64,000 bases of DNA from an uncultured Bacteroidales bacterium (GTDB taxonomy: Bacteria; Bacteroidota; Bacteroidia; Bacteroidales; UBA932), in NCBI GenBank assembly GCA_947303465.1, contig CAMYYI010000002.1, positions 1 through 64,000 on the forward strand, given 5' to 3'. Positions 1 to 64,000 of this stretch are shown piece after piece. Position 1 is the first letter of the stretch; each line of letters opens with the position of its first letter. The position numbers and the translations under genes are program-made. The notes under the pieces are model-generated. The model saw only the letters and a list, made by a program, of their open reading frames with translations, was not told where the DNA came from and searched no databases.

Positions 1-2782
1 CGCTGTCGGAGTTGTGGACGGCGTTGACGAAGGCTTCGCTCTGGGCAAGGAGGTCAGGGAGCTGCTGGATCTGGGCACGGACTGTGTCGGCGTGATCCCA
101 CTCGATGCCTCCGTAGAGGGTGTTGAAGTCTTCGACGATGTTGGAAAGGACATCCAGCTCGGGTTCTTTCTTGCCGCCCTTGGTGCCCACGGGGATGGGA
201 GCAATCTCGGAGTCTTTGTCGGTGAGCGAGATGTTGACCTCTTCCTGCTCGACGATGCGGTATTTGTCGAAGTCGATGGCTTCGATGAGGCCTTCGGTCC
301 AGTCATCGATGACCAGCTTGGGCAGCTTGGCGCCCAGGTAGTAGTAGAAGTGGTAGAGTTTCTCCCATTCTACGCTGCTGAAGGGCATCACTGCAGCCAG
401 GAAGGGATAGGTGCGGATATAGCTCTTGATGGCGCTCTTGCACTTGATCTGCTTGTCTTCCGTGAGTTCTGCCTTGAAGCGCTCTACGCAGCGGTTGATG
501 ATAGGGTCAAGCTCTTCACGGGAAGCGGAACTCCAGTAGAGTTTATTGAACTCGTGGACATCTTCTTCTGTGTAGATGTTGGCGCTTTCTATCTCTTCGA
601 TAAGGTCGTTGAGTTTGTTAGGATCGGTCTCGTGTGTGAGAATGGTGCCCTTGTAGTAAGTCTGGAAGGCCTTTTGGATATCTTCCGGCTCGTTGGCGAA
701 GTCCAGGATAAAGGTGTCGCGCTTCTTGGGATGGCAGCGATTGAGGCGGGAAAGGGTCTGTACGGCTTTCACGTCAGAGAGCTGCTTATCCACGTACATC
801 GTGTGGAGGAGCGGCTGGTCGTAGCCCGTCTGGTACTTGTTGGCCACCACGAGGATGCGGTAAGGATCTGCAGCGATTCTCTTCTCTATTTCTGATGAAG
901 GGAAGCCGTTGATAGTTGATTCGTTGACCATCTTGCCCTGCCACTCTTTTTCGCCAGAGAATGCCACAACGGCCTTGTAAGGGCTGTGGCGCTCCTCCAG
1001 TTGTTTGGTGATGGCGTAGTAGAATTCGATGGCGCGTATGATGCTGGAGGTCACAACCATTGCGCGGGCCTGGCCGCCAATCTTATGGGCAGCAATTACT
1101 TTGTCCAGGAAGTGATTGACGATGATGAGAGACTTCTCGTTGATGGTCTGGGGCTGGCGCTCTACAAAGGCGCGAATCTTCTTAGGAGCCTCCAGCTTGT
1201 CAAACTCAGGATCATCCTGGGTGGCCTTGAGAATCTTGTAGTAGCTGCGATATGGCGTGTAATTCTTGAGCACGTCCATAATGAATCCTTCCTCGATGGC
1301 CTGCTTCATCGTGTATTCGTGGCAGGGAACGTGTCCTACTGTGCCATCAGGATTCTGCACCGGCTTGCCGAACATCTGCAGCGTCTTGTTTTTAGGCGTG
1401 GCAGTGAAGGCGTAGTAGTTCACGTTCGGAGCCATCTTGCGGCCCTTGATGATCTTCAGGATGAGGTCTTCGATGTCTTCCTCATCATCCTCCGCATTTC
1501 CAGAGACCACGATGTTCATGTCGGCGGACATGGATCCGTTCTGTGAGCTGTGGGCCTCATCAATGATGATGGCGAAGTTGAGGTCGCCGAGGGAGCCACC
1601 GATGGCGTCCAGGATGAACTGGAACTTGTGGATGGTGGTGATGATAATCTTCTTGCCGCCCTGCAGTGCTTCCCTCAATGTGGCGGAGTCTTCTGCCCAG
1701 GCGACGATGTTGGAGAGGCGCTTGAAGGCTTTGATGTTGTCGCGGATCTGTTTGTCCAGGTTGACGCGGTCGGTGACCACAATCACGGAGTCCACGATGT
1801 TCTCGTCATCTTCTACCAAGGTGACCAGCTGGTATGCCAGCCAGGTGATGGTGTTGCTCTTTCCGGAGCCGGCGCTGTGCTGGATGAGGAACCTCTGGCC
1901 AATCGGATTTGCCCGGGTATCAAGAAGCAGCCGGCGCACACAATCCAGCTGGTGATAACGGGGCCAAATGACACGCTTAACGGGTTTATCTGAGCCTTCA
2001 ACGTCTTTCTCGATAACCTGAGCGTAATTCTCCATAATATCAGAGAGAGACTCCTTCTTCAGGATTTCCTGCCAAAGATATTCCGTCCGGATCTTGGAAT
2101 CTACCCAAGGGTTGCCGGCACCTCCATTCACGCCTTTGTTGAACGGCAGGAACCAGCTATCCTTCCCCTTGAGCTCCGTACACATCATAATCTCATCATC
2201 ATCCACGGCGAAGTGGACCGCGCAGCGTCTGGGGGCGAATAGCGGGTCGGAAGCCGGGCGGTCGTTCTGGTACTGCTTGATGGCGTTCTGAACGTTCTGG
2301 CCGGTGTATTTGTTCTTCAACTCGCAGGTGATGATGGGGAAACCGTTGAGGAAAACACAGACATCCAGGGCATCCAGCGTCTGCTCGGCCGAGTGGTGGA
2401 GCTGGCGAGTGACACTGAATATGTTCTTCTGGTAGAACTCATAGGCGGAGGGATTGAGTTCTGACGGTATGGGATAGTACAGGTCAAAGATCTGCCCGTT
2501 GAAACGGAAGCCCTTGCGGAGGACATTGGTGATGCCCTCCTTGATGATGTGTTCCGACAGGCGGCTGAAGAAGAGCCGTCTCTGGCTCTCCGTGGCAAAG
2601 CACATTGTCGTTTCCACCTTCATCGGCTGGGTAGCCTTAAGGAAGCGCTCCACGCGTCCCTTATCCAGGGTGAACTCTTTGTCAAAGTCTGAAGACTGTC
2701 CCTGCTCGTAACCCTGATGGTCACGGAGGTACTCCACCATAATGGTCTCAAGACCTTTCTCTGTCATGTCTGTGTGCGGCAT
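1..2782 (-). CDS. hsdR: Type I restriction endonuclease subunit R (HsdR), 3' part missing at left window edge
   Basis: Manual minus-strand translation from ATG at 2782 (MPHTDMTEKGLETIMVEYLRDHQGYEQGQSSDFDKEF...) stays open to base 1; Walker A-like HSAGSGKSNTI near 1848-1880, DEAH box (IIIDEAHSSQNGS) near 1550-1561. Not listed in the ORF track, probably because it has no stop inside the window. Confidence 0.93.
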   Translation of the reverse strand, partial: MPHTDMTEKGLETIMVEYLRDHQGYEQGQSSDFDKEFTLDKGRVERFLKATQPMKVETTMCFATESQRRLFFSRLSEHIIKEGITNVLRKGFRFNGQIFDLYYPIPSELNPSAYEFYQKNIFSVTRQLHHSAEQTLDALDVCVFLNGFPIITCELKNKYTGQNVQNAIKQYQNDRPASDPLFAPRRCAVHFAVDDDEIMMCTELKGKDSWFLPFNKGVNGGAGNPWVDSKIRTEYLWQEILKKESLSDIMENYAQVIEKDVEGSDKPVKRVIWPRYHQLDCVRRLLLDTRANPIGQRFLIQHSAGSGKSNTITWLAYQLVTLVEDDENIVDSVIVVTDRVNLDKQIRDNIKAFKRLSNIVAWAEDSATLREALQGGKKIIITTIHKFQFILDAIGGSLGDLNFAIIIDEAHSSQNGSMSADMNIVVSGNAEDDEEDIEDLILKIIKGRKMAPNVNYYAFTATPKNKTLQMFGKPVQNPDGTVGHVPCHEYTMKQAIEEGFIMDVLKNYTPYRSYYKILKATQDDPEFDKLEAPKKIRAFVERQPQTINEKSLIIVNHFLDKVIAAHKIGGQARAMVVTSSIIRAIEFYYAITKQLEERHSPYKAVVAFSGEKEWQGKMVNESTINGFPSSEIEKRIAADPYRILVVANKYQTGYDQPLLHTMYVDKQLSDVKAVQTLSRLNRCHPKKRDTFILDFANEPEDIQKAFQTYYKGTILTHETDPNKLNDLIEEIESANIYTEEDVHEFNKLYWSSASREELDPIINRCVERFKAELTEDKQIKCKSAIKSYIRTYPFLAAVMPFSSVEWEKLYHFYYYLGAKLPKLVIDDWTEGLIEAIDFDKYRIVEQEEVNISLTDKDSEIAPIPVGTKGGKKEPELDVLSNIVEDFNTLYGGIEWDHADTVRAQIQQLPDLLAQSEAFVNAVHNSDS

Positions 2783-2784
2783 AG

Positions 2785-4044
2785 CTAACTTAATTCGTCT
2801 TGTATGTTGACTTGCCCAGTAACAACGTCTGAAATGAGTCGTTGTTTATACTCTGAAAGGCGGTCAATTTCATCTTTAAGGGAGAAAATCATAGAATCGA
2901 TTGCGTGAGTCTTAGTTTCAATATACTCCACTATCGCATTTTGCTCATCCAAAGGTGGAAGCGGGAAACCAATTTGCATAAACCGATTATGCTTTACAAC
3001 TTTCCTCAGTCCAGAATAATAAGGACGTAAGGCCTTAATATTATCGATAGCCAGATAGAATGCATACACAAACTTTGGATTTACGATGTCTTCACGGACC
3101 TTAAAAATGTCGTATGCACCAGTAATCATACCGTTATTCATTGATAATCCCACTGTACGTGGCGTCTCATCAATATCAAACAAACAAAACACAAGTTCGT
3201 TTGGCTCAACTACTTTATAAGACTCAAAATCTTTAGGGAACTTTCCTTTACCGCTTTCTACATCTCTAATAATAACGCCATTCGTAGTCAGAGACAAAAG
3301 ACGATATTCATTAGACCTCATCCCGACTTTTTCATCTTGCTCGATGAGGAAAGTCATATTCCTTACTCTTTTCCAATGAGATGGATGGACTGTTTGTAAC
3401 GGCGTATCCATATACGTCATTGGAACATTAGGGTTTAGGCCGCGTGTGACCACAGAGGCGATTTCAGCCTGTTTTAATTCGTTAAGAGTTTGTAACTCTC
3501 TCTCTCTCTGACATTTACAAGATTCAATTAAAGTTATCTCTTTATCAAGATAAGCTGCTATTTTTATTTGTTCCTCAATTGGAGGCAGAGGAATCATGAT
3601 GGAGCTCATTTCGTTCCAACGTGTAGTCCAAAGATCTGCAACAATACCTCTTCCATTTCTGTAAAACTCTTCCACATAATCATTACTTCTGAAGAGGTAG
3701 TGATAATATGGCGCATATACGCCATGCGGTTCGAGGACAATGTTTATTAGGGATACTGAACCATCAAATGAAGATACACCACAAGAGCCTTTCCGGTCAG
3801 ACCTTGAATTTACAACAAAGTCACCTTTCAAAACTAGTTTTCTATTGTCACCATTTTCTGTTTTTACTGCGGTCTCGAGTTGAGGGGTCACGCCATTCTT
3901 TGATACTGATAATGCCGGATAGTCTTGATCCGACACCTTTGTAGAGCGTAAACGGAAATGACTCTTTATTTTACAACTATCCCAATTAACAGGAATAGTT
4001 GGAAGCCACTGAATTCCGCTATTTTTGTATTCACTATACTTCAT
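2785..4044 (-). CDS. hsdS: Type I restriction-modification specificity subunit S
   Basis: 419 aa; two half-repeats with IPLPPIEEQ...AAYLD and FPLPPLDEQ...VEYIE typical of HsdS; 2-nt gaps to hsdM and hsdR. Confidence 0.93.
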   Translation of the reverse strand: MKYSEYKNSGIQWLPTIPVNWDSCKIKSHFRLRSTKVSDQDYPALSVSKNGVTPQLETAVKTENGDNRKLVLKGDFVVNSRSDRKGSCGVSSFDGSVSLINIVLEPHGVYAPYYHYLFRSNDYVEEFYRNGRGIVADLWTTRWNEMSSIMIPLPPIEEQIKIAAYLDKEITLIESCKCQRERELQTLNELKQAEIASVVTRGLNPNVPMTYMDTPLQTVHPSHWKRVRNMTFLIEQDEKVGMRSNEYRLLSLTTNGVIIRDVESGKGKFPKDFESYKVVEPNELVFCLFDIDETPRTVGLSMNNGMITGAYDIFKVREDIVNPKFVYAFYLAIDNIKALRPYYSGLRKVVKHNRFMQIGFPLPPLDEQNAIVEYIETKTHAIDSMIFSLKDEIDRLSEYKQRLISDVVTGQVNIQDELS

Positions 4045-4046
4045 AC

Positions 4047-5903
4047 CTAAAGACCCAAAATCTCGTTTAATAAACCTTCAGTACTAGCCTCGATATCGCG
4101 GATATCGGATGATATAGCTTCAATAGATCGCAATTTGATAGGCTTGTAGAAATACTTTGTAAAGCTTAACTCGTAGCCAATAGTCGGTTCACCAAACACT
4201 TCCTCCGGTTCGTAAGGCTTCACCTCGTTATCGTAAAAGCCTTCAACTCCGCCAGGATAGAGGAAAGGAATCTGTTCCACTTCTCCCTTGACTTTTGCAA
4301 GCTTTACTTTGCCTTTCCGGTCCTTGATGACGTTCCCGTTCTCATCCTTTGCCGGCTTAAACAGCTCAACCTCCCAGTAGCCAAACTCCTCATTCGGGAA
4401 GATCTTGCTATACTCGTTTTCCTCGAAGTTCATCAGGAGCTCCAGGATCTTCTTTCGGTCGTTGGCGTCCGTCTCACAGTTCTTTTCGCCCAGATTCTTA
4501 CGAAGCGGGGTCTTGATGGATGTGGCGTCAATAAGCTGAACTTTACCTCTACGTCGAGCTTCCTTTCGGTTGGTGACAATCCAGATGTAAGTGCCAATGC
4601 CTGTGTTATAGAAATCCTTTTCAGGCATAGCAATGATGGCCTCCAACATATCGTTCTCGATGATGTACCGGCGGAGATTGCTTTCGCCTCCACCAGCATC
4701 ACCGGTGAAGAGGGAGGAACCATTGTGCACCTCGACAATGCGAGTGCCCATCTTGGTGCCGTCTTTCATACGGCTGATGTTGTTGGCCAGGAAGAGCATC
4801 TGAGGGTCTCCAATACCGGGAATCACGTTGAACTCCGGATCATCGTCATAGACGAATTTGAAGCGCGGGTCGGAAATCTTTTTCTTCTCGCTCTCGGCCA
4901 GGCCCCATTTCTTGAGGTCTTCCTTCCAGGGTGTGCCGAAAGGAGGATTTGAAATGCAGAAGTCGTAGGTTTCACCCTTATGGCCATCTTCAGAGATAGT
5001 GGAGCCAAAGGCGATGTACTGACGGGATGTGCCGTTGAGGATGTAGTCAAAGGATTTGCGCTCGCCGGAGATCATCAGGTCGGCCTTGCAGGTGGCGTAG
5101 GTTTCCGGCTGGAGTTCCTGGCCGAAGATGTTGATATTGATCTTGCGGCCGCGCTCCTTGGCGAGGCGCTTGATTTCAGCCTCACTGATGGTGAGGATAC
5201 CGCCGGTACCGCAGGCGCCGTCGTAGATGCTGTAGGTGCTGTCTTCCAGTTTGTCGGCCACCGGTATGACGGCCAGGTCGGCAAGGAGATGGACGTAGTC
5301 ACGAGGAGTGAAGTGCTCACCAGCTTCGGTGACGTTGTTCTCTTCATTAAATTTCCGGAGGAGTTCCTCGAAGAGGGTACCCATCATGTGGTTGTCGAGG
5401 GCCGGGAGGATTTCTTTGCCCTTATCGTCCAGGACCGGCTTGATGCTCAGGTTGATGGAACTGTCGGTGAACTTGTCGATGATTGAGCCCAAGCGTTCTG
5501 CTTCGGTAAGGTTGTCAACCTGCTGGCGGAGGCGGAACTTGTCGATGATGTCCTGAACGTCCTTGCTGTAGCCGTTGAGGTAGTCGATGAAGTTCATCTT
5601 GAGGCGGACCGGATCGACCTCTGCCTTGAGCTTCCGCATTGTGAAGCGGGAGGTGTTGCAGAAGGGATAGCCGGTGGTCTGGAACAGGATTGGCTCCTGA
5701 TTGACAATGTGGGCGGCGTCCAACTGCTTCTTGCGCTCGAGAACGGCGTCCTTCGTGGGCTCCAGGAGGATGTCCAGACGGCGGAGAACCATCATCGGCA
5801 TGATGATTTTCTTGTATTCACCTTTCTCAAAGGCGTGGACGAGGACATCGTTTGCGATGTTCCAGATGAAGGAGAACAGGTGGTTGTATTGGGCTGTGTT
5901 CAT
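4047..5903 (-). CDS. hsdM: Type I restriction-modification DNA methyltransferase subunit M
   Basis: 618 aa; YDGACGTGGILT SAM motif and ISNPPFG (N/D-PPF) motif; operonic with hsdS/hsdR. Confidence 0.96.
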   Translation of the reverse strand: MNTAQYNHLFSFIWNIANDVLVHAFEKGEYKKIIMPMMVLRRLDILLEPTKDAVLERKKQLDAAHIVNQEPILFQTTGYPFCNTSRFTMRKLKAEVDPVRLKMNFIDYLNGYSKDVQDIIDKFRLRQQVDNLTEAERLGSIIDKFTDSSINLSIKPVLDDKGKEILPALDNHMMGTLFEELLRKFNEENNVTEAGEHFTPRDYVHLLADLAVIPVADKLEDSTYSIYDGACGTGGILTISEAEIKRLAKERGRKININIFGQELQPETYATCKADLMISGERKSFDYILNGTSRQYIAFGSTISEDGHKGETYDFCISNPPFGTPWKEDLKKWGLAESEKKKISDPRFKFVYDDDPEFNVIPGIGDPQMLFLANNISRMKDGTKMGTRIVEVHNGSSLFTGDAGGGESNLRRYIIENDMLEAIIAMPEKDFYNTGIGTYIWIVTNRKEARRRGKVQLIDATSIKTPLRKNLGEKNCETDANDRKKILELLMNFEENEYSKIFPNEEFGYWEVELFKPAKDENGNVIKDRKGKVKLAKVKGEVEQIPFLYPGGVEGFYDNEVKPYEPEEVFGEPTIGYELSFTKYFYKPIKLRSIEAISSDIRDIEASTEGLLNEILGL

Positions 5904-5919
5904 GGTAAGTGTTTATCTG

Positions 5920-6711
5920 CTATATCTTTTCTTCCTTCAGTCTAAATGCTTCAGGATTTACTGTCATTTGGTATATTTTAATATCGGGGTTACACTTGCG
6001 TGCTTCCTTAATAATCTTATCTTTTTCTTCGTCACTCATTTTGATACCCAAATAAAGGCTCTCAAAGCACTCGCCTCCCAAATGAGGATAAGCGCGAACT
6101 TCTTTCCAATCAATCACTTCCTTACGATTTTTGGGCTTATATGGTAAACCCATTGGCGCAAAACAAGGATGATTCAAAGTGCCTGCCGGAGTGGGATCTA
6201 ATAGCAACAGCCTTACCTCCTGTTCATGTTCCCACGCTTTTGCTTTGGTGGAAAGGAGGTAATGGAAGTAGTCTTCTGCATCATGGAAATAGTCAGGTTT
6301 TTCAATGACATCTCTGTACTGTACCTCCATTTCCAATGCGCCCATGTATATGCTACAGTGAATCTTGGACAAGTATTTCCTAGCTTTTTCCATGTCCAAA
6401 CCTATGCATACACCCTTATGATTTCCATAATAGGTCCACATCAACAGGGAATCATATACTTTGGACAAACTACAGATCCATGCACTATTCCTAAGATTCT
6501 CCATATCAATTTCTCCCTTCTCCTTAAGGAAATCTGCAGGAGGCCAATTATACTCATTAACTGGGACGTTGGAGAAATCAAATAATGCTGGATGACAGTC
6601 GAATGGATCGTTTAAGCGTGTTGAATTAGTGAATTGAAGATTGCTGTTGTGAAGCATCAACAATCCACCATTGATGTCAAGATACTTATATAGCTTAGAG
6701 CGGTCCGTCAT
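5920..6711 (-). CDS. DUF2971-like protein
   Basis: 263 aa; N-terminal KYLDINGGLLMLHNSNLQFTNSTRLNDPFDCHPALF and WICSLSKVYDSLLMWTYYGNHKGVCIGLD resemble DUF2971; 16 nt upstream of hsdM, same strand. Confidence 0.7.
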   Translation of the reverse strand: MTDRSKLYKYLDINGGLLMLHNSNLQFTNSTRLNDPFDCHPALFDFSNVPVNEYNWPPADFLKEKGEIDMENLRNSAWICSLSKVYDSLLMWTYYGNHKGVCIGLDMEKARKYLSKIHCSIYMGALEMEVQYRDVIEKPDYFHDAEDYFHYLLSTKAKAWEHEQEVRLLLLDPTPAGTLNHPCFAPMGLPYKPKNRKEVIDWKEVRAYPHLGGECFESLYLGIKMSDEEKDKIIKEARKCNPDIKIYQMTVNPEAFRLKEEKI

Positions 6712-6926
6712 CTAAACGCAAATAAGGTTGTACCTATCCTTGCTACTGATTATTCAGTTATAGTTCTTTGGGTAATACGCAAATTTAGCAAAAAAGGTAT
6801 AAAGTCGTATAAGAAAGTATAACAAATTGAAACACGATAATAAATTTGACAAAATGCTGTCATAAAATCTGACCTCGTGAAACAAAACGCCCTGACGTCA
6901 ATAGACATCAAGGCGAATAGTAGCTG

Positions 6927-7088
6927 TGCTGGGAAGGAGGCTCCCGGGGGCGTGGCCCCCCTCGGCCACGGGAAGAGGGAGGGGCCCGCTGAACACAAGT
7001 TATCGCGAAGCGATGACGCAGGAGGCAGTGGGAGGGTACGGAGTGGAGCGAAGCGGAACGGAGCCCCACGGGAGCCTCCTTCCTGGCA
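6927..7088. repeat. 162-bp palindromic element with imperfect terminal inverted repeats
   Basis: Left arm tgctgggaaggaggctcccg (6927-6946), right arm cgggagcctccttcctggca (7069-7088), 18/20 inverted match; internal modules gggaggggcccgc, gtgggaggg and gagcgaagcg also occur in the element inside the 31597-32892 gene. Confidence 0.75.
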
Positions 7089-7162
7089 CAACGGTGGAGA
7101 TTCTTCGCTTCGCTCAGAATAACAAGAAGAGTCTCCGGTTTCCACGGGGACTCTCTGCGGTA

Positions 7163-7243
7163 TTGGGGTGCAATAACGTCATTTCTGCACCCCAACCTCT
7201 GTATTTCCCTAACCAGGGGTGCAAATATGGCCTTTTTGCACCC
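7163..7243. repeat. Two consecutive dyads with the same architecture (GGGGTGCA-N13-TGCACCC)
   Basis: ttggggtgca (7163-7172) / tgcaccccaa (7186-7195), 13-nt spacer; ggggtgca (7216-7223) / tgcaccc (7237-7243), 13-nt spacer; 51 bp apart. Confidence 0.8.
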
Positions 7244-7274
7244 AACAATATAAGATAGAGGATGGCCTCAAATC

Positions 7275-7479
7275 CTAAGACTTTTTTATCAATCTGATCC
7301 TTGCTTCAGTCAGCACAGTATCGCTTTTCGTGTAAGGTGTGTCCTGCCAGGTCGAGGTCTTTGTCAAACACAACAATTAATGTATATTTGCCTTCAGCAA
7401 GACGGTCGTGGAATCGGCCGGTAATGAAATCAGGAGTATGGTAAGTCCTCCATTCTGGAGGCGGCTCCCTACAAATTCA
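7275..7479 (-). pseudogene. Decayed C-terminal gene fragment with a frameshift
   Basis: Minus strand reads HTPDFITGRFHDRLAEGKYTLIVVFDKDLD... then continues in another frame as STWQDTPYTKSDTVLTEARIRLIKKS*; upstream boundary uncertain. Confidence 0.4.
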
Positions 7480-7513
7480 TAGTGTTTATAGTCTTGGGAA
7501 GGCGTTTCCATTT

Positions 7514-8047
7514 ATGGAAGTGTCCTTTCAATCCCCAAAACATATTATCCTAATAAATATGGATGATTCTTGTGGCTTGTTTGTGCTGTACAAACAGTAT
7601 CCGAGCGGAGGAAAGATTTGGTTAATGCTTGGTCTTGAGACAACAGGTTCGGATTATGACGACATACTGGCCATTGCAGATTGCCTGGCAGAATGCGGAC
7701 ATGAAGTAAAATTGCTTCATGCGGTTCATTATAAGGATCCATTGTATCGTGAAGTATTTGGTGAACTGATTGGAACAAAATACTACCGCAAGTGCCCAGA
7801 TTTGCTCGTGGATGGAGTGTTTGTTGAATATGAGTCCTACAAAACAGCACAGCCAAAGAAGGCGTTTCGAAATATGCTGCATTATGGCTTAGAGCAATCT
7901 GACGCCATCATTATTCGGCAATGCAACCTCACAGATGGTTATATGATTAGAAAAATACTAAGTAAAAAAGAAAAGGGGGGATCAGTTTCAAAAGTATGGA
8001 TCTTTGATGGGCACAACCTGAGACCACTATATAAAACTGAAGGCTGA
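7514..8047 (+). CDS. Hypothetical protein, possibly a BECR/CdiA-CT-like nuclease-fold protein of mobile elements
   Basis: 177 aa; PDLLVDGVFVEYESYKTAQPKKAFRNMLHYGLEQSDAIIIRQ pattern recalls CdiA-CT-type tRNase/BECR-like domains; start codon uncertain. Confidence 0.4.
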   Translation: MEVSFQSPKHIILINMDDSCGLFVLYKQYPSGGKIWLMLGLETTGSDYDDILAIADCLAECGHEVKLLHAVHYKDPLYREVFGELIGTKYYRKCPDLLVDGVFVEYESYKTAQPKKAFRNMLHYGLEQSDAIIIRQCNLTDGYMIRKILSKKEKGGSVSKVWIFDGHNLRPLYKTEG

Positions 8048-8376
8048 TGAAAAACTCATCAGCCCAGTGTGCAGCGAATCCGTAGAATCACTTGGTGCAA
8101 ATATACTGCTTTTTTTATAATCCACAAATCTTTTAATGAATCATCGCCTTTAAACACCAAACTAACAGTTGATTATGAAGAAGGAGATTGAAATACCACA
8201 AGGAAATACGCCGGAGGATAATAAGGCAAGAAAGAAAAAAAGATGGCATTTTCACCTCGGCACCTTGATACTGTTGCCAAATTATTTCAGCAAGACGGTC
8301 GTGGAGTTGGTCAATCGGGCAGGTTATAGCCAATTGGCATTGCAAATACTGCTAAGAATTGTTATATTTGCAAGTT

Positions 8377-9378
8377 ATGAAAGTAGCTATTGTCGGTGCC
8401 AGCGGCGCAGTTGGCCAAGAATTCCTTAAGGTTCTGGAAGAAAGGAACTTCCCTGTTGATGAACTCCTCCTGTTCGGCTCGGAGCGCAGTGCCGGACGCA
8501 AGTACAATTTCAAAGGCAAAGAGTACACTGTCCGCCTTCTTCAGCACAACGACGACTTCGAGGGCGTAGATTTTGCGTTCACGTCTGCAGGCGCGTCCAC
8601 TTCCAAAGAATTCGCCGGGACCATAACCAAACACGGGGCGGTTATGATAGACAACTCCTCCGCCTTCAGGATGGACGAGGACGTGCCCCTGGTGGTTCCG
8701 GAATGCAACGCCGATGATGCGCTGAACAGACCCAGGAACATCATCGCCAACCCCAACTGTACCACCATCATGATGGTGACAGTACTTAAACCAATTGAAG
8801 AGTTATCTCACATAAAACGCATACACGTAGCGAGTTACCAATCCGCATCCGGTGCCGGAGCACAGGCTATGGCAGAGCTCGAACAGCAGTACAGGCAGAT
8901 AGTCGAGGGCAAACCGGTAACGGTTGAAAAGTTCGCCTACCAGCTCGCCTATAACGTTATCCCGCAGATAGACGTATTCCAGGATAACGGCTACACAAAG
9001 GAGGAGATGAAGATGTTCAACGAAACCCGGAAGATACTTCACTCCGACGTCCGCTGCTCGGCAATGTGCGTTCGCATTTCCGCCCTCCGCTCCCATTCCG
9101 AGGCGGTCTGGATCGAGACCGAAAAGCCTTTGGAAGTCAAGCAGGTACAGGACGCCCTCGCTGCCGCACCCGGAGTCACCCTTCAGGACGATCCTGCCAC
9201 GAAGACCTATCCCATGCCCCTGTTCACAGGCGGCAAGGACGATATATACGTAGGTCGCGTACGCAAGGATCTTGCATGCGACAACGGCATCACCCTGTGG
9301 CTTTCCGGAGACCAGATCAAGAAGGGCGCCGCCCTGAACGCCGTGCAGATAGCCGAGTACCTGATAAGCAAACGCTGA
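8377..9378 (+). CDS. asd: Aspartate-semialdehyde dehydrogenase
   Basis: [35 protein letters not shown] active-site Cys; start placed at 8377 rather than the ORF-track 8359. Confidence 0.97.
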
Positions 9379-9382
9379 CCCC

Positions 9383-10578
9383 ATGTTGAAAGTATCCGCC
9401 CGCGCCCAGGAGATGCCGGCTTCCGCCATACGGAAACTCGTCCCGTATGCCGAGGCCGCAGAAGCAGCCGGTGTAAAGGTTTATCACCTGAACGTCGGCG
9501 CCCCGGACATTCAGTCCCCCGCCTGCGCCACAAAGGCGGTGAGTGAGCGCTGTGCCGGCATGCATCACCTGTCATACACGCATTCCGCCGGTTTGAAGGA
9601 GCTGCGTACCGCCATGGTGGAGAAGTATTACCGCAAGATCGGCCTGGACATCGATGTGTCCCAGCTGCTTGTGACTGTCGGAGGCAGCGAGGCCTTTGCC
9701 GCCGCCATGCAGATTGCAGCCGGCCCCGGAGAAGAAATAATAGTGGTCGAGCCCTACTATACGAATTACCAGACTTACGCCTTCCTGAACGGTATAACCC
9801 TTAAGGCGGTGCATTCAGACATCCGGGAAGGGTTCAGGGTCCCGGAAATATCGGAATTCGAAAGGCTGGTCTCCCCTTCCACCCGCGCCGTGCTCATAAG
9901 CAATCCGTGCAATCCTTCAGGCAAGCTCTTTACCCGGGAGGAGATGCTGGCCATCGGAGACTTCTGCCGCCGTAACGACCTCTTCCTTATCTGCGACGAG
10001 GTTTACCGTGAATTCTGCTATACGGACGAACCTTATTTCAGCGCCCTGGAGATTCCGGGATGCGAGCGTAACGTTATAATTGTAGACTCCGTTTCCAAGC
10101 GCTACAATCTCTGCGGAGCACGAATCGGATGCATAATTTCCCGGAACGAGGAAGTTATGGCCTGTGCGCTCAAATACGCCCAGGCCAGACTCTGCCCTCC
10201 TGTCCTGGGCCAGTATGCCGCAATAGGCGCCCTGGACACCCCGGCCTCTTACTTCAAGGAAGTCCGGGAAGAATACATAAGACGGCGCGATTGCGCGGTT
10301 GACGCCCTGAATGCCATGCCCGGGGTGTTCTCCCCAGTTCCCTACGGAGCATTTTACACAGTGGCTGAACTCCCTGTCGATGATGCCGGGGACTTTGCCA
10401 AATGGCTGCTTACCGACTTCAGAAGGAATAACGAAACTCTCATGATAACGCCTGCGGCATCTTTCTACAAGACGCCGGGCGCAGGCCGGAACCACGCCCG
10501 CATAGCCTATGTCCTGGAAGTCCCGCAGCTGCGCAGGGCTATGGAACTGCTGGCGGAAGCCCTAACCGAATATAACTG

Positions 10579-10579
<1 letters not shown>
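9383..10579 (+). CDS. PLP-dependent class I/II aminotransferase (aspartate aminotransferase-like)
   Basis: 398 aa; SNPCNPSG, CDEVYREF, VDSVSKRYNLCGARIG (PLP-Lys region); stop overlaps next ATG. Confidence 0.93.
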
Positions 10580-14995
<4,416 letters not shown>

Positions 14996-14998
14996 TCT

Positions 14999-16603
14999 TT
15001 ACTCTTCCCAGCCCGGAAGTTCGGGATACGACGGGCGCCTGGCAAGCGCATCGTAATCATCTGCCGTAGTAAACCTGTTGCAAGTGAACTTGCGGCCATT
15101 GCGGTCGTAAACCACTACCTTCACTTTTGCTGAAGGGTCCTTGAGGACATATTTGAACATGTGGTAGTTCTTCGAGCAATAGTTGTTGCGGGTACTGCCC
15201 TGGCTGTGGCCGCGGCCAACTATACCCACATTGTAACCTATCGCCCACCAGTCCTTGCAACCGTTGTAAGGGGGTTCGAATTCGTTGGTAACAGGGACCT
15301 TCTCGAGCTCTCCGGACAGCTTGCCGTTCTCGTAAACCTCCGAACGCCAGCCCTCATCCCAGTTCCACACATTCACCAGGACAGTCCCGGAACCATGTGC
15401 GAGGGGGAACTTCTCGAACGGGCCGCCGAAAACGGCATCACCCCTGTACATGCGCATCTGGTAGTCATCCTTGAAGTTCTGGCCCTTGTAGATGTCTGCC
15501 ACAACTTCATTGCCCTCTATCTTCCAAACCATATAGCCGTTTGGCGTACCGTCAGCGCAGTTTTTGCTCCACCACCAGCAGCCGCTCATGGCTCCCGCCA
15601 CGAGTTCGCTGACCCCGTTGGGGTAATGAAGGTGCTTTATGGTATGGGTGTGCCCGCTTACTATCTGCGCATGCTTTCTGGCGGCCAGCAGATCCATGAC
15701 GCGGCCTACATTGGGAACCTTGGCGTATATGCCCTCCAGGGGGATATGAACGCACAGGATTACGAGTTTGTCTTCCGGAACAGCCGCCAGATCCTGCTCC
15801 AGCCAGCTTACCTGCACGTCGCTGAAGTCCCCATGGTATTTGCCCGGCGCACCGAAGGTCTCGAAGCACACGTTATGCATGGACACTATATGTACGTCTC
15901 CCCTGTTGAAGGAATAATTGGCCGGGCCGAAAACATCTTCGAAATAACGGTGGCGCCTGAGCGTGATGCTCGGGCTGCCGTCTTCCACAGCGGTAAGAGC
16001 ATACTCGAAGTCATGATTGCCCACCGTCTGGAAAACAGGCATGCCGGTCTTTTCTGCAGAAAACTCGTCCCTGATAAGCGGAAGGAGGTAATTGGTATTC
16101 CGGAAGCCCTCGCTGTAGGCTATGTCGCCCAGGGTAATGGCGTAATCCGGTCCCTTGCACTTGCGGGCGTATGCCTTCATGTCCGGAATCGCCTCTTCTG
16201 CCAGACGCCTCACATGCCAGGCCCACTGGCACTGTGGATCCGCAATCAGGAAGAGGTTGAACTCCTTCTCCGCACCGTTCTTAAGGGGGACCAGCGTGAA
16301 ATTGTATTCGGGACGGTCTTCCAGCTTCTTGAAGAAGCATGGCTGGCCCTGACGAAGCGGAATTTCGTATTCGGAAGGGATGCTGACGAAAACCTGATAT
16401 GCCGCCGGGACACGCGGGAAGCAGTATCTGCCTTCCGCATCCGTAGTTGTAACATGGATTCCGTCCGAGACTACGGCTCCCGCAACCGGACGTCCGTCCG
16501 GAGTCCTGACCGCCCCCTTGACCTCAGGAGGCAGTACCTTTGGTGCAGCATATAGCGCAGAGCATAAAGCGGCTCCTGCGATAATAAAGTATAAACGCCT
16601 CAT
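14999..16603 (-). CDS. Secreted calcineurin-like metallophosphoesterase with N-terminal carboxypeptidase-regulatory-like and C-terminal (MetallophosC-like) domains
   Basis: 534 aa; signal peptide, KGAVRTPDGRPVAGAVVSDGIHVTTTDAEGRYCF, VGNHDFEY, SGHTHTIKHL, VNVWNWDEGW. Confidence 0.9.
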   Translation of the reverse strand: MRRLYFIIAGAALCSALYAAPKVLPPEVKGAVRTPDGRPVAGAVVSDGIHVTTTDAEGRYCFPRVPAAYQVFVSIPSEYEIPLRQGQPCFFKKLEDRPEYNFTLVPLKNGAEKEFNLFLIADPQCQWAWHVRRLAEEAIPDMKAYARKCKGPDYAITLGDIAYSEGFRNTNYLLPLIRDEFSAEKTGMPVFQTVGNHDFEYALTAVEDGSPSITLRRHRYFEDVFGPANYSFNRGDVHIVSMHNVCFETFGAPGKYHGDFSDVQVSWLEQDLAAVPEDKLVILCVHIPLEGIYAKVPNVGRVMDLLAARKHAQIVSGHTHTIKHLHYPNGVSELVAGAMSGCWWWSKNCADGTPNGYMVWKIEGNEVVADIYKGQNFKDDYQMRMYRGDAVFGGPFEKFPLAHGSGTVLVNVWNWDEGWRSEVYENGKLSGELEKVPVTNEFEPPYNGCKDWWAIGYNVGIVGRGHSQGSTRNNYCSKNYHMFKYVLKDPSAKVKVVVYDRNGRKFTCNRFTTADDYDALARRPSYPELPGWEE

Positions 16604-16606
16604 ATA

Positions 16607-18076
16607 TTATGCTTTATGTAAGTCCTCGTCGCTATATCCGGTAGCCTTTGCCCCCCATATTGTAAGCACGGTAAACATGCCTATGACAGCGCAAACGAAG
16701 ATGGTAATATAGGCTGCATTCCATCCGTAGTGCTGTGCAATATAACCGAAGCCGAAGCCGGATACTATGGTGCTCAGGTAGCCGAAGATGCCCAAGATGC
16801 CGTTGGCCGTGGCAGACGCCTTGTTGGTTGCGTGCTGTGCGGCGCAGATTCCGAGAAGGGCCTGAGGGCCGTAGATACAGAAGCCCAGAAGCGTGAATGG
16901 AATAAGCATGACCCACCATGCCGCAGTGACGGGAATCATCCAGAAGGCAGCTATGCACAATGCAACGCCCACCATACACACCACGCAGGTGTGATGAGCC
17001 TTGTTATTGAATATATGGTCCGTAGCCCAACCCCAGAACAGCATTCCCAGGTTGCCGCCTATGAGTTCGAAGACCACGCAAAGGGTGGTGGCATTGGCCA
17101 TGGAAAGTCCCTTGGACTCTGTCAGCAGCGTAGGCCCCCAGTCCAGGGCTGCGAAGCGCACCACATAAACGAAGAAGTTGGTTATGGCAAGCGTCCAGAT
17201 GATACGGTTGCGGTAAACATGCTTAGATACGAAAGCCCTGTGCTCGGCGGCCTCCTCAGGGGTTGTTACTATAGCCTTTTTCTTGCCCACGACCTCGGGA
17301 AGACCCACGTCGGACGGAGAGTCCTTCATGGTAAAGAACAGCCATACAGAGCCAATTACGGCAACACCGGCAGGAATCAGGAAGCACCACCTCCAGGCGC
17401 CGTAATGAGCGGCGAAGGTGTTCACTTTCTCTACATTGGCGGGGTCTGTCATATCCAGGTTCAGATTAGCCGTAATAGACGCCACAACCTCGGGATTCAT
17501 GCTCATGTCAATGCCCAGATGCGGCATAACCAGCCATCCGCAGAGTGCCATGGCAAGACCGGCACCGATGGAATGGGACATGTTCCATATGCTCATCTTG
17601 GTTGCGAGTTCCTTGGGATGTATCCACTGGGTAAGGGTTTTTGTACACGGGGGAACGCCCATACCCTGAAGGAAGCCGTTTACCATCCACAGCACGCCCA
17701 TCACATAAACCAGTACGGACGCTATTGCAGCGGCATCTCCAGCCTTGCCGGCCAGTGCCACCACCCATCCGGCCACCACGTCACTTGTTCCGAAGAGAAT
17801 GTTGACGGCAGCACACAGCAGAAGACCCAGCGACATGACCTTGCGGGCGCTGTTGCGGTCTGTAATAATGCCTACTACGTAACGGGAAAGCCCGTAGATG
17901 ACTCCGTGGAGGGTAAGGAAGATACCCAGCTGTGTTTTTGTTATTCCAAACTCGGCCCCCAACCCCGGCATGGAGAAGGAGAAGTTCTTGCGTACTAGAT
18001 AAAACATGGCATAGCCTATCATAGTCACTATGATGGTCCGCCACTGCCAGTACTTGAGAGATTTTGTGGTCTGCAT
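16607..18076 (-). CDS. MFS transporter of the organophosphate:phosphate antiporter type (GlpT/UhpT-like)
   Basis: 489 aa; WRTIIVTMIGYAMFYLVRKNFSFSMPGL, multispan, typical GlpT/UhpT N-terminus. Confidence 0.9.
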   Translation of the reverse strand: MQTTKSLKYWQWRTIIVTMIGYAMFYLVRKNFSFSMPGLGAEFGITKTQLGIFLTLHGVIYGLSRYVVGIITDRNSARKVMSLGLLLCAAVNILFGTSDVVAGWVVALAGKAGDAAAIASVLVYVMGVLWMVNGFLQGMGVPPCTKTLTQWIHPKELATKMSIWNMSHSIGAGLAMALCGWLVMPHLGIDMSMNPEVVASITANLNLDMTDPANVEKVNTFAAHYGAWRWCFLIPAGVAVIGSVWLFFTMKDSPSDVGLPEVVGKKKAIVTTPEEAAEHRAFVSKHVYRNRIIWTLAITNFFVYVVRFAALDWGPTLLTESKGLSMANATTLCVVFELIGGNLGMLFWGWATDHIFNNKAHHTCVVCMVGVALCIAAFWMIPVTAAWWVMLIPFTLLGFCIYGPQALLGICAAQHATNKASATANGILGIFGYLSTIVSGFGFGYIAQHYGWNAAYITIFVCAVIGMFTVLTIWGAKATGYSDEDLHKA

Positions 18077-18079
18077 GTC

Positions 18080-19426
18080 TTATTCTGTTACTTCCCAGAT
18101 ACCGCCCTTTCCGAAAAGCCTCCCGGTAAGTTCGTCCATGAGGCCCAGACGGTAAACTATATCTATATTGGTAAAACGGCTGCGCATATAGGGAATATAC
18201 GAGAAAGTCTTGCGCATACGGGCCCTGTCCACGCAGATCATCTCCGGCTCGTAGGGAGCGCCTACCTGCTTGAGATTCCTGTAAACTTCGTCGAAGGGGA
18301 TAATCTGGGCACGTATCTTCTCTTTCAGTTCGGGCCATGCGGCCTTGAGGGCCTCGAGTTGCCTGCGGAGACCTTCCTTATCTACATATTTGCCACGTGT
18401 TTCCTCGAGCCCGCGCGCCAGGTGCCCCGGTTTGCCGGCAAACACTTCGCGAATCTCCTTCTCCATTTCCTCCCAGCTCTTCCATGACCTGACACACTTG
18501 TCAACGTCCAGGTTCTCGATGTCCTTTTCCAGAAGAAACTCCAGCGAGGCAGTACTGGCCAAAGTGCCTATGCCCACCTTGAAGCCATGTGACACGTGCT
18601 TTCCGTTGGGATATGCGAGATTCTCCATATCCCAGCAGTGCGAGAACTGATGTTCGGTACCGGAAGCAGGACGGCTGCTATGTATCGCCTGCATTGCGAA
18701 ACCGCTCATCAGCAGACCTTCGGACAGCTTTTCCGTCATTTCTACGTCTCCTGCATGAACGGCCGCCGGTGCGCTCAGGGACTCCCTCAGGCCATCCTGC
18801 ACGAGGTCCCATCCAAACTGGTCGATAGCCTCGGCCCCTACAGCGTCCGCCAGCATCCAGTCGGCGCCCGCGGGTATCTTGGCTATAAGGTCTGCGTAGC
18901 CGGATGCCGCAAGTTCCTTGGGAGCTGCAGCAGCTATAACAGGATCCATCACAAAACCGTAGGGAGCCGGACAACTGAAGGTCTGCTTGTTGCCGTCCTT
19001 GGTTATCGAGGCTCCGTAAGCAGTGTAGCCATCCATGGATGCAGCAGTACCCACGCACATATACTTGCGCCCCAGGATATGTGAAGTATATTTGGTCAAA
19101 TCATTTATGACTCCTGAACCGACAGCTATGGCAACCGCATCCAAAGGCTCCAGACGGGCTTTAAGCTGCTCTACGAACTTCCACTCGGCATAAAGGTCTG
19201 GGTCGTCAAACACAAAGGAGGGTTCATGGGCCACCCCCGCAGCCTCAAGAGATTGAAGTACAGCTTTACCTGCAACCTCCCAAGTATTTGTATCTGCGAT
19301 GATTATTGCTTTCTTTCCAGGAAACAGCTTAAGAAACATCTCAGCTGTACGGGATACGACTCCCGCCCCAATGAAGAGGTCTTTGGTGTCGGTAGTGCGC
19401 TTTAGTGCGCTCTCAATTTTGTTCAT
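18080..19426 (-). CDS. Iron-containing alcohol dehydrogenase family, sn-glycerol-1-phosphate dehydrogenase/AraM-like
   Basis: MNKIESALKRTTDTKDLFIGAGVV..., VGSGVINDLTKYTSHILGRKYMCVGTAASMDGYTA, SGTEHQFSHCWD; start placed at 19426 (4-nt overlap with rpe) rather than 19609. Confidence 0.85.
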   Translation of the reverse strand: MNKIESALKRTTDTKDLFIGAGVVSRTAEMFLKLFPGKKAIIIADTNTWEVAGKAVLQSLEAAGVAHEPSFVFDDPDLYAEWKFVEQLKARLEPLDAVAIAVGSGVINDLTKYTSHILGRKYMCVGTAASMDGYTAYGASITKDGNKQTFSCPAPYGFVMDPVIAAAAPKELAASGYADLIAKIPAGADWMLADAVGAEAIDQFGWDLVQDGLRESLSAPAAVHAGDVEMTEKLSEGLLMSGFAMQAIHSSRPASGTEHQFSHCWDMENLAYPNGKHVSHGFKVGIGTLASTASLEFLLEKDIENLDVDKCVRSWKSWEEMEKEIREVFAGKPGHLARGLEETRGKYVDKEGLRRQLEALKAAWPELKEKIRAQIIPFDEVYRNLKQVGAPYEPEMICVDRARMRKTFSYIPYMRSRFTNIDIVYRLGLMDELTGRLFGKGGIWEVTE

Positions 19427-20094
19427 ATACTGATTGCTTTTCTGAATGCCGGAACAGTCTCCTCCAGGCTCATGCCCTTTCTGTAAATGCCCGCCGTTCC
19501 TCCTACGAATATACTTGCGCCCATACCTGCCATAAGCGCGGCACGCTCGGCGCTGACGCTTCCGTCCACACTTATCAATACATCCTGCAAGCCTTTGGAA
19601 TCCAGCCACTTGCGGGCTAATGCGACCTTGTCGAGTATGCCCTCTACCAGCTTGGCTCCGGCATAACCGGGATGCACCAGCATCAGAGTGATGGAGTCAA
19701 AGAGGCCTGTGTGCTTTTCCAGGGCCTCCACCGGAGTGTCGGGGTTGACGGCAAGCCCGAAACGGCAGCCTTTGGCCCGCACGCTGGCACTCAGGTCAGC
19801 AAAACTGCGGTCAAGTTCTACATGAACGGTTAGCGAATCCCCTTCCCTTAATTCGAACCTGGACATCACAAGTTCCGGATCGGTAACCATAAGATGGATG
19901 TCGAGGGGCATGGAGGTCGAGGCGTGCATTGCCTTTATGAAATCGGGGCCGAAAGTCAGATTGGGAACGAAGTGGGCATCCATGACATCGACATGAAGCC
20001 AATCCACTCCAAGTTTCTCCAGAAGGCGAATGTCATCTCCGAGATTCATGAGGTCGGAGCACATGACGGAAACTGAAATAATGTTGTTTTTCAT
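19423..20094 (-). CDS. rpe: Ribulose-phosphate 3-epimerase family protein
   Basis: ISVSVMCSDLMNLGDDIRLLEKLGVDWLHVDVMDAHFVPNLTFGPDFI; start at MKNN (20094). Confidence 0.9.
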   Translation of the reverse strand: MKNNIISVSVMCSDLMNLGDDIRLLEKLGVDWLHVDVMDAHFVPNLTFGPDFIKAMHASTSMPLDIHLMVTDPELVMSRFELREGDSLTVHVELDRSFADLSASVRAKGCRFGLAVNPDTPVEALEKHTGLFDSITLMLVHPGYAGAKLVEGILDKVALARKWLDSKGLQDVLISVDGSVSAERAALMAGMGASIFVGGTAGIYRKGMSLEETVPAFRKAISI

Positions 20095-20305
20095 AACACT
20101 CAAATATAGCAAAATTTTTTGTTTCAGGGTTCATTTTTCAGCCCGAAAACGCCCGATTTTCGTGATAACATTTTTGTTATAAGTATTAACTATTCTGTTT
20201 TATGTACTGATTATAAGGGGTTTATTTGTAAAGGGATAAAAATGTTGAAATGCGCTCGATTATTCCCTCTTTTTAACTAAATTTGTGAACTAAATAGAAG
20301 CTGAA

Positions 20306-21166
20306 ATGAATCTGAACGGTAGAAGACAAAGTTCAAACGTAGACGACAGGCGTGGTATTTCTGTCGGCCGTGCCGGGGGGCTCAGCCTTGGCGGAATACT
20401 TATCGCAGGAGTTCTTTATCTCTTGTTCGGCATCAACCCCGAGGCAGTTCTGGAACAGACCGGAGCATTGACCCAGACCGCTACGGTAGATTCCAATTAT
20501 ACCCCTTCGGAAGAAGATGAAGCCCTGGCTGTTTTCTCCAAGCAGATACTTGCCGGAACGGAGGATGTCTGGACCTCCATCTTCGAGGCCAACGGCCTGA
20601 AATACGAAGCCCCGCGTCTGGTGCTCTATAACGATTATGTACAGACATCTACAGGTACGGCATCGGCTTCTACCGGTCCGTTCTACAGCAGTGCGGACCA
20701 GACAGTTTATCTGGACCTATCTTTCTTCTCATCCATGAAGAAGCAGATAGGTGCCGACGGCGACTTTGCGTACGCATACGTCATCGCACATGAGGTCGGG
20801 CATCACGTTCAGTACCTGCTGGGCACTCTGACCCAGGCCAACAAACAGATGCAGCGGTCCAGCCAGAAGGAAGCCAACCGCATCAGCGTCAGGCTTGAAC
20901 TGCAGGCAGACTTCTACGCAGGCGTCTGGGCGCATCACGACAACAAAATGTTCGGCTCGCTGGAAGAAGGCGACCTGGAAGAAGGCATAGCGGTCGCATC
21001 CAAGATCGGTGACGACTACCTCCAGAAGAAGGCTTATGGCTATGCGGTACCGGATTCTTTCAACCACGGCACTTCCGAGCAGCGCGCCAGATGGCTCAAG
21101 AAGGGTTTTACCACAGGCGACCCCTCGAAAGGCGATACGTTCTCCATTTCTTACAGCGAGTTATAG
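20306..21166 (+). CDS. Putative neutral zinc metallopeptidase (YpfJ-like)
   Basis: 286 aa; MNLNGRRQSSNVDDRRG N-terminus, single TM, HEVGHHVQ zinc motif. Confidence 0.92.
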   Translation: MNLNGRRQSSNVDDRRGISVGRAGGLSLGGILIAGVLYLLFGINPEAVLEQTGALTQTATVDSNYTPSEEDEALAVFSKQILAGTEDVWTSIFEANGLKYEAPRLVLYNDYVQTSTGTASASTGPFYSSADQTVYLDLSFFSSMKKQIGADGDFAYAYVIAHEVGHHVQYLLGTLTQANKQMQRSSQKEANRISVRLELQADFYAGVWAHHDNKMFGSLEEGDLEEGIAVASKIGDDYLQKKAYGYAVPDSFNHGTSEQRARWLKKGFTTGDPSKGDTFSISYSEL

Positions 21167-21169
21167 CTC

Positions 21170-21619
21170 ATGATTTACGACATCACACTCCCCCTCTCCC
21201 CCTCCTGGACAAGCGAGCAGGACCGTTACGAAGAAATTGACGGTGCTTTGATAACCCACGTGGAATGCCATCTGCCCAAAGGCGACGGCAAAAGTGACGA
21301 GGCCCTCATAGACCTTTACGTGGGCGATCTGCCCTCCGATACTACCGCGGAGGACGAAGCTTATGCCAATTACGCTGAAATTATCGGCTGGGACGAGGAA
21401 GACGAAGATGAAAATCCCATTGCCGAATGGCGCTTCCAGAAGAAGAAAGCCTTCGGTTTCACCGGCGAATGCGAGGATGGATCGATCATGCTGCTGATGT
21501 GTGTCGAAATCCTCAAAGGCGGACTGCTTATATGCAGCGTGGTGGCCCCCAATGACGATGAAGTGTCAAAATGGGCCAAATACGTAGAAGAAAACCTTAA
21601 AGTAAGGAAGCAGGACTAA
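21170..21619 (+). CDS. Hypothetical protein
   Basis: 149-aa ORF 3 nt after the metallopeptidase gene, acidic, no family recognised. Confidence 0.65.
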   Translation: MIYDITLPLSPSWTSEQDRYEEIDGALITHVECHLPKGDGKSDEALIDLYVGDLPSDTTAEDEAYANYAEIIGWDEEDEDENPIAEWRFQKKKAFGFTGECEDGSIMLLMCVEILKGGLLICSVVAPNDDEVSKWAKYVEENLKVRKQD

Positions 21620-22818
21620 CTGTATAACTTGCCGTGGCAAAGCCGGTAAGACAGGCCGCTGCCACAAGGGCAGGGCTCGTCCGGCGCTACGGGGCGCACC
21701 TTATGTACGCTGTCGAAGAAACGCATGACTTCCTCATTCTCGCTTTCAGACAGTTCCAGGCCGTAAAGGTCCTCCAGATACTCATCCGTTACCGAATACA
21801 GCATGAGCCCGGTCTCGTTTGCGCTATGGCCTTTCAGCAGCCATTTGGGCACTGAATTGGCGTAATCCAGAATGACTTGCGCATACTCCGCAAAACGATC
21901 TATGGTATCCACGTCTTCGGCAGCTGCCGACAGGGGCGACATAAGCATGTCCAGATTGTGGGGATCGGGTTCATACTGGGCGTTCAGCCACACGCTATGA
22001 GCACTGGCGTCAAGGGAATCACCTTCATAACCCAGGTTTGACAGCATGTCTGTCAGGGCCATACCCTCTGGAGTATCCAGTCCGTAGCAGCAGAAAGGAG
22101 CTTTCTCGCCGCAGTTCCTGGCTTTCTCGTGACTGGTTTTGGCATATTTCCGCACCTGCTTGTAGCGCTCGCGGCGTATCTTCATGGTTTCCTCGAAATT
22201 CTCCACATACGGAGAAACCAGATAAGACTCTCCCCTGTACTCCTCCTGATACAGACGCACTACGGGGTGACGGGCTACATTCATGGCGAATTCATGCATC
22301 GCGGTATAATCTTCGAAATCCTCGAAAATGCAGTCCACGAAGGTGCGCAACGGAACAATGCCATATATGTTTACAGCCCCAAAAATAAGGTGTTCCAGAG
22401 CAAATGAACCATCTCTCTCCTTTCTAGAGATAACATTATCTATCTCCTTGGAAATAAGCTCATAAAATGCAGATGGAATACTCAAACTCTGCATATCTTC
22501 ACCGCTTGCCGGTTTGGTAGCGTCAACGAATCTGAGCACCTCTACCACAGAGGGGAAATCGCCGGGAATCATTTCCACCGTATTGCCGGGGCCGGCCTTG
22601 CAGAGAGTCTGCAGAAGCCTTAAATCCTGCTCCATCAGCTTATCCAGCCAAACCTCAGGCGCGGAGAGGTAGGATGCCAGCTTGCGAACAAGCTCTTTCT
22701 TGCGCATGAGGCGTAGGGGCAGCGCGTCGAAGTAATCCAGCGTTGCCTCAATCTCCTCTTGCGAGCGAGTGTTGAGAATGTCGTTTATGGAGCTTTGCAT
22801 TAGCGGCAAAATTAACAC
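21616..22818 (-). CDS. Hypothetical protein with C-terminal SEC-C metal-binding motif
   Basis: C-terminus DEPCPCGSGLSYRLCHGK = CxCGSG..Y..CHG SEC-C motif. Confidence 0.85.
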   Translation of the reverse strand: MLILPLMQSSINDILNTRSQEEIEATLDYFDALPLRLMRKKELVRKLASYLSAPEVWLDKLMEQDLRLLQTLCKAGPGNTVEMIPGDFPSVVEVLRFVDATKPASGEDMQSLSIPSAFYELISKEIDNVISRKERDGSFALEHLIFGAVNIYGIVPLRTFVDCIFEDFEDYTAMHEFAMNVARHPVVRLYQEEYRGESYLVSPYVENFEETMKIRRERYKQVRKYAKTSHEKARNCGEKAPFCCYGLDTPEGMALTDMLSNLGYEGDSLDASAHSVWLNAQYEPDPHNLDMLMSPLSAAAEDVDTIDRFAEYAQVILDYANSVPKWLLKGHSANETGLMLYSVTDEYLEDLYGLELSESENEEVMRFFDSVHKVRPVAPDEPCPCGSGLSYRLCHGKLYS

Positions 22819-23474
22819 TTTTCCAGAGAAAGCACAAATACTTTGCCCCCGCAGACACGGAATCTGACCTCATAATGCCCGAAACTCATGCCATATATCC
22901 GCTCCGGGTCGTCCTGATAGCCCGGCCTGGGGTCCAGGGAAAGCAGTTGGGACAGAGCCACAGCGCCCTCCGGTCCGAGTTCCGACTCAAGCCTTTCCGG
23001 TATTTCAACCTCCAGCGGCTCCCATGCCCTGGCATCCACAAAACCGCTGCGGGCATCCGGCCGGCTGTCGGCGTATTTCACATATGGCTTGACATCATAA
23101 ATAGGTGTGCCGTCTGCAAGATCCGCTCCGGACACATACAGAACGCCCGGGGCAACTTTCTCCAGTTTGACGCAGGAAAGCCCTATCCCGTTGGGCCTAA
23201 AGGGCGACCGGGAGGCAAATACGCCGACCCTTTCATTGCCCCCGAGCCTTGGAGGACGCACCGTGAGTGAAGCCGGCGACTCAGGATTCAGCGAGAAGCC
23301 CCATAGCAGCCAACAGTAATCGAAACCCTCCAGCCCGCGTACAGCATCCGGAGAATCGTAGGGCCGGATAAAACGCACCTCACCACGCAAGTCGGGGGCG
23401 AGGCCGGACTGACGGGGCACGCCGAACTTTCCTTTCAGCGGCGAACGGAAAAAGGCTACAGGCTCTATTATCAT
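22812..23474 (-). CDS. trmO: TsaA-like tRNA (N6-threonylcarbamoyladenosine37-N6)-methyltransferase TrmO
   Basis: FRSPLKGKFGVPRQSGLAPDLRGEVRF..., GVFASRSPFRPNGIGLSCVKL, DGTPIYDVKPYV. Confidence 0.92.
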   Translation of the reverse strand: MIIEPVAFFRSPLKGKFGVPRQSGLAPDLRGEVRFIRPYDSPDAVRGLEGFDYCWLLWGFSLNPESPASLTVRPPRLGGNERVGVFASRSPFRPNGIGLSCVKLEKVAPGVLYVSGADLADGTPIYDVKPYVKYADSRPDARSGFVDARAWEPLEVEIPERLESELGPEGAVALSQLLSLDPRPGYQDDPERIYGMSFGHYEVRFRVCGGKVFVLSLEKC

Positions 23475-24688
23475 TGTGCAATTTCCTCAATATAAGCGAA
23501 ATACAGCTTTGCCAGGGAATCCAGGTTCTCTTTCTTCAGCGGCTCTGAGGGCGGCGAGATCATCTTTAGCGGATCCACCGGCGTGCCGTCTTTCCATACC
23601 CTGAAGTCCAGGTGCGGGCCGGTAGAGTGACCTGTGGAGCCCACATATCCTATAGTCTGCCCCTGGGCCACCCGGGCTCCTGTCTTGATGCCGGAAGCAA
23701 ACTTGGAGAGATGCATGTAGCAGGTCTCGTAACCGTTCATGTGGCGTATCTTGATACGGTTTCCTCCCCCGCTGCCGTCCCATCCGCACATAGTTACGGT
23801 ACCGTCTCCTATAGAATGTACGGGTGTGCCGACAGGTGCGGCGTAATCTACCGCGGTATGCGGGCGCACGACACCTGTAATGGGGTGCTTGCGGTGGTAA
23901 GTAAAGCGGCTGCTTATGCGGTTGTATCGCAACGGCGCCTTAAGAAAAGCCTTGCGGAGGCTCTCGCCCTTCTCGTTCCAGTACTTGCCGCCTCCGTCAC
24001 CCTGGTCGAACCGTATCGCCGGAGCATGGAAATCCCCGCTGTCGTACAAGGCAAACTCAATACTGTCTATCCGTACCACTTCGCCCTCACAAACCGTCTG
24101 GTCGAAGATTACCCGGAAACGGTCTCCGCCCTGCAGGCCGAAGAAATTGACCGTCCAGGCATATATATCGGCAAGGTCCACTATGAGCAGGGGCGAGATG
24201 CCGGCGGCAATCATATCATTCCACAGCGAGCTGGTGATAGTCACATCCGCAACCTTGCGTTCCGCAACTACAGGCTTGTCGTACGTCCATGCATGCAGGG
24301 AATCTGCGCACTGGAACACGGTGGAACGTATCCGGTCGTTATGATACACCACATACTCAAGCTTGCGGCCGGAGCTGTCGGCGGAATAATATGCCTCCAC
24401 CGGGTTGCCGGCGCGCATGCGGCGTACATCGAATATGCTGTCGCTGCGGGACACCAGGGTGAGGGCGGCAGAGTGGCCGAGGCCAAGGCGCCCCATAAGG
24501 GAGGTAAACGCCTCTCCTTCACGCACTTTTGTAGAATCGACGGAATAGCGTTCCACAGAGAATCCAAGGGGCGGCAATTTTTCTGTTTGAGCGCCCCCCT
24601 GGTCCTCTGCCACCTTATTCCGGTGGCAGGAAGGTATGAAGCACAGCAGGGCCAGTAAAACGGCCAGGATAAGGCTACTGCGCTTCAT
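23471..24688 (-). CDS. M23 family metallopeptidase (lipoprotein)
   Basis: SP-II-like signal CFIPSC; HPITGVVRPHTAVDYAAPVGTPVHS ... GPHLDFRVW (LytM HxH). Confidence 0.93.
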   Translation of the reverse strand: MKRSSLILAVLLALLCFIPSCHRNKVAEDQGGAQTEKLPPLGFSVERYSVDSTKVREGEAFTSLMGRLGLGHSAALTLVSRSDSIFDVRRMRAGNPVEAYYSADSSGRKLEYVVYHNDRIRSTVFQCADSLHAWTYDKPVVAERKVADVTITSSLWNDMIAAGISPLLIVDLADIYAWTVNFFGLQGGDRFRVIFDQTVCEGEVVRIDSIEFALYDSGDFHAPAIRFDQGDGGGKYWNEKGESLRKAFLKAPLRYNRISSRFTYHRKHPITGVVRPHTAVDYAAPVGTPVHSIGDGTVTMCGWDGSGGGNRIKIRHMNGYETCYMHLSKFASGIKTGARVAQGQTIGYVGSTGHSTGPHLDFRVWKDGTPVDPLKMISPPSEPLKKENLDSLAKLYFAYIEEIAQ

Positions 24689-24689
24689 T

Positions 24690-26351
24690 CTACTTTACAA
24701 GATTGCCCAGGATACTGCGGGACAGCTCTTTGGCTATGGTGTTGGTGGCGCTGCGGGTTGCCTTGTTAACCGCTTTCTGTGCAGTAGAGGTCTTGGATGT
24801 CTTCTTTTTGGTCCCTGTGACTTTAGATGAAATTGAATCTGCCAGAGCGGCCGCGGCAACGCCGGTAACCGCCGTGAACACAGACTTCAGCACTTTGCCT
24901 CCCAGTCCGTTGGACTTCTTTTTCGCCGCCGCCTTTTCAGCTTTCTCAGCCTCCCTTGCTATGCGGGCTTCTTCTTTGGCCAGGCGAGCTTCTTCTTTAG
25001 CCTGCACCGCAGCCTGGCGCTCAGCCTCGGCCTTCGCCTCGTTTTCCGCCTTTATCCGCTCGGCTTCTATCGTTGCAGCGGTAATTATTTCATACGCGCT
25101 TTCGCGGTCGACTGCGTGGTCGTAGCGGCCGAAGAGGCGGCTGCGCTTGATTATTTCCTCCCTCTGGTTCACGGAAATCGCTCCAATCTGGCTCAAAGGG
25201 AAGAGTATCTTGGCGCGTTCTACCATAGCGGGCGTGCCCTTTTCGTCCAGAAAAGACACCAGGGCTTCGCCGGTGCCGAGCTCCAGAAGGGTGTCGTAGG
25301 TCTTGAATGCAGGATTGGGCCTGAAAGTATCGGCGGCCACTTTCACCGCCTTCTGGTCCTGCGGACTGTATGCACGCAGGGCGTGCTGTACCCTGTTGCC
25401 AAGCTGTCCTAGTATGTCGGACGGAATGTCCGTAGGGCTTTGGGTAACGAAGTAGATGCCAACCCCCTTGGAACGTATAAGTCGGATAACCTGCTCAATC
25501 TTATCGGTAAGGGCCTTTGACGTACCCTCGAAGAGCATATGTGCCTCGTCGAAGAAGAATACCAGCTTGGGCAGATCCATGTCTCCGACCTCGGGAAGCG
25601 TAGCGTACAGCTCGGACAGCAGCCAGAGCAGGAAGGTGGAATAAAGCTTCGGCTGCAGCATCAGCCTGTCGGCCGCAAGCACGTTCATTATGCCTTTTCC
25701 GCCCTCGCACTGAAGGAGATCGTAGATGTCGAAGTCCGGCTCTCCGAAAAACTTCTCGGCTCCCTGGTTCTCCAGAGCGAGCAGGGCACGCTGTATGGCG
25801 CCAATGGAGGCGGCGGTTACAAATCCGTATTGGGTTGTATACTCTGCCGCGTTCTGCCCCACAAAGTTGAGCATGGCGCGAAGATCCTTCAAGTCTATGA
25901 GCAACAGGCCGTTATCGTCAGCTATCTTAAAGACTATATTAAGTACTCCGGTCTGGGTTTCGTTCAGATCCATCAGGCGCCCGAGCATATCGGGGCCCAT
26001 GCGCGAAATGGTACTGCGCATGGGATGGCCCTGCTCTCCGTAAACATCGAAGAAGCGCACGGGGCAGGGCCCGAAGGCAGGATTCACGATTCCGAACTCG
26101 GCGCAGCGTTTTTCGATGAAACCGCTCATGCTTCCGGCCTGGCTGATGCCGCTCAGGTCGCCTTTCATGTCGGCCATGAAACAGGGCACGCCGGCCTGGC
26201 AGAAGGTTTCTGCAAGCACTTGCAGGGTAACTGTTTTACCGGTACCGGTGGCGCCGGCTATAAGGCCATGGCGGTTTGCCATCTTTCCAGTTATGCTGAT
26301 GGGGCCATTGGGGCCGTGAGCTACGTAGAGCCCGTTGTCTGAGGTGAACAT
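24690..26351 (-). CDS. HerA/YjgR-like helicase-type ATPase (DUF853)
   Basis: GLIAGATGTGKTVTLQVLAETF Walker A, LVFFFDEAHMLF; start set to 26351 (MFTSDNGLYVAHG). Confidence 0.93.
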   Translation of the reverse strand: MFTSDNGLYVAHGPNGPISITGKMANRHGLIAGATGTGKTVTLQVLAETFCQAGVPCFMADMKGDLSGISQAGSMSGFIEKRCAEFGIVNPAFGPCPVRFFDVYGEQGHPMRSTISRMGPDMLGRLMDLNETQTGVLNIVFKIADDNGLLLIDLKDLRAMLNFVGQNAAEYTTQYGFVTAASIGAIQRALLALENQGAEKFFGEPDFDIYDLLQCEGGKGIMNVLAADRLMLQPKLYSTFLLWLLSELYATLPEVGDMDLPKLVFFFDEAHMLFEGTSKALTDKIEQVIRLIRSKGVGIYFVTQSPTDIPSDILGQLGNRVQHALRAYSPQDQKAVKVAADTFRPNPAFKTYDTLLELGTGEALVSFLDEKGTPAMVERAKILFPLSQIGAISVNQREEIIKRSRLFGRYDHAVDRESAYEIITAATIEAERIKAENEAKAEAERQAAVQAKEEARLAKEEARIAREAEKAEKAAAKKKSNGLGGKVLKSVFTAVTGVAAAALADSISSKVTGTKKKTSKTSTAQKAVNKATRSATNTIAKELSRSILGNLVK

Positions 26352-26369
26352 TTCGTATGTGATTTTTGG

Positions 26370-26388
26370 CAAATATAGCTTATATTTG
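26370..26388. promoter_or_regulatory. Back-to-back divergent Bacteroidota -7 boxes (CAAATATA-gct-TATATTTG)
   Basis: TATATTTG on + (26381-26388) and its mirror on - (26370-26377) between divergent ATGs at 26351 (-) and 26407 (+); matches the TAnnTTTG consensus. Confidence 0.6.
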
Positions 26389-26406
26389 TGGAAAAACATA
26401 CGGAAT

Positions 26407-28263
26407 ATGAAGTTTGCATACAGGCTTGCGGCTCTCTTGCTGCTGTTTATCAATCCTCTCGCCGGAATGGCCCAGGAAATGCTCACCGAGCAGAATTCCC
26501 GCATAATTAACGAAGTTACCCTTGAGGGCGACTTCATCGTCGCCGGCGGCGGTCTGGCCGGTGTTTGCGCTGCCGTCTCGGCGGCCAGGCACGGTTCCAA
26601 TGTAATTCTGGTACAAGACCGCCCGGTGCTTGGAGGCAATGCATCCAGCGAAATGCGAATGGGTATAGTGGGCGTGCTCAAGGACCAATATTCGGAAGCT
26701 GGCATCCTGGAGGAGATGCAGCTCAGGAATTTCTATTTCAATCCGCTCCAACGCTACACCATGTGGGACGACGTAATCTACTCCACCGTCGTAAGCGAGC
26801 CTCGTATCAAGCTGCTGCTGAACACTTCTGTAGAAGACGTGGTGATGGACGGCGAGCGTATTGCCGCCATAAAGTGCTGGAATTCCAACGCTTACACCAA
26901 GTACCTTATCAAGGGCAAGTTGTTTGCGGACTGCACCGGCGACGGCATCCTGAGGCTTTCCGGAGCGAAATTCCGCCGCGGCCGCGAGTTCCCCGAAGAG
27001 TTCGGGGAGAACTGCCTGCATGAGGGCGGCGACAGCCACACCATGGGCAACTCAATTCTGCTGCAATTGCGCAAGACAGAAGAAGACCATCCTTTCATCG
27101 CCCCTGACTGGGCATACCACTTCACGGACGACGACTTCGATTATGAAAGGCCCAAGTCCACCATACCCGGCGTCAAATTCAATTATAAGAGGATTTACAG
27201 CCCCAAGGACAACAACTTCTGGTGGATAGAATTCGGCGGCCTGTACGATACTATTTTCGATGCTCCCGATATCCAGTTCGAGCTTAAGCGCATCGCCTAC
27301 GGCATCTGGGAGTATATGAAGAACCATCCGGACGGACGCTGCAAGGGCTATGAACTCGACTGGATAGGCTCCCTGCCGGGCAAGCGCGAGTCTACCCGTT
27401 TCATCGGGCCTCATATCCTCACGCAGAACGACGTGCTGGACGGCGGTCATTTCGAGGACGTCGTCGCCTATGGCGGCTGGTCCCTGGACGACCACGATCC
27501 GGAAGCCTTCCATAAGAAAGGACGCATCAGCGTGGAATACAAGTGCCCCGACTGGTTCGGCATCCCTTTCGACTGCCTGTATTCGGTTAACGTTCCCAAC
27601 CTGATGTTTGCGGGGCGCGACATTTCCTGCACGCATATGGGACTTTCCGCCACCCGCGTTATGGCAACCACTGCTCTTTTGGGGCAGGCCTGCGGTACCG
27701 GTGCTGCCGTGGCGATAGAGAAGGGCGTTACGCCTGCACAGGTGCGTGCCGACTACATAGGTCTGGTGCAGGATATGCTGGAGGACGATGACTGCCTGCT
27801 TCCCTACCGCTGGCGCAAGCCTTCGGCGCTGACGATGAGTGCAAAGACGGCTCCGGAGTGTGAAGTCCTGCGCAACGGCATCGACCGCAAGTGGGACGGA
27901 GAGGACAACGGCGTCTGGATTGCACCGGGCGACGGAACCATCGAGTATTCCTGGAAGAAACCCGTCACCATCAGCGGCGCACGTCTCATCTTCGACTCCA
28001 TGTTCAAGGTGCGCAGCAAGCGCATGCGCAAGCTGGAGGCCACCACCGAGCGGGTTGCAGTTCCCGCGCCCATCGCCAAGTCCTACCGCATCGAGGTCAA
28101 GCTGAAAAAGGGCCCCTGGACTACCGTGTATGAATGCCCGCTGAACTACCAGCGCCTTAACAAGATCTCCTTCGACCCCGTTCAGGCAAGCGCAGTCCGA
28201 GTCATCGTCACCGACACCTGGGGCGCCGAAAAGGCCCACCTCTTCGCCTTCGACGTAATCTGA
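26407..28263 (+). CDS. Secreted FAD-dependent oxidoreductase (FAD_oxidored-like)
   Basis: Signal peptide MKFAYRLAALLLLFINPLAGMAQ; FIVAGGGLAGVCAAVSAARHGSNVILVQDRPVLGGNASSEMRMG; start moved from 26335 to 26407. Confidence 0.9.
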   Translation: MKFAYRLAALLLLFINPLAGMAQEMLTEQNSRIINEVTLEGDFIVAGGGLAGVCAAVSAARHGSNVILVQDRPVLGGNASSEMRMGIVGVLKDQYSEAGILEEMQLRNFYFNPLQRYTMWDDVIYSTVVSEPRIKLLLNTSVEDVVMDGERIAAIKCWNSNAYTKYLIKGKLFADCTGDGILRLSGAKFRRGREFPEEFGENCLHEGGDSHTMGNSILLQLRKTEEDHPFIAPDWAYHFTDDDFDYERPKSTIPGVKFNYKRIYSPKDNNFWWIEFGGLYDTIFDAPDIQFELKRIAYGIWEYMKNHPDGRCKGYELDWIGSLPGKRESTRFIGPHILTQNDVLDGGHFEDVVAYGGWSLDDHDPEAFHKKGRISVEYKCPDWFGIPFDCLYSVNVPNLMFAGRDISCTHMGLSATRVMATTALLGQACGTGAAVAIEKGVTPAQVRADYIGLVQDMLEDDDCLLPYRWRKPSALTMSAKTAPECEVLRNGIDRKWDGEDNGVWIAPGDGTIEYSWKKPVTISGARLIFDSMFKVRSKRMRKLEATTERVAVPAPIAKSYRIEVKLKKGPWTTVYECPLNYQRLNKISFDPVQASAVRVIVTDTWGAEKAHLFAFDVI

Positions 28264-28279
28264 TTACCCCTGTCGCCGT

Positions 28280-28365
28280 GCGGCGGGACGAACATCTGGC
28301 TCATACTACAAAATTGCTTCGGCTACCCTCGCAATTTCAAAATCGCCAGACGTTCGTCCCGCCGC
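28280..28365. repeat. Large nested hairpin (bidirectional terminator or REP-like palindrome)
   Basis: gcggcgggacgaacatctggc (28280-28300) vs gccagacgttcgtcccgccgc (28345-28365), 20/21 inverted; inner aaattgc (28311-28317)/gcaattt (28331-28337). Confidence 0.8.
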
Positions 28366-28547
28366 TCCAGCTATGCAGAGCTATACTCTCCCCTGAGGAG
28401 CAGGGGGATAGCTGCTAACAACAATGGCCGTCCCCGCCGCTGTTGATATTGTTGTTGATAACTTCTCGTGCGAATTCCGTTTTTAGGTTTTCTTATGGCT
28501 AAATTTGTAATCCGAAAATAACCAACGATTCTAACAGAAAACCAATA

Positions 28548-30749
28548 ATGGACGTACGAAAAACCAACGGCTCGATTGAAGAGTATGATAAAGCCAAACT
28601 GGCCCGTGGTATACATGAGGCCTATAAGACTGCAGGACAGTATTGCGATGACGCCATAGTCGTCTCCATAATTAATAACCTTTACATCTACGACGGCATT
28701 TACAGCAGCGAGATACGCCGCCAGGTAGAGGAATCCCTGATGTCCATCAACAAGAAGGTCGCCCTCGCTTACATTGAGAAATTCGACGCGGACCTCGACC
28801 TCCGCAAGAAGCGCGACTTCATCAAGGACTATATCAAGGCTTCCAACGCCGCCTCCGGCTCCAAGTTCGACGCCAATGCCAACGTCACCCGCAAGAACAT
28901 CGTGACTCTTGGCAACGAGCTCTACAAGGAGAACAACATCAAGCAGAACCGCTACATCATGTGCGACAAGATCAAGACGCTCTACGGGCGCCATCTTGCC
29001 GACCAGTACCTCAAGGACCTCAATTCCCACATTCTTTACAAGCACGACGAGAGCGGTACTCCCGGATTCCCTTACTGCGTGGCCATTACCATGTATCCTT
29101 TCCTGGTGAGCGGCCTCAAGGAGCTGGGAGGGGTATCCATAGCACCTACTGACCTCAAGAGCTTCTGCGGCGAGTTCATCAACCTCGTATATTCCGTTTC
29201 TTCCCAGTTCATGGGCGCAGTGGCCACTCCTGAGTTCCTGATGTACCTGGACTATTTCATCCGCAAGGATTACGGCGACGATTACCTCGAACACCTCGAT
29301 GATGTTGTTGAACTGAACGTTAAGAAGAGGACTCTTATCAAGGTCATCGACAACTACTTCCAGCAGGTGGTCCACTCCATGAACATGCCTGCCGGCAACC
29401 GCGGATACCAGACAGTGTTCTGGAATATCGGCTACTTCGACAAGCCTTACTTCGAGGGCGTTTTCGGAGACTTCCGCTTCCCCGACGGCACCGCTCCCAA
29501 GTGGGAGACCCTGGACTGGCTTCAGAGGCATTTCATGAACTGGTTCAACGAAGAGCGCAACCACTACATCCTCACCTTCCCCGTGGAGACCATGGCCCTG
29601 CTGACCGACGGCGGAGACGACTTTGCAGACAAGGATTATGCAGACTTCACGGCCGAGATGTGGTCCAAGGGACACAGTTTCTTCTGCTACCTTTCCAACA
29701 GCCCGGATTCCCTTTCCAGCTGCTGCCGCCTGCGTAATTCCCTCAAGGACATGGAGGACGCAAGTCACAACCATACGACCCACCAGTATTCCATGGGTAC
29801 CGCTTCCGTGAGCACCGGATCCAAGTCGGTCATGACCATCAATCTCAACCGGCTCATCCAGGATTCCGTCCGCCGCTACTTCGCCGAGAGGCGCGGGGTG
29901 CATCTGGAGGCAGGAAAGCCCCTCAATCCGGTAAGCAATTTCTACGATAAGGACGACCTGTTCACCAACTTCATCGCCAAGGACATCCGCGAGATGACCG
30001 AGCGCGTTCACAAGTACCAGATTGCCTTCAACGAGATTATCAAGGACTTCCTGAAGGCGGAGATGCTGGATGTGTACAAGGCGGGATTCATCGACATGAA
30101 GCGCCAGTACCTTACCGTAGGCGTGAACGGCCTCACCGAGGCTGCAGAGTTCCTGGGCCTGGAAGTGTCTCCCAATCCCGAGTACGGTGCCTTCGTGAAC
30201 ACCATCCTCGAAACCATCAACGTCGCCAACCGCAAGGACAAGACTCCCGACGCCATGTTCAACACCGAGTTCGTACCCGCCGAGAACCTGGCAGCCAAGA
30301 ACTACAAGTGGGACAAGAAGGACGGCTACTTCGTATCCGAAAAGCACAACCTCTACAGCTCCTACTTCTATAATCCTGAGGATGTGAACGTGTCCATGAT
30401 AGACAAGTTCAAACTCCATGGAGAAGACTTCGTGAAGTATCTGGACGGCGGTTCCGCTCTCCATATGAACATTGCCGAGCACCTGTCCAAGGACCAGTAC
30501 CGCCAGCTCCTCAAGGTAGCGGCCCACTACGGCACCAACTACTTTACCTTCAACTGCCGCAACACGGTATGCAACGACTGTGGATACATCAGCAAGGACA
30601 CCCTTACCAAATGTCCCAAGTGCGGCAGTGAAAACCTTGATTATCTGACCCGCGTAATCGGTTACCTGAAGCGTATTTCCTCGTTCGCCGAGCCTCGTCA
30701 GATAGAAGCCGAGAAACGCTTCTACACGCCTAAGGAGAAGGATGCTTAA
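28548..30749 (+). CDS. nrdD: Anaerobic ribonucleoside-triphosphate reductase
   Basis: 733 aa; N-terminal ATP-cone, C-terminal zinc site CNDCGYISKDTLTKCPKCGS followed by TRVIGYLKR. Confidence 0.96.
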   Translation: MDVRKTNGSIEEYDKAKLARGIHEAYKTAGQYCDDAIVVSIINNLYIYDGIYSSEIRRQVEESLMSINKKVALAYIEKFDADLDLRKKRDFIKDYIKASNAASGSKFDANANVTRKNIVTLGNELYKENNIKQNRYIMCDKIKTLYGRHLADQYLKDLNSHILYKHDESGTPGFPYCVAITMYPFLVSGLKELGGVSIAPTDLKSFCGEFINLVYSVSSQFMGAVATPEFLMYLDYFIRKDYGDDYLEHLDDVVELNVKKRTLIKVIDNYFQQVVHSMNMPAGNRGYQTVFWNIGYFDKPYFEGVFGDFRFPDGTAPKWETLDWLQRHFMNWFNEERNHYILTFPVETMALLTDGGDDFADKDYADFTAEMWSKGHSFFCYLSNSPDSLSSCCRLRNSLKDMEDASHNHTTHQYSMGTASVSTGSKSVMTINLNRLIQDSVRRYFAERRGVHLEAGKPLNPVSNFYDKDDLFTNFIAKDIREMTERVHKYQIAFNEIIKDFLKAEMLDVYKAGFIDMKRQYLTVGVNGLTEAAEFLGLEVSPNPEYGAFVNTILETINVANRKDKTPDAMFNTEFVPAENLAAKNYKWDKKDGYFVSEKHNLYSSYFYNPEDVNVSMIDKFKLHGEDFVKYLDGGSALHMNIAEHLSKDQYRQLLKVAAHYGTNYFTFNCRNTVCNDCGYISKDTLTKCPKCGSENLDYLTRVIGYLKRISSFAEPRQIEAEKRFYTPKEKDA

Positions 30750-31194
30750 GTATGTCCCGGAACTGACGGATACCGTCATAGAGGAAATACCCGACCGCGT
30801 TACCCTGGCAGTTGAAATAAGCAACTGCCGGGGTAATTGCCCAGGATGCCACTCCCCTTTCCTGAAAGACGATATAGGCGAGGAGCTTACGCCTGCAGTC
30901 ATTGACAAACTTATAGCAGACAACTATGGAATCAATTGCTTCCTCTTTCTTGGGGAAGGACGTGACAGCGAAATGCTGCTTGCGCTGGCGAGGTACATCA
31001 GGAATACTTACCCGGCCCTTGAACTGGCGCTTTACAGCGGCAGGGAGAAAGTAGAAGAGGAAATCTTCGATGCTTTCGACTTCGTCAAGACAGGAGCTTA
31101 CGTGGAGGCCCTGGGGCCGCTGAACAAGCGTACCACCAACCAGCGCCTCTATTATCACGGCAAGGATATCACGTCACGATTCTGGAAACGGTAG
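30742..31194 (+). CDS. nrdG: Anaerobic ribonucleotide reductase-activating protein
   Basis: Radical SAM CRGNCPGC; 8-nt overlap with nrdD. Confidence 0.95.
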   Translation: MLKYVPELTDTVIEEIPDRVTLAVEISNCRGNCPGCHSPFLKDDIGEELTPAVIDKLIADNYGINCFLFLGEGRDSEMLLALARYIRNTYPALELALYSGREKVEEEIFDAFDFVKTGAYVEALGPLNKRTTNQRLYYHGKDITSRFWKR

Positions 31195-31203
31195 TCCATT
31201 CTC

Positions 31204-31234
31204 TTTGCTAAATCAAATATTCTTGCTACTTTTG
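31204..31234 (+). promoter_or_regulatory. Bacteroidota-type promoter of tRNA-Ala
   Basis: TTTG (31204-31207) - N19 - TACTTTTG (31227-31234), 11 nt before the tRNA 5' end; matches TTTG-N~19-TAnnTTTG. Confidence 0.75.
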
Positions 31235-31245
31235 CAATCCCAAAC

Positions 31246-31318
31246 GGGGTATTAGCTCAGTTGGTAGAGCGTTAGGTTCGCAATCTAAAGGTCAGGGGTT
31301 CGATCCCCCTATGCTCCA
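31246..31318 (+). tRNA. tRNA-Ala (anticodon CGC)
   Basis: Cloverleaf by eye: acceptor GGGGTAT/ATGCTCC with G3-U70 identity pair, D-arm GCTC..GAGC, anticodon loop TTCGCAA, T-arm GGGGTTCGATCCCC; CCA not encoded. Confidence 0.93.
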
Positions 31319-31364
31319 CAAAATAGCAGCAGCAGGCAAAGCCTGCTGCTGCTATTTTGTGGAG
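31314..31364 (+). terminator. 24-bp perfect hairpin starting inside the tRNA 3' end
   Basis: ctccacaaaatagcagcagcaggc (31314-31337) - aaa - gcctgctgctgctattttgtggag (31341-31364). Confidence 0.75.
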
Positions 31365-31478
31365 CCTGTTCACCCCTGCTGCTTCGCAGCTGCCCCCAGG
31401 GGCGACCGGGGGCATGCCCCCGACCCCAGCTCTTCGGGCTCTTTTTGCGGAGCCTGTTCTCCCCTGCTGCTTCGCAGC
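31361..31478. repeat. Direct repeat pair (29/30 identical, 88-bp offset) flanking a GC-rich palindrome
   Basis: ggagcctgttcacccctgctgcttcgcagc (31361-31390) and ggagcctgttctcccctgctgcttcgcagc (31449-31478); cgggggcatgcccccg palindrome at 31407-31422. Confidence 0.8.
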
Positions 31479-31596
31479 GTTTTTCGTATGTGGGTGACTG
31501 TTAGCACATTGCGAATCTCCCTGAAGCTATTTTGCACCAGGGAGATTCGATAAGAAGTTGCTTATCAAAGGGTTGTAGAAAACGGGGTGAGGTCGG

Positions 31597-32892
31597 TCAG
31601 ATTTCTTTGCTGATGATGAGGCGGCGGGAGCCGGAGATGGTGCAGGCGAAGATGTGGACCGTACCGCCGGGCTTGACGCGGAGGCGGGAGCGCAGTTCTT
31701 CGGAACTCATAGGGACGCCGCGGGCCGTCACTTCCGCCTTAGGGTACCGGCGGCCCAAATCTTTCAATACTGAAGAAGCAAATGGCAGATTTTCAATAAT
31801 TCGCCAAAACTTACCAAAGTGAGATAACTGCTCATCGTACGTCATAATACAGATCCCGGGGCCCAGTCCGGACTTTACCATTGCCGCCGACGGCACAAAC
31901 AGCAAGTCAGAAGACAGCTCCGGCAAAACGGAGGCAGAAGTGGCCTCCGAGGACCGTGGCCGCCCATGGCCACCCCGATGGGCAGATGTCCCCTGGGGGA
32001 CTATAGGGGGAAACAACATCTCGGAGAGATGGGAGGGGCCCGCAGTTTCAGCTGTGGGAGGGATGAGCGAAGCGTAGTCTTTCGGAGGCCACTTCTGCGT
32101 AGTGAAGACGGAACCGTCTTCCGCCAATACTATCTTTGACACAGCGCCGCGCTTCCTTTCGTCCGCCGGGACCGTGGGTCCGGCGTTACTCAGCCGCAGC
32201 GGCGCAGCCGCGAGAATGGACGTAGCCGGGCCCTCGGTCCCGGCGGATGCAAACTCGCGGCGGCAGAGGCAGAGGAGTTCCTTGCATTCACCGTCGGCAC
32301 CCACCACATGAAGCTCAGAAAGCCACCTGTAAAGGCGTTTGCGAAGCATAGTGATATCTGCCATGGGAGACAGCTTAACCATCACCTCAGGCGCAATCTC
32401 AAGCAAATGCGGCATCAAAGCAACCACATCCGGGCTGCAGTCCTCCAGCAAAAAGACCTTGCGACCGGCCGCATCCCTGCGGGCAGGGTCGAGATAAATC
32501 ACATCGGGGCGGAAGGGCGCAAGCGCCTCCTTCCAATCATCTGAGGCCTCGGAGACATCATAGCAAGAGAAGCTGACATTGTCCAATCCGAGCGCAGCAA
32601 AGTTGCGGCGAACCGCCTCCAGCAAGACCAGGTCCCTCTCGTTATACCAAACCGCAGAAGCCCTCCTCGAAAAGGCCCAGCTGTCCGCCCCGAGCCCCCC
32701 GGTAAGGTCGGCCACACGGGCTCCGGCAGGCAGCAACGACGCCTTATACAGCGCCGTACTCTCGCTTGAGCACTGCTGAAGGTTCAAATCTTTAGGGACC
32801 TCTATATCAACACCTTCCCAAGACGGCAACTTATCCACAAGCTTCTTCGCCGCCGACTTGTCCAGGGACTTCAGTATATCAGCGAAACTCAT
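31597..32892 (-). CDS. Class I SAM-dependent methyltransferase with THUMP-like domain (PG_1098-like)
   Basis: ARVADLTGGLGADSWAFSRRA, VIYLDPARRDAAGRKVF, MVKLSPMADI, ECKELLCL; two unusual low-complexity inserts (see findings). Confidence 0.85.
   Translation of the reverse strand: MSFADILKSLDKSAAKKLVDKLPSWEGVDIEVPKDLNLQQCSSESTALYKASLLPAGARVADLTGGLGADSWAFSRRASAVWYNERDLVLLEAVRRNFAALGLDNVSFSCYDVSEASDDWKEALAPFRPDVIYLDPARRDAAGRKVFLLEDCSPDVVALMPHLLEIAPEVMVKLSPMADITMLRKRLYRWLSELHVVGADGECKELLCLCRREFASAGTEGPATSILAAAPLRLSNAGPTVPADERKRGAVSKIVLAEDGSVFTTQKWPPKDYASLIPPTAETAGPSHLSEMLFPPIVPQGTSAHRGGHGRPRSSEATSASVLPELSSDLLFVPSAAMVKSGLGPGICIMTYDEQLSHFGKFWRIIENLPFASSVLKDLGRRYPKAEVTARGVPMSSEELRSRLRVKPGGTVHIFACTISGSRRLIISKEI
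31934..32098. repeat. 165-bp palindromic element inside the methyltransferase ORF (in frame)
   Basis: Perfect 16-bp terminal inverted repeat gcagaagtggcctccg (31934-31949)/cggaggccacttctgc (32083-32098); 165 bp = 55 codons; internal modules shared with 6927-7088. Confidence 0.75.
32162..32247. repeat. 86-bp palindromic element inside the methyltransferase ORF
   Basis: tccgccgggaccgtgggtccggc (32162-32184) vs gccgggccctcggtcccggcgga (32225-32247), 21/23 inverted match. Confidence 0.75.
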
Positions 32893-34313
32893 TCGAAGAA
32901 GTTATCCTTGAAGTTCACCAGATACACCTTTTCTACGGCACGCGTAAGGGCAGTATACAGCCACTTCAGATCCTCCACCGTCTGGACATCCTGCCAGAAC
33001 GGATTGTCTATGAACACGCAGCGCCACTGTCCGCCCTGCGCCTTATGGCAGGTGATTGCATCTGCATATTTAAGTTGGAGGGCATTAAAATAGACATCCT
33101 CTCTAACCGCCTCCCAGATACGCTTCTTCGTGCCACGGTCGGCATAATCGGCACTCACGCCCTCATACAGGGCATTCTGCTGTTCTGCAGTAAGCGACGC
33201 CGATTCCGACGTAAGCGTATCCAGGCACACCTTGGCCTGCACTTCCGCATCCTCATAATCCGGGAAAGACAGAATGGCATCGGCAAATCGGAGCCCGTAA
33301 CGGTCTTCGTAATGCCATATCTTCCTGAGCACCGCCACATCGCCGTTGGCTATATAATCCATCTGGTCTATATCCTCTACAAACTGATAGCAGTTCTTGA
33401 CTATCATGAACTTATCCCCGCGGGCGAGCTCCTCCTCCTTGAACAGCACCTTAGCGCGTATGCCCAGATTATAACGAATGGCACGTTTGTTCGAGCGGCA
33501 GAGCACGACGGTATCGTCATAGCCGTAACGGCCATAGGCATCCGAAATGGCTTCCAGAAGGTCTCCCCCGCTAATCCGCTCCACATCACCTCCCTCGGAG
33601 GCATGTAGCCCGAGACCCTCGAAACAGTCCTCCGGAGAGGCTTTTTCTATCAGCCTGCGCAGCATTGTGGCATTGGCAAGTATGCCGGACTCGCTTTCCT
33701 GCCGCACCACCGTAGACAACTCCGCATAGCGTACGCCTCCGTAATTGTCCATACAGGACGGGTCGAGCGCCGGCGAAAGCTCCAGCCCTACGGGCGGCAA
33801 CTGAGCGGCGTCTCCCAGCAGCACAAGCCGGCAATCGTCCCCGGCGCGGACGAACTGGATCAAGTCTTCAAGGAGGTTGCCGGAGCCGAAAACCGGCTGC
33901 TGCCTGTCGGCGTCGGTGCCAATCAGCGACACCTCATCCACGACGAACAGAGTATGCTTGGACTTGTTGGGCGCAAGAGAAAACTGTCCCCAGCCATTGC
34001 TTCCGACAGATTTCTGCCTGTAAATGTGCTTGTGAACCGTATATGCAGGTCGGCCGGAGATGCCCGATAGCACCTTAGCGGCACGCCCTGTAGGGGCAAG
34101 CAGCACCGAACGTATGCCTACCCTGGCAAGACTGTTTATTACTGCCGAAAGGGCCGTTGTCTTGCCCGTCCCGGCATATCCGTTGATAACGAATATATCC
34201 CCGTCGTCGGAACAAAGAAAAGCTGCCAGGTCACGGAATAGCGCATCCTGGCAAGCTGTGGGTTCATAGCCCAGTTTATCGAGGAAACCCTCGTAGAGGC
34301 GTTTCGGATCCAT
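32889..34313 (-). CDS. RecD-like DNA helicase / AAA-family ATPase
   Basis: GYAGTGKTTALSAVI Walker A, FVVDEVSLIG Walker B, C-terminal ITCHKAQGGQWRCVFID...LYTALTRA. Confidence 0.92.
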   Translation of the reverse strand: MDPKRLYEGFLDKLGYEPTACQDALFRDLAAFLCSDDGDIFVINGYAGTGKTTALSAVINSLARVGIRSVLLAPTGRAAKVLSGISGRPAYTVHKHIYRQKSVGSNGWGQFSLAPNKSKHTLFVVDEVSLIGTDADRQQPVFGSGNLLEDLIQFVRAGDDCRLVLLGDAAQLPPVGLELSPALDPSCMDNYGGVRYAELSTVVRQESESGILANATMLRRLIEKASPEDCFEGLGLHASEGGDVERISGGDLLEAISDAYGRYGYDDTVVLCRSNKRAIRYNLGIRAKVLFKEEELARGDKFMIVKNCYQFVEDIDQMDYIANGDVAVLRKIWHYEDRYGLRFADAILSFPDYEDAEVQAKVCLDTLTSESASLTAEQQNALYEGVSADYADRGTKKRIWEAVREDVYFNALQLKYADAITCHKAQGGQWRCVFIDNPFWQDVQTVEDLKWLYTALTRAVEKVYLVNFKDNFFE

Positions 34314-35767
34314 CAGCGCTTATGTCTGTCGAACACCATGGCCACGACGGCGAGCACGGGGTAAATCTCTATACGGCCAAGGAACATATCGAAGCTGAAC
34401 AGCAGTTTGGCCGCCCCCGGGGCGCAGTTGAAAGAGCCCATGGAGCCCATCTCACCAAGAGCAGGGCCGACGTTGCTGATACTGGTTACGGAAGCCGCGA
34501 TTGAATTCTGCCAGCCCACCCCGATAAGCAGGCAAAGCACCGCCGACAGGGAAAGCAACACCGCATAAAGGGCGATGTACAGCAGGTGTGGCGCTACATC
34601 CTGGTCCAGAAGCACACGGCCGCCGAGCTTGACCTCGTTCACGGATGAAGGATGGAGGATACGGTTGATCTGGCGGCCTATTGCCTTGAACAGCAGCACT
34701 ATGCGGTCTATTTTCAAACCACCGGAAGTAGATCCGGCGCAACCGCAGACCGCTGCCGCAAGTATGATGAGACCGCCCATGAAAGGAGGCCACGAAGCGT
34801 TGTCCAGGGTGGCGAAGCCGGTGGTGGAAGAAATGCACATCACCTCGAAAAGGCCGTTCCACATGGATTCTCCCCAGCCGCTGCAGAAGCCTCCGGTCTT
34901 GAGGCCTATTCCCATCAGCACGGCAAAGAGCAGCAGAGAGAATGTATAGTATGTCACTATTGCATTCTTCATCGGCTTGAGCGTACGGTTTACCACGGAA
35001 AGGAAAACCAGGCCGAAGTGAAGGGACGACAGGTACATGCACAACATTGTAGCACCTTCTATCCAGCGGGAGTTGAAGGCGCCGATAGAAGCGTTCCGGG
35101 TACTGAATCCACCCGTTGCGCACACGCTCATGGCATGGCAGAGCGCATCGAATACCGGCATGCCTGCCAGCATATAGAGTATCATCGCAAGGGCGAAAAT
35201 GCCCAGATACACGTAAGCGAAGATATTGACCGTCTTGTTGGCCCGCATGGCGTATGCGCCCCTGGACAGGGAACTGATTTCCATGTTCACAAGGCGCAGC
35301 TTCACAGGACTGGAGTCAGGTATGATGAGCAGGAGGAAAACCACTACTCCCAAGCCGCCGATGAAATGCGTGCTGGCGCGCCAGAACAGCAGGCTTCTGG
35401 GCAGGGCCTCCACATTGTCAAGTATGGTAGCTCCGGTGGTGGTGAAGCCGGATACGCTCTCGAACCAGGCGTTCTCAAGGGAGAACGGGCCGCCCCAGAG
35501 GGCATATGGCAGCATGCCGAAAATGAAAGACAGCAGCCAGGACAGGGTGATGGTAACGTATCCCTCCTTAAGAGTGATGGCATGGGTGTTCCGGACGAAG
35601 ATAAAGGGGAAGACACCCACCAGGAATGTAATTGTAAAGCTGATGACAAGGGCGGCAAGCGCACTGTCGTTGCCGTTCAGCACCGATACCAGCACTGAAA
35701 GCAGCATGAACAGGGAGCTCACCAGGAGCGCCAGTCCGACGTTACGGCTGATTGCTTTCCAGTTCAT
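34313..35767 (-). CDS. trkH: Trk-type potassium uptake membrane subunit
   Basis: SVSGFTTTGATIL, CATGGFSTRNASIG, SSTTGFATLD selectivity-filter-like repeats; GCAGSTSGGLK. Confidence 0.94.
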   Translation of the reverse strand: MNWKAISRNVGLALLVSSLFMLLSVLVSVLNGNDSALAALVISFTITFLVGVFPFIFVRNTHAITLKEGYVTITLSWLLSFIFGMLPYALWGGPFSLENAWFESVSGFTTTGATILDNVEALPRSLLFWRASTHFIGGLGVVVFLLLIIPDSSPVKLRLVNMEISSLSRGAYAMRANKTVNIFAYVYLGIFALAMILYMLAGMPVFDALCHAMSVCATGGFSTRNASIGAFNSRWIEGATMLCMYLSSLHFGLVFLSVVNRTLKPMKNAIVTYYTFSLLLFAVLMGIGLKTGGFCSGWGESMWNGLFEVMCISSTTGFATLDNASWPPFMGGLIILAAAVCGCAGSTSGGLKIDRIVLLFKAIGRQINRILHPSSVNEVKLGGRVLLDQDVAPHLLYIALYAVLLSLSAVLCLLIGVGWQNSIAASVTSISNVGPALGEMGSMGSFNCAPGAAKLLFSFDMFLGRIEIYPVLAVVAMVFDRHKR

Positions 35768-36560
35768 CTGACAGTCTTGCTTTCAGGTCTTTAAGGCGCT
35801 TGCGCAGCTGAAGGTTCTCATTGGCCACCTCGGACACGCCCTCGTTCAGCTTGACCAGCTGGTCGTCACCCTCAAAGGTGTAAGTGTACTTCTTGCCATA
35901 GGAACGGTAGCCGTCCAGGGAATCCTGCATTTTGTACAGGGGATTCACATAATAGGCCAGCATGAAGAGCAGCAGCATGACCACCAGCAGAAGGCCTACC
36001 GCCACGGCAACTATGCCGGGGATGATACTCCTGTAAAAACCGCGCTCGAATGTCTTGGAATTCTTCTCCAGATCGTTGTAGATTGCCGTTTCCAGGGCAT
36101 TGATATCCGCATCCAGCTGGGCGAAGCTGGGCTGAAGCCTGTTGAAGTACCAGCTGCGGGAATCGATGAAATAAGAGTCCAGGACGTTCTCCAGTTCCAG
36201 CGAAGTAAGGACGTACGCCGTACAGGAATATATCACGGAATCGGTGAGCGGCTGGATCACATTGGATTCCAGAGAAGCCCGGAGAGTGTCGCAGTGAGAA
36301 AGGAAATACTCCTGGTCGAAGCGGGGCAGCTCGGCATAGGCCTCGTCACCGATGACGGCAAGAATGTCAAGATTATATTTGTGACTTATGTCTGCAAGCT
36401 TGTGTGCGGTATTGAGGCTGGTAATATCGTCGGCGATAAGATCGGACACATAAGTACTCATCTTGGAATACTCCAGAACCGATATTGTGGCCGATATCAG
36501 CAAGATGGCCGCTATCGCCGAGAGACTCAACGTCAATTTTGCCTTAATTGACAGCTTCAT
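35742..36560 (-). CDS. Two-TM membrane protein with periplasmic helical domain and HAMP-like/coiled-coil tail
   Basis: MKLSIKAKLTLSLSAIAAILLISATISVLEYSKM resembles MCP four-helix-bundle sensors; second TM then short coiled coil; overlaps trkH by 26 nt; start set to 36560. Confidence 0.7.
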   Translation of the reverse strand: MKLSIKAKLTLSLSAIAAILLISATISVLEYSKMSTYVSDLIADDITSLNTAHKLADISHKYNLDILAVIGDEAYAELPRFDQEYFLSHCDTLRASLESNVIQPLTDSVIYSCTAYVLTSLELENVLDSYFIDSRSWYFNRLQPSFAQLDADINALETAIYNDLEKNSKTFERGFYRSIIPGIVAVAVGLLLVVMLLLFMLAYYVNPLYKMQDSLDGYRSYGKKYTYTFEGDDQLVKLNEGVSEVANENLQLRKRLKDLKARLSDELESNQP

Positions 36561-36633
36561 TTTAAAATTTTTTACAAAATCTGCACAAATATAAGAAATA
36601 ATTGGTATTTTTGCATAAGCCACATGACACACT

Positions 36634-37833
36634 ATGACCAGCAGCTTCCTTAACGATTCCACAGTCAAGAATGCCCAGATAAAGAGGGCAATACTTAGGC
36701 TGTGCATCAGTCACGACGAATCCAGCATATCCTATTTCAGCAAGAACCTGGGTATCAGCGTTCCCACCATCACCAAACTGATTGGGGAACTGATAGACGA
36801 CGGCTTCCTGCTGGACGAGGGAAAGATAGGCACGTCCGGAGGCCGCCGGCCCAGCATCTTCGGGCTCAATCCCAACGCCGGATACTTCGTGGGCATAGAC
36901 ATAGCCCGGCATCACTTCCACATTGCCGTAATGGACTTCAGGGGGAATCTCCGCCACTATATCGAGGACATTGAGTTCGTGCTGGAATCCAACGGCAAGT
37001 CCTTCAGGGAGATTTGCCGCATGGTCAAAGATACGGTCGTATCCGCCGGGATACCCTGGATCAAAGTACTGGCGGTAGGAGTGAGCCTTTCCGGAAGGGT
37101 CAACCCGGAGGAAGGCTATTCCCTCTCCTACTTCGTAACGGACGATCTTCCTCTCAAAGAACTGTTCCAAAGGGAGCTTAACGTCCCCGTAAGCATTGAG
37201 AACGACTCCCGCGCCCTGACCTACGGCGAATACATGACGCTGGGCAAGAACGCCGACAAGGACATGATAGCCATCAACCTAAGCTGGGGTCTTGGGATGG
37301 GTATGATATTGGACGGACAGCTGTATTACGGCAAATCCGGTTTCTCGGGAGAAATAGGCCACTTCCCCCTGCTGGACAACGACATAATGTGCCGATGCGG
37401 CAAAGTGGGGTGCCTGGAGACCGGCGCGTCCGGTTCGGCCCTGCACCGCATGATAATAGAAAAACTGAAGGCCGGCCGCCGTTCCTCCCTGTACAAACCT
37501 TACATGGAGCAGGGCGACCTGGACCTTTCGGTAATCCTCAAGGCCGTCCGGGACGGAGACGTGCTTGCCATTGAATGCATAGGCGAGATAGGAGAAACGC
37601 TCGGACGGGGCATTTCCGGAATAATCAACATATTCAACCCGGGCCTGGTTGTGATAGGCGGTCGTCTCATAGTGGGTAAAGACCATCTCATTCTGCCGAT
37701 ACGCACCGCCGTGAACAAGCTCTCCATGGAGCGTGTGAGCTCCGATACAAAGATACGCCTCTCCACTCTGGGACGTAAGGCCATAGCCATAGGTGACTGC
37801 TTCCTGTCCAGGAAGAAGTTGCTGGGAATCTGA
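36634..37833 (+). CDS. ROK family transcriptional regulator (NagC/XylR-like)
   Basis: N-terminal winged HTH followed by GIDIARHHFHIAVMDFRG, GHFPLLDNDIMCRCGKVGCLET (ROK zinc motif). Confidence 0.92.
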   Translation: MTSSFLNDSTVKNAQIKRAILRLCISHDESSISYFSKNLGISVPTITKLIGELIDDGFLLDEGKIGTSGGRRPSIFGLNPNAGYFVGIDIARHHFHIAVMDFRGNLRHYIEDIEFVLESNGKSFREICRMVKDTVVSAGIPWIKVLAVGVSLSGRVNPEEGYSLSYFVTDDLPLKELFQRELNVPVSIENDSRALTYGEYMTLGKNADKDMIAINLSWGLGMGMILDGQLYYGKSGFSGEIGHFPLLDNDIMCRCGKVGCLETGASGSALHRMIIEKLKAGRRSSLYKPYMEQGDLDLSVILKAVRDGDVLAIECIGEIGETLGRGISGIINIFNPGLVVIGGRLIVGKDHLILPIRTAVNKLSMERVSSDTKIRLSTLGRKAIAIGDCFLSRKKLLGI

Positions 37834-37838
37834 TAATT

Positions 37839-39260
37839 ATGACAGACGACATACTGAAAGGGCTATTCGAATCCTACTCTGGCCGGCAACTGTCGGAGAA
37901 GACCGAACTGCCCACCTCCGGCAGCCACAGGCGCTATTACCGCCTCAAGGGAGGCAATATCTCCATCATAGGGGTACTCGGTACCGACTATGATGAAAAC
38001 AAGGCTTTCATCACCCTTTCCCGCCATTTCAAGGAAAAAGGCATCAATGTGCCTACAGTGCTTGCAGTTTCAGAGGACGGCATGTCCTATATCCAGGAGG
38101 ACCTGGGCGATAAAATGCTCTTCGACCAGCTGTCGCAGGGAAGGGAAAGCGGACGGTACAGTTCTTACGAGACTTCCCTGCTGTGCCGCACCATAGAGAG
38201 GCTGCCCAGGCTCCAGTTCAAAGGGGCGGAAGGGCTCGACTGGAGCATATGCTATCCCCAGCGGCAGTTCGACGCCCGGATGGTGGACTTCGACCTAAAC
38301 TATTTCAAATACTGCTTCCTCAAGGCAACCGGCTTGGAGTTCAACGAGATACAGCTGCAGGACGACTTCGAGCGCTTCAAGGCCGACCTGCTGAAGGACG
38401 ACACAGACACCTTCCTGTACCGCGATTTCCAGGCACGCAATGTCATAATCAAGGATGACGAGCCCTACTTCATCGACTATCAGAGCGGAAGACGAGGTCC
38501 GATCTATTATGACGTAGCCTCTTTTATCTGGCAGGCCCGCTCCCGCTTTCCCGACGAGCTCAAGCAGGAACTGATACGCAGTTACCTGAGGACCCTGCGC
38601 AGCTACACGGAGGTCGATGAAGAGCAGTTCAACGCCCGCCTGCGCCTGTTTGTACTCTTCCGTACCCTGCAGGTTCTTGGAGCATACGGATACCGCGGTT
38701 ACTTCGAAAAGAAGCCGCACTTCCTCGCCAGCGTGCCGTACGCACTGGACAACATACGCAGCCTGCTCAAGACTCCGTTCGACGATTATCCCTACCTTAA
38801 CGGGATCCTGGACAAGCTGACCAGGATGCCTCAGTTCTACGAAATTGCAGAAGAGCGGAGGCTGGAGGTGCATATCTACAGTTTCGCCTACAAGAAAGGC
38901 ATTCCGGCAGACAATACCGGCAACGGAGGAGGCTATGTATTCGACTGCCGGTCCGTAAACAACCCTGGCAAATATGAGCATTACCGCCAGTTCAACGGGA
39001 ACGATCCGGAAGTGATCAAGTTCCTGGAGGATGACGGCGAAGTATTTGTTTTCCTGGAGAGCGTCTACAAGCTGGTTGATGCCCACGTAGAGCGCTTTAT
39101 CGAACGCAAATTCACGCATTTGCAGGTATGCTTCGGATGCACGGGAGGACAGCACCGCTCGGTCTTCTGTGCTGAGCATCTGGCTCGTCATCTGGCCGGA
39201 AAGTACGACGTCCGGGTAAAGATTACCCACAGGGAACTAGACATAGAAAAGACGCTCTGA
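37839..39260 (+). CDS. APH-type sugar kinase (AmgK-like) fused to RapZ C-terminal domain
   Basis: N-term kinase fold (GSHRRYYRL, FLYRDFQARNVII, YFIDYQSGRRGPIYYDVASF); C-term VHIYSFAYKKGIPADNTGNGGGYVFDCRSVNNPG...FGCTGGQHRSVFCAEHLA typical of RapZ. Confidence 0.88.
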   Translation: MTDDILKGLFESYSGRQLSEKTELPTSGSHRRYYRLKGGNISIIGVLGTDYDENKAFITLSRHFKEKGINVPTVLAVSEDGMSYIQEDLGDKMLFDQLSQGRESGRYSSYETSLLCRTIERLPRLQFKGAEGLDWSICYPQRQFDARMVDFDLNYFKYCFLKATGLEFNEIQLQDDFERFKADLLKDDTDTFLYRDFQARNVIIKDDEPYFIDYQSGRRGPIYYDVASFIWQARSRFPDELKQELIRSYLRTLRSYTEVDEEQFNARLRLFVLFRTLQVLGAYGYRGYFEKKPHFLASVPYALDNIRSLLKTPFDDYPYLNGILDKLTRMPQFYEIAEERRLEVHIYSFAYKKGIPADNTGNGGGYVFDCRSVNNPGKYEHYRQFNGNDPEVIKFLEDDGEVFVFLESVYKLVDAHVERFIERKFTHLQVCFGCTGGQHRSVFCAEHLARHLAGKYDVRVKITHRELDIEKTL

Positions 39261-39263
39261 GTC

Positions 39264-40097
39264 ATGAAGGCAATGGTGTTTGCAGCCGGGCTCGGCACGC
39301 GGCTAAAACCGCTTACGGACAGCATTCCAAAGGCTCTGGTACCGGTCTGCGGACAGCCTCTCCTTTACCATGTACTGAACAAGCTGCGCGATGCCGGATA
39401 CGACGACATAGTCGTTAACGTGCATCATTTTGCCGGGCAGATCCGGGAATACCTGGCCGGGCACGACTTCGGCGTAAAGATTTCCATCTCCGACGAATCC
39501 GACCTGCTTCGCGAAACCGGCGGCGGCATCCGGCACGCCCGGAGATTCCTGAACGGCTCCGGAGAGGACAGGGCAAACGGCTCCGTGACGGACAAGGCAC
39601 TTCGGGGCGAAAGATTTGGGAAAAGCCCCTCCGAACCTATGTCCTCTCCGGAGCCGTTCCTGGTTCATAATGTGGACATCATATCCGACCTGGATCTCAG
39701 ATGGTTCCGGGAACAATGGCGCCCCGGAGCCCTGGCGACCCTGCTGGTAAGTGAGAGACAGACACAAAGATATCTGCTGTTTGACGATGACATGCGCCTG
39801 GTCGGCTGGACCAATATCGCTACCGGTGAAGTACGCAGTCCGCACAGGAATCTGAAACCGGAGAAATGCCGCCGCCTCGCCTTTGCCGGCATACACGACA
39901 TCTCCCCTGCCATTTTTGATTTATTTGAAGAACGCCTGTACCCCGAGCGCTTCCCCATCATGGATTTCTATCTGGACGTCTGCGCAGAGTATCCCATCTA
40001 CGGAGCCGCGCCGGAAAAGCTTACTATGATAGATGTGGGCAAACTGGACAGCCTTGAAGCGGCTAACGCCCTTGTTCGTAGTCTCGTAAAGCCTTGA
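39264..40097 (+). CDS. Sugar-1-phosphate nucleotidyltransferase (MurU-like)
   Basis: MKAMVFAAGLGTRLKPLTDSIPKALVPVCGQPLLYHVL; immediately downstream of the AmgK-like kinase; contains an unusual ~30-aa insert. Confidence 0.88.
   Translation: MKAMVFAAGLGTRLKPLTDSIPKALVPVCGQPLLYHVLNKLRDAGYDDIVVNVHHFAGQIREYLAGHDFGVKISISDESDLLRETGGGIRHARRFLNGSGEDRANGSVTDKALRGERFGKSPSEPMSSPEPFLVHNVDIISDLDLRWFREQWRPGALATLLVSERQTQRYLLFDDDMRLVGWTNIATGEVRSPHRNLKPEKCRRLAFAGIHDISPAIFDLFEERLYPERFPIMDFYLDVCAEYPIYGAAPEKLTMIDVGKLDSLEAANALVRSLVKP
39551..39659. repeat. Palindromic element inside the nucleotidyltransferase ORF
   Basis: Perfect 20-bp inverted repeat gaacggctccggagaggaca (39551-39570)/tgtcctctccggagccgttc (39640-39659) within an open frame. 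Confidence 0.8.
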
Positions 40098-41397
40098 AAC
40101 CCTGCTTGGAAAGCAGCAGGAGGGCGATTACGTTCACCCAGGCCTGTATACCTACCGCTATATCTCCGAGATCCCAGGTAACGGTACTTTCATAGATTGT
40201 CCCGATTACCGCCGCAGCCAGAAGGAACACCCTGAGGAACAACACCAGAGCCTTCTCTAAACGGCTGCCCTGACGCTTGCGCATCAGGTATATCAGGCTT
40301 GACTCCGAATAGAAATAATAGGCCATGATGGTGGTGTACACAAAGAACACCATGGCTATGCTGACAAACTGGGAGCCGAAACCGGGGAAAACAGTATCTA
40401 CCGCAGCCTGGGTATAACCGGCAAAATTGTTTCCCATATCCTGCGGGGCTGCTATCAGGATCATCAGGGCAGTCGCCGTGCATACGAAAAGGGTATCCAC
40501 ATAGACCGAGAAACTCTGGGCGAAGCCCTGGCGCACCGGATGGCTGACGTCAGCAGACGCAGACACTATGGCCCCGCTGCCCTGTCCCGCCTCGTTGGAG
40601 AAGATGCCGCGCTTGACACCCATCATGATGGTGGTACCGAGGGCTCCCCCGCCTATTGCGCCCGCCCCGAAAGCACCCTGGAAAATCTGCTTGAATACAC
40701 CGGGCACGGCCTCCAGATTGCAGCAGATGACAATCAGCGCCACTATGATGTAGCCCAGAGCCATGAAAGGAGTAACTACGGAAGACACCCTGGATATACT
40801 CTTGACGCCCCCGAAAATCACAATTCCCAGCACTATCGCAAGGCCTATTCCGGCATAGACGGGAGGAACTCCGAAGGCATTGCTCATGGACGTACCCAGG
40901 CCGTTTGCCTGAACGGTCACAAGGCAGATGCCGTACCCGACCAATCCGGAGACGGCAAAGAAAACGCCCAGCCATTTCTGCTTCAGCCCTGCCTCAATAT
41001 AGCTGAAAGGGCCGCCGCGAAAGCCGGTTTCGTGATGGAACTTGTATATCTGGGCCAGGGTGGACTCTATAAATGCCGTAGCCGCGCCGAAAAAGGCGAT
41101 GAGCCACATCCAGAAAACCGAGCCGGGGCCACCTATTGCAATGGCGGTTGCCACGCCCACTATATTACCTGTGCCGATTCGCCCGGAAAGGGCCATGCAA
41201 AAGGCCTCGAATGATGATATGCCCTTGCCCTTCCCCGCCTTTACCGCGAAGAGTGATTTGAGCATGTCCTTGAAATGCCGGACCTGGACGAAGCGGGTGC
41301 CGGCAGTGAAAAACAGCCCTGCGAAAATAAGGAGCACCACCAGAGCCGGGCTCCATATTATCTTGCTGATCTGAGATACTGTTTCTGCGAAATTCAC
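40063..41397 (-). CDS. AGCS family sodium:alanine/glycine symporter
   Basis: GIGTGNIVGVATAIAIGGPGSVFWMW, GVKRGIFSNEAGQGSGAI; converges with preceding gene with 35-nt overlap. Confidence 0.95.
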   Translation of the reverse strand: MNFAETVSQISKIIWSPALVVLLIFAGLFFTAGTRFVQVRHFKDMLKSLFAVKAGKGKGISSFEAFCMALSGRIGTGNIVGVATAIAIGGPGSVFWMWLIAFFGAATAFIESTLAQIYKFHHETGFRGGPFSYIEAGLKQKWLGVFFAVSGLVGYGICLVTVQANGLGTSMSNAFGVPPVYAGIGLAIVLGIVIFGGVKSISRVSSVVTPFMALGYIIVALIVICCNLEAVPGVFKQIFQGAFGAGAIGGGALGTTIMMGVKRGIFSNEAGQGSGAIVSASADVSHPVRQGFAQSFSVYVDTLFVCTATALMILIAAPQDMGNNFAGYTQAAVDTVFPGFGSQFVSIAMVFFVYTTIMAYYFYSESSLIYLMRKRQGSRLEKALVLFLRVFLLAAAVIGTIYESTVTWDLGDIAVGIQAWVNVIALLLLSKQGFKALRDYEQGR

Positions 41398-41425
41398 TCC
41401 GCAAGATAGTCAATTAATACGACTA

Positions 41426-42013
41426 TCACAATAGCGTATGCACGCTGATTACCAGGCCACTGTCAGCGGCAAGCAGAATCTGGCGCATAAGGCGCTTGTC
41501 AAGGGCTATACAGCCGCCGGTCCAGTTCTTGGCGCCCTTGCAATGCACGAAGATTGCAGAACCCATGGGCCAGATTCCGTCAGCATTGTAGTCGGTTTCT
41601 ATGCCATAGTCATATTCCGGCGACAGTTCCCACATCCGCTCTCCTCCACAGCCAGCCTGAGGCTCCGTGCCGCCGGTCTGGATTATCCGGTTGTAGTTGG
41701 GCCCTTTTTCGTCACAGGCTATGGTTCCGGGAACCACTCTCAGATACGGCAGGCGGCTGCCCGGGTCCGGCAGTATCCCGAAGGCCCGCAGAGGCCTGAG
41801 TTCACCCAGAGGAGTCTTGGCATCGCCTTCCTCCAATTTACCCGGCCCGAACTTGCCGACATATGCCGTTCCCCTGCGGACAAGCCGCCAGCGGCTGCCA
41901 TCTTTTACGTAGAAACGCACGAGGGCATTTGAGCCTCCTGTGCATTCCACTGCAAGAAGCTGCCGGGCCCCGGGGTCCGCTGCAAGCCTGTCTTTAACCG
42001 GTTTCCAATTCAT
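41426..42013 (-). CDS. L,D-transpeptidase (YkuD-like) family protein
   Basis: MNWKPVKDRLAADPGARQLLAVE..., GDAKTPLGE, IFVHCKGAKNWTGGCIALDKRLM; start set to 42013 (4-nt overlap with the upstream gene). Confidence 0.85.
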   Translation of the reverse strand: MNWKPVKDRLAADPGARQLLAVECTGGSNALVRFYVKDGSRWRLVRRGTAYVGKFGPGKLEEGDAKTPLGELRPLRAFGILPDPGSRLPYLRVVPGTIACDEKGPNYNRIIQTGGTEPQAGCGGERMWELSPEYDYGIETDYNADGIWPMGSAIFVHCKGAKNWTGGCIALDKRLMRQILLAADSGLVISVHTLL

Positions 42014-42798
42014 TTGCGTATGAAAAGTATAGCCATCAGAGGCAGGGCAATAATAGCCATGGTTGCACTGATGGGAAGATAAATGCCGAAGTTGACGTAC
42101 TGCACCACCAGATAGGTTATCAGCAAAAGGCCCACACCCATAAGCGAAGAAATGATATAGTGGATGCGTATGTCCTCTTTCTTGCAGAGAATGCGACTGA
42201 GATTGGGCACGCCGAGGGAAATGAATCCTATGGGACCGCAGATACTTACTGCGCTGGTAACCAGAAACATAATTGCCAGCAGGCTGAATGCCTTGTGAGG
42301 CTTGCTGAGCTCGATTTCTCCCCTGAAATGCCTGGTCAGACGGCCGCTGTCTGCAATGGCGGCGGCAAGTCCCAAAGCGAAAAGGCACAGCGAGAAAATG
42401 ATGTCCGCTGTAGTGACGCCTTCCAGCCTGAAGTTGGCTGCCCCCCAGAGGTAATACTGCTTGAGAAGGTCTCCGTTGGGCGCATTAGTCACAACTATGG
42501 TCCCCAGGGAACCGATGAATGTGCCGAAGAGTATGCCGAAGGTAATCAGGCTCTGGGTGTTCACCCTCAGGGTGACGAAGAAGCACACTATGGTGCATAT
42601 AAGCGTACACACGAAGCTGCCCACGGTAAGGGAGCACCAGCCGGACATGGTAGCCGCCGCGGCGCCAAGGCAGGCTGCGCTGCCAAGGCCCAGACTGTAG
42701 ACATCGCCCAGCTGGTTACGCCAGAGGTACTGCATCTGGATACCGCCCACAGGAAGGGCGATACCGGACAGCAGTACGTATAGAAGGCTAAGAAGCAC
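42010..42798 (-). CDS. FecCD-family (BtuC-like) ABC transporter permease
   Basis: LLSGIALPVGGIQMQYLWRNQLGD, CGPIGFISLGVPNLSRIL; 262 aa, shorter than usual; no ATPase or binding protein adjacent. Confidence 0.78.
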   Translation of the reverse strand: MLLSLLYVLLSGIALPVGGIQMQYLWRNQLGDVYSLGLGSAACLGAAAATMSGWCSLTVGSFVCTLICTIVCFFVTLRVNTQSLITFGILFGTFIGSLGTIVVTNAPNGDLLKQYYLWGAANFRLEGVTTADIIFSLCLFALGLAAAIADSGRLTRHFRGEIELSKPHKAFSLLAIMFLVTSAVSICGPIGFISLGVPNLSRILCKKEDIRIHYIISSLMGVGLLLITYLVVQYVNFGIYLPISATMAIIALPLMAILFIRK

Positions 42799-44336
42799 TA
42801 TTTGGCTATCGCTACGCTACGGGTCTCACGGATAACCGTAATCTTGACCTGTCCGGGATAAGTCATCTCATCCTGGATGCGCTGGGCGATATCGGTGGAG
42901 AGGCGTGCAGCCTGGTCATCGCTGACCTCGTCGGCTCCGACAATAACACGCAGCTCACGGCCGGCCTGTATTGCATAGGACTTGGTCACGCCCGGATAAG
43001 AGGCAGCGAGGTCTTCCATGCCCTTCAGGCGCTTGATGTAAGACTCTATAACCTCACGGCGTGCACCGGGACGGGCTCCGGAAATGGCGTCACCTACGAG
43101 CACCAGAGGCGCATAGATGGTAGTCATTTCCATCTCCTCGTGGTGGGCGCCTATACAGTTGCAGATTTCGGGACGCTCCTTGTACTGCTCTGCAAGCTTG
43201 GCTCCGAGCAGGGCGTGAGGCAGCTCGGGTTCCTCTTCGGAGACCTTGCCTATATCGTGGAGCAAACCGGCACGCTTTGCAAGCTTGGGATTGAGGCCGA
43301 GCTCGGAAGCCATAATGGCGCAGATGTTTGCAACTTCGCGGGAGTGCTGCAGCAGGTTCTGTCCGTAGGAGCTGCGGTACTTCATACGGCCTATCATGCG
43401 CACGAGCTCGATATTGAGCCCATGGATGCCAAGGTCTATGCAGGTACGCTTACCGGTCTCGAGAATCTCCTCCTCCAGCTGCTTGCTCACTTTGGCCACC
43501 ACTTCCTCTATACGGGCGGGATGGATGCGGCCGTCTATGACCAGCTGATGAAGCGACAGCCTGGCGACCTCCCTGCGGACCGGATCGAAGGCGCTGATAA
43601 GGATGGCGTCGGGAGTATCGTCAACCACAATCTCCACTCCGGTGGCCGCTTCTAGAGCGCGGATGTTGCGGCCCTCACGTCCTATGATACGGCCCTTCAC
43701 TTCGTCGTTGTCGATAGGGAAAGTGGTAACGGCATTCTCTATCGCAGTTTCCGTTGCGGTGCGCTGTATCGTATTGATTACTATTCGTTTTGCCTCCTTG
43801 GCAGCATTCAGGCGGGCCTCATCCATGGTCTCGTTTATGTAGGCCTGGGCCTCAGTGCGGGCCTCAGCCTTCATGTTTTCAACGAGCATGTTCTTGGCAT
43901 CCTGCGCGCTCATTCCGGCAATGGTCTCGAGCTGGCGGTTTGCCTGAGCCCTCAGGACTTCGGCCTCCTCCATCTTTGCCTCAAGGACGGCCTTCTGTGC
44001 GTTTACCTGGCCGCGCTGCGAATCCAGGTCGTGCTGCTTCTTGTTCAGCTCCTGAGCCTGCTGGTTCAGCTGGTTCTCACGGTTCTTGATATTGTTTTCG
44101 CGATCACGGAGCTCATTGTTGCGCTGGTTGCACTTCTGGTCGTGCTCACTCTTTAGCTGTATGAATTTTTCCTTGGCCTGAAGGATTTTCTGCTGCTTGA
44201 TGTTCTCCCCTTCAAGTTCCGCCTTTTCTATGATTGCTGCAGCCCGGCCCTTGGAGGCGGCGCGGCTGACCGCTATATAGATTGCCAACGCGATGACTGC
44301 ACCTGCGATAGCTGATAATATGTAATACAAAAGCAT
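42798..44336 (-). CDS. rny: Ribonuclease Y
   Basis: N-terminal TM and coiled coil, KH domain ([48 protein letters not shown]), HD domain (LLHDIGKV). Confidence 0.97.
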
Positions 44337-44486
44337 ATATTTAGGTTTTATTTAACCTACAAATTTATCACTTTTCATCGAAATCCGCAATACAGGGCCG
44401 ACAAAAAATGAAATTTTTTAAAATTATGCACAGTATATCGTAAAAAGTATTATTTTTACATATTAAAAGAGAATCGAGGACAAGCG

Positions 44487-46439
44487 ATGAAAACCACACA
44501 CCTGCTGATAACCGCTCTGCTGGCTGTATTCTGCATGGCCGCAGTTTCTTGCGAAGAAAAACCGGAAGACAACAAGGCCGACGACATTGTCACAACTTAT
44601 ATTTCCGTTCCTTCCAACACGGAAATAGAGGAAGGCGCCACCTTCTCGCTTGTAGTTTCCGGCAAGACCAATATCAAGAACGACGACCAGATAATACTGC
44701 GCTCCGTTGCCAACCAGGAGTATGTCTGTCACATAGTGAACATCAAAGACGGATCGCTGCTGGAGTTCGAGCTGGCGGACGGAATAGTCAGCGGAACATA
44801 TAAGATCCTGGTCCGGCGGGGCTCGTCAAACTACTATATAGGCACTACCAACCTTACCATCCTGAGGCCCCTCGGAATTGAGCCGGACCCGTCCACAAGT
44901 GTCTATGGAATAGTCACTTGCGAGGATAAGGGTGTACCGGGAGTGCTGGTTTCCGACGGCCAGGACATAGTCCGGACGGACGAAAGAGGAATATACCAGA
45001 TACAGTCGCAGAAGGCCTGGCAGTACGTGTTCATCATCATCCCTTCCGGGTATGAAGTGCCGTGCCAGGGCATACTGCCCGAGTTCCATGCCACCCTCTC
45101 CAAACCGGCGAACGTGGCCGAGCGCAAGGACTTCGAGCTGATGAAGACTAACAATGACAGGTTCACCCTCTTCGTCTGCGGCGACATGCATCTTGCAAAG
45201 CGCAACAACGACCTTGCCCAGTTTGCCGATGTCGCCAAAACGCTCAACGACGCCATCTCGAAGGCAGGAGGCAAATGCTACTGCATGACTCTGGGAGACA
45301 TGACCTGGGACGTGTACTGGTACAGCAACAGCTACACCTTTCCGCAGTACTTAGAGACTGCGAACGCCAGTTTCAAGGACATTGCCTTCTTCCACACCAT
45401 GGGCAACCACGACAACGACATGAACTCCGTCGGCGACTACAACAAGGCATTCCGTTACACGCGCGACATCGCCCCCACCTTCTATTCTTTCAATCTGGGC
45501 AAGGCGCACTTCATCGTGCTGGACAACATAGACTACAACAACGTAGGCGCCGGAGATGCGCTTCGCGGGGAATATGTGCTAGACTATACCGCCGAGCAGA
45601 TGGCATGGCTGCGAAAAGACCTCTCATACGTTGATGCGTCCACGCCTGTTTTCATCACCTCCCACGCCCCGCTTTCCAGGCCCTCGGGAGCCGAGAGCTT
45701 CAACGACAAGTACATGAGCGGGGCCAACTCGTCCGGAGAGGCCAACATGCAGGATTTCATTGCTTCCCTGAGTGCATACAACGTTCATTTCCTGAGCGGA
45801 CACACCCACAATGTCTTCCACCGCAGGCACAACGACAGGTTCGCCGAGCATAATGAGGGGGCCATCTGTGCATCCTGGTGGTGGTCCGGCAAGGAGACTC
45901 CCGGCCTGCACCTTTCACAGGACGGTGCGCCAGGCGGCTTTGCCGTATGGAGCTTCGACGGCAAGGATTTCAAGTATTCCTTCCGTGCTGCCGGACATGA
46001 CGACAAGTACCAGTTCCGCGCCTACGACATGAACGAGGTGAAGAAGGTCGTGGTTTCGGAAGCCGGCGGCGGCAAGGCCAAGTTCAACGATTTCGTGAGT
46101 GCGGTTTCCGCCTATCCGGCCAATACCATACTGGTTAACGTCTGGGACTATGACGACGGATGGACTGTAAAGATAAGCGAAAACGGCAACGACCTGGCGG
46201 TCTCCAAGGACTATGCTTATGATCCGGCGCATATCATGGCACTTACTGCGCCAAGGTACAAGGCCACCGACTCCCCCAACTTCACAACTGCGAAATGGCC
46301 CCATTTCTTTAAGGCAAAGGCTTCTTCGGCCAATTCCACGGTAACAGTCACAGTTACGGACCGTAACGGCAAAGTGTTCACGGAAACCATGTCCCGGCCA
46401 AAGGCCTTCAATCTGTCTGATTATAAAAACAAATACTAA
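44487..46439 (+). CDS. Calcineurin-like phosphoesterase lipoprotein (related to 14999-16603)
   Basis: SP-II signal MKTTHLLITALLAVFCMAAVSC; GDMHLAKRNND, MGNHDNDMN, SGHTHNVFHRRH, C-terminal ILVNVWDYDDGW. Confidence 0.9.
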   Translation: MKTTHLLITALLAVFCMAAVSCEEKPEDNKADDIVTTYISVPSNTEIEEGATFSLVVSGKTNIKNDDQIILRSVANQEYVCHIVNIKDGSLLEFELADGIVSGTYKILVRRGSSNYYIGTTNLTILRPLGIEPDPSTSVYGIVTCEDKGVPGVLVSDGQDIVRTDERGIYQIQSQKAWQYVFIIIPSGYEVPCQGILPEFHATLSKPANVAERKDFELMKTNNDRFTLFVCGDMHLAKRNNDLAQFADVAKTLNDAISKAGGKCYCMTLGDMTWDVYWYSNSYTFPQYLETANASFKDIAFFHTMGNHDNDMNSVGDYNKAFRYTRDIAPTFYSFNLGKAHFIVLDNIDYNNVGAGDALRGEYVLDYTAEQMAWLRKDLSYVDASTPVFITSHAPLSRPSGAESFNDKYMSGANSSGEANMQDFIASLSAYNVHFLSGHTHNVFHRRHNDRFAEHNEGAICASWWWSGKETPGLHLSQDGAPGGFAVWSFDGKDFKYSFRAAGHDDKYQFRAYDMNEVKKVVVSEAGGGKAKFNDFVSAVSAYPANTILVNVWDYDDGWTVKISENGNDLAVSKDYAYDPAHIMALTAPRYKATDSPNFTTAKWPHFFKAKASSANSTVTVTVTDRNGKVFTETMSRPKAFNLSDYKNKY

Positions 46440-46479
46440 CTCATTAATTATTAACCTTTCAATCTAACCCAAAACCGTT

Positions 46480-49400
46480 ATGAGATTTATGAAAATTCTC
46501 ACCGCCTCGGTGCTGCTGCTGTTGGCCAGTACAGGCCTTCATGCGCAAAACCGGACGGTTTCCGGAAAGGTTCTCGACGAAGCCGGACTTCCCTGTCCCG
46601 GCATCGCCGTGGTCGTTGACGGAACAACAAACGGCACTGTGTCGAACGAAGACGGATCCTGGTCCCTCAGCGTTCCCGCACGTGACGTCACACTGGTTTT
46701 CTCCAGCCTTGGGTACACTACACAGAGCCTGAATCTGGGCGCCGGCCAGAATTCGCTCGTCGTTACCATGGCTGAAGACAACATGACACTGGAGGAGACG
46801 ATAGTCGTAGGTTACGGTACCCAGAAAAAGGTCAACCTTACCGGCGCTATCACGGCAGTAGAGAGCAAGGCACTCGAAAACCGCAGTGCCCACAACCTCA
46901 CCACAATGCTGCAGGGATCAGTCCCCGGACTGAACGTCAGCACCTCCAGCGGCAACCCGGGTTCTACGGGAAGCCTGAACATCCGAGGCTATACCTCAAT
47001 CAACGGCGGTGACCCGCTGGTGCTTATAGACGGCATCGAAGGGAGCATCAACCGCATCAACCCCCAGGACGTCGAGTCCATTTCCGTTATCAAGGATGCA
47101 TCTTCGGCTGCGGTTTACGGCGCCCGTGCCGCATACGGCGTCATCCTTGTAACCACCAAGAACGGCAACACCGACAAGAACGCCGCCACAGTACGTTACA
47201 GCGGCCGTTACGGCGTTGAGATGCCTACCACCTCGACGGAATGGGAAACCACAGGTTACTGGTCGGTTTACACCATCAACAAGTTCTGGTACGAGACCAA
47301 GGGTTCCAATTACGTGAACTACACCGCCGAAGACATGCGCGAGCTGCTCGCCCGTGTGCATGACAAGACGGAGAATCCGGAGCGTCCCTGGGTGGTGATA
47401 AAAGACGGCAAGTACAAATACTACGCAAATACCGACTGGTGGCACGAGCTCTATAACGACGTTCACCCCACCACCAACCACAGCGTAAGCGTCAGCGGCG
47501 GTAATAAAGCCGTAAAGTACTATCTGTCAGGACAGTATGACCGTCAGGAAGGAATGGTGAAGGCCCGCCCGGACGTTTACGAGAAGTACAACCTCAGGGC
47601 AAAGATCGACGCCCGCATCAACAGCTGGGCCAGCATCAGCAACAACACCAACTTCTTCGTGGGCACATACGACTTCCCCGGCCTGGCCGACATTCAGGAT
47701 TCGTTCGCCTACGGTGACCGCCATGCTCCGGCGTGCTTCCCCCTGAAGAACCCGGACGGCACCTGGGTATACTTCGTGGACGCACTCGGTTACCGCGTGT
47801 GCAACGGTCGTCACTGGGCCTATGCCTCAAACAATCTGAATGTTGAAAAGAGGACTGACCTGGCGAACACCACCGAGCTTACAATCACCCCCTTCAAGGG
47901 ACTCACCCTCAAGGCCAACTACAGCTACCGCACCTACAACAACCACGACACCCACAGGCGAAACCTGATCGAATACTCCCAGTATCCCGGCGAAGTGGTT
48001 GTATACAACAACGGCGGAGCGTTCGACAACTACATGACGGAGGATATCAAAGAGTATGTCCGCCAGACCGTGAATGCCTACGCAACTTATGAGAACACTT
48101 TCGGAGACGCCCACAACCTCAAGGTAATGGCCGGTTACAACTACGACGACTACCATTACAAGAGAGTGGCGGCAAAGGGCTACGACCTCATCACCACAGA
48201 GCTCTCCGACCTTGCCCTCATCTCTACCGAGACCCGTACCCCGGAAGTCGGAGGCAACCAGTCCGCATGGAGGACCGCCGGCTTCTTCGGCCGTATCAAC
48301 TACGACTACAAGGGACGCTATCTCTTCGAGACCTCTGCCCGCTATGACGGTTCTTCCCGTTTCGCCAGAGGACACAAGTGGGGTTTCTTCCCTTCAGTTT
48401 CCGTTGGCTGGCGCATCAGCGAGGAACCTTTCTTCACGCCCGTCAAGCACGTCGTGAACAACCTCAAGCTCCGTGCATCATATGGTACCCTGGGCAACCA
48501 GAACGTGGCCAACTTCTCCTACATCCGCCTGGTAAACTTCAAGACCTTCTCGGCATACAACTTCGGAGACAACACTATGGCCCGCTACACGAACCTCGAC
48601 GCACCGGTAGCCTCCGACAAGACCTGGGAGGTCTCCAAGCAGAGCAACCTCGGTCTCGACCTGGCAATGTTCGGCAACAGGCTTGAATTCACCGGCGAAC
48701 TCTACATCCGCGACACCGACGGCATGCTTACCGACGGTATGGACCTGCCTTCCGTTTACGGAGCCGGTACTCCCCAGATGAACGCCGCCGACCTTCGCAC
48801 CAAAGGTTACGAACTCTCCCTCAGCTGGAGGGATTCCTTCAAGCTCTTCGGGCAGAACTTTGAATATTTCGTCAAGCCTACCCTGAGCGAGTACCGCTCA
48901 AACATCACCAAGTTCAACAACGAAACCAAGCTCCTCTCCAATTATTACGAGGGCATGGAGCTCGGTGAAATCTGGGGCTTCCATGTAATCGGTCTCTTCG
49001 ACAGCGACGAACAGGCTGCAGAGTACACCAGCAAGGTGGACCAGTCCTACTGCAACGCCAACCTGAACGGAGGCTGGAAAGCCGGAGACCTCATGTTCGC
49101 CGACCTCGGAGGCAAAGTCACCCGTGACGAGAACGGAAACGTCATTTCCGACGAGCCTGACGGCGTAATCGGAATCGGCGCCAACACCCTGGACGACCAT
49201 GGTGACAAGATCTACCTGGGCAACTCCCTCCCCCGCCTGCACTACGGCGTTACCACCGGTTTCTCCTATGCAGGTTTTGACGTGAGCGTGTTCTTCGAAG
49301 GTACCGGCGACCACTACTGGTATCCTGCCCGCTACAACTTCGACTTCTGGGGTCCCTACTCCCTCGGTTATCCCACCTTCCTTGCCAAGAATTTCCTTGA

Positions 49401-50268
49401 CAACTGCTGGGCCGAGGATAACAAGGACGCCTACTTCCCCAGGCCACGTTCCAATGTCGCTTCCAACGGCGGCGGCGAACTCGGCCGCGTGAACGACAGG
49501 TATATCCAGAATATCCGTTACCTGCGTTTCAAGAACATGACCATAGGCTACACCATCCCCGAGAAGATAGTCAACAAGATAGGCTTCGAGCAGATTCGTG
49601 TTTACGCTTCCGGCGAGAACATCGAGTACTGGTCCCCTATCAAGAAGATAACCGACCATCTGGATCCGGAGAGCTGCTTCAACCGTGGCGGCGATCCCGT
49701 GGATGACCTTAACAACACCTCCTATCCCTGGCAGAAGACCTTCATGTTAGGCGTTGACCTTACCTTCGGCGGAAGGGCCGCAAAGGCGGTCAGCACCGGA
49801 AAGGCCGCTGCTGCACTTGCCACAGAGGCCAAGGAGATAATCCGCGAAGTTGTGAAGGAGAAGATTGTTGAAGTTCCTGTCGAAAAGATCGTTGAGGTCG
49901 AGAAGATAGTGGAGGTTGAGAAACCCGTTCCCGCTTCTACTCTCAGCGGCGAGTACACCGATATGCTGTACTTCATCATCAACAAGGCTGAGCTGCGTCC
50001 CGAGGAGGCATTCAAGGTCGGACGTCTCTGCCAGATACTGAAAGACAATCCTGACTCCAGGATAGTTATTACAGGATATGCCGATTCCGGCACCGGTACT
50101 CCGGAGATCAACAGCGAACTCTCAGAGGCCCGTGCCAGCGCCGTTGCCGATCTGCTTGCCAAGGCAGGCATTTCCGCAGACCGCATCGTATGTCATGCCG
50201 CAGGTGGTGACAGAGACTCTTCTGCCAGCCCCGAGTCCAACCGTGTGGCCGTCTGTATCATCAAATAA
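46480..50268 (+). CDS. SusC/RagA-type TonB-linked outer membrane transporter with C-terminal OmpA-like domain
   Basis: Carboxypeptidase-like N-domain, EETIVVGYGTQKKVNLTGAIT, plug/barrel ending YPWQKTFMLGVDLTFGG; then linker (VKEKIVEVPVEKIVEVEKIVEVEKPV) and OmpA-like IVITGYADSGTGTPEINSELSEARASAVADLL. Confidence 0.95.
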   Translation: MRFMKILTASVLLLLASTGLHAQNRTVSGKVLDEAGLPCPGIAVVVDGTTNGTVSNEDGSWSLSVPARDVTLVFSSLGYTTQSLNLGAGQNSLVVTMAEDNMTLEETIVVGYGTQKKVNLTGAITAVESKALENRSAHNLTTMLQGSVPGLNVSTSSGNPGSTGSLNIRGYTSINGGDPLVLIDGIEGSINRINPQDVESISVIKDASSAAVYGARAAYGVILVTTKNGNTDKNAATVRYSGRYGVEMPTTSTEWETTGYWSVYTINKFWYETKGSNYVNYTAEDMRELLARVHDKTENPERPWVVIKDGKYKYYANTDWWHELYNDVHPTTNHSVSVSGGNKAVKYYLSGQYDRQEGMVKARPDVYEKYNLRAKIDARINSWASISNNTNFFVGTYDFPGLADIQDSFAYGDRHAPACFPLKNPDGTWVYFVDALGYRVCNGRHWAYASNNLNVEKRTDLANTTELTITPFKGLTLKANYSYRTYNNHDTHRRNLIEYSQYPGEVVVYNNGGAFDNYMTEDIKEYVRQTVNAYATYENTFGDAHNLKVMAGYNYDDYHYKRVAAKGYDLITTELSDLALISTETRTPEVGGNQSAWRTAGFFGRINYDYKGRYLFETSARYDGSSRFARGHKWGFFPSVSVGWRISEEPFFTPVKHVVNNLKLRASYGTLGNQNVANFSYIRLVNFKTFSAYNFGDNTMARYTNLDAPVASDKTWEVSKQSNLGLDLAMFGNRLEFTGELYIRDTDGMLTDGMDLPSVYGAGTPQMNAADLRTKGYELSLSWRDSFKLFGQNFEYFVKPTLSEYRSNITKFNNETKLLSNYYEGMELGEIWGFHVIGLFDSDEQAAEYTSKVDQSYCNANLNGGWKAGDLMFADLGGKVTRDENGNVISDEPDGVIGIGANTLDDHGDKIYLGNSLPRLHYGVTTGFSYAGFDVSVFFEGTGDHYWYPARYNFDFWGPYSLGYPTFLAKNFLDNCWAEDNKDAYFPRPRSNVASNGGGELGRVNDRYIQNIRYLRFKNMTIGYTIPEKIVNKIGFEQIRVYASGENIEYWSPIKKITDHLDPESCFNRGGDPVDDLNNTSYPWQKTFMLGVDLTFGGRAAKAVSTGKAAAALATEAKEIIREVVKEKIVEVPVEKIVEVEKIVEVEKPVPASTLSGEYTDMLYFIINKAELRPEEAFKVGRLCQILKDNPDSRIVITGYADSGTGTPEINSELSEARASAVADLLAKAGISADRIVCHAAGGDRDSSASPESNRVAVCIIK

Positions 50269-50273
50269 TTGAA

Positions 50274-52142
50274 ATGAGTATGAGAAAGCATATATTGTTT
50301 CTGGCAATCGCATCATTGATGACGGTTTCCTGCAACTTCGAGGATTTGCTGACCCTCGTACCCGAGTCTCAGCTTACGCCTGAGTCTTACTTCAAGACGG
50401 CGGAAGACCTTCAGCTCTTCTCGAATTCCTTCTACAACAACCTGCTCGACAAAGAGCCGTTTGCGAGGGAAAGCGACGTGTTCGTGAAGATGAATCCTTC
50501 CGACCTCATCCGCGGCGGCAGCGACCGCACCGTGCCCCCGTCGGGCGGCGGCTGGGATACCAAAGCCGGCTCCTGGAACGACCTCCGCAAGATGAATACC
50601 CTTCTTGCCAACATCGACAACTGCAACGACAAGAACGCAGTCGTGGAATATACCGCACTTGTCAAGTTCTGGCGTGCATACTTCTATGCCAACATGGTCC
50701 GCAAGTTCGGCGACGTGCCTTGGTACGAAGTCGAGCTCGGCTCTGCCGACGAAGCCCTCTACAACCCCCGCGACAGCCGCGAGACCATACTCCAGCACAT
50801 GATCGAGGATATTGATTATGCCATCGAGAACCTGCCCGGCAAAGCGAAGGCGCCCCAGACGGCTTACAGGGTCAACAGATACACGGCTATGATGCTCAAA
50901 GCCCAGTTCTGCCTCTTCGAGGGTACGTTCAGGAAATATCATTCAGAGCCTGCTCCGTTCTCTTGGTCCTACCAGGCCGCAGACGGCAGCACCCACGACT
51001 ATTCCTATTACCTCGACCTTGCCCAGGCGGCGGCTAAGCAGCTGATGGACACCGGAGCCTACAAGCTCTTCTCCACCGGTTCCGCAGCCACCGACTACCT
51101 GACGCTCTTCAATTCTGACAACGCCAACACGGACGAGATAATCCTGGCAGTAAACTTCGATCGCGACCTGAAGATCAAGCACGATTGCGGCCGTGACATC
51201 ACCAACCAGACTTCCGCCCGTTACGGCATGACCAAGAAGATGGTCGACATGTACCTGATGAAGGACGGCAGCCGTTTCACCGACAAACCCGGTTGGAACA
51301 TAATGCCTTTCGCCGAGGAAGTCGCCGACCGCGATCCCCGTCTTGCCCAGACCATACGCACTCCCGGCTATAGCTGGAAGAAGCCCGGCACCAGCAAGGA
51401 CGGCCCCGAATTCGCCTACTGCCAGACCGGTTACCAGACTATCAAGTACATCCCTTCGTATGACACCAAGCCTTACTCCACCGACAACTGTTTCAACGAC
51501 ATGCCGGTATACAGGTACGCCGAGGTCCTGCTTACCTATGCAGAAGCCAAGGCGGAACTTGGCACGCTTACCCAGGGAGACCTTGATATCTCCGTAAACA
51601 AACTGCGCGACCGCGTCGGCATGCCCCACATGGACATGGCCGCCGCCAATGCCAACCCCGATCCGTACCTTACCAACCCTCAGACCGGTTATACAAACGT
51701 GACCGGTTCCAACAAGGGCGTCATACTGGAAATCCGCAGGGAGCGTGCCGTAGAACTCTTCCAAGAGGGCTATGGCCGTTACTTCGACCTCATCCGCTGG
51801 AAGGCCGGCTACTGCATTTCCCAGCCCATGTACGGCATGTACATCCCCGGTCCCGGCGAGTACAATTTCGGCGATGACAGCAAGTACACCTTCTACGTAG
51901 GCAGCAGCAACGCGAGCGGCACCAAGTTCAAGATCTTCGATTCCGCCACAGGAGACAAGTCCGGCGACGACGAGGTCTTCTACCTGGTTGACCCGAATAC
52001 CGGCGAATACGCCACCGCAGGCGTACGCGACGCCCTCAAGACTGTCAGCCACGTATTCGACGAAAGCAAGCATTACTTCTTCCCTATTCCCGAGAACGAA
52101 CTGCTGCTCAACGAGAACCTCAAACAGAACCCTAACTGGTAA
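50274..52142 (+). CDS. SusD/RagB family nutrient-binding outer membrane lipoprotein
   Basis: Lipobox LMTVSC; TPESYFKTAEDLQLFSNSFYNNL, FWRAYFYANMVRKFGDVPWYE, LEIRRERAVELFQEGYGRYFDLIRWK; start 50274 or 50280. Confidence 0.95.
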   Translation: MSMRKHILFLAIASLMTVSCNFEDLLTLVPESQLTPESYFKTAEDLQLFSNSFYNNLLDKEPFARESDVFVKMNPSDLIRGGSDRTVPPSGGGWDTKAGSWNDLRKMNTLLANIDNCNDKNAVVEYTALVKFWRAYFYANMVRKFGDVPWYEVELGSADEALYNPRDSRETILQHMIEDIDYAIENLPGKAKAPQTAYRVNRYTAMMLKAQFCLFEGTFRKYHSEPAPFSWSYQAADGSTHDYSYYLDLAQAAAKQLMDTGAYKLFSTGSAATDYLTLFNSDNANTDEIILAVNFDRDLKIKHDCGRDITNQTSARYGMTKKMVDMYLMKDGSRFTDKPGWNIMPFAEEVADRDPRLAQTIRTPGYSWKKPGTSKDGPEFAYCQTGYQTIKYIPSYDTKPYSTDNCFNDMPVYRYAEVLLTYAEAKAELGTLTQGDLDISVNKLRDRVGMPHMDMAAANANPDPYLTNPQTGYTNVTGSNKGVILEIRRERAVELFQEGYGRYFDLIRWKAGYCISQPMYGMYIPGPGEYNFGDDSKYTFYVGSSNASGTKFKIFDSATGDKSGDDEVFYLVDPNTGEYATAGVRDALKTVSHVFDESKHYFFPIPENELLLNENLKQNPNW

Positions 52143-52148
52143 CAGATC

Positions 52149-54407
52149 ATGAAAAGGATAAACATTATATTCAAGGCCGTCGCCTTGATACTCGCAAGCT
52201 CCGCGGTTCTGGCATCATGTAAACCGGAACTTCAGGACACCGTTGCGAAAGCCGTTCTGGGTGACGTTTCCATGATGCACTTCGCCGCAAAGAATCCGGC
52301 GGAACAGACTGTTACGGTGTATTCGGACGGTGACTGGCATACTTCTGCGCCCTCTTGGATTACCGTGACTCCCGACACCGGTAACGGCGTTATTCCGGTG
52401 ACCGTGAAGGCCAGCGAGAACGTAGATGCCAACGGCATGCTCGAGCCCCGCAAGGACACGATCATCATTTCCGGCAACACGCTCGCCAGCCGCCTTATCA
52501 TAATCGTCACCCAGGAAGGTGACTCTTACCGCAATGCCGACCATCTGAGCGTGAGCAAGGTGACGGGCCTGGCGGACGGAAAGGCATTCATAATTGATGA
52601 TGCTACCGTAGCCGCAGTCACTTCCGCCGGATACGTATTGACCGACGGCACCGCCAACGTCTACGCAAAGAACGTAAATGATGTCAATGTAGGTGACAAG
52701 GTCAGCGTAAAGGGCCTCAAGGGCACCGCCAACGGGGTTCCTGTAATCAGCCAGGTGGACGAATGCAAGTTATTATCATCCGGCAGCTGTACCTATCCGG
52801 AACCTGTAGACCTCAACGAGGCCATCGCGGGTTACAAGGCGAATGCTGTCGAATACGTAAGCGCTTCCGGCGTTGTAGCCGGCGGCAACCTTATCGTCAC
52901 GGTTAACGAGACCGAGTATTCCATAAAGCAGATAGACTGCCCCGAGGAGCTCAGCATATCTGGCAAGAACGGAAACAAGGTCGTCCTAACCGGCTATTCC
53001 TGCGGACTTCTGGGCGCCAACATGTTCGGAATTCTCACCACTGAAATGAAGGACAACGGTCCTGCCATAGTTCCCAGGCCGGAGAAGCTCCTCTATGCCA
53101 AGTGGCGCTTCACCGCTACAACCATGACTGCATACCAGGATCTCTTTGGCGGCACAGCTGGAAAGCTTGATACCAGCGAGGGTACCGGCGGTCTGTATGT
53201 TCCTTCTAATGTTGAAGGAAACGGCAAGATCGAGTACTGGCAGATAGACAAGAGCGGCATCGACACCAACAACAAGGCATCCCGTATCATCGGTGGTACC
53301 GGACATCCTTACGTTACCGGTGTATGGCCCGGCGACTACTGGCTGTTCTCCGCTACCGACAATTACGAATACCCTGCAGGAACCAACCTGCACATCAAGT
53401 ATCTCACACGTGTTTCCGCAACCGGCCAGAGATACTGGATGCTCGAGTACTTCGACGGCAACGAGTGGCAGCCGGCCGATGAATATCCCGTTTCTACCGA
53501 GACAGAGTCCGGAACCAACGCCCAATACAACTTCAAGGAGCCCACTTCCAATGTGGCCGTAGAATGTGTCTGGACTCTCGCAGCTCCTTGCCGCGAGCCT
53601 ATGTTCAGGATGAGGTGCGTGGCCAACGCCCAGGCCAACGACAAGGGTCCCCTTGCCGCACCTAACGGCGGTACCTGCCGTATCGCAGACAACGGCGACG
53701 ACGGTGAGGATGAGGGGCCTGTCTTCGAAGTGACCAACGCCCCTGCAGGAGGCTCCGGCGGTAGCGGTGGCGGCAACACTGGCCCCCAGCCCGGCACAGT
53801 AGTATTCGAAGACAACTTCGAGTGGCTGGAGCCCTATGCAAGCAAAGCAGGCGCACCGGATGATGTTAAAGACAACTCCGTCGGGAGTTCTCCCAACATC
53901 TTCACCACCGAGGCTCTCATGCCAATACTTGCAGAACTCCAGGCTAAGGGTTATGGTTACATCTGGGGAGGCAAGGGTCTCGAGTGGTCTACTGCAGAGC
54001 CTGACAGCGGCAACGGCCGTACCCTCTACCTGCAGAAGAATTACCTTAAGTTCGGTAAGTCGGATTACAACTCCGGACTTATACTCCCTGCGCTCAGCGC
54101 TCTTACTTCCAGCGCAACTGTGGAGCTGACCTTCGACTGGTGCTGGTGTATGACCGGAAAGAGTAAGCCAGACATCATGACCCTGACCGCAGAAGTAGCC
54201 GGAGGCGAAAGCACCGAGCTCAATTCTACCCAGCCTACGGCCGATGATTTGACCAAACTTGAGTGGCAGCACGCATCCGTAACCATCAACGGAGCAACTG
54301 CTGATACCCGCATTACTCTTCGTCCTACCAACTCAGATCCCTATGTGAGCAATACCCGCGGCCAGAACCGCTGGTACCTGGACAACATCAAGATCGTGGT
54401 CAAATAG
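52149..54407 (+). CDS. Surface lipoprotein with BACON-like N-terminal domain and OB-like/carbohydrate-binding-type modules
   Basis: Lipobox SSAVLASC; MHFAAKNPAEQTVTVYSDGDWHTSAPSWITVTPDTGNG (BACON-like); Gly/Ser linker GGSGGSGGGNTGPQPG; downstream of susCD. Confidence 0.75.
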   Translation: MKRINIIFKAVALILASSAVLASCKPELQDTVAKAVLGDVSMMHFAAKNPAEQTVTVYSDGDWHTSAPSWITVTPDTGNGVIPVTVKASENVDANGMLEPRKDTIIISGNTLASRLIIIVTQEGDSYRNADHLSVSKVTGLADGKAFIIDDATVAAVTSAGYVLTDGTANVYAKNVNDVNVGDKVSVKGLKGTANGVPVISQVDECKLLSSGSCTYPEPVDLNEAIAGYKANAVEYVSASGVVAGGNLIVTVNETEYSIKQIDCPEELSISGKNGNKVVLTGYSCGLLGANMFGILTTEMKDNGPAIVPRPEKLLYAKWRFTATTMTAYQDLFGGTAGKLDTSEGTGGLYVPSNVEGNGKIEYWQIDKSGIDTNNKASRIIGGTGHPYVTGVWPGDYWLFSATDNYEYPAGTNLHIKYLTRVSATGQRYWMLEYFDGNEWQPADEYPVSTETESGTNAQYNFKEPTSNVAVECVWTLAAPCREPMFRMRCVANAQANDKGPLAAPNGGTCRIADNGDDGEDEGPVFEVTNAPAGGSGGSGGGNTGPQPGTVVFEDNFEWLEPYASKAGAPDDVKDNSVGSSPNIFTTEALMPILAELQAKGYGYIWGGKGLEWSTAEPDSGNGRTLYLQKNYLKFGKSDYNSGLILPALSALTSSATVELTFDWCWCMTGKSKPDIMTLTAEVAGGESTELNSTQPTADDLTKLEWQHASVTINGATADTRITLRPTNSDPYVSNTRGQNRWYLDNIKIVVK

Positions 54408-54420
54408 TCACGGTTTCATA

Positions 54421-54468
54421 TAAGCAAAACAGGATGGCTCTCGCGAGTCATCCTGTTTTGCTTAAAAA
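54421..54468 (+). terminator. Intrinsic terminator after the SusCD locus
   Basis: taagcaaaacaggatggctc (54421-54440) - tcgc - gagtcatcctgttttgctta (54445-54464), 19/20 paired with T-rich descending arm. Confidence 0.88.
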
Positions 54469-54539
54469 GCCGCAACTGCGGCCGGCCGGAGGCCGAAGTA
54501 CCCCTTGGGGCAGCCGCCATGCGGCGGGGTAGTAAAAAA

Positions 54540-54700
54540 TAAGCCGTCAGCCGAATCTGTCAGAAAATTGTCTGGCTCGAATGATTTGGGCTCCGGTCCG
54601 GTTCGGGACTCCTGCTGCGGGGCAGGCCCGCCTTCCGCGGTCCGAGATTACCCGGTTAGTGAAAAACTTGATGTTTTCTCCTCTTGGGCCTGACGGCTTA
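54540..54700 (-). ncRNA. ssrS: Probable 6S RNA
   Basis: 161 nt closed by taagccgtcag/ctgacggctta terminal stem, long imperfectly self-complementary GC-rich interior, T-tract just after the stem on the minus strand (attttttact), directly downstream of zapA. Confidence 0.65.
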
Positions 54701-54705
54701 ACTTG

Positions 54706-54987
54706 CTAAACCTTGGCGAGGTAGGCATCCAGGTCATCCTGGAGTTCCTTTGCCTCTGCGCCAAGCTGCTGCATGCGTTTCTGGCATGCTATGCGGTTGA
54801 CCGACTCGTTCAGCGTCACTATGATCAGCTTGTCAAGGGCGGTCTTGTCCGGATACTTGGAATCGTAGGAATTGAACTTGCGGTTTATCTCGTCTGCCGC
54901 AAGACGCATGGCCTCCTCCATTTCGGGAGTGGAGGCAACCATGGGATATTCATTCCCGGCTATCTTGAGTTTAATGTTCTGTGCCAT
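54706..54987 (-). CDS. zapA: Cell division protein ZapA
   Basis: 93 aa; IKLKIAGNEYPMVASTPEMEEAMRLAADEINRKF. Confidence 0.88.
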   Translation of the reverse strand: MAQNIKLKIAGNEYPMVASTPEMEEAMRLAADEINRKFNSYDSKYPDKTALDKLIIVTLNESVNRIACQKRMQQLGAEAKELQDDLDAYLAKV

Positions 54988-54989
54988 AA

Positions 54990-55259
54990 TTATTTCTCAA
55001 GGAGTTTGATGCAGTGGTCGATTTCTCTTACCAGTTTTGTGATACGTTCCTTTGCAAGAGCCGGGTCTCCGGTACCGGAAAAGGCAAATTGCAATCTGAG
55101 ATTGTCTATCTGAGAATCCAGATCGGTTATCTTTGCCTTATATGCGTCTATATCGGCCTTGCTGGCCTCGAGTTCCGCAGCCAGGGCGTCCGCACGCTGC
55201 TTCTCCGTCTCGTAGAGGGAAACCAGCTTCTCAATCCTAGATTTTATATCTTCCAGCAT
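54990..55259 (-). CDS. Small coiled-coil protein upstream of zapA
   Basis: 89 aa; heptad-rich MLEDIKSRIEKLVSLYETEKQRADALAAELEASKADIDAYKAKI; minus-strand TATATTTG box at 55264-55271. Confidence 0.75.
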   Translation of the reverse strand: MLEDIKSRIEKLVSLYETEKQRADALAAELEASKADIDAYKAKITDLDSQIDNLRLQFAFSGTGDPALAKERITKLVREIDHCIKLLEK

Positions 55260-55276
55260 AGCACAAATATAAGCAT

Positions 55277-56458
55277 TTATTCAATCATTCGGAACGCTAT
55301 TCCGCAATTTGCGGCAAACTGCCGGTCCGAGGGGCTGTCACCTATCATGAGCGTGCGGGAGGCAGACACCTCTGCATGGTCTCGGACGATAAGGTCGAAC
55401 AGGCCGCGGTTGGGCTTGCGGCAGGGGTCGCTGTCAGAGACGGACGTACAGACGTAAATACCGTCTATCCTGCCCCCGGCAGCAGTTATTTCGTCCGTCA
55501 TCCAGGAGTGTATGGAGTCCAGCGCTTCCCTTGTCATAATGCCCTTGCCGACGCCCCGCTGATTGGTAACAATGTAGATACGGGAAAACATGGAAGCGGC
55601 ATAACTGAGGGCATCTTTTACGCCCGGCAGCCATTCGAATTCATCCACACTCTTTACATAATCTCCCGGTCGCAGTCGGTTTATTACACCGTCCCGGTCC
55701 AGCAGCAGGGTATCATATCCACCGGCCGACTTAAGCATCTCCATCAGAGTGCCGCTGCGGCGCAGCTGCCAGGGGTCGCTGCAGGCTCTGGAATAGTCTT
55801 CAGGGACGCCTATATCGATGAAGAAACCATCCTGCACCAGGCCGCAGAGCCGTCCGCGGGCACACTCCGGCTCCAGTACCGCCGTCTCAAAGGAGAACGT
55901 TTGTGGCAGATTGCTGAATAGATCTGACGCCAGGTCAATGGCATACACTCCCCCGTTTATGAGGCCTTCAGCACAGTAACGCTTCTCCAGAAACGCCTTT
56001 ACTATGCCATCCTGGCCAAGTTCTACCGTACCATAGCGGTCGAAGTCCTTCATGGGCTTGAGGGCAAGGGCAAGCGGTCTTCCGTTCCGGCGCCTGAAAC
56101 TCTGAAGGGAATTCAGGTCGACATCGAAAAAAGTATCGCCGTTAAGCACCAGCACCTCAGGACCTTCCGCCAGCGAGGCCGCCATACGGATGCCGCCGCC
56201 GGTACCAAGAGGCTCTTCCTCCACAGCAAAGCGTAATTCAAAGGGGTAATCGCCGGCTATTTGCCCCACCCATTCCTGTATCACCTCCTTTAAATATCCC
56301 ACACTCAGGATAACGCGTTCTACCTCATAGGCACACAGCTGTTCCAGAATGTACCACAGGAAGGGCTTGCCGGCAACAGGTGCCATGCACTTGGGCACCT
56401 CGCTTACGACGCTGCGCAAACGGGTACCAAGGCCTCCGGCAAGGATAATTACGTCCAT
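55277..56458 (-). CDS. Bifunctional heptose-1-phosphate nucleotidyltransferase (HddC-like) / HAD-IIIA heptose bisphosphate phosphatase (GmhB-like)
   Basis: N-term MDVIILAGGLGTRLRSVVSEVPKCMAPV; C-term TLLLDRDGVINRLRPGDYVKSVDEFEWLPGVKDAL...CRKPNRGLFDL. Confidence 0.88.
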   Translation of the reverse strand: MDVIILAGGLGTRLRSVVSEVPKCMAPVAGKPFLWYILEQLCAYEVERVILSVGYLKEVIQEWVGQIAGDYPFELRFAVEEEPLGTGGGIRMAASLAEGPEVLVLNGDTFFDVDLNSLQSFRRRNGRPLALALKPMKDFDRYGTVELGQDGIVKAFLEKRYCAEGLINGGVYAIDLASDLFSNLPQTFSFETAVLEPECARGRLCGLVQDGFFIDIGVPEDYSRACSDPWQLRRSGTLMEMLKSAGGYDTLLLDRDGVINRLRPGDYVKSVDEFEWLPGVKDALSYAASMFSRIYIVTNQRGVGKGIMTREALDSIHSWMTDEITAAGGRIDGIYVCTSVSDSDPCRKPNRGLFDLIVRDHAEVSASRTLMIGDSPSDRQFAANCGIAFRMIE

Positions 56459-56466
56459 TGGAACGG

Positions 56467-57099
56467 CTAGGCGAAGAAGTGTTTCTCTACCAGCTGGCAG
56501 ATGCAGTGATATACGGGAAGATGCAATTCCTGCACCTTGTAGGTGACGTTCTCCGGCACCTTTATGCAGACATCGGCGAATCTGTCCAGGCGGCTTTCCC
56601 TCTCGCCTGTCAGGCCTATCACCTTCATTCCGCGGGCCTTTGCTGCGACTGCGGCAAACAGTATGTTACGGCTGTTGCCGGAAGTGGAAATGCCCATGAA
56701 GACATCTCCCTCGCGCCCGTAGCCGTTAACCTGCTGGGCAAAGCACAGAAGCGGTTCGCAGTCGTTCAGATAGGCTGTACTCAAGGCAATGTGCCCGTCC
56801 AGGGCGATAGCGGGGAGAGCACCCTGCAGATGGTTGCGCAGCACATTGCCCATCTCCGGGTCGCAGGCTATCAAAGCCTCGGCATATCCGGCCGGCAGGG
56901 TTTTCTGGATACGGAAGGTCTTCATCATCTCTCCCACAATATGCTCGGCGTCCGCGGCGCTTCCGCCGTTGCCTGCAACCAGCAGCTTGCCGTCATGGGA
57001 ATAGGAATCAATCAACAGTCCGGCAGCCTGGAGTATCTGCTCCCTGCAGCAATCCAGCGCAGGATAACGCGTCAAAAGTTCATTAATAATCTCTGTCAT
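56467..57099 (-). CDS. gmhA: D-sedoheptulose-7-phosphate isomerase (SIS domain)
   Basis: LLVAGNGGSAADAEHIVGEMMKTF, DVFMGISTSGNSRNI; start set to MTEIINELL (57099). Confidence 0.93.
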   Translation of the reverse strand: MTEIINELLTRYPALDCCREQILQAAGLLIDSYSHDGKLLVAGNGGSAADAEHIVGEMMKTFRIQKTLPAGYAEALIACDPEMGNVLRNHLQGALPAIALDGHIALSTAYLNDCEPLLCFAQQVNGYGREGDVFMGISTSGNSRNILFAAVAAKARGMKVIGLTGERESRLDRFADVCIKVPENVTYKVQELHLPVYHCICQLVEKHFFA

Positions 57100-57103
57100 A
57101 TCC

Positions 57104-58141
57104 CTACAGTTCCTGATCATATATTTTCCATCCGTGAGCACCGCCCTCCGTAAACAGGAACGGCAGCACGTATCCGTCCAGGGCTTTCAGCGCCTCTTCT
57201 ACCGCCTTCTTGCGGGACGGGTCCACAAAAAACATTATAAAACCTCCGCCGCCGGCACCGCTAACCTTTCCGGATATCGCGCCTGCCGCCATGGCGACAT
57301 CGAAAGCCTGCTGTATCTTCTCGTTGCTTATGCCGTCTGCCATCCTCTTCTTGTTCTCCCAGCTACGGCTCATAATCTCCCCGAACGCCTTCATATCGCC
57401 GCAAAGCAGGGCCGCCTTCATTTCTATCGCGCTCTGCTTTATACCGTGCATGGCCTCTATGGCCCCGGCATTCCCGGACGAAGTATTACGGCGCTGAGCT
57501 TCAATTATCTGGGCACTGCTGCGGGACTGCCCTGTAAAATACAGCAGCAGACTCGATTCCAGTTCGTCGGTTATCCAGCGCTTGACCTTGAGCGGATTCA
57601 CCGTCACAGTGTCATCGGTATGGAATTCTATGAAGTTAAAGCCTCCGAAGGCAGCGGCATACTGGTCCTGCTTGCCGCCGGACAGCCCCAGATCCTTACG
57701 CTCTATCTCATAGGCCAGGCGCGCTATATCGTAGTCCCCCAGAGGCAGGTCAAGCCACTCCACGAATGCCTTCAGGATGCATACGACCATAGTGCTGGAA
57801 GTTCCCAGACCGGAGCCGGCAGGGGCATCGTTCCAAGTGGTTATACAGAAGGCCCTTGGCCTGAAACCGAAATCGCGGACGACGCGATTGTAAACCCCTT
57901 TCACCAGATCCGCCTTGCCGTCAACGGGCAGAACCTCCGCCAGCGGGAACTCCTGCCTGCATCCGCAATCATAGGAGACTATGCCTATCTGGCCGTCGGA
58001 GCGTTCCTCTATCGTGCAATAGGCGTAAAGGTTAATGGTGGCGTTAAGCACCAGCCCGCCATACAGATCGCTGTACGGCGACACGTCGCTTCCGCCGCCT
58101 GCCAGGCCAAGCCGCAGAGGTGCTTTGCTTCGGATTATCAT
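57104..58141 (-). CDS. hddA: GHMP kinase, D-glycero-alpha-D-manno-heptose 7-phosphate kinase-like
   Basis: MIIRSKAPLRLGLAGGGSDVSPYSDLYGGLVLNATINLYAY, PAGSGLGTSSTMVV, GKVSGAGGGGFIMFFVD. Confidence 0.9.
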   Translation of the reverse strand: MIIRSKAPLRLGLAGGGSDVSPYSDLYGGLVLNATINLYAYCTIEERSDGQIGIVSYDCGCRQEFPLAEVLPVDGKADLVKGVYNRVVRDFGFRPRAFCITTWNDAPAGSGLGTSSTMVVCILKAFVEWLDLPLGDYDIARLAYEIERKDLGLSGGKQDQYAAAFGGFNFIEFHTDDTVTVNPLKVKRWITDELESSLLLYFTGQSRSSAQIIEAQRRNTSSGNAGAIEAMHGIKQSAIEMKAALLCGDMKAFGEIMSRSWENKKRMADGISNEKIQQAFDVAMAAGAISGKVSGAGGGGFIMFFVDPSRKKAVEEALKALDGYVLPFLFTEGGAHGWKIYDQEL

Positions 58142-59256
58142 TCTTTCGTCAGGATTTCAGACTTTACTTTGCAGGCTATCGCCAGCTGGATGAGCACGTA
58201 TATGGCTATATCGATAATGAATATCCAGGTCAGGCTCAGCACCCTGGTCATGGCAGTGGTAATAAGCACAATAGCAACATCCATCGACAGTATTATCCAC
58301 AAGGTCTGCCGTGCAGTGAGGCCGCAACGCATCAGACGGTGATGAATGTGATTGGTATCGGCCTTGAAAGGGTTGTTGTGCTTAAGCAGTCGGGTAAAGA
58401 GTAACCTGGGCACCTCGAGAAGCGGTATAAGGAGAGATGAAAAAGCAATCGCCATATACTTGCCGTTCGTTATTCCGCCGTTCTTTCCGCAGAACGAACA
58501 GATTGAGACAAGCAGGAAGCACAGGACAAGGCCGATAGTAAGGGAACCCGTATCCCCCATATACAGCTTGGTCTTTTTCTCGGCCGACCCTAACATATTG
58601 AAGAGCCAGAAAGCGATAACTGCACCCATCAGCGTAACCGACACCGTAGAATAGATGAAACGGCGCTCCCTGATAAAGATGCAGGCCAGCACGCCAAGGG
58701 CTATGATAGATATACCGGAGGCCAGTCCGTCTATGCCGTCTATCATGTTTATGGCATTGGTAATCAGCACGAAAAGCAGGACGGTAAGGGGCATGCCGAT
58801 ATAGAAAGGAATCAGGCCCACTCCGAATAGACCGTAAAGGTTGTTAAGCCAGAGGCCGGAAGACACCAGCAGCGCCGCGGCGAGGAACTGAACTATGAAC
58901 TTGACCTTGTAGCTGAGATCGGTGAGGTCGTCCATGATCCCGAATACATACAGAAGCATGGCACTCCCGAGCATATAGGCCACCCTGATCAGAAGAACGT
59001 CGTCCATAGCCGGACTCTTCATGACCCCAAGCCTGTAGATGACACCTACACTGAAGGCTATGACCATCATGAGCGTGGGCATGAAGGACATTCCGCCGAG
59101 GCGCGGAACAGGAACTGTATGCACCTTGCGTTCGTCAGGGATGTCGAACAGTTTGATACCATAGGCGACCTTCAGGAGCATTTTGATGATGGCGCTGCCC
59201 ACCAATATGGCCAGAATGAGGTCAACAGCAAGAATTATGTAGAAAGAATAAATCAT
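58138..59256 (-). CDS. Polyprenyl-phosphate glycosyl-1-phosphate transferase (MraY/WecA family)
   Basis: Multispan; RLGGMSFMPTL, NAINMIDGIDGLASGIS, LYMGDTGSLTIG, NPFKADTNHIHHRLM. Confidence 0.93.
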   Translation of the reverse strand: MIYSFYIILAVDLILAILVGSAIIKMLLKVAYGIKLFDIPDERKVHTVPVPRLGGMSFMPTLMMVIAFSVGVIYRLGVMKSPAMDDVLLIRVAYMLGSAMLLYVFGIMDDLTDLSYKVKFIVQFLAAALLVSSGLWLNNLYGLFGVGLIPFYIGMPLTVLLFVLITNAINMIDGIDGLASGISIIALGVLACIFIRERRFIYSTVSVTLMGAVIAFWLFNMLGSAEKKTKLYMGDTGSLTIGLVLCFLLVSICSFCGKNGGITNGKYMAIAFSSLLIPLLEVPRLLFTRLLKHNNPFKADTNHIHHRLMRCGLTARQTLWIILSMDVAIVLITTAMTRVLSLTWIFIIDIAIYVLIQLAIACKVKSEILTKE

Positions 59257-60332
59257 ACGTTTTGAAGATAACCTCTGAACAGGCGCCAGAAATAGTGGCG
59301 CACCATAAACACCGGAATAGACAGGACTTCACTGGGATAATACGCCAGGTAGCGCATGGCCCGGGTAAGCTTGCGCCGGGCATGCATAACCCTTTTCTCG
59401 TGTTCGACGTGCCTGTTACGCTCGTCGAAACGGCCGAAGTTGCCGGAAGCCATAATCTCTTCGATCAGGAAGGCGCCCTGCTTCTCGTCCGGAGGGCAGA
59501 GCATGAGTTCTTCGTCCAGATTGAATACCTCCTTCATAACGCTCATGACACCGGCGGCTAATTTCATGAGCTTCAACTTTTTCAGATCGGCTATGGCAAT
59601 ACTCCTGTCCTGAGGGTCCAGGGCTTTAAGGACATAATAATAATCGAGCAGCTGGCGCAGGCCTATGCCTTCGTCCAGGAGGTGCCGGTATATGTGAATA
59701 AGCAGATAAACGGCGTCGAAGTGCCTGGCAGGAACGCAAAAACCAAGGGCCTCATCATAATGGCCGAACTGTTCCTCAGCAACCGAATCGAAATACTTCT
59801 GCAGACGGCGGTCCGCACGGGGCGAATTCATCCAGCTGGGCATGAAGTGAGCCTCTACATTTATGCCCTTCAGCATAGCTACTTCGCAGTGGTGGTAGAA
59901 AACCACCCTGATGGGATAGCGGGGCTTGATGTAATCCATTATGCGCTTCTCCCCTCCCTCAAGCCATATGTCGATATCGCCGCAGTGTCGAAGCTCCGGC
60001 CTTGGATAATATGCGGCCGCCGCCTGGCCTTTCAGGATACAGGAGCGGAATCCTTCTTCCAGAAAACCGTTGTACAGTTGCCTGCAGGCCTCGTTCATGC
60101 GCTTGTTTTTCTGGATTATCTTTTCGCACACCATGGCCCATCGGGAATAAACTCCCAACGGGACCTCCACTTCATCGTGTAATCTGTCAATAACCGGAAA
60201 GGTGAAGGCAAGGAGATTGTGCCGGCCGGCGACCGAATACAAGGCCTCCCATTCCGCCCTGTCCTGCGGGATTGCAGACAGCTTGTCCCGCACTCCCATA
60301 GCTACCTGAATCAATTCGAAAAAGGTATTCAT
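59253..60332 (-). CDS. Nucleotidyltransferase family protein (NTP_transf_5-like)
   Basis: SCILKGQAAAAYYPRPELRHCGDIDIWLEGGEK typical of this polysaccharide-locus family. Confidence 0.82.
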   Translation of the reverse strand: MNTFFELIQVAMGVRDKLSAIPQDRAEWEALYSVAGRHNLLAFTFPVIDRLHDEVEVPLGVYSRWAMVCEKIIQKNKRMNEACRQLYNGFLEEGFRSCILKGQAAAAYYPRPELRHCGDIDIWLEGGEKRIMDYIKPRYPIRVVFYHHCEVAMLKGINVEAHFMPSWMNSPRADRRLQKYFDSVAEEQFGHYDEALGFCVPARHFDAVYLLIHIYRHLLDEGIGLRQLLDYYYVLKALDPQDRSIAIADLKKLKLMKLAAGVMSVMKEVFNLDEELMLCPPDEKQGAFLIEEIMASGNFGRFDERNRHVEHEKRVMHARRKLTRAMRYLAYYPSEVLSIPVFMVRHYFWRLFRGYLQNV

Positions 60333-61435
60333 TTCCCTGCTGTCATGCTTTCAAACAAAGATACGTATTGTCCCCAGATATGGTCCCATGTAAGCTCTTT
60401 TCGGGCATGCCCGTAGGAAGCTGAAGACAGTTCTGAAAGTACTTCCGGGCCGCTTTGCCGGACTTTTGCAGCCAGGTCCTCGGCAGACGAGAAGAAAATG
60501 GCATTATCTGCCGTAACTTCGTGATTCACTTCCACATCGTATGAAAAAACCGGAAGCCCCAGATTCATGGCCTCGCAGAGCGATGGTGGCGTACCGCAGC
60601 GTGAATGGCTGTGTATGTACGCACAGGCATTGGACCTTACCGCATTCAGCTCCATCTGGTCGTAAATACCCGGTATGAGTGTCAGGTTGGGGACGTCCTT
60701 GTACTGCTCATACAGATTCTGCCCGTAGCCGGACACCTTGAAGTTGGAAACCAGCACCAGCTTGCGTTCAGGCATGGCGGCAAAGGCCTCAAGCACCATG
60801 TGAAGATTATTGTCTATCTGGGCTCTGGATACGCTCACATAGTACTCATCATTCAAGAATGGATACTTGGACAGAAGCTCAGTATCCGGCTGAACCTTAA
60901 CCGCATTGTCCCCTCCGTAACGTATTACCACGATGTCAGTGATACCGAATTCTTCTTTAAGGCTACTGGCGTACAGTTCATTGTCCGCCAGATACTTCAC
61001 CTTGCCCTTGAGTGCTCTGTATCCCCACTTGAGGTATGCCTTTGCGGGCTTGGAGAACTTCTCCCTCTCCCATTCGTTAAGACCACCGCAATTCATTACA
61101 ATCGGCTTCCTGAATCCGAAAAGGCGGAGCAGGCGGATAGCAATCGCAGAGGCGGGGCCGAATACATACAAAATGTCGGCATAGCGTGCCGCGTCAAAGA
61201 CAGAGGCACAGTCATAAACTACGCTCTGCCAACCATTACCCTTGATATTGAGGTACTTGAGCCTGGCTCCAAGGTATGAGTCGCCTTCCACACGAGGCTG
61301 CTCCCTGCAACAATAGACGGTGATGTCATACCGTCCGGCCAGTCCCCTCACCAGATTCTCGTAGAGCGTCTCTCCGCCGCCATATTTGGCCGGAATGCCG
61401 CGCGTTCCTATCAGAGCCAGTTTCTTCTTCGGCAT
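60329..61435 (-). CDS. Glycosyltransferase family 4 / DUF1972 type
   Basis: KLALIGTRGIPAKYGGGETLYENLVRGLAGRYDITVYC; YIHSHSRCGTPPSLCEAMNLGLPVFSYDVEVNHEV. Confidence 0.9.
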   Translation of the reverse strand: MPKKKLALIGTRGIPAKYGGGETLYENLVRGLAGRYDITVYCCREQPRVEGDSYLGARLKYLNIKGNGWQSVVYDCASVFDAARYADILYVFGPASAIAIRLLRLFGFRKPIVMNCGGLNEWEREKFSKPAKAYLKWGYRALKGKVKYLADNELYASSLKEEFGITDIVVIRYGGDNAVKVQPDTELLSKYPFLNDEYYVSVSRAQIDNNLHMVLEAFAAMPERKLVLVSNFKVSGYGQNLYEQYKDVPNLTLIPGIYDQMELNAVRSNACAYIHSHSRCGTPPSLCEAMNLGLPVFSYDVEVNHEVTADNAIFFSSAEDLAAKVRQSGPEVLSELSSASYGHARKELTWDHIWGQYVSLFESMTAGK

Positions 61436-62349
61436 CAGCCCAGATATCCCTTGTAATATTCCTCTATGTAATCCTTAAGGGATACTTTCCAATCCCTCAT
61501 TGCATTCACGCCCCTCAGATTCAGTTTCCGAGTCCAAAGCCGCTCGCAAGCGGGACGGTCTGCGAAGTACTCCTTGGCAAAGTACTCGGACGTGACGACA
61601 TTGATCTTCACTTCATCCTGCAGGCCGAGAATACGGAGCATTTCCTGACACACCTCCAAACGGCTGGTCTGTCCGCCGCAAACGCAATTGTACAGGCCCC
61701 AGTACTCTTTTTGAATCAGATTCTTTACGGTCCTGGCAAAATCCTGGGTGTAGGTAGGAGTGCCGTCTTTGTCGTTCACCACGAACAACTCTTTTTTGCC
61801 GTCCTTCAGCTGCTTCATGATTTTCTGGATGAACTTCTTGTCCTTGGAAGGACCTGCGCCCATCATCCAGCCTGCACGGCAGACCAGGTAGCGGCGTGCA
61901 TTCTCTACCACAAAGCGCTCTCCCATATATTTGGAGCGGGCATATACACCCAGAGGATTGGGCTGGTCCCAGTCGTCGTACAACTGTTTCTTGCCGTCGA
62001 AAATGCCCGCAGTGCTGATATACAGAAGGGGTATATCCAGCTTGTTTGCTATGTAAACGGCATTCTCCACGCAGAGAGTATTGGTCAGATATACCTCATC
62101 CGCATTCTGCTCGCACCACTCCAGGTCGGTATATGCCCCGAGATGGAAAAGATAGTCGGGGGCGAAATCCTCTACGTCTTTCTTATAAGCGTCGAAATCC
62201 CGGAAGTCAAGATAAGACAACCACGGAGCGTTGACGTCCTTATCGGTACATTTAATCTCGTACTCATCCTTGAACTGCCTGTAGAACGCCTCTCCAAGCA
62301 TACCGCCGCAACCGGCGATGTAGATTTTCTTCTTGCTCATTTCTATCAA
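61435..62349 (-). CDS. NAD(P)-dependent sugar reductase/epimerase (RmlD-like)
   Basis: KKIYIAGCGGMLGEAFYRQFKDEYEI, YISTAGIFDGKK, PLGVYARSKYMGERFV (YxxxK). Confidence 0.9.
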   Translation of the reverse strand: MIEMSKKKIYIAGCGGMLGEAFYRQFKDEYEIKCTDKDVNAPWLSYLDFRDFDAYKKDVEDFAPDYLFHLGAYTDLEWCEQNADEVYLTNTLCVENAVYIANKLDIPLLYISTAGIFDGKKQLYDDWDQPNPLGVYARSKYMGERFVVENARRYLVCRAGWMMGAGPSKDKKFIQKIMKQLKDGKKELFVVNDKDGTPTYTQDFARTVKNLIQKEYWGLYNCVCGGQTSRLEVCQEMLRILGLQDEVKINVVTSEYFAKEYFADRPACERLWTRKLNLRGVNAMRDWKVSLKDYIEEYYKGYLG

Positions 62350-62350
62350 G

Positions 62351-63334
62351 TTATTGTTTCTTCGGTCTCAGGCCCACACAATACAACAGTGGCGGCCAGT
62401 TAATTTTTTTCAATACTATCGATACCAACACCGGCACATACAGCCCGGCCAGGACACAAATCAAGTAAGCCGCAACGTATGGTAAGCGTATATGCCTGAA
62501 TAAAATTTTTACCAGAATCTGGGCGAAGATACCCATCAGGAAAATCTGATATGTATAATCCCTGAACGTGTGGAAACACCAGGGAATAATCCTGTCCAAA
62601 ATTAATGCAAGAGAACAGGAGAACAAAATGCCGCCCATTGCTTGAATTAAAGGGTCGGAGTAGTAACCGGCAATATATACCGCTACGCCCGCGAATAAGA
62701 AAAGCAATGCCCTGCCTGAAATAGCCCTTTCCACAAAAGTGTCCATACATACAATGAGGCCCAGGTAAAAGAATACTGCATATGAGCACAGCCTGTCGAT
62801 GCAGAACAGAGAAACGGCCGGATGTATGAAATGCAATACCACAAGCAAAGCGAGCGTCAGCCATTTGATATACGCGTTTCTGACGGTCAGTTTCCAAACG
62901 GGCATCAACAGGAACAGCCAGAACAATGTCATAATGAACCACATCTCCCGCAACGGTCCGTCATAAGGATTGATAAAGGCACCTGCCACTTCCTTAAAGG
63001 ACAGGCCCGCGCCCCTTGACATTTCTGAAGGGAATGCGATCTTCATGGCAAATGCAAGGAGTGTGAAAAACACAAACGGGATCAACAGGCGAACTGACTT
63101 ATCTCTAAGTGTTGCTATATATGACCATTTGCCATCAGCCAGGCGTGTGTAGTAAAACAGCCAGCCGGAGATTGCCATAAAGAGCGGCATATGGAAGGAA
63201 TACGCAAGATTAGTCAAAGCATTCTCCCAGGCCGGTCCCCCACCGAAAGGCCCAAGATATGAATGGCCGATGACTACCCAGAGCATCGCCCATCCCTGAA
63301 GGATCAACAACCAATTGATTCTCTGTCTTGACAT
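62351..63334 (-). CDS. Acyltransferase family 3 membrane protein
   Basis: INWLLILQGWAMLWVVIGHSYLGPFG, FHMPLFMAISGWLFY, multispan. Confidence 0.88.
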   Translation of the reverse strand: MSRQRINWLLILQGWAMLWVVIGHSYLGPFGGGPAWENALTNLAYSFHMPLFMAISGWLFYYTRLADGKWSYIATLRDKSVRLLIPFVFFTLLAFAMKIAFPSEMSRGAGLSFKEVAGAFINPYDGPLREMWFIMTLFWLFLLMPVWKLTVRNAYIKWLTLALLVVLHFIHPAVSLFCIDRLCSYAVFFYLGLIVCMDTFVERAISGRALLFLFAGVAVYIAGYYSDPLIQAMGGILFSCSLALILDRIIPWCFHTFRDYTYQIFLMGIFAQILVKILFRHIRLPYVAAYLICVLAGLYVPVLVSIVLKKINWPPLLYCVGLRPKKQ

Positions 63335-64000
63335 CTATCTTCCGTAACTGCTCACCGTCCGTTCATAAAAAGCTATCAAACGGTCGTAATAGAGATGTGG
63401 ATTGAAATGCAGATCGGCAAACTGCCTTGCGTTATGGACAAGGCCAGAATAATCCGAATCAGATAGGGCCAGAGTTCCGGTCAACACTGAAGCAAGGGAT
63501 GAAGCGTTCCCGCTTTCGAACAAAAAACCGGTCTTTCCTTCCTGAACGATCTCCGGGATGCCTCCTATTCTGGATCCGATGACAGGAACGCCAAGCGAAT
63601 ATGCCTCAACCACTGTCATGGGATTGTTCTCATACCATTCTGACGGGACAACGACAAAACGGGCCCTCCGCACCAGCTCGAACAGCTCAGAGCCGGATCT
63701 GTAGCCCAGGAACTCTATGTCAGCAGACGAGGGACAGGCATTCTTCAGGCTCTCCTCCAGAGGTCCGGTTCCTACCACCTTCATCCTTATGCCAGGCAGG
63801 CCGCTGACAGCTTCAAGAAGAGTTTTGACGCCTTTCTCGTACGACAGGCGGCCGTAATAGAGATAATAACCCTCATCGGCAGCGGGTACAGGGTACCGCT
63901 CGGACAGATTGGTGCAGTTATACAACACCATGGAATTACAGCCTCTGAACAGCGGATCAGCTTCTTCGTGCTTGAGTCTTGCAAATTCACTGACATATAT
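63335..64000 (-). CDS. Glycosyltransferase family 4, 5' part missing at right window edge
   Basis: Frame stays open to 64000 (...IYVSEFARLKHEEADPLFRGCNSMVLYN...); YYLYYGRLSYEKGVKTLLEAV, PSEWYENNPMTVVEAYSLGVPVIGSRIGGIPEIV. Confidence 0.9.
   Translation of the reverse strand: MYVSEFARLKHEEADPLFRGCNSMVLYNCTNLSERYPVPAADEGYYLYYGRLSYEKGVKTLLEAVSGLPGIRMKVVGTGPLEESLKNACPSSADIEFLGYRSGSELFELVRRARFVVVPSEWYENNPMTVVEAYSLGVPVIGSRIGGIPEIVQEGKTGFLFESGNASSLASVLTGTLALSDSDYSGLVHNARQFADLHFNPHLYYDRLIAFYERTVSSYGR

Follow-up and report, generated by a model that had tools for sequence, protein, structure and literature searches.

The methyltransferase gene at positions 31597-32892 of the window, the stretch of 64,000 nucleotides analysed here, carries a 165-nt segment that is bounded by an inverted repeat, which raises the questions of what this palindrome is, how it came to lie within a coding sequence and what maintains it there. 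The window derives from a 1.93-Mb, 81%-complete MAG of a Cryptobacteroides-like member of the Bacteroidales, and Cryptobacteroides, a genus related to Bacteroides, are abundant, free-living gut Bacteroidota with hundreds of species. An earlier note on this DNA had proposed that mobile palindromes of one family can lodge in genes without breaking the reading frame, in the manner of the Rickettsia palindromic elements (RPE). The analysis described here supports a dispersed family of that kind (family 1) and extends the picture by copy-specific arms, both core orientations at single sites, genus-wide spread and a second family in the same gene. It is considered probable that family 1 consists of non-autonomous, dispersed palindromic elements of the genus Cryptobacteroides, most likely once mobile, in which selection keeps the frame and template switching reshapes arms and core.

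The palindromic segment of the methyltransferase gene

The features of the window that are relevant to family 1 are the following.

6925..7090, plus strand: intergenic copy of family 1 (inverted repeat of 26 nt, 88%; model match 6928-7105, E=1.4e-12)
31597..32892, minus strand: host gene, encoding a PG_1098-type class I SAM methyltransferase whose C-terminal domain is THUMP-like (ORF; Pfam Thump_like PF18096; PDB 3ll7)
31934..32098, core reading on the plus strand and gene on the minus strand: palindromic element of family 1, adding 55 codons (covariance-model match, inverted repeat, empty-site orthologues)
31934..31950, no strand: left outer arm P1, copy-specific, GCAGAAGTGGCCTCCGA (inverted repeat; arms vary among copies and pair within a copy)
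31956..31973, plus strand: core hairpin P2, GTGGCC-GCCCAT-GGCCAC (covarying helix 2, GTGGCC/GGCCAC vs GTGTCC/GGACAC)
31974..32030, plus strand: extra stretch of ~57 nt between P2 and P3, present in only a subset of copies (e.g., L001-L004)
32039..32058, plus strand: core hairpin P3, CCC...GGG with a variable loop, flanked by GGGAGGGG and AGGGATGA (covarying helix 3)
32067..32073, plus strand: core mini-hairpin P4, GCGAAGC (helix 4)
32082..32098, no strand: right outer arm P1, TCGGAGGCCACTTCTGC (inverted repeat)
32162..32248 (approximate), no strand: insert of family 2, the second palindrome of the methyltransferase ORF, with arms TCCGCCGGGACC / GGTCCCGGCGGA, absent from most orthologues

The ORF encodes 431 amino acids and contains the segment without a stop, as had been noted before, and the bounding inverted repeat is indeed perfect (100% complementary), with arms of 17 bp rather than the 16 bp given earlier. 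A single covariance model matches both this element (31932-32116, E=1e-14) and the intergenic one, which bears out the sequence modules that 31934-32098 and 6927-7088 had been said to have in common. The predicted RNA fold of the window element reaches -86 kcal/mol, compared to -65.2 +/- 4.3 kcal/mol for shuffled sequences, and at the DNA level none of 200 shuffles matched the fold of either strand.

The sole PDB relative of the host methyltransferase, 3ll7 (E=8.9e-42), is without the palindromic segment and aligns in two stretches (17-210 and 357-427) that leave the insert region unmatched. Moreover, orthologues in five genomes (G317, G071, G315, G011, and G330; 63-73% identity) lack the segment and have a short loop instead; the segment is missing from most orthologues, and 31934-32098 is therefore an insertion.

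The same gene harbors at least one further family with the same build, which the earlier note had not mentioned. The stretch around 32162-32248 gave 16 blastn matches in the own genome (G000), corresponding to about a dozen places. This family 2 insert has a conserved core (GGGCCCGGCTACGTCCATTCTCGCGGCTGCG...CTGAGTAACGCC) and variable arms, is unrelated to the family 1 insert, and is found at the same place in genome G027 and in the other loop in genome G199. Families 1 and 2 thus occupy swapped loops of the methyltransferase in G199 and G000, and tolerant loops have therefore been hit repeatedly and independently. Elsewhere in the window, downstream of the tRNA at 31246-31318, the repeat cctgttc-cccctgctgcttcgcag occurs twice in the region 31320-31480, which also has a GC-rich hairpin.

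Distribution of family 1 and its place within genes

The suggestion to look for further copies in the source genome was borne out by at least 11 obvious copies with blastn and by 34 places (E<1e-7) with a structure-aware covariance model, which was built from 16 own-genome copies that are themselves among the 34. Neither of the two observations named earlier as refuting a mobile family was made, given these copies and the lack of the segment in most orthologues. Genomes of the genus carry family 1 in dozens of copies. Copies span about 122-216 bp by model match. In a survey of 101 genomes, with scoring limited to 32 candidates in each so that copy counts are lower bounds, the model matched 54, including 53 of ~61 genomes of the same genus (the own genome included) and one from another family. 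The named matches listed from a scan with the exact core were all Bacteroidales or Bacteroidia, from gut MAGs of ruminants and horses, and include Ca. Cryptobacteroides caccocaballi and Ca. Cacconaster scatequi (genera Ca. Cryptobacteroides and Ca. Cacconaster). A regular expression for the core underlies several of the counts in this paper, and the genomes are MAGs. Family 1 had no match in phage and plasmid collections, and a search of the open-access literature for palindromes in this genus or for this family found nothing relevant.

About 20 of the 34 own-genome copies are located inside long ORFs. Domain searches identified the hosts as trmB, tilS, tsaB, mtaB, fmt, uvrA, uvrD, polA, PBP1C, and genes for a TrmH-type methylase, a ferredoxin and an FAD protein, among others, and in at least 11 of them, including polA, uvrA, uvrD, fmt, tsaB, mtaB, and PBP1C, domains of the protein family flank the insert on both sides in the same frame. 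For example, residues 255 and 256 are adjacent in the crystal structure 5uai, at the position where fmt of the own genome has ~60 extra residues. One rRNA-methyltransferase-like gene (L078) carries two copies of the element (C4:77143-77280 and 77790-77928).

Among 156 distinct parsed copies from many species, 76 lie within a spanning ORF, a count with some circularity, since any spanning ORF is in frame by definition, and coding copies use all six frames, with on average only 2.8 of 6 frames open per element. Because of this circularity, sampling was extended by gene, with a search covering 282 genomes that have rsmA, and none of the listed matches contained a stop. Of 30 rsmA loci, 29 were readable; 12 of these carry a full element and one a partial element, several show scars or palindromes of another kind, and the remainder are empty; the frame is kept in all of them. 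In the in-frame scars (L393, L385, and L389) one arm or a piece of the core remains after an apparent deletion. The tolerant loops of fmt and the methyltransferase accommodate several distinct palindromic families. Other widespread short palindromes, encoding the peptides CHPERSEGS, CHSERSEES, and HSGLDPES, are also found in frame in related species (L338, L343, L345, L318, L418, and L422), in the same loops of fmt and of an EamA transporter.

On the basis of these open frames, the element is predicted to be translated as an additional protein loop. Removal at the RNA or translation level, by self-splicing or ribosome bypass, would leave the host protein unaltered and would suit essential hosts such as polA, rsmA, and fmt, but the element reads through in frame in every gene that allowed a check, which would be needless if it were removed, and no intron core was found with Rfam; this explanation is very unlikely. 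It is even harder to credit the family to assembly or binning of repeats in MAGs. Certain contigs do end at copies, and the methyltransferase gene of G027 is split at the element over two contigs (C18:1 and C12:42308), which illustrates that such repeats break MAG assemblies, but independent species and independent studies fill the same sites with matching arms and frames.

Paired arms, core orientation, and a proposed origin

The conserved part of family 1 is restricted to a core of ~75 bp, consisting of P2, P3, P4, and the linkers GGGAGGGG and AGGGATGA, whereas the arms of 20-30 bp are nearly random among copies and yet about 90% paired within each copy. Arm columns hold ~0.1-0.4 bit, except for five that adjoin the core. 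In 86 copies outside model building, all 24 arm pairs were doubly changed and 90% of the cells paired, and the covariation score was 0.623, as compared to 0.159 for shuffled and at most 0.112 for slid alignments, with the reservation that the alignment was fitted to the model and leans towards structure. A model-free ungapped search agrees on the paired arms (median arm score 14.5). Transfer of arms from copy to copy was rejected, as the similarity of arms was hardly related to that of cores, both in the own genome (rho -0.01, with only 17 copies parsed) and weakly in the whole set (rho 0.12). An origin of the arms by inverted duplication of the target was suggested by the EamA loci L266 and L289, but the empty rsmA sites are without arm sequence, and this origin was therefore not taken to be general.

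Comparison of six close pairs of elements at the same site (132 positions) revealed concerted changes in the arms, with 27 changes per side; at 16 sites both sides had changed, and 14 of these are fully paired. In the pair L166/L194, four of the five left-arm changes are clustered and are mirrored on the right arm.

The core itself is found in either orientation. In 17 groups of species the element occupies a shared site; within these groups, orientation agrees in 18 pairs and differs in 17, and many of these differences may stem from separate insertion events. For two cases, however, separate insertion is a difficult explanation. In rsmA, the core of L384 is forward and that of its close relatives L382, L383, L388, and L391 is reversed, at a common site, with closely similar arms (e.g., GGTACTGCCTCGCCGGA / GGGTACTGCCTCTCCGGA) and with the same uncommon core variant, CTCGTAAATGGG, which occurs in 8 of the 156 copies. 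The same flip pattern, with this variant, is displayed by L113 and L209, the flanks of which are 91-93% identical. The methyltransferase gene of the window may be a third case of a flip in place, given that the core in the G027 orthologue, the gene split over two contigs, is opposite to that in G000 and G004, with related arms and a reading that is still open. Since the presence of the rsmA element is patchy along the gene tree, independent re-insertion or gene exchange could account for part of the orientation changes.

Several genes that are open with both orientations at one site would also be expected if a site-specific invertase flipped the core and thereby produced alternative protein loops. 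Such an intragenic inverton is improbable, because the arms have no recognition sequence in common, the inverted repeats thus sharing no recombinase site, and because orientation differences are known between species only and not inside one population.

Besides its orientation, the conservation of the core requires explanation. Among 66 pairs of rsmA elements, identity is 92% in the cores and 55% at fourfold-degenerate sites of the host genes, and the cores of L382, L383, and L391 are identical despite 66-80% fourfold identity. Either the rsmA core is constrained at the DNA level, or it is replaced through conversion or re-insertion; template switching alone does not account for its surplus of conservation over fourfold sites. 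A more far-reaching reading, which is doubtful at present, is a new kind of mobile DNA in which only the folded core is inherited and each insertion obtains its own inverted repeat, with a core that is constant by virtue of a DNA-level function or of constant replacement by other copies, and with flips that give two unrelated open loops.

Core conservation beyond fourfold sites in rsmA, together with the strong covariation in P1-P3, could also indicate a structured regulatory RNA, whose cloverleaf-like fold would function at the RNA level, with selection for compensatory mutations that preserve the stem. The arm mispairs show a slight preference for G-U (G-T 85 vs A-C 50, of 1902) that may reflect RNA-level selection or alignment bias, but G-U makes up only ~4.5% of arm cells, and the G-T excess is weaker than expected if RNA pairing were the selected target. 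Moreover, the element occurs in genes in both orientations, so that the transcribed strand differs, changes in L166/L194 are clustered, and no Rfam model reached its gathering threshold; at E<=10 there were only matches below that threshold, the majority with miRNA models. A regulatory RNA is therefore regarded as unlikely.

The preferred explanation remains that of once-mobile elements with a frame under selection and template-switched arms and core. The element is built of a conserved core of ~75 bp with three hairpins inside long, copy-specific inverted arms, and its spread to new sites is inferred from the copy number and the empty sites. In the comparisons made, in which empty sites came from other species, no target-site duplication, transposase, recent transposition or autonomous copy was seen for family 1. 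A new copy would be readable in several frames because the core is GC-rich and stop-poor, and purifying selection would keep those copies whose length is a multiple of three and that lie in a surface loop able to tolerate them, where they are predicted to be translated. After insertion, template switching between the arms at replication would correct one arm to the other, by which arms would diverge fast across species and stay paired, and would occasionally flip the core in place. Template switching would thus jointly explain the paired, fast-changing arms, the clustered and mirrored changes, and the flipped cores. When imperfect inverted repeats undergo such switching, their arms are known to become identical and the spacer to be inverted, also in coding DNA (PMC8604942), and the process has been proposed to preserve hairpin stems (PMC8794818).

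Relation to known repeat systems

To our knowledge, coding palindromes have so far been viewed as a peculiarity of Rickettsia and Wolbachia. They are now encountered at high density in a genus of gut Bacteroidota and within its most conserved genes, which offers a natural experiment on selfish DNA as a source of new protein segments. In addition, the hypervariable paired arms and flipped cores may reveal on a large scale the template switching that is usually deduced from a handful of bases. In practical terms, gene calling, domain annotation, and MAG assembly are affected across the genus.

Among the described repeats of Bacteroidota, the MITEs BrickBuilt of Porphyromonas and MITECca01 of Cardinium (PMC9769881) are likewise short, non-autonomous, present in high copy and provided with inverted repeats. 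Prokaryotic MITEs are normally intergenic (PMC10969869), and the Bacteroidota MITEs found described are intergenic or mostly so and far less often gene-inactivating (BrickBuilt as cited in PMC10969869; MITECca01, PMC9769881). The terminal repeats of MITECca01 are conserved and link the element to a parental IS (PMC9769881), whereas the outer arm columns of family 1, with 0.1-0.4 bit, are not conserved among copies, so that family 1 lacks a feature by which MITEs are defined.

The REP/BIME repeats associated with RAYT (TnpA_REP, Y1) are dispersed and rich in hairpins, and four single genes of the own genome encode RAYT-like Y1 transposases (PF01797) of ~290-360 amino acids (L312-L315, on C7, C6, C27, and C14 of G000). 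REPs are extragenic and 20-40 bp long (PMC3733652). Family 1 flanks none of the four Y1 genes, and RAYT was rejected as the obvious mobilizer. At least some of these Y1 genes have their own short flanking repeats, which look different from family 1.

Inverted repeats tolerated within protein genes have also been described for the mitochondria of Nematomorpha, where the palindromes are perfect; these are mitochondrial, and the available part of PMC6649704 describes no conserved dispersed core. Template-switch inverted repeats (PMC8604942, PMC8794818) resemble family 1 in the homogenization of arms, the clustering of changes and the inversion of a spacer in coding DNA, but their spacers measure a few bp, whereas the inverted core of family 1 is ~75-130 bp long and is part of a family with dispersed copies.

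The closest likeness is to RPE and the protein-coding palindromic repeats of Wolbachia, which are ~100-165 bp long, palindromic and dispersed, and are located in frame in unrelated conserved genes as well as between genes. The insert in gmk of R. conorii has been shown to be translated (reviewed in PMC2229807, PMC10969869). Family 1 shares with RPE, for which dispersed palindromes of ~100-150 bp are characteristic, both the dispersal (34 copies of about 122-216 bp) and the in-frame insertion into unrelated conserved genes (polA, uvrA, fmt, tsaB, mtaB, rsmA, and others). It stems from a different phylum and is not known to have sequence in common with RPE, the likeness being one of build. Moreover, the terminal repeat of the Rickettsia and Wolbachia elements is conserved in the family, whereas the arms of family 1 are copy-specific, and family 1 makes use of all six frames. 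Family 1 goes beyond RPE in its nearly random yet paired arms and in a core that is found in either orientation at the same site.
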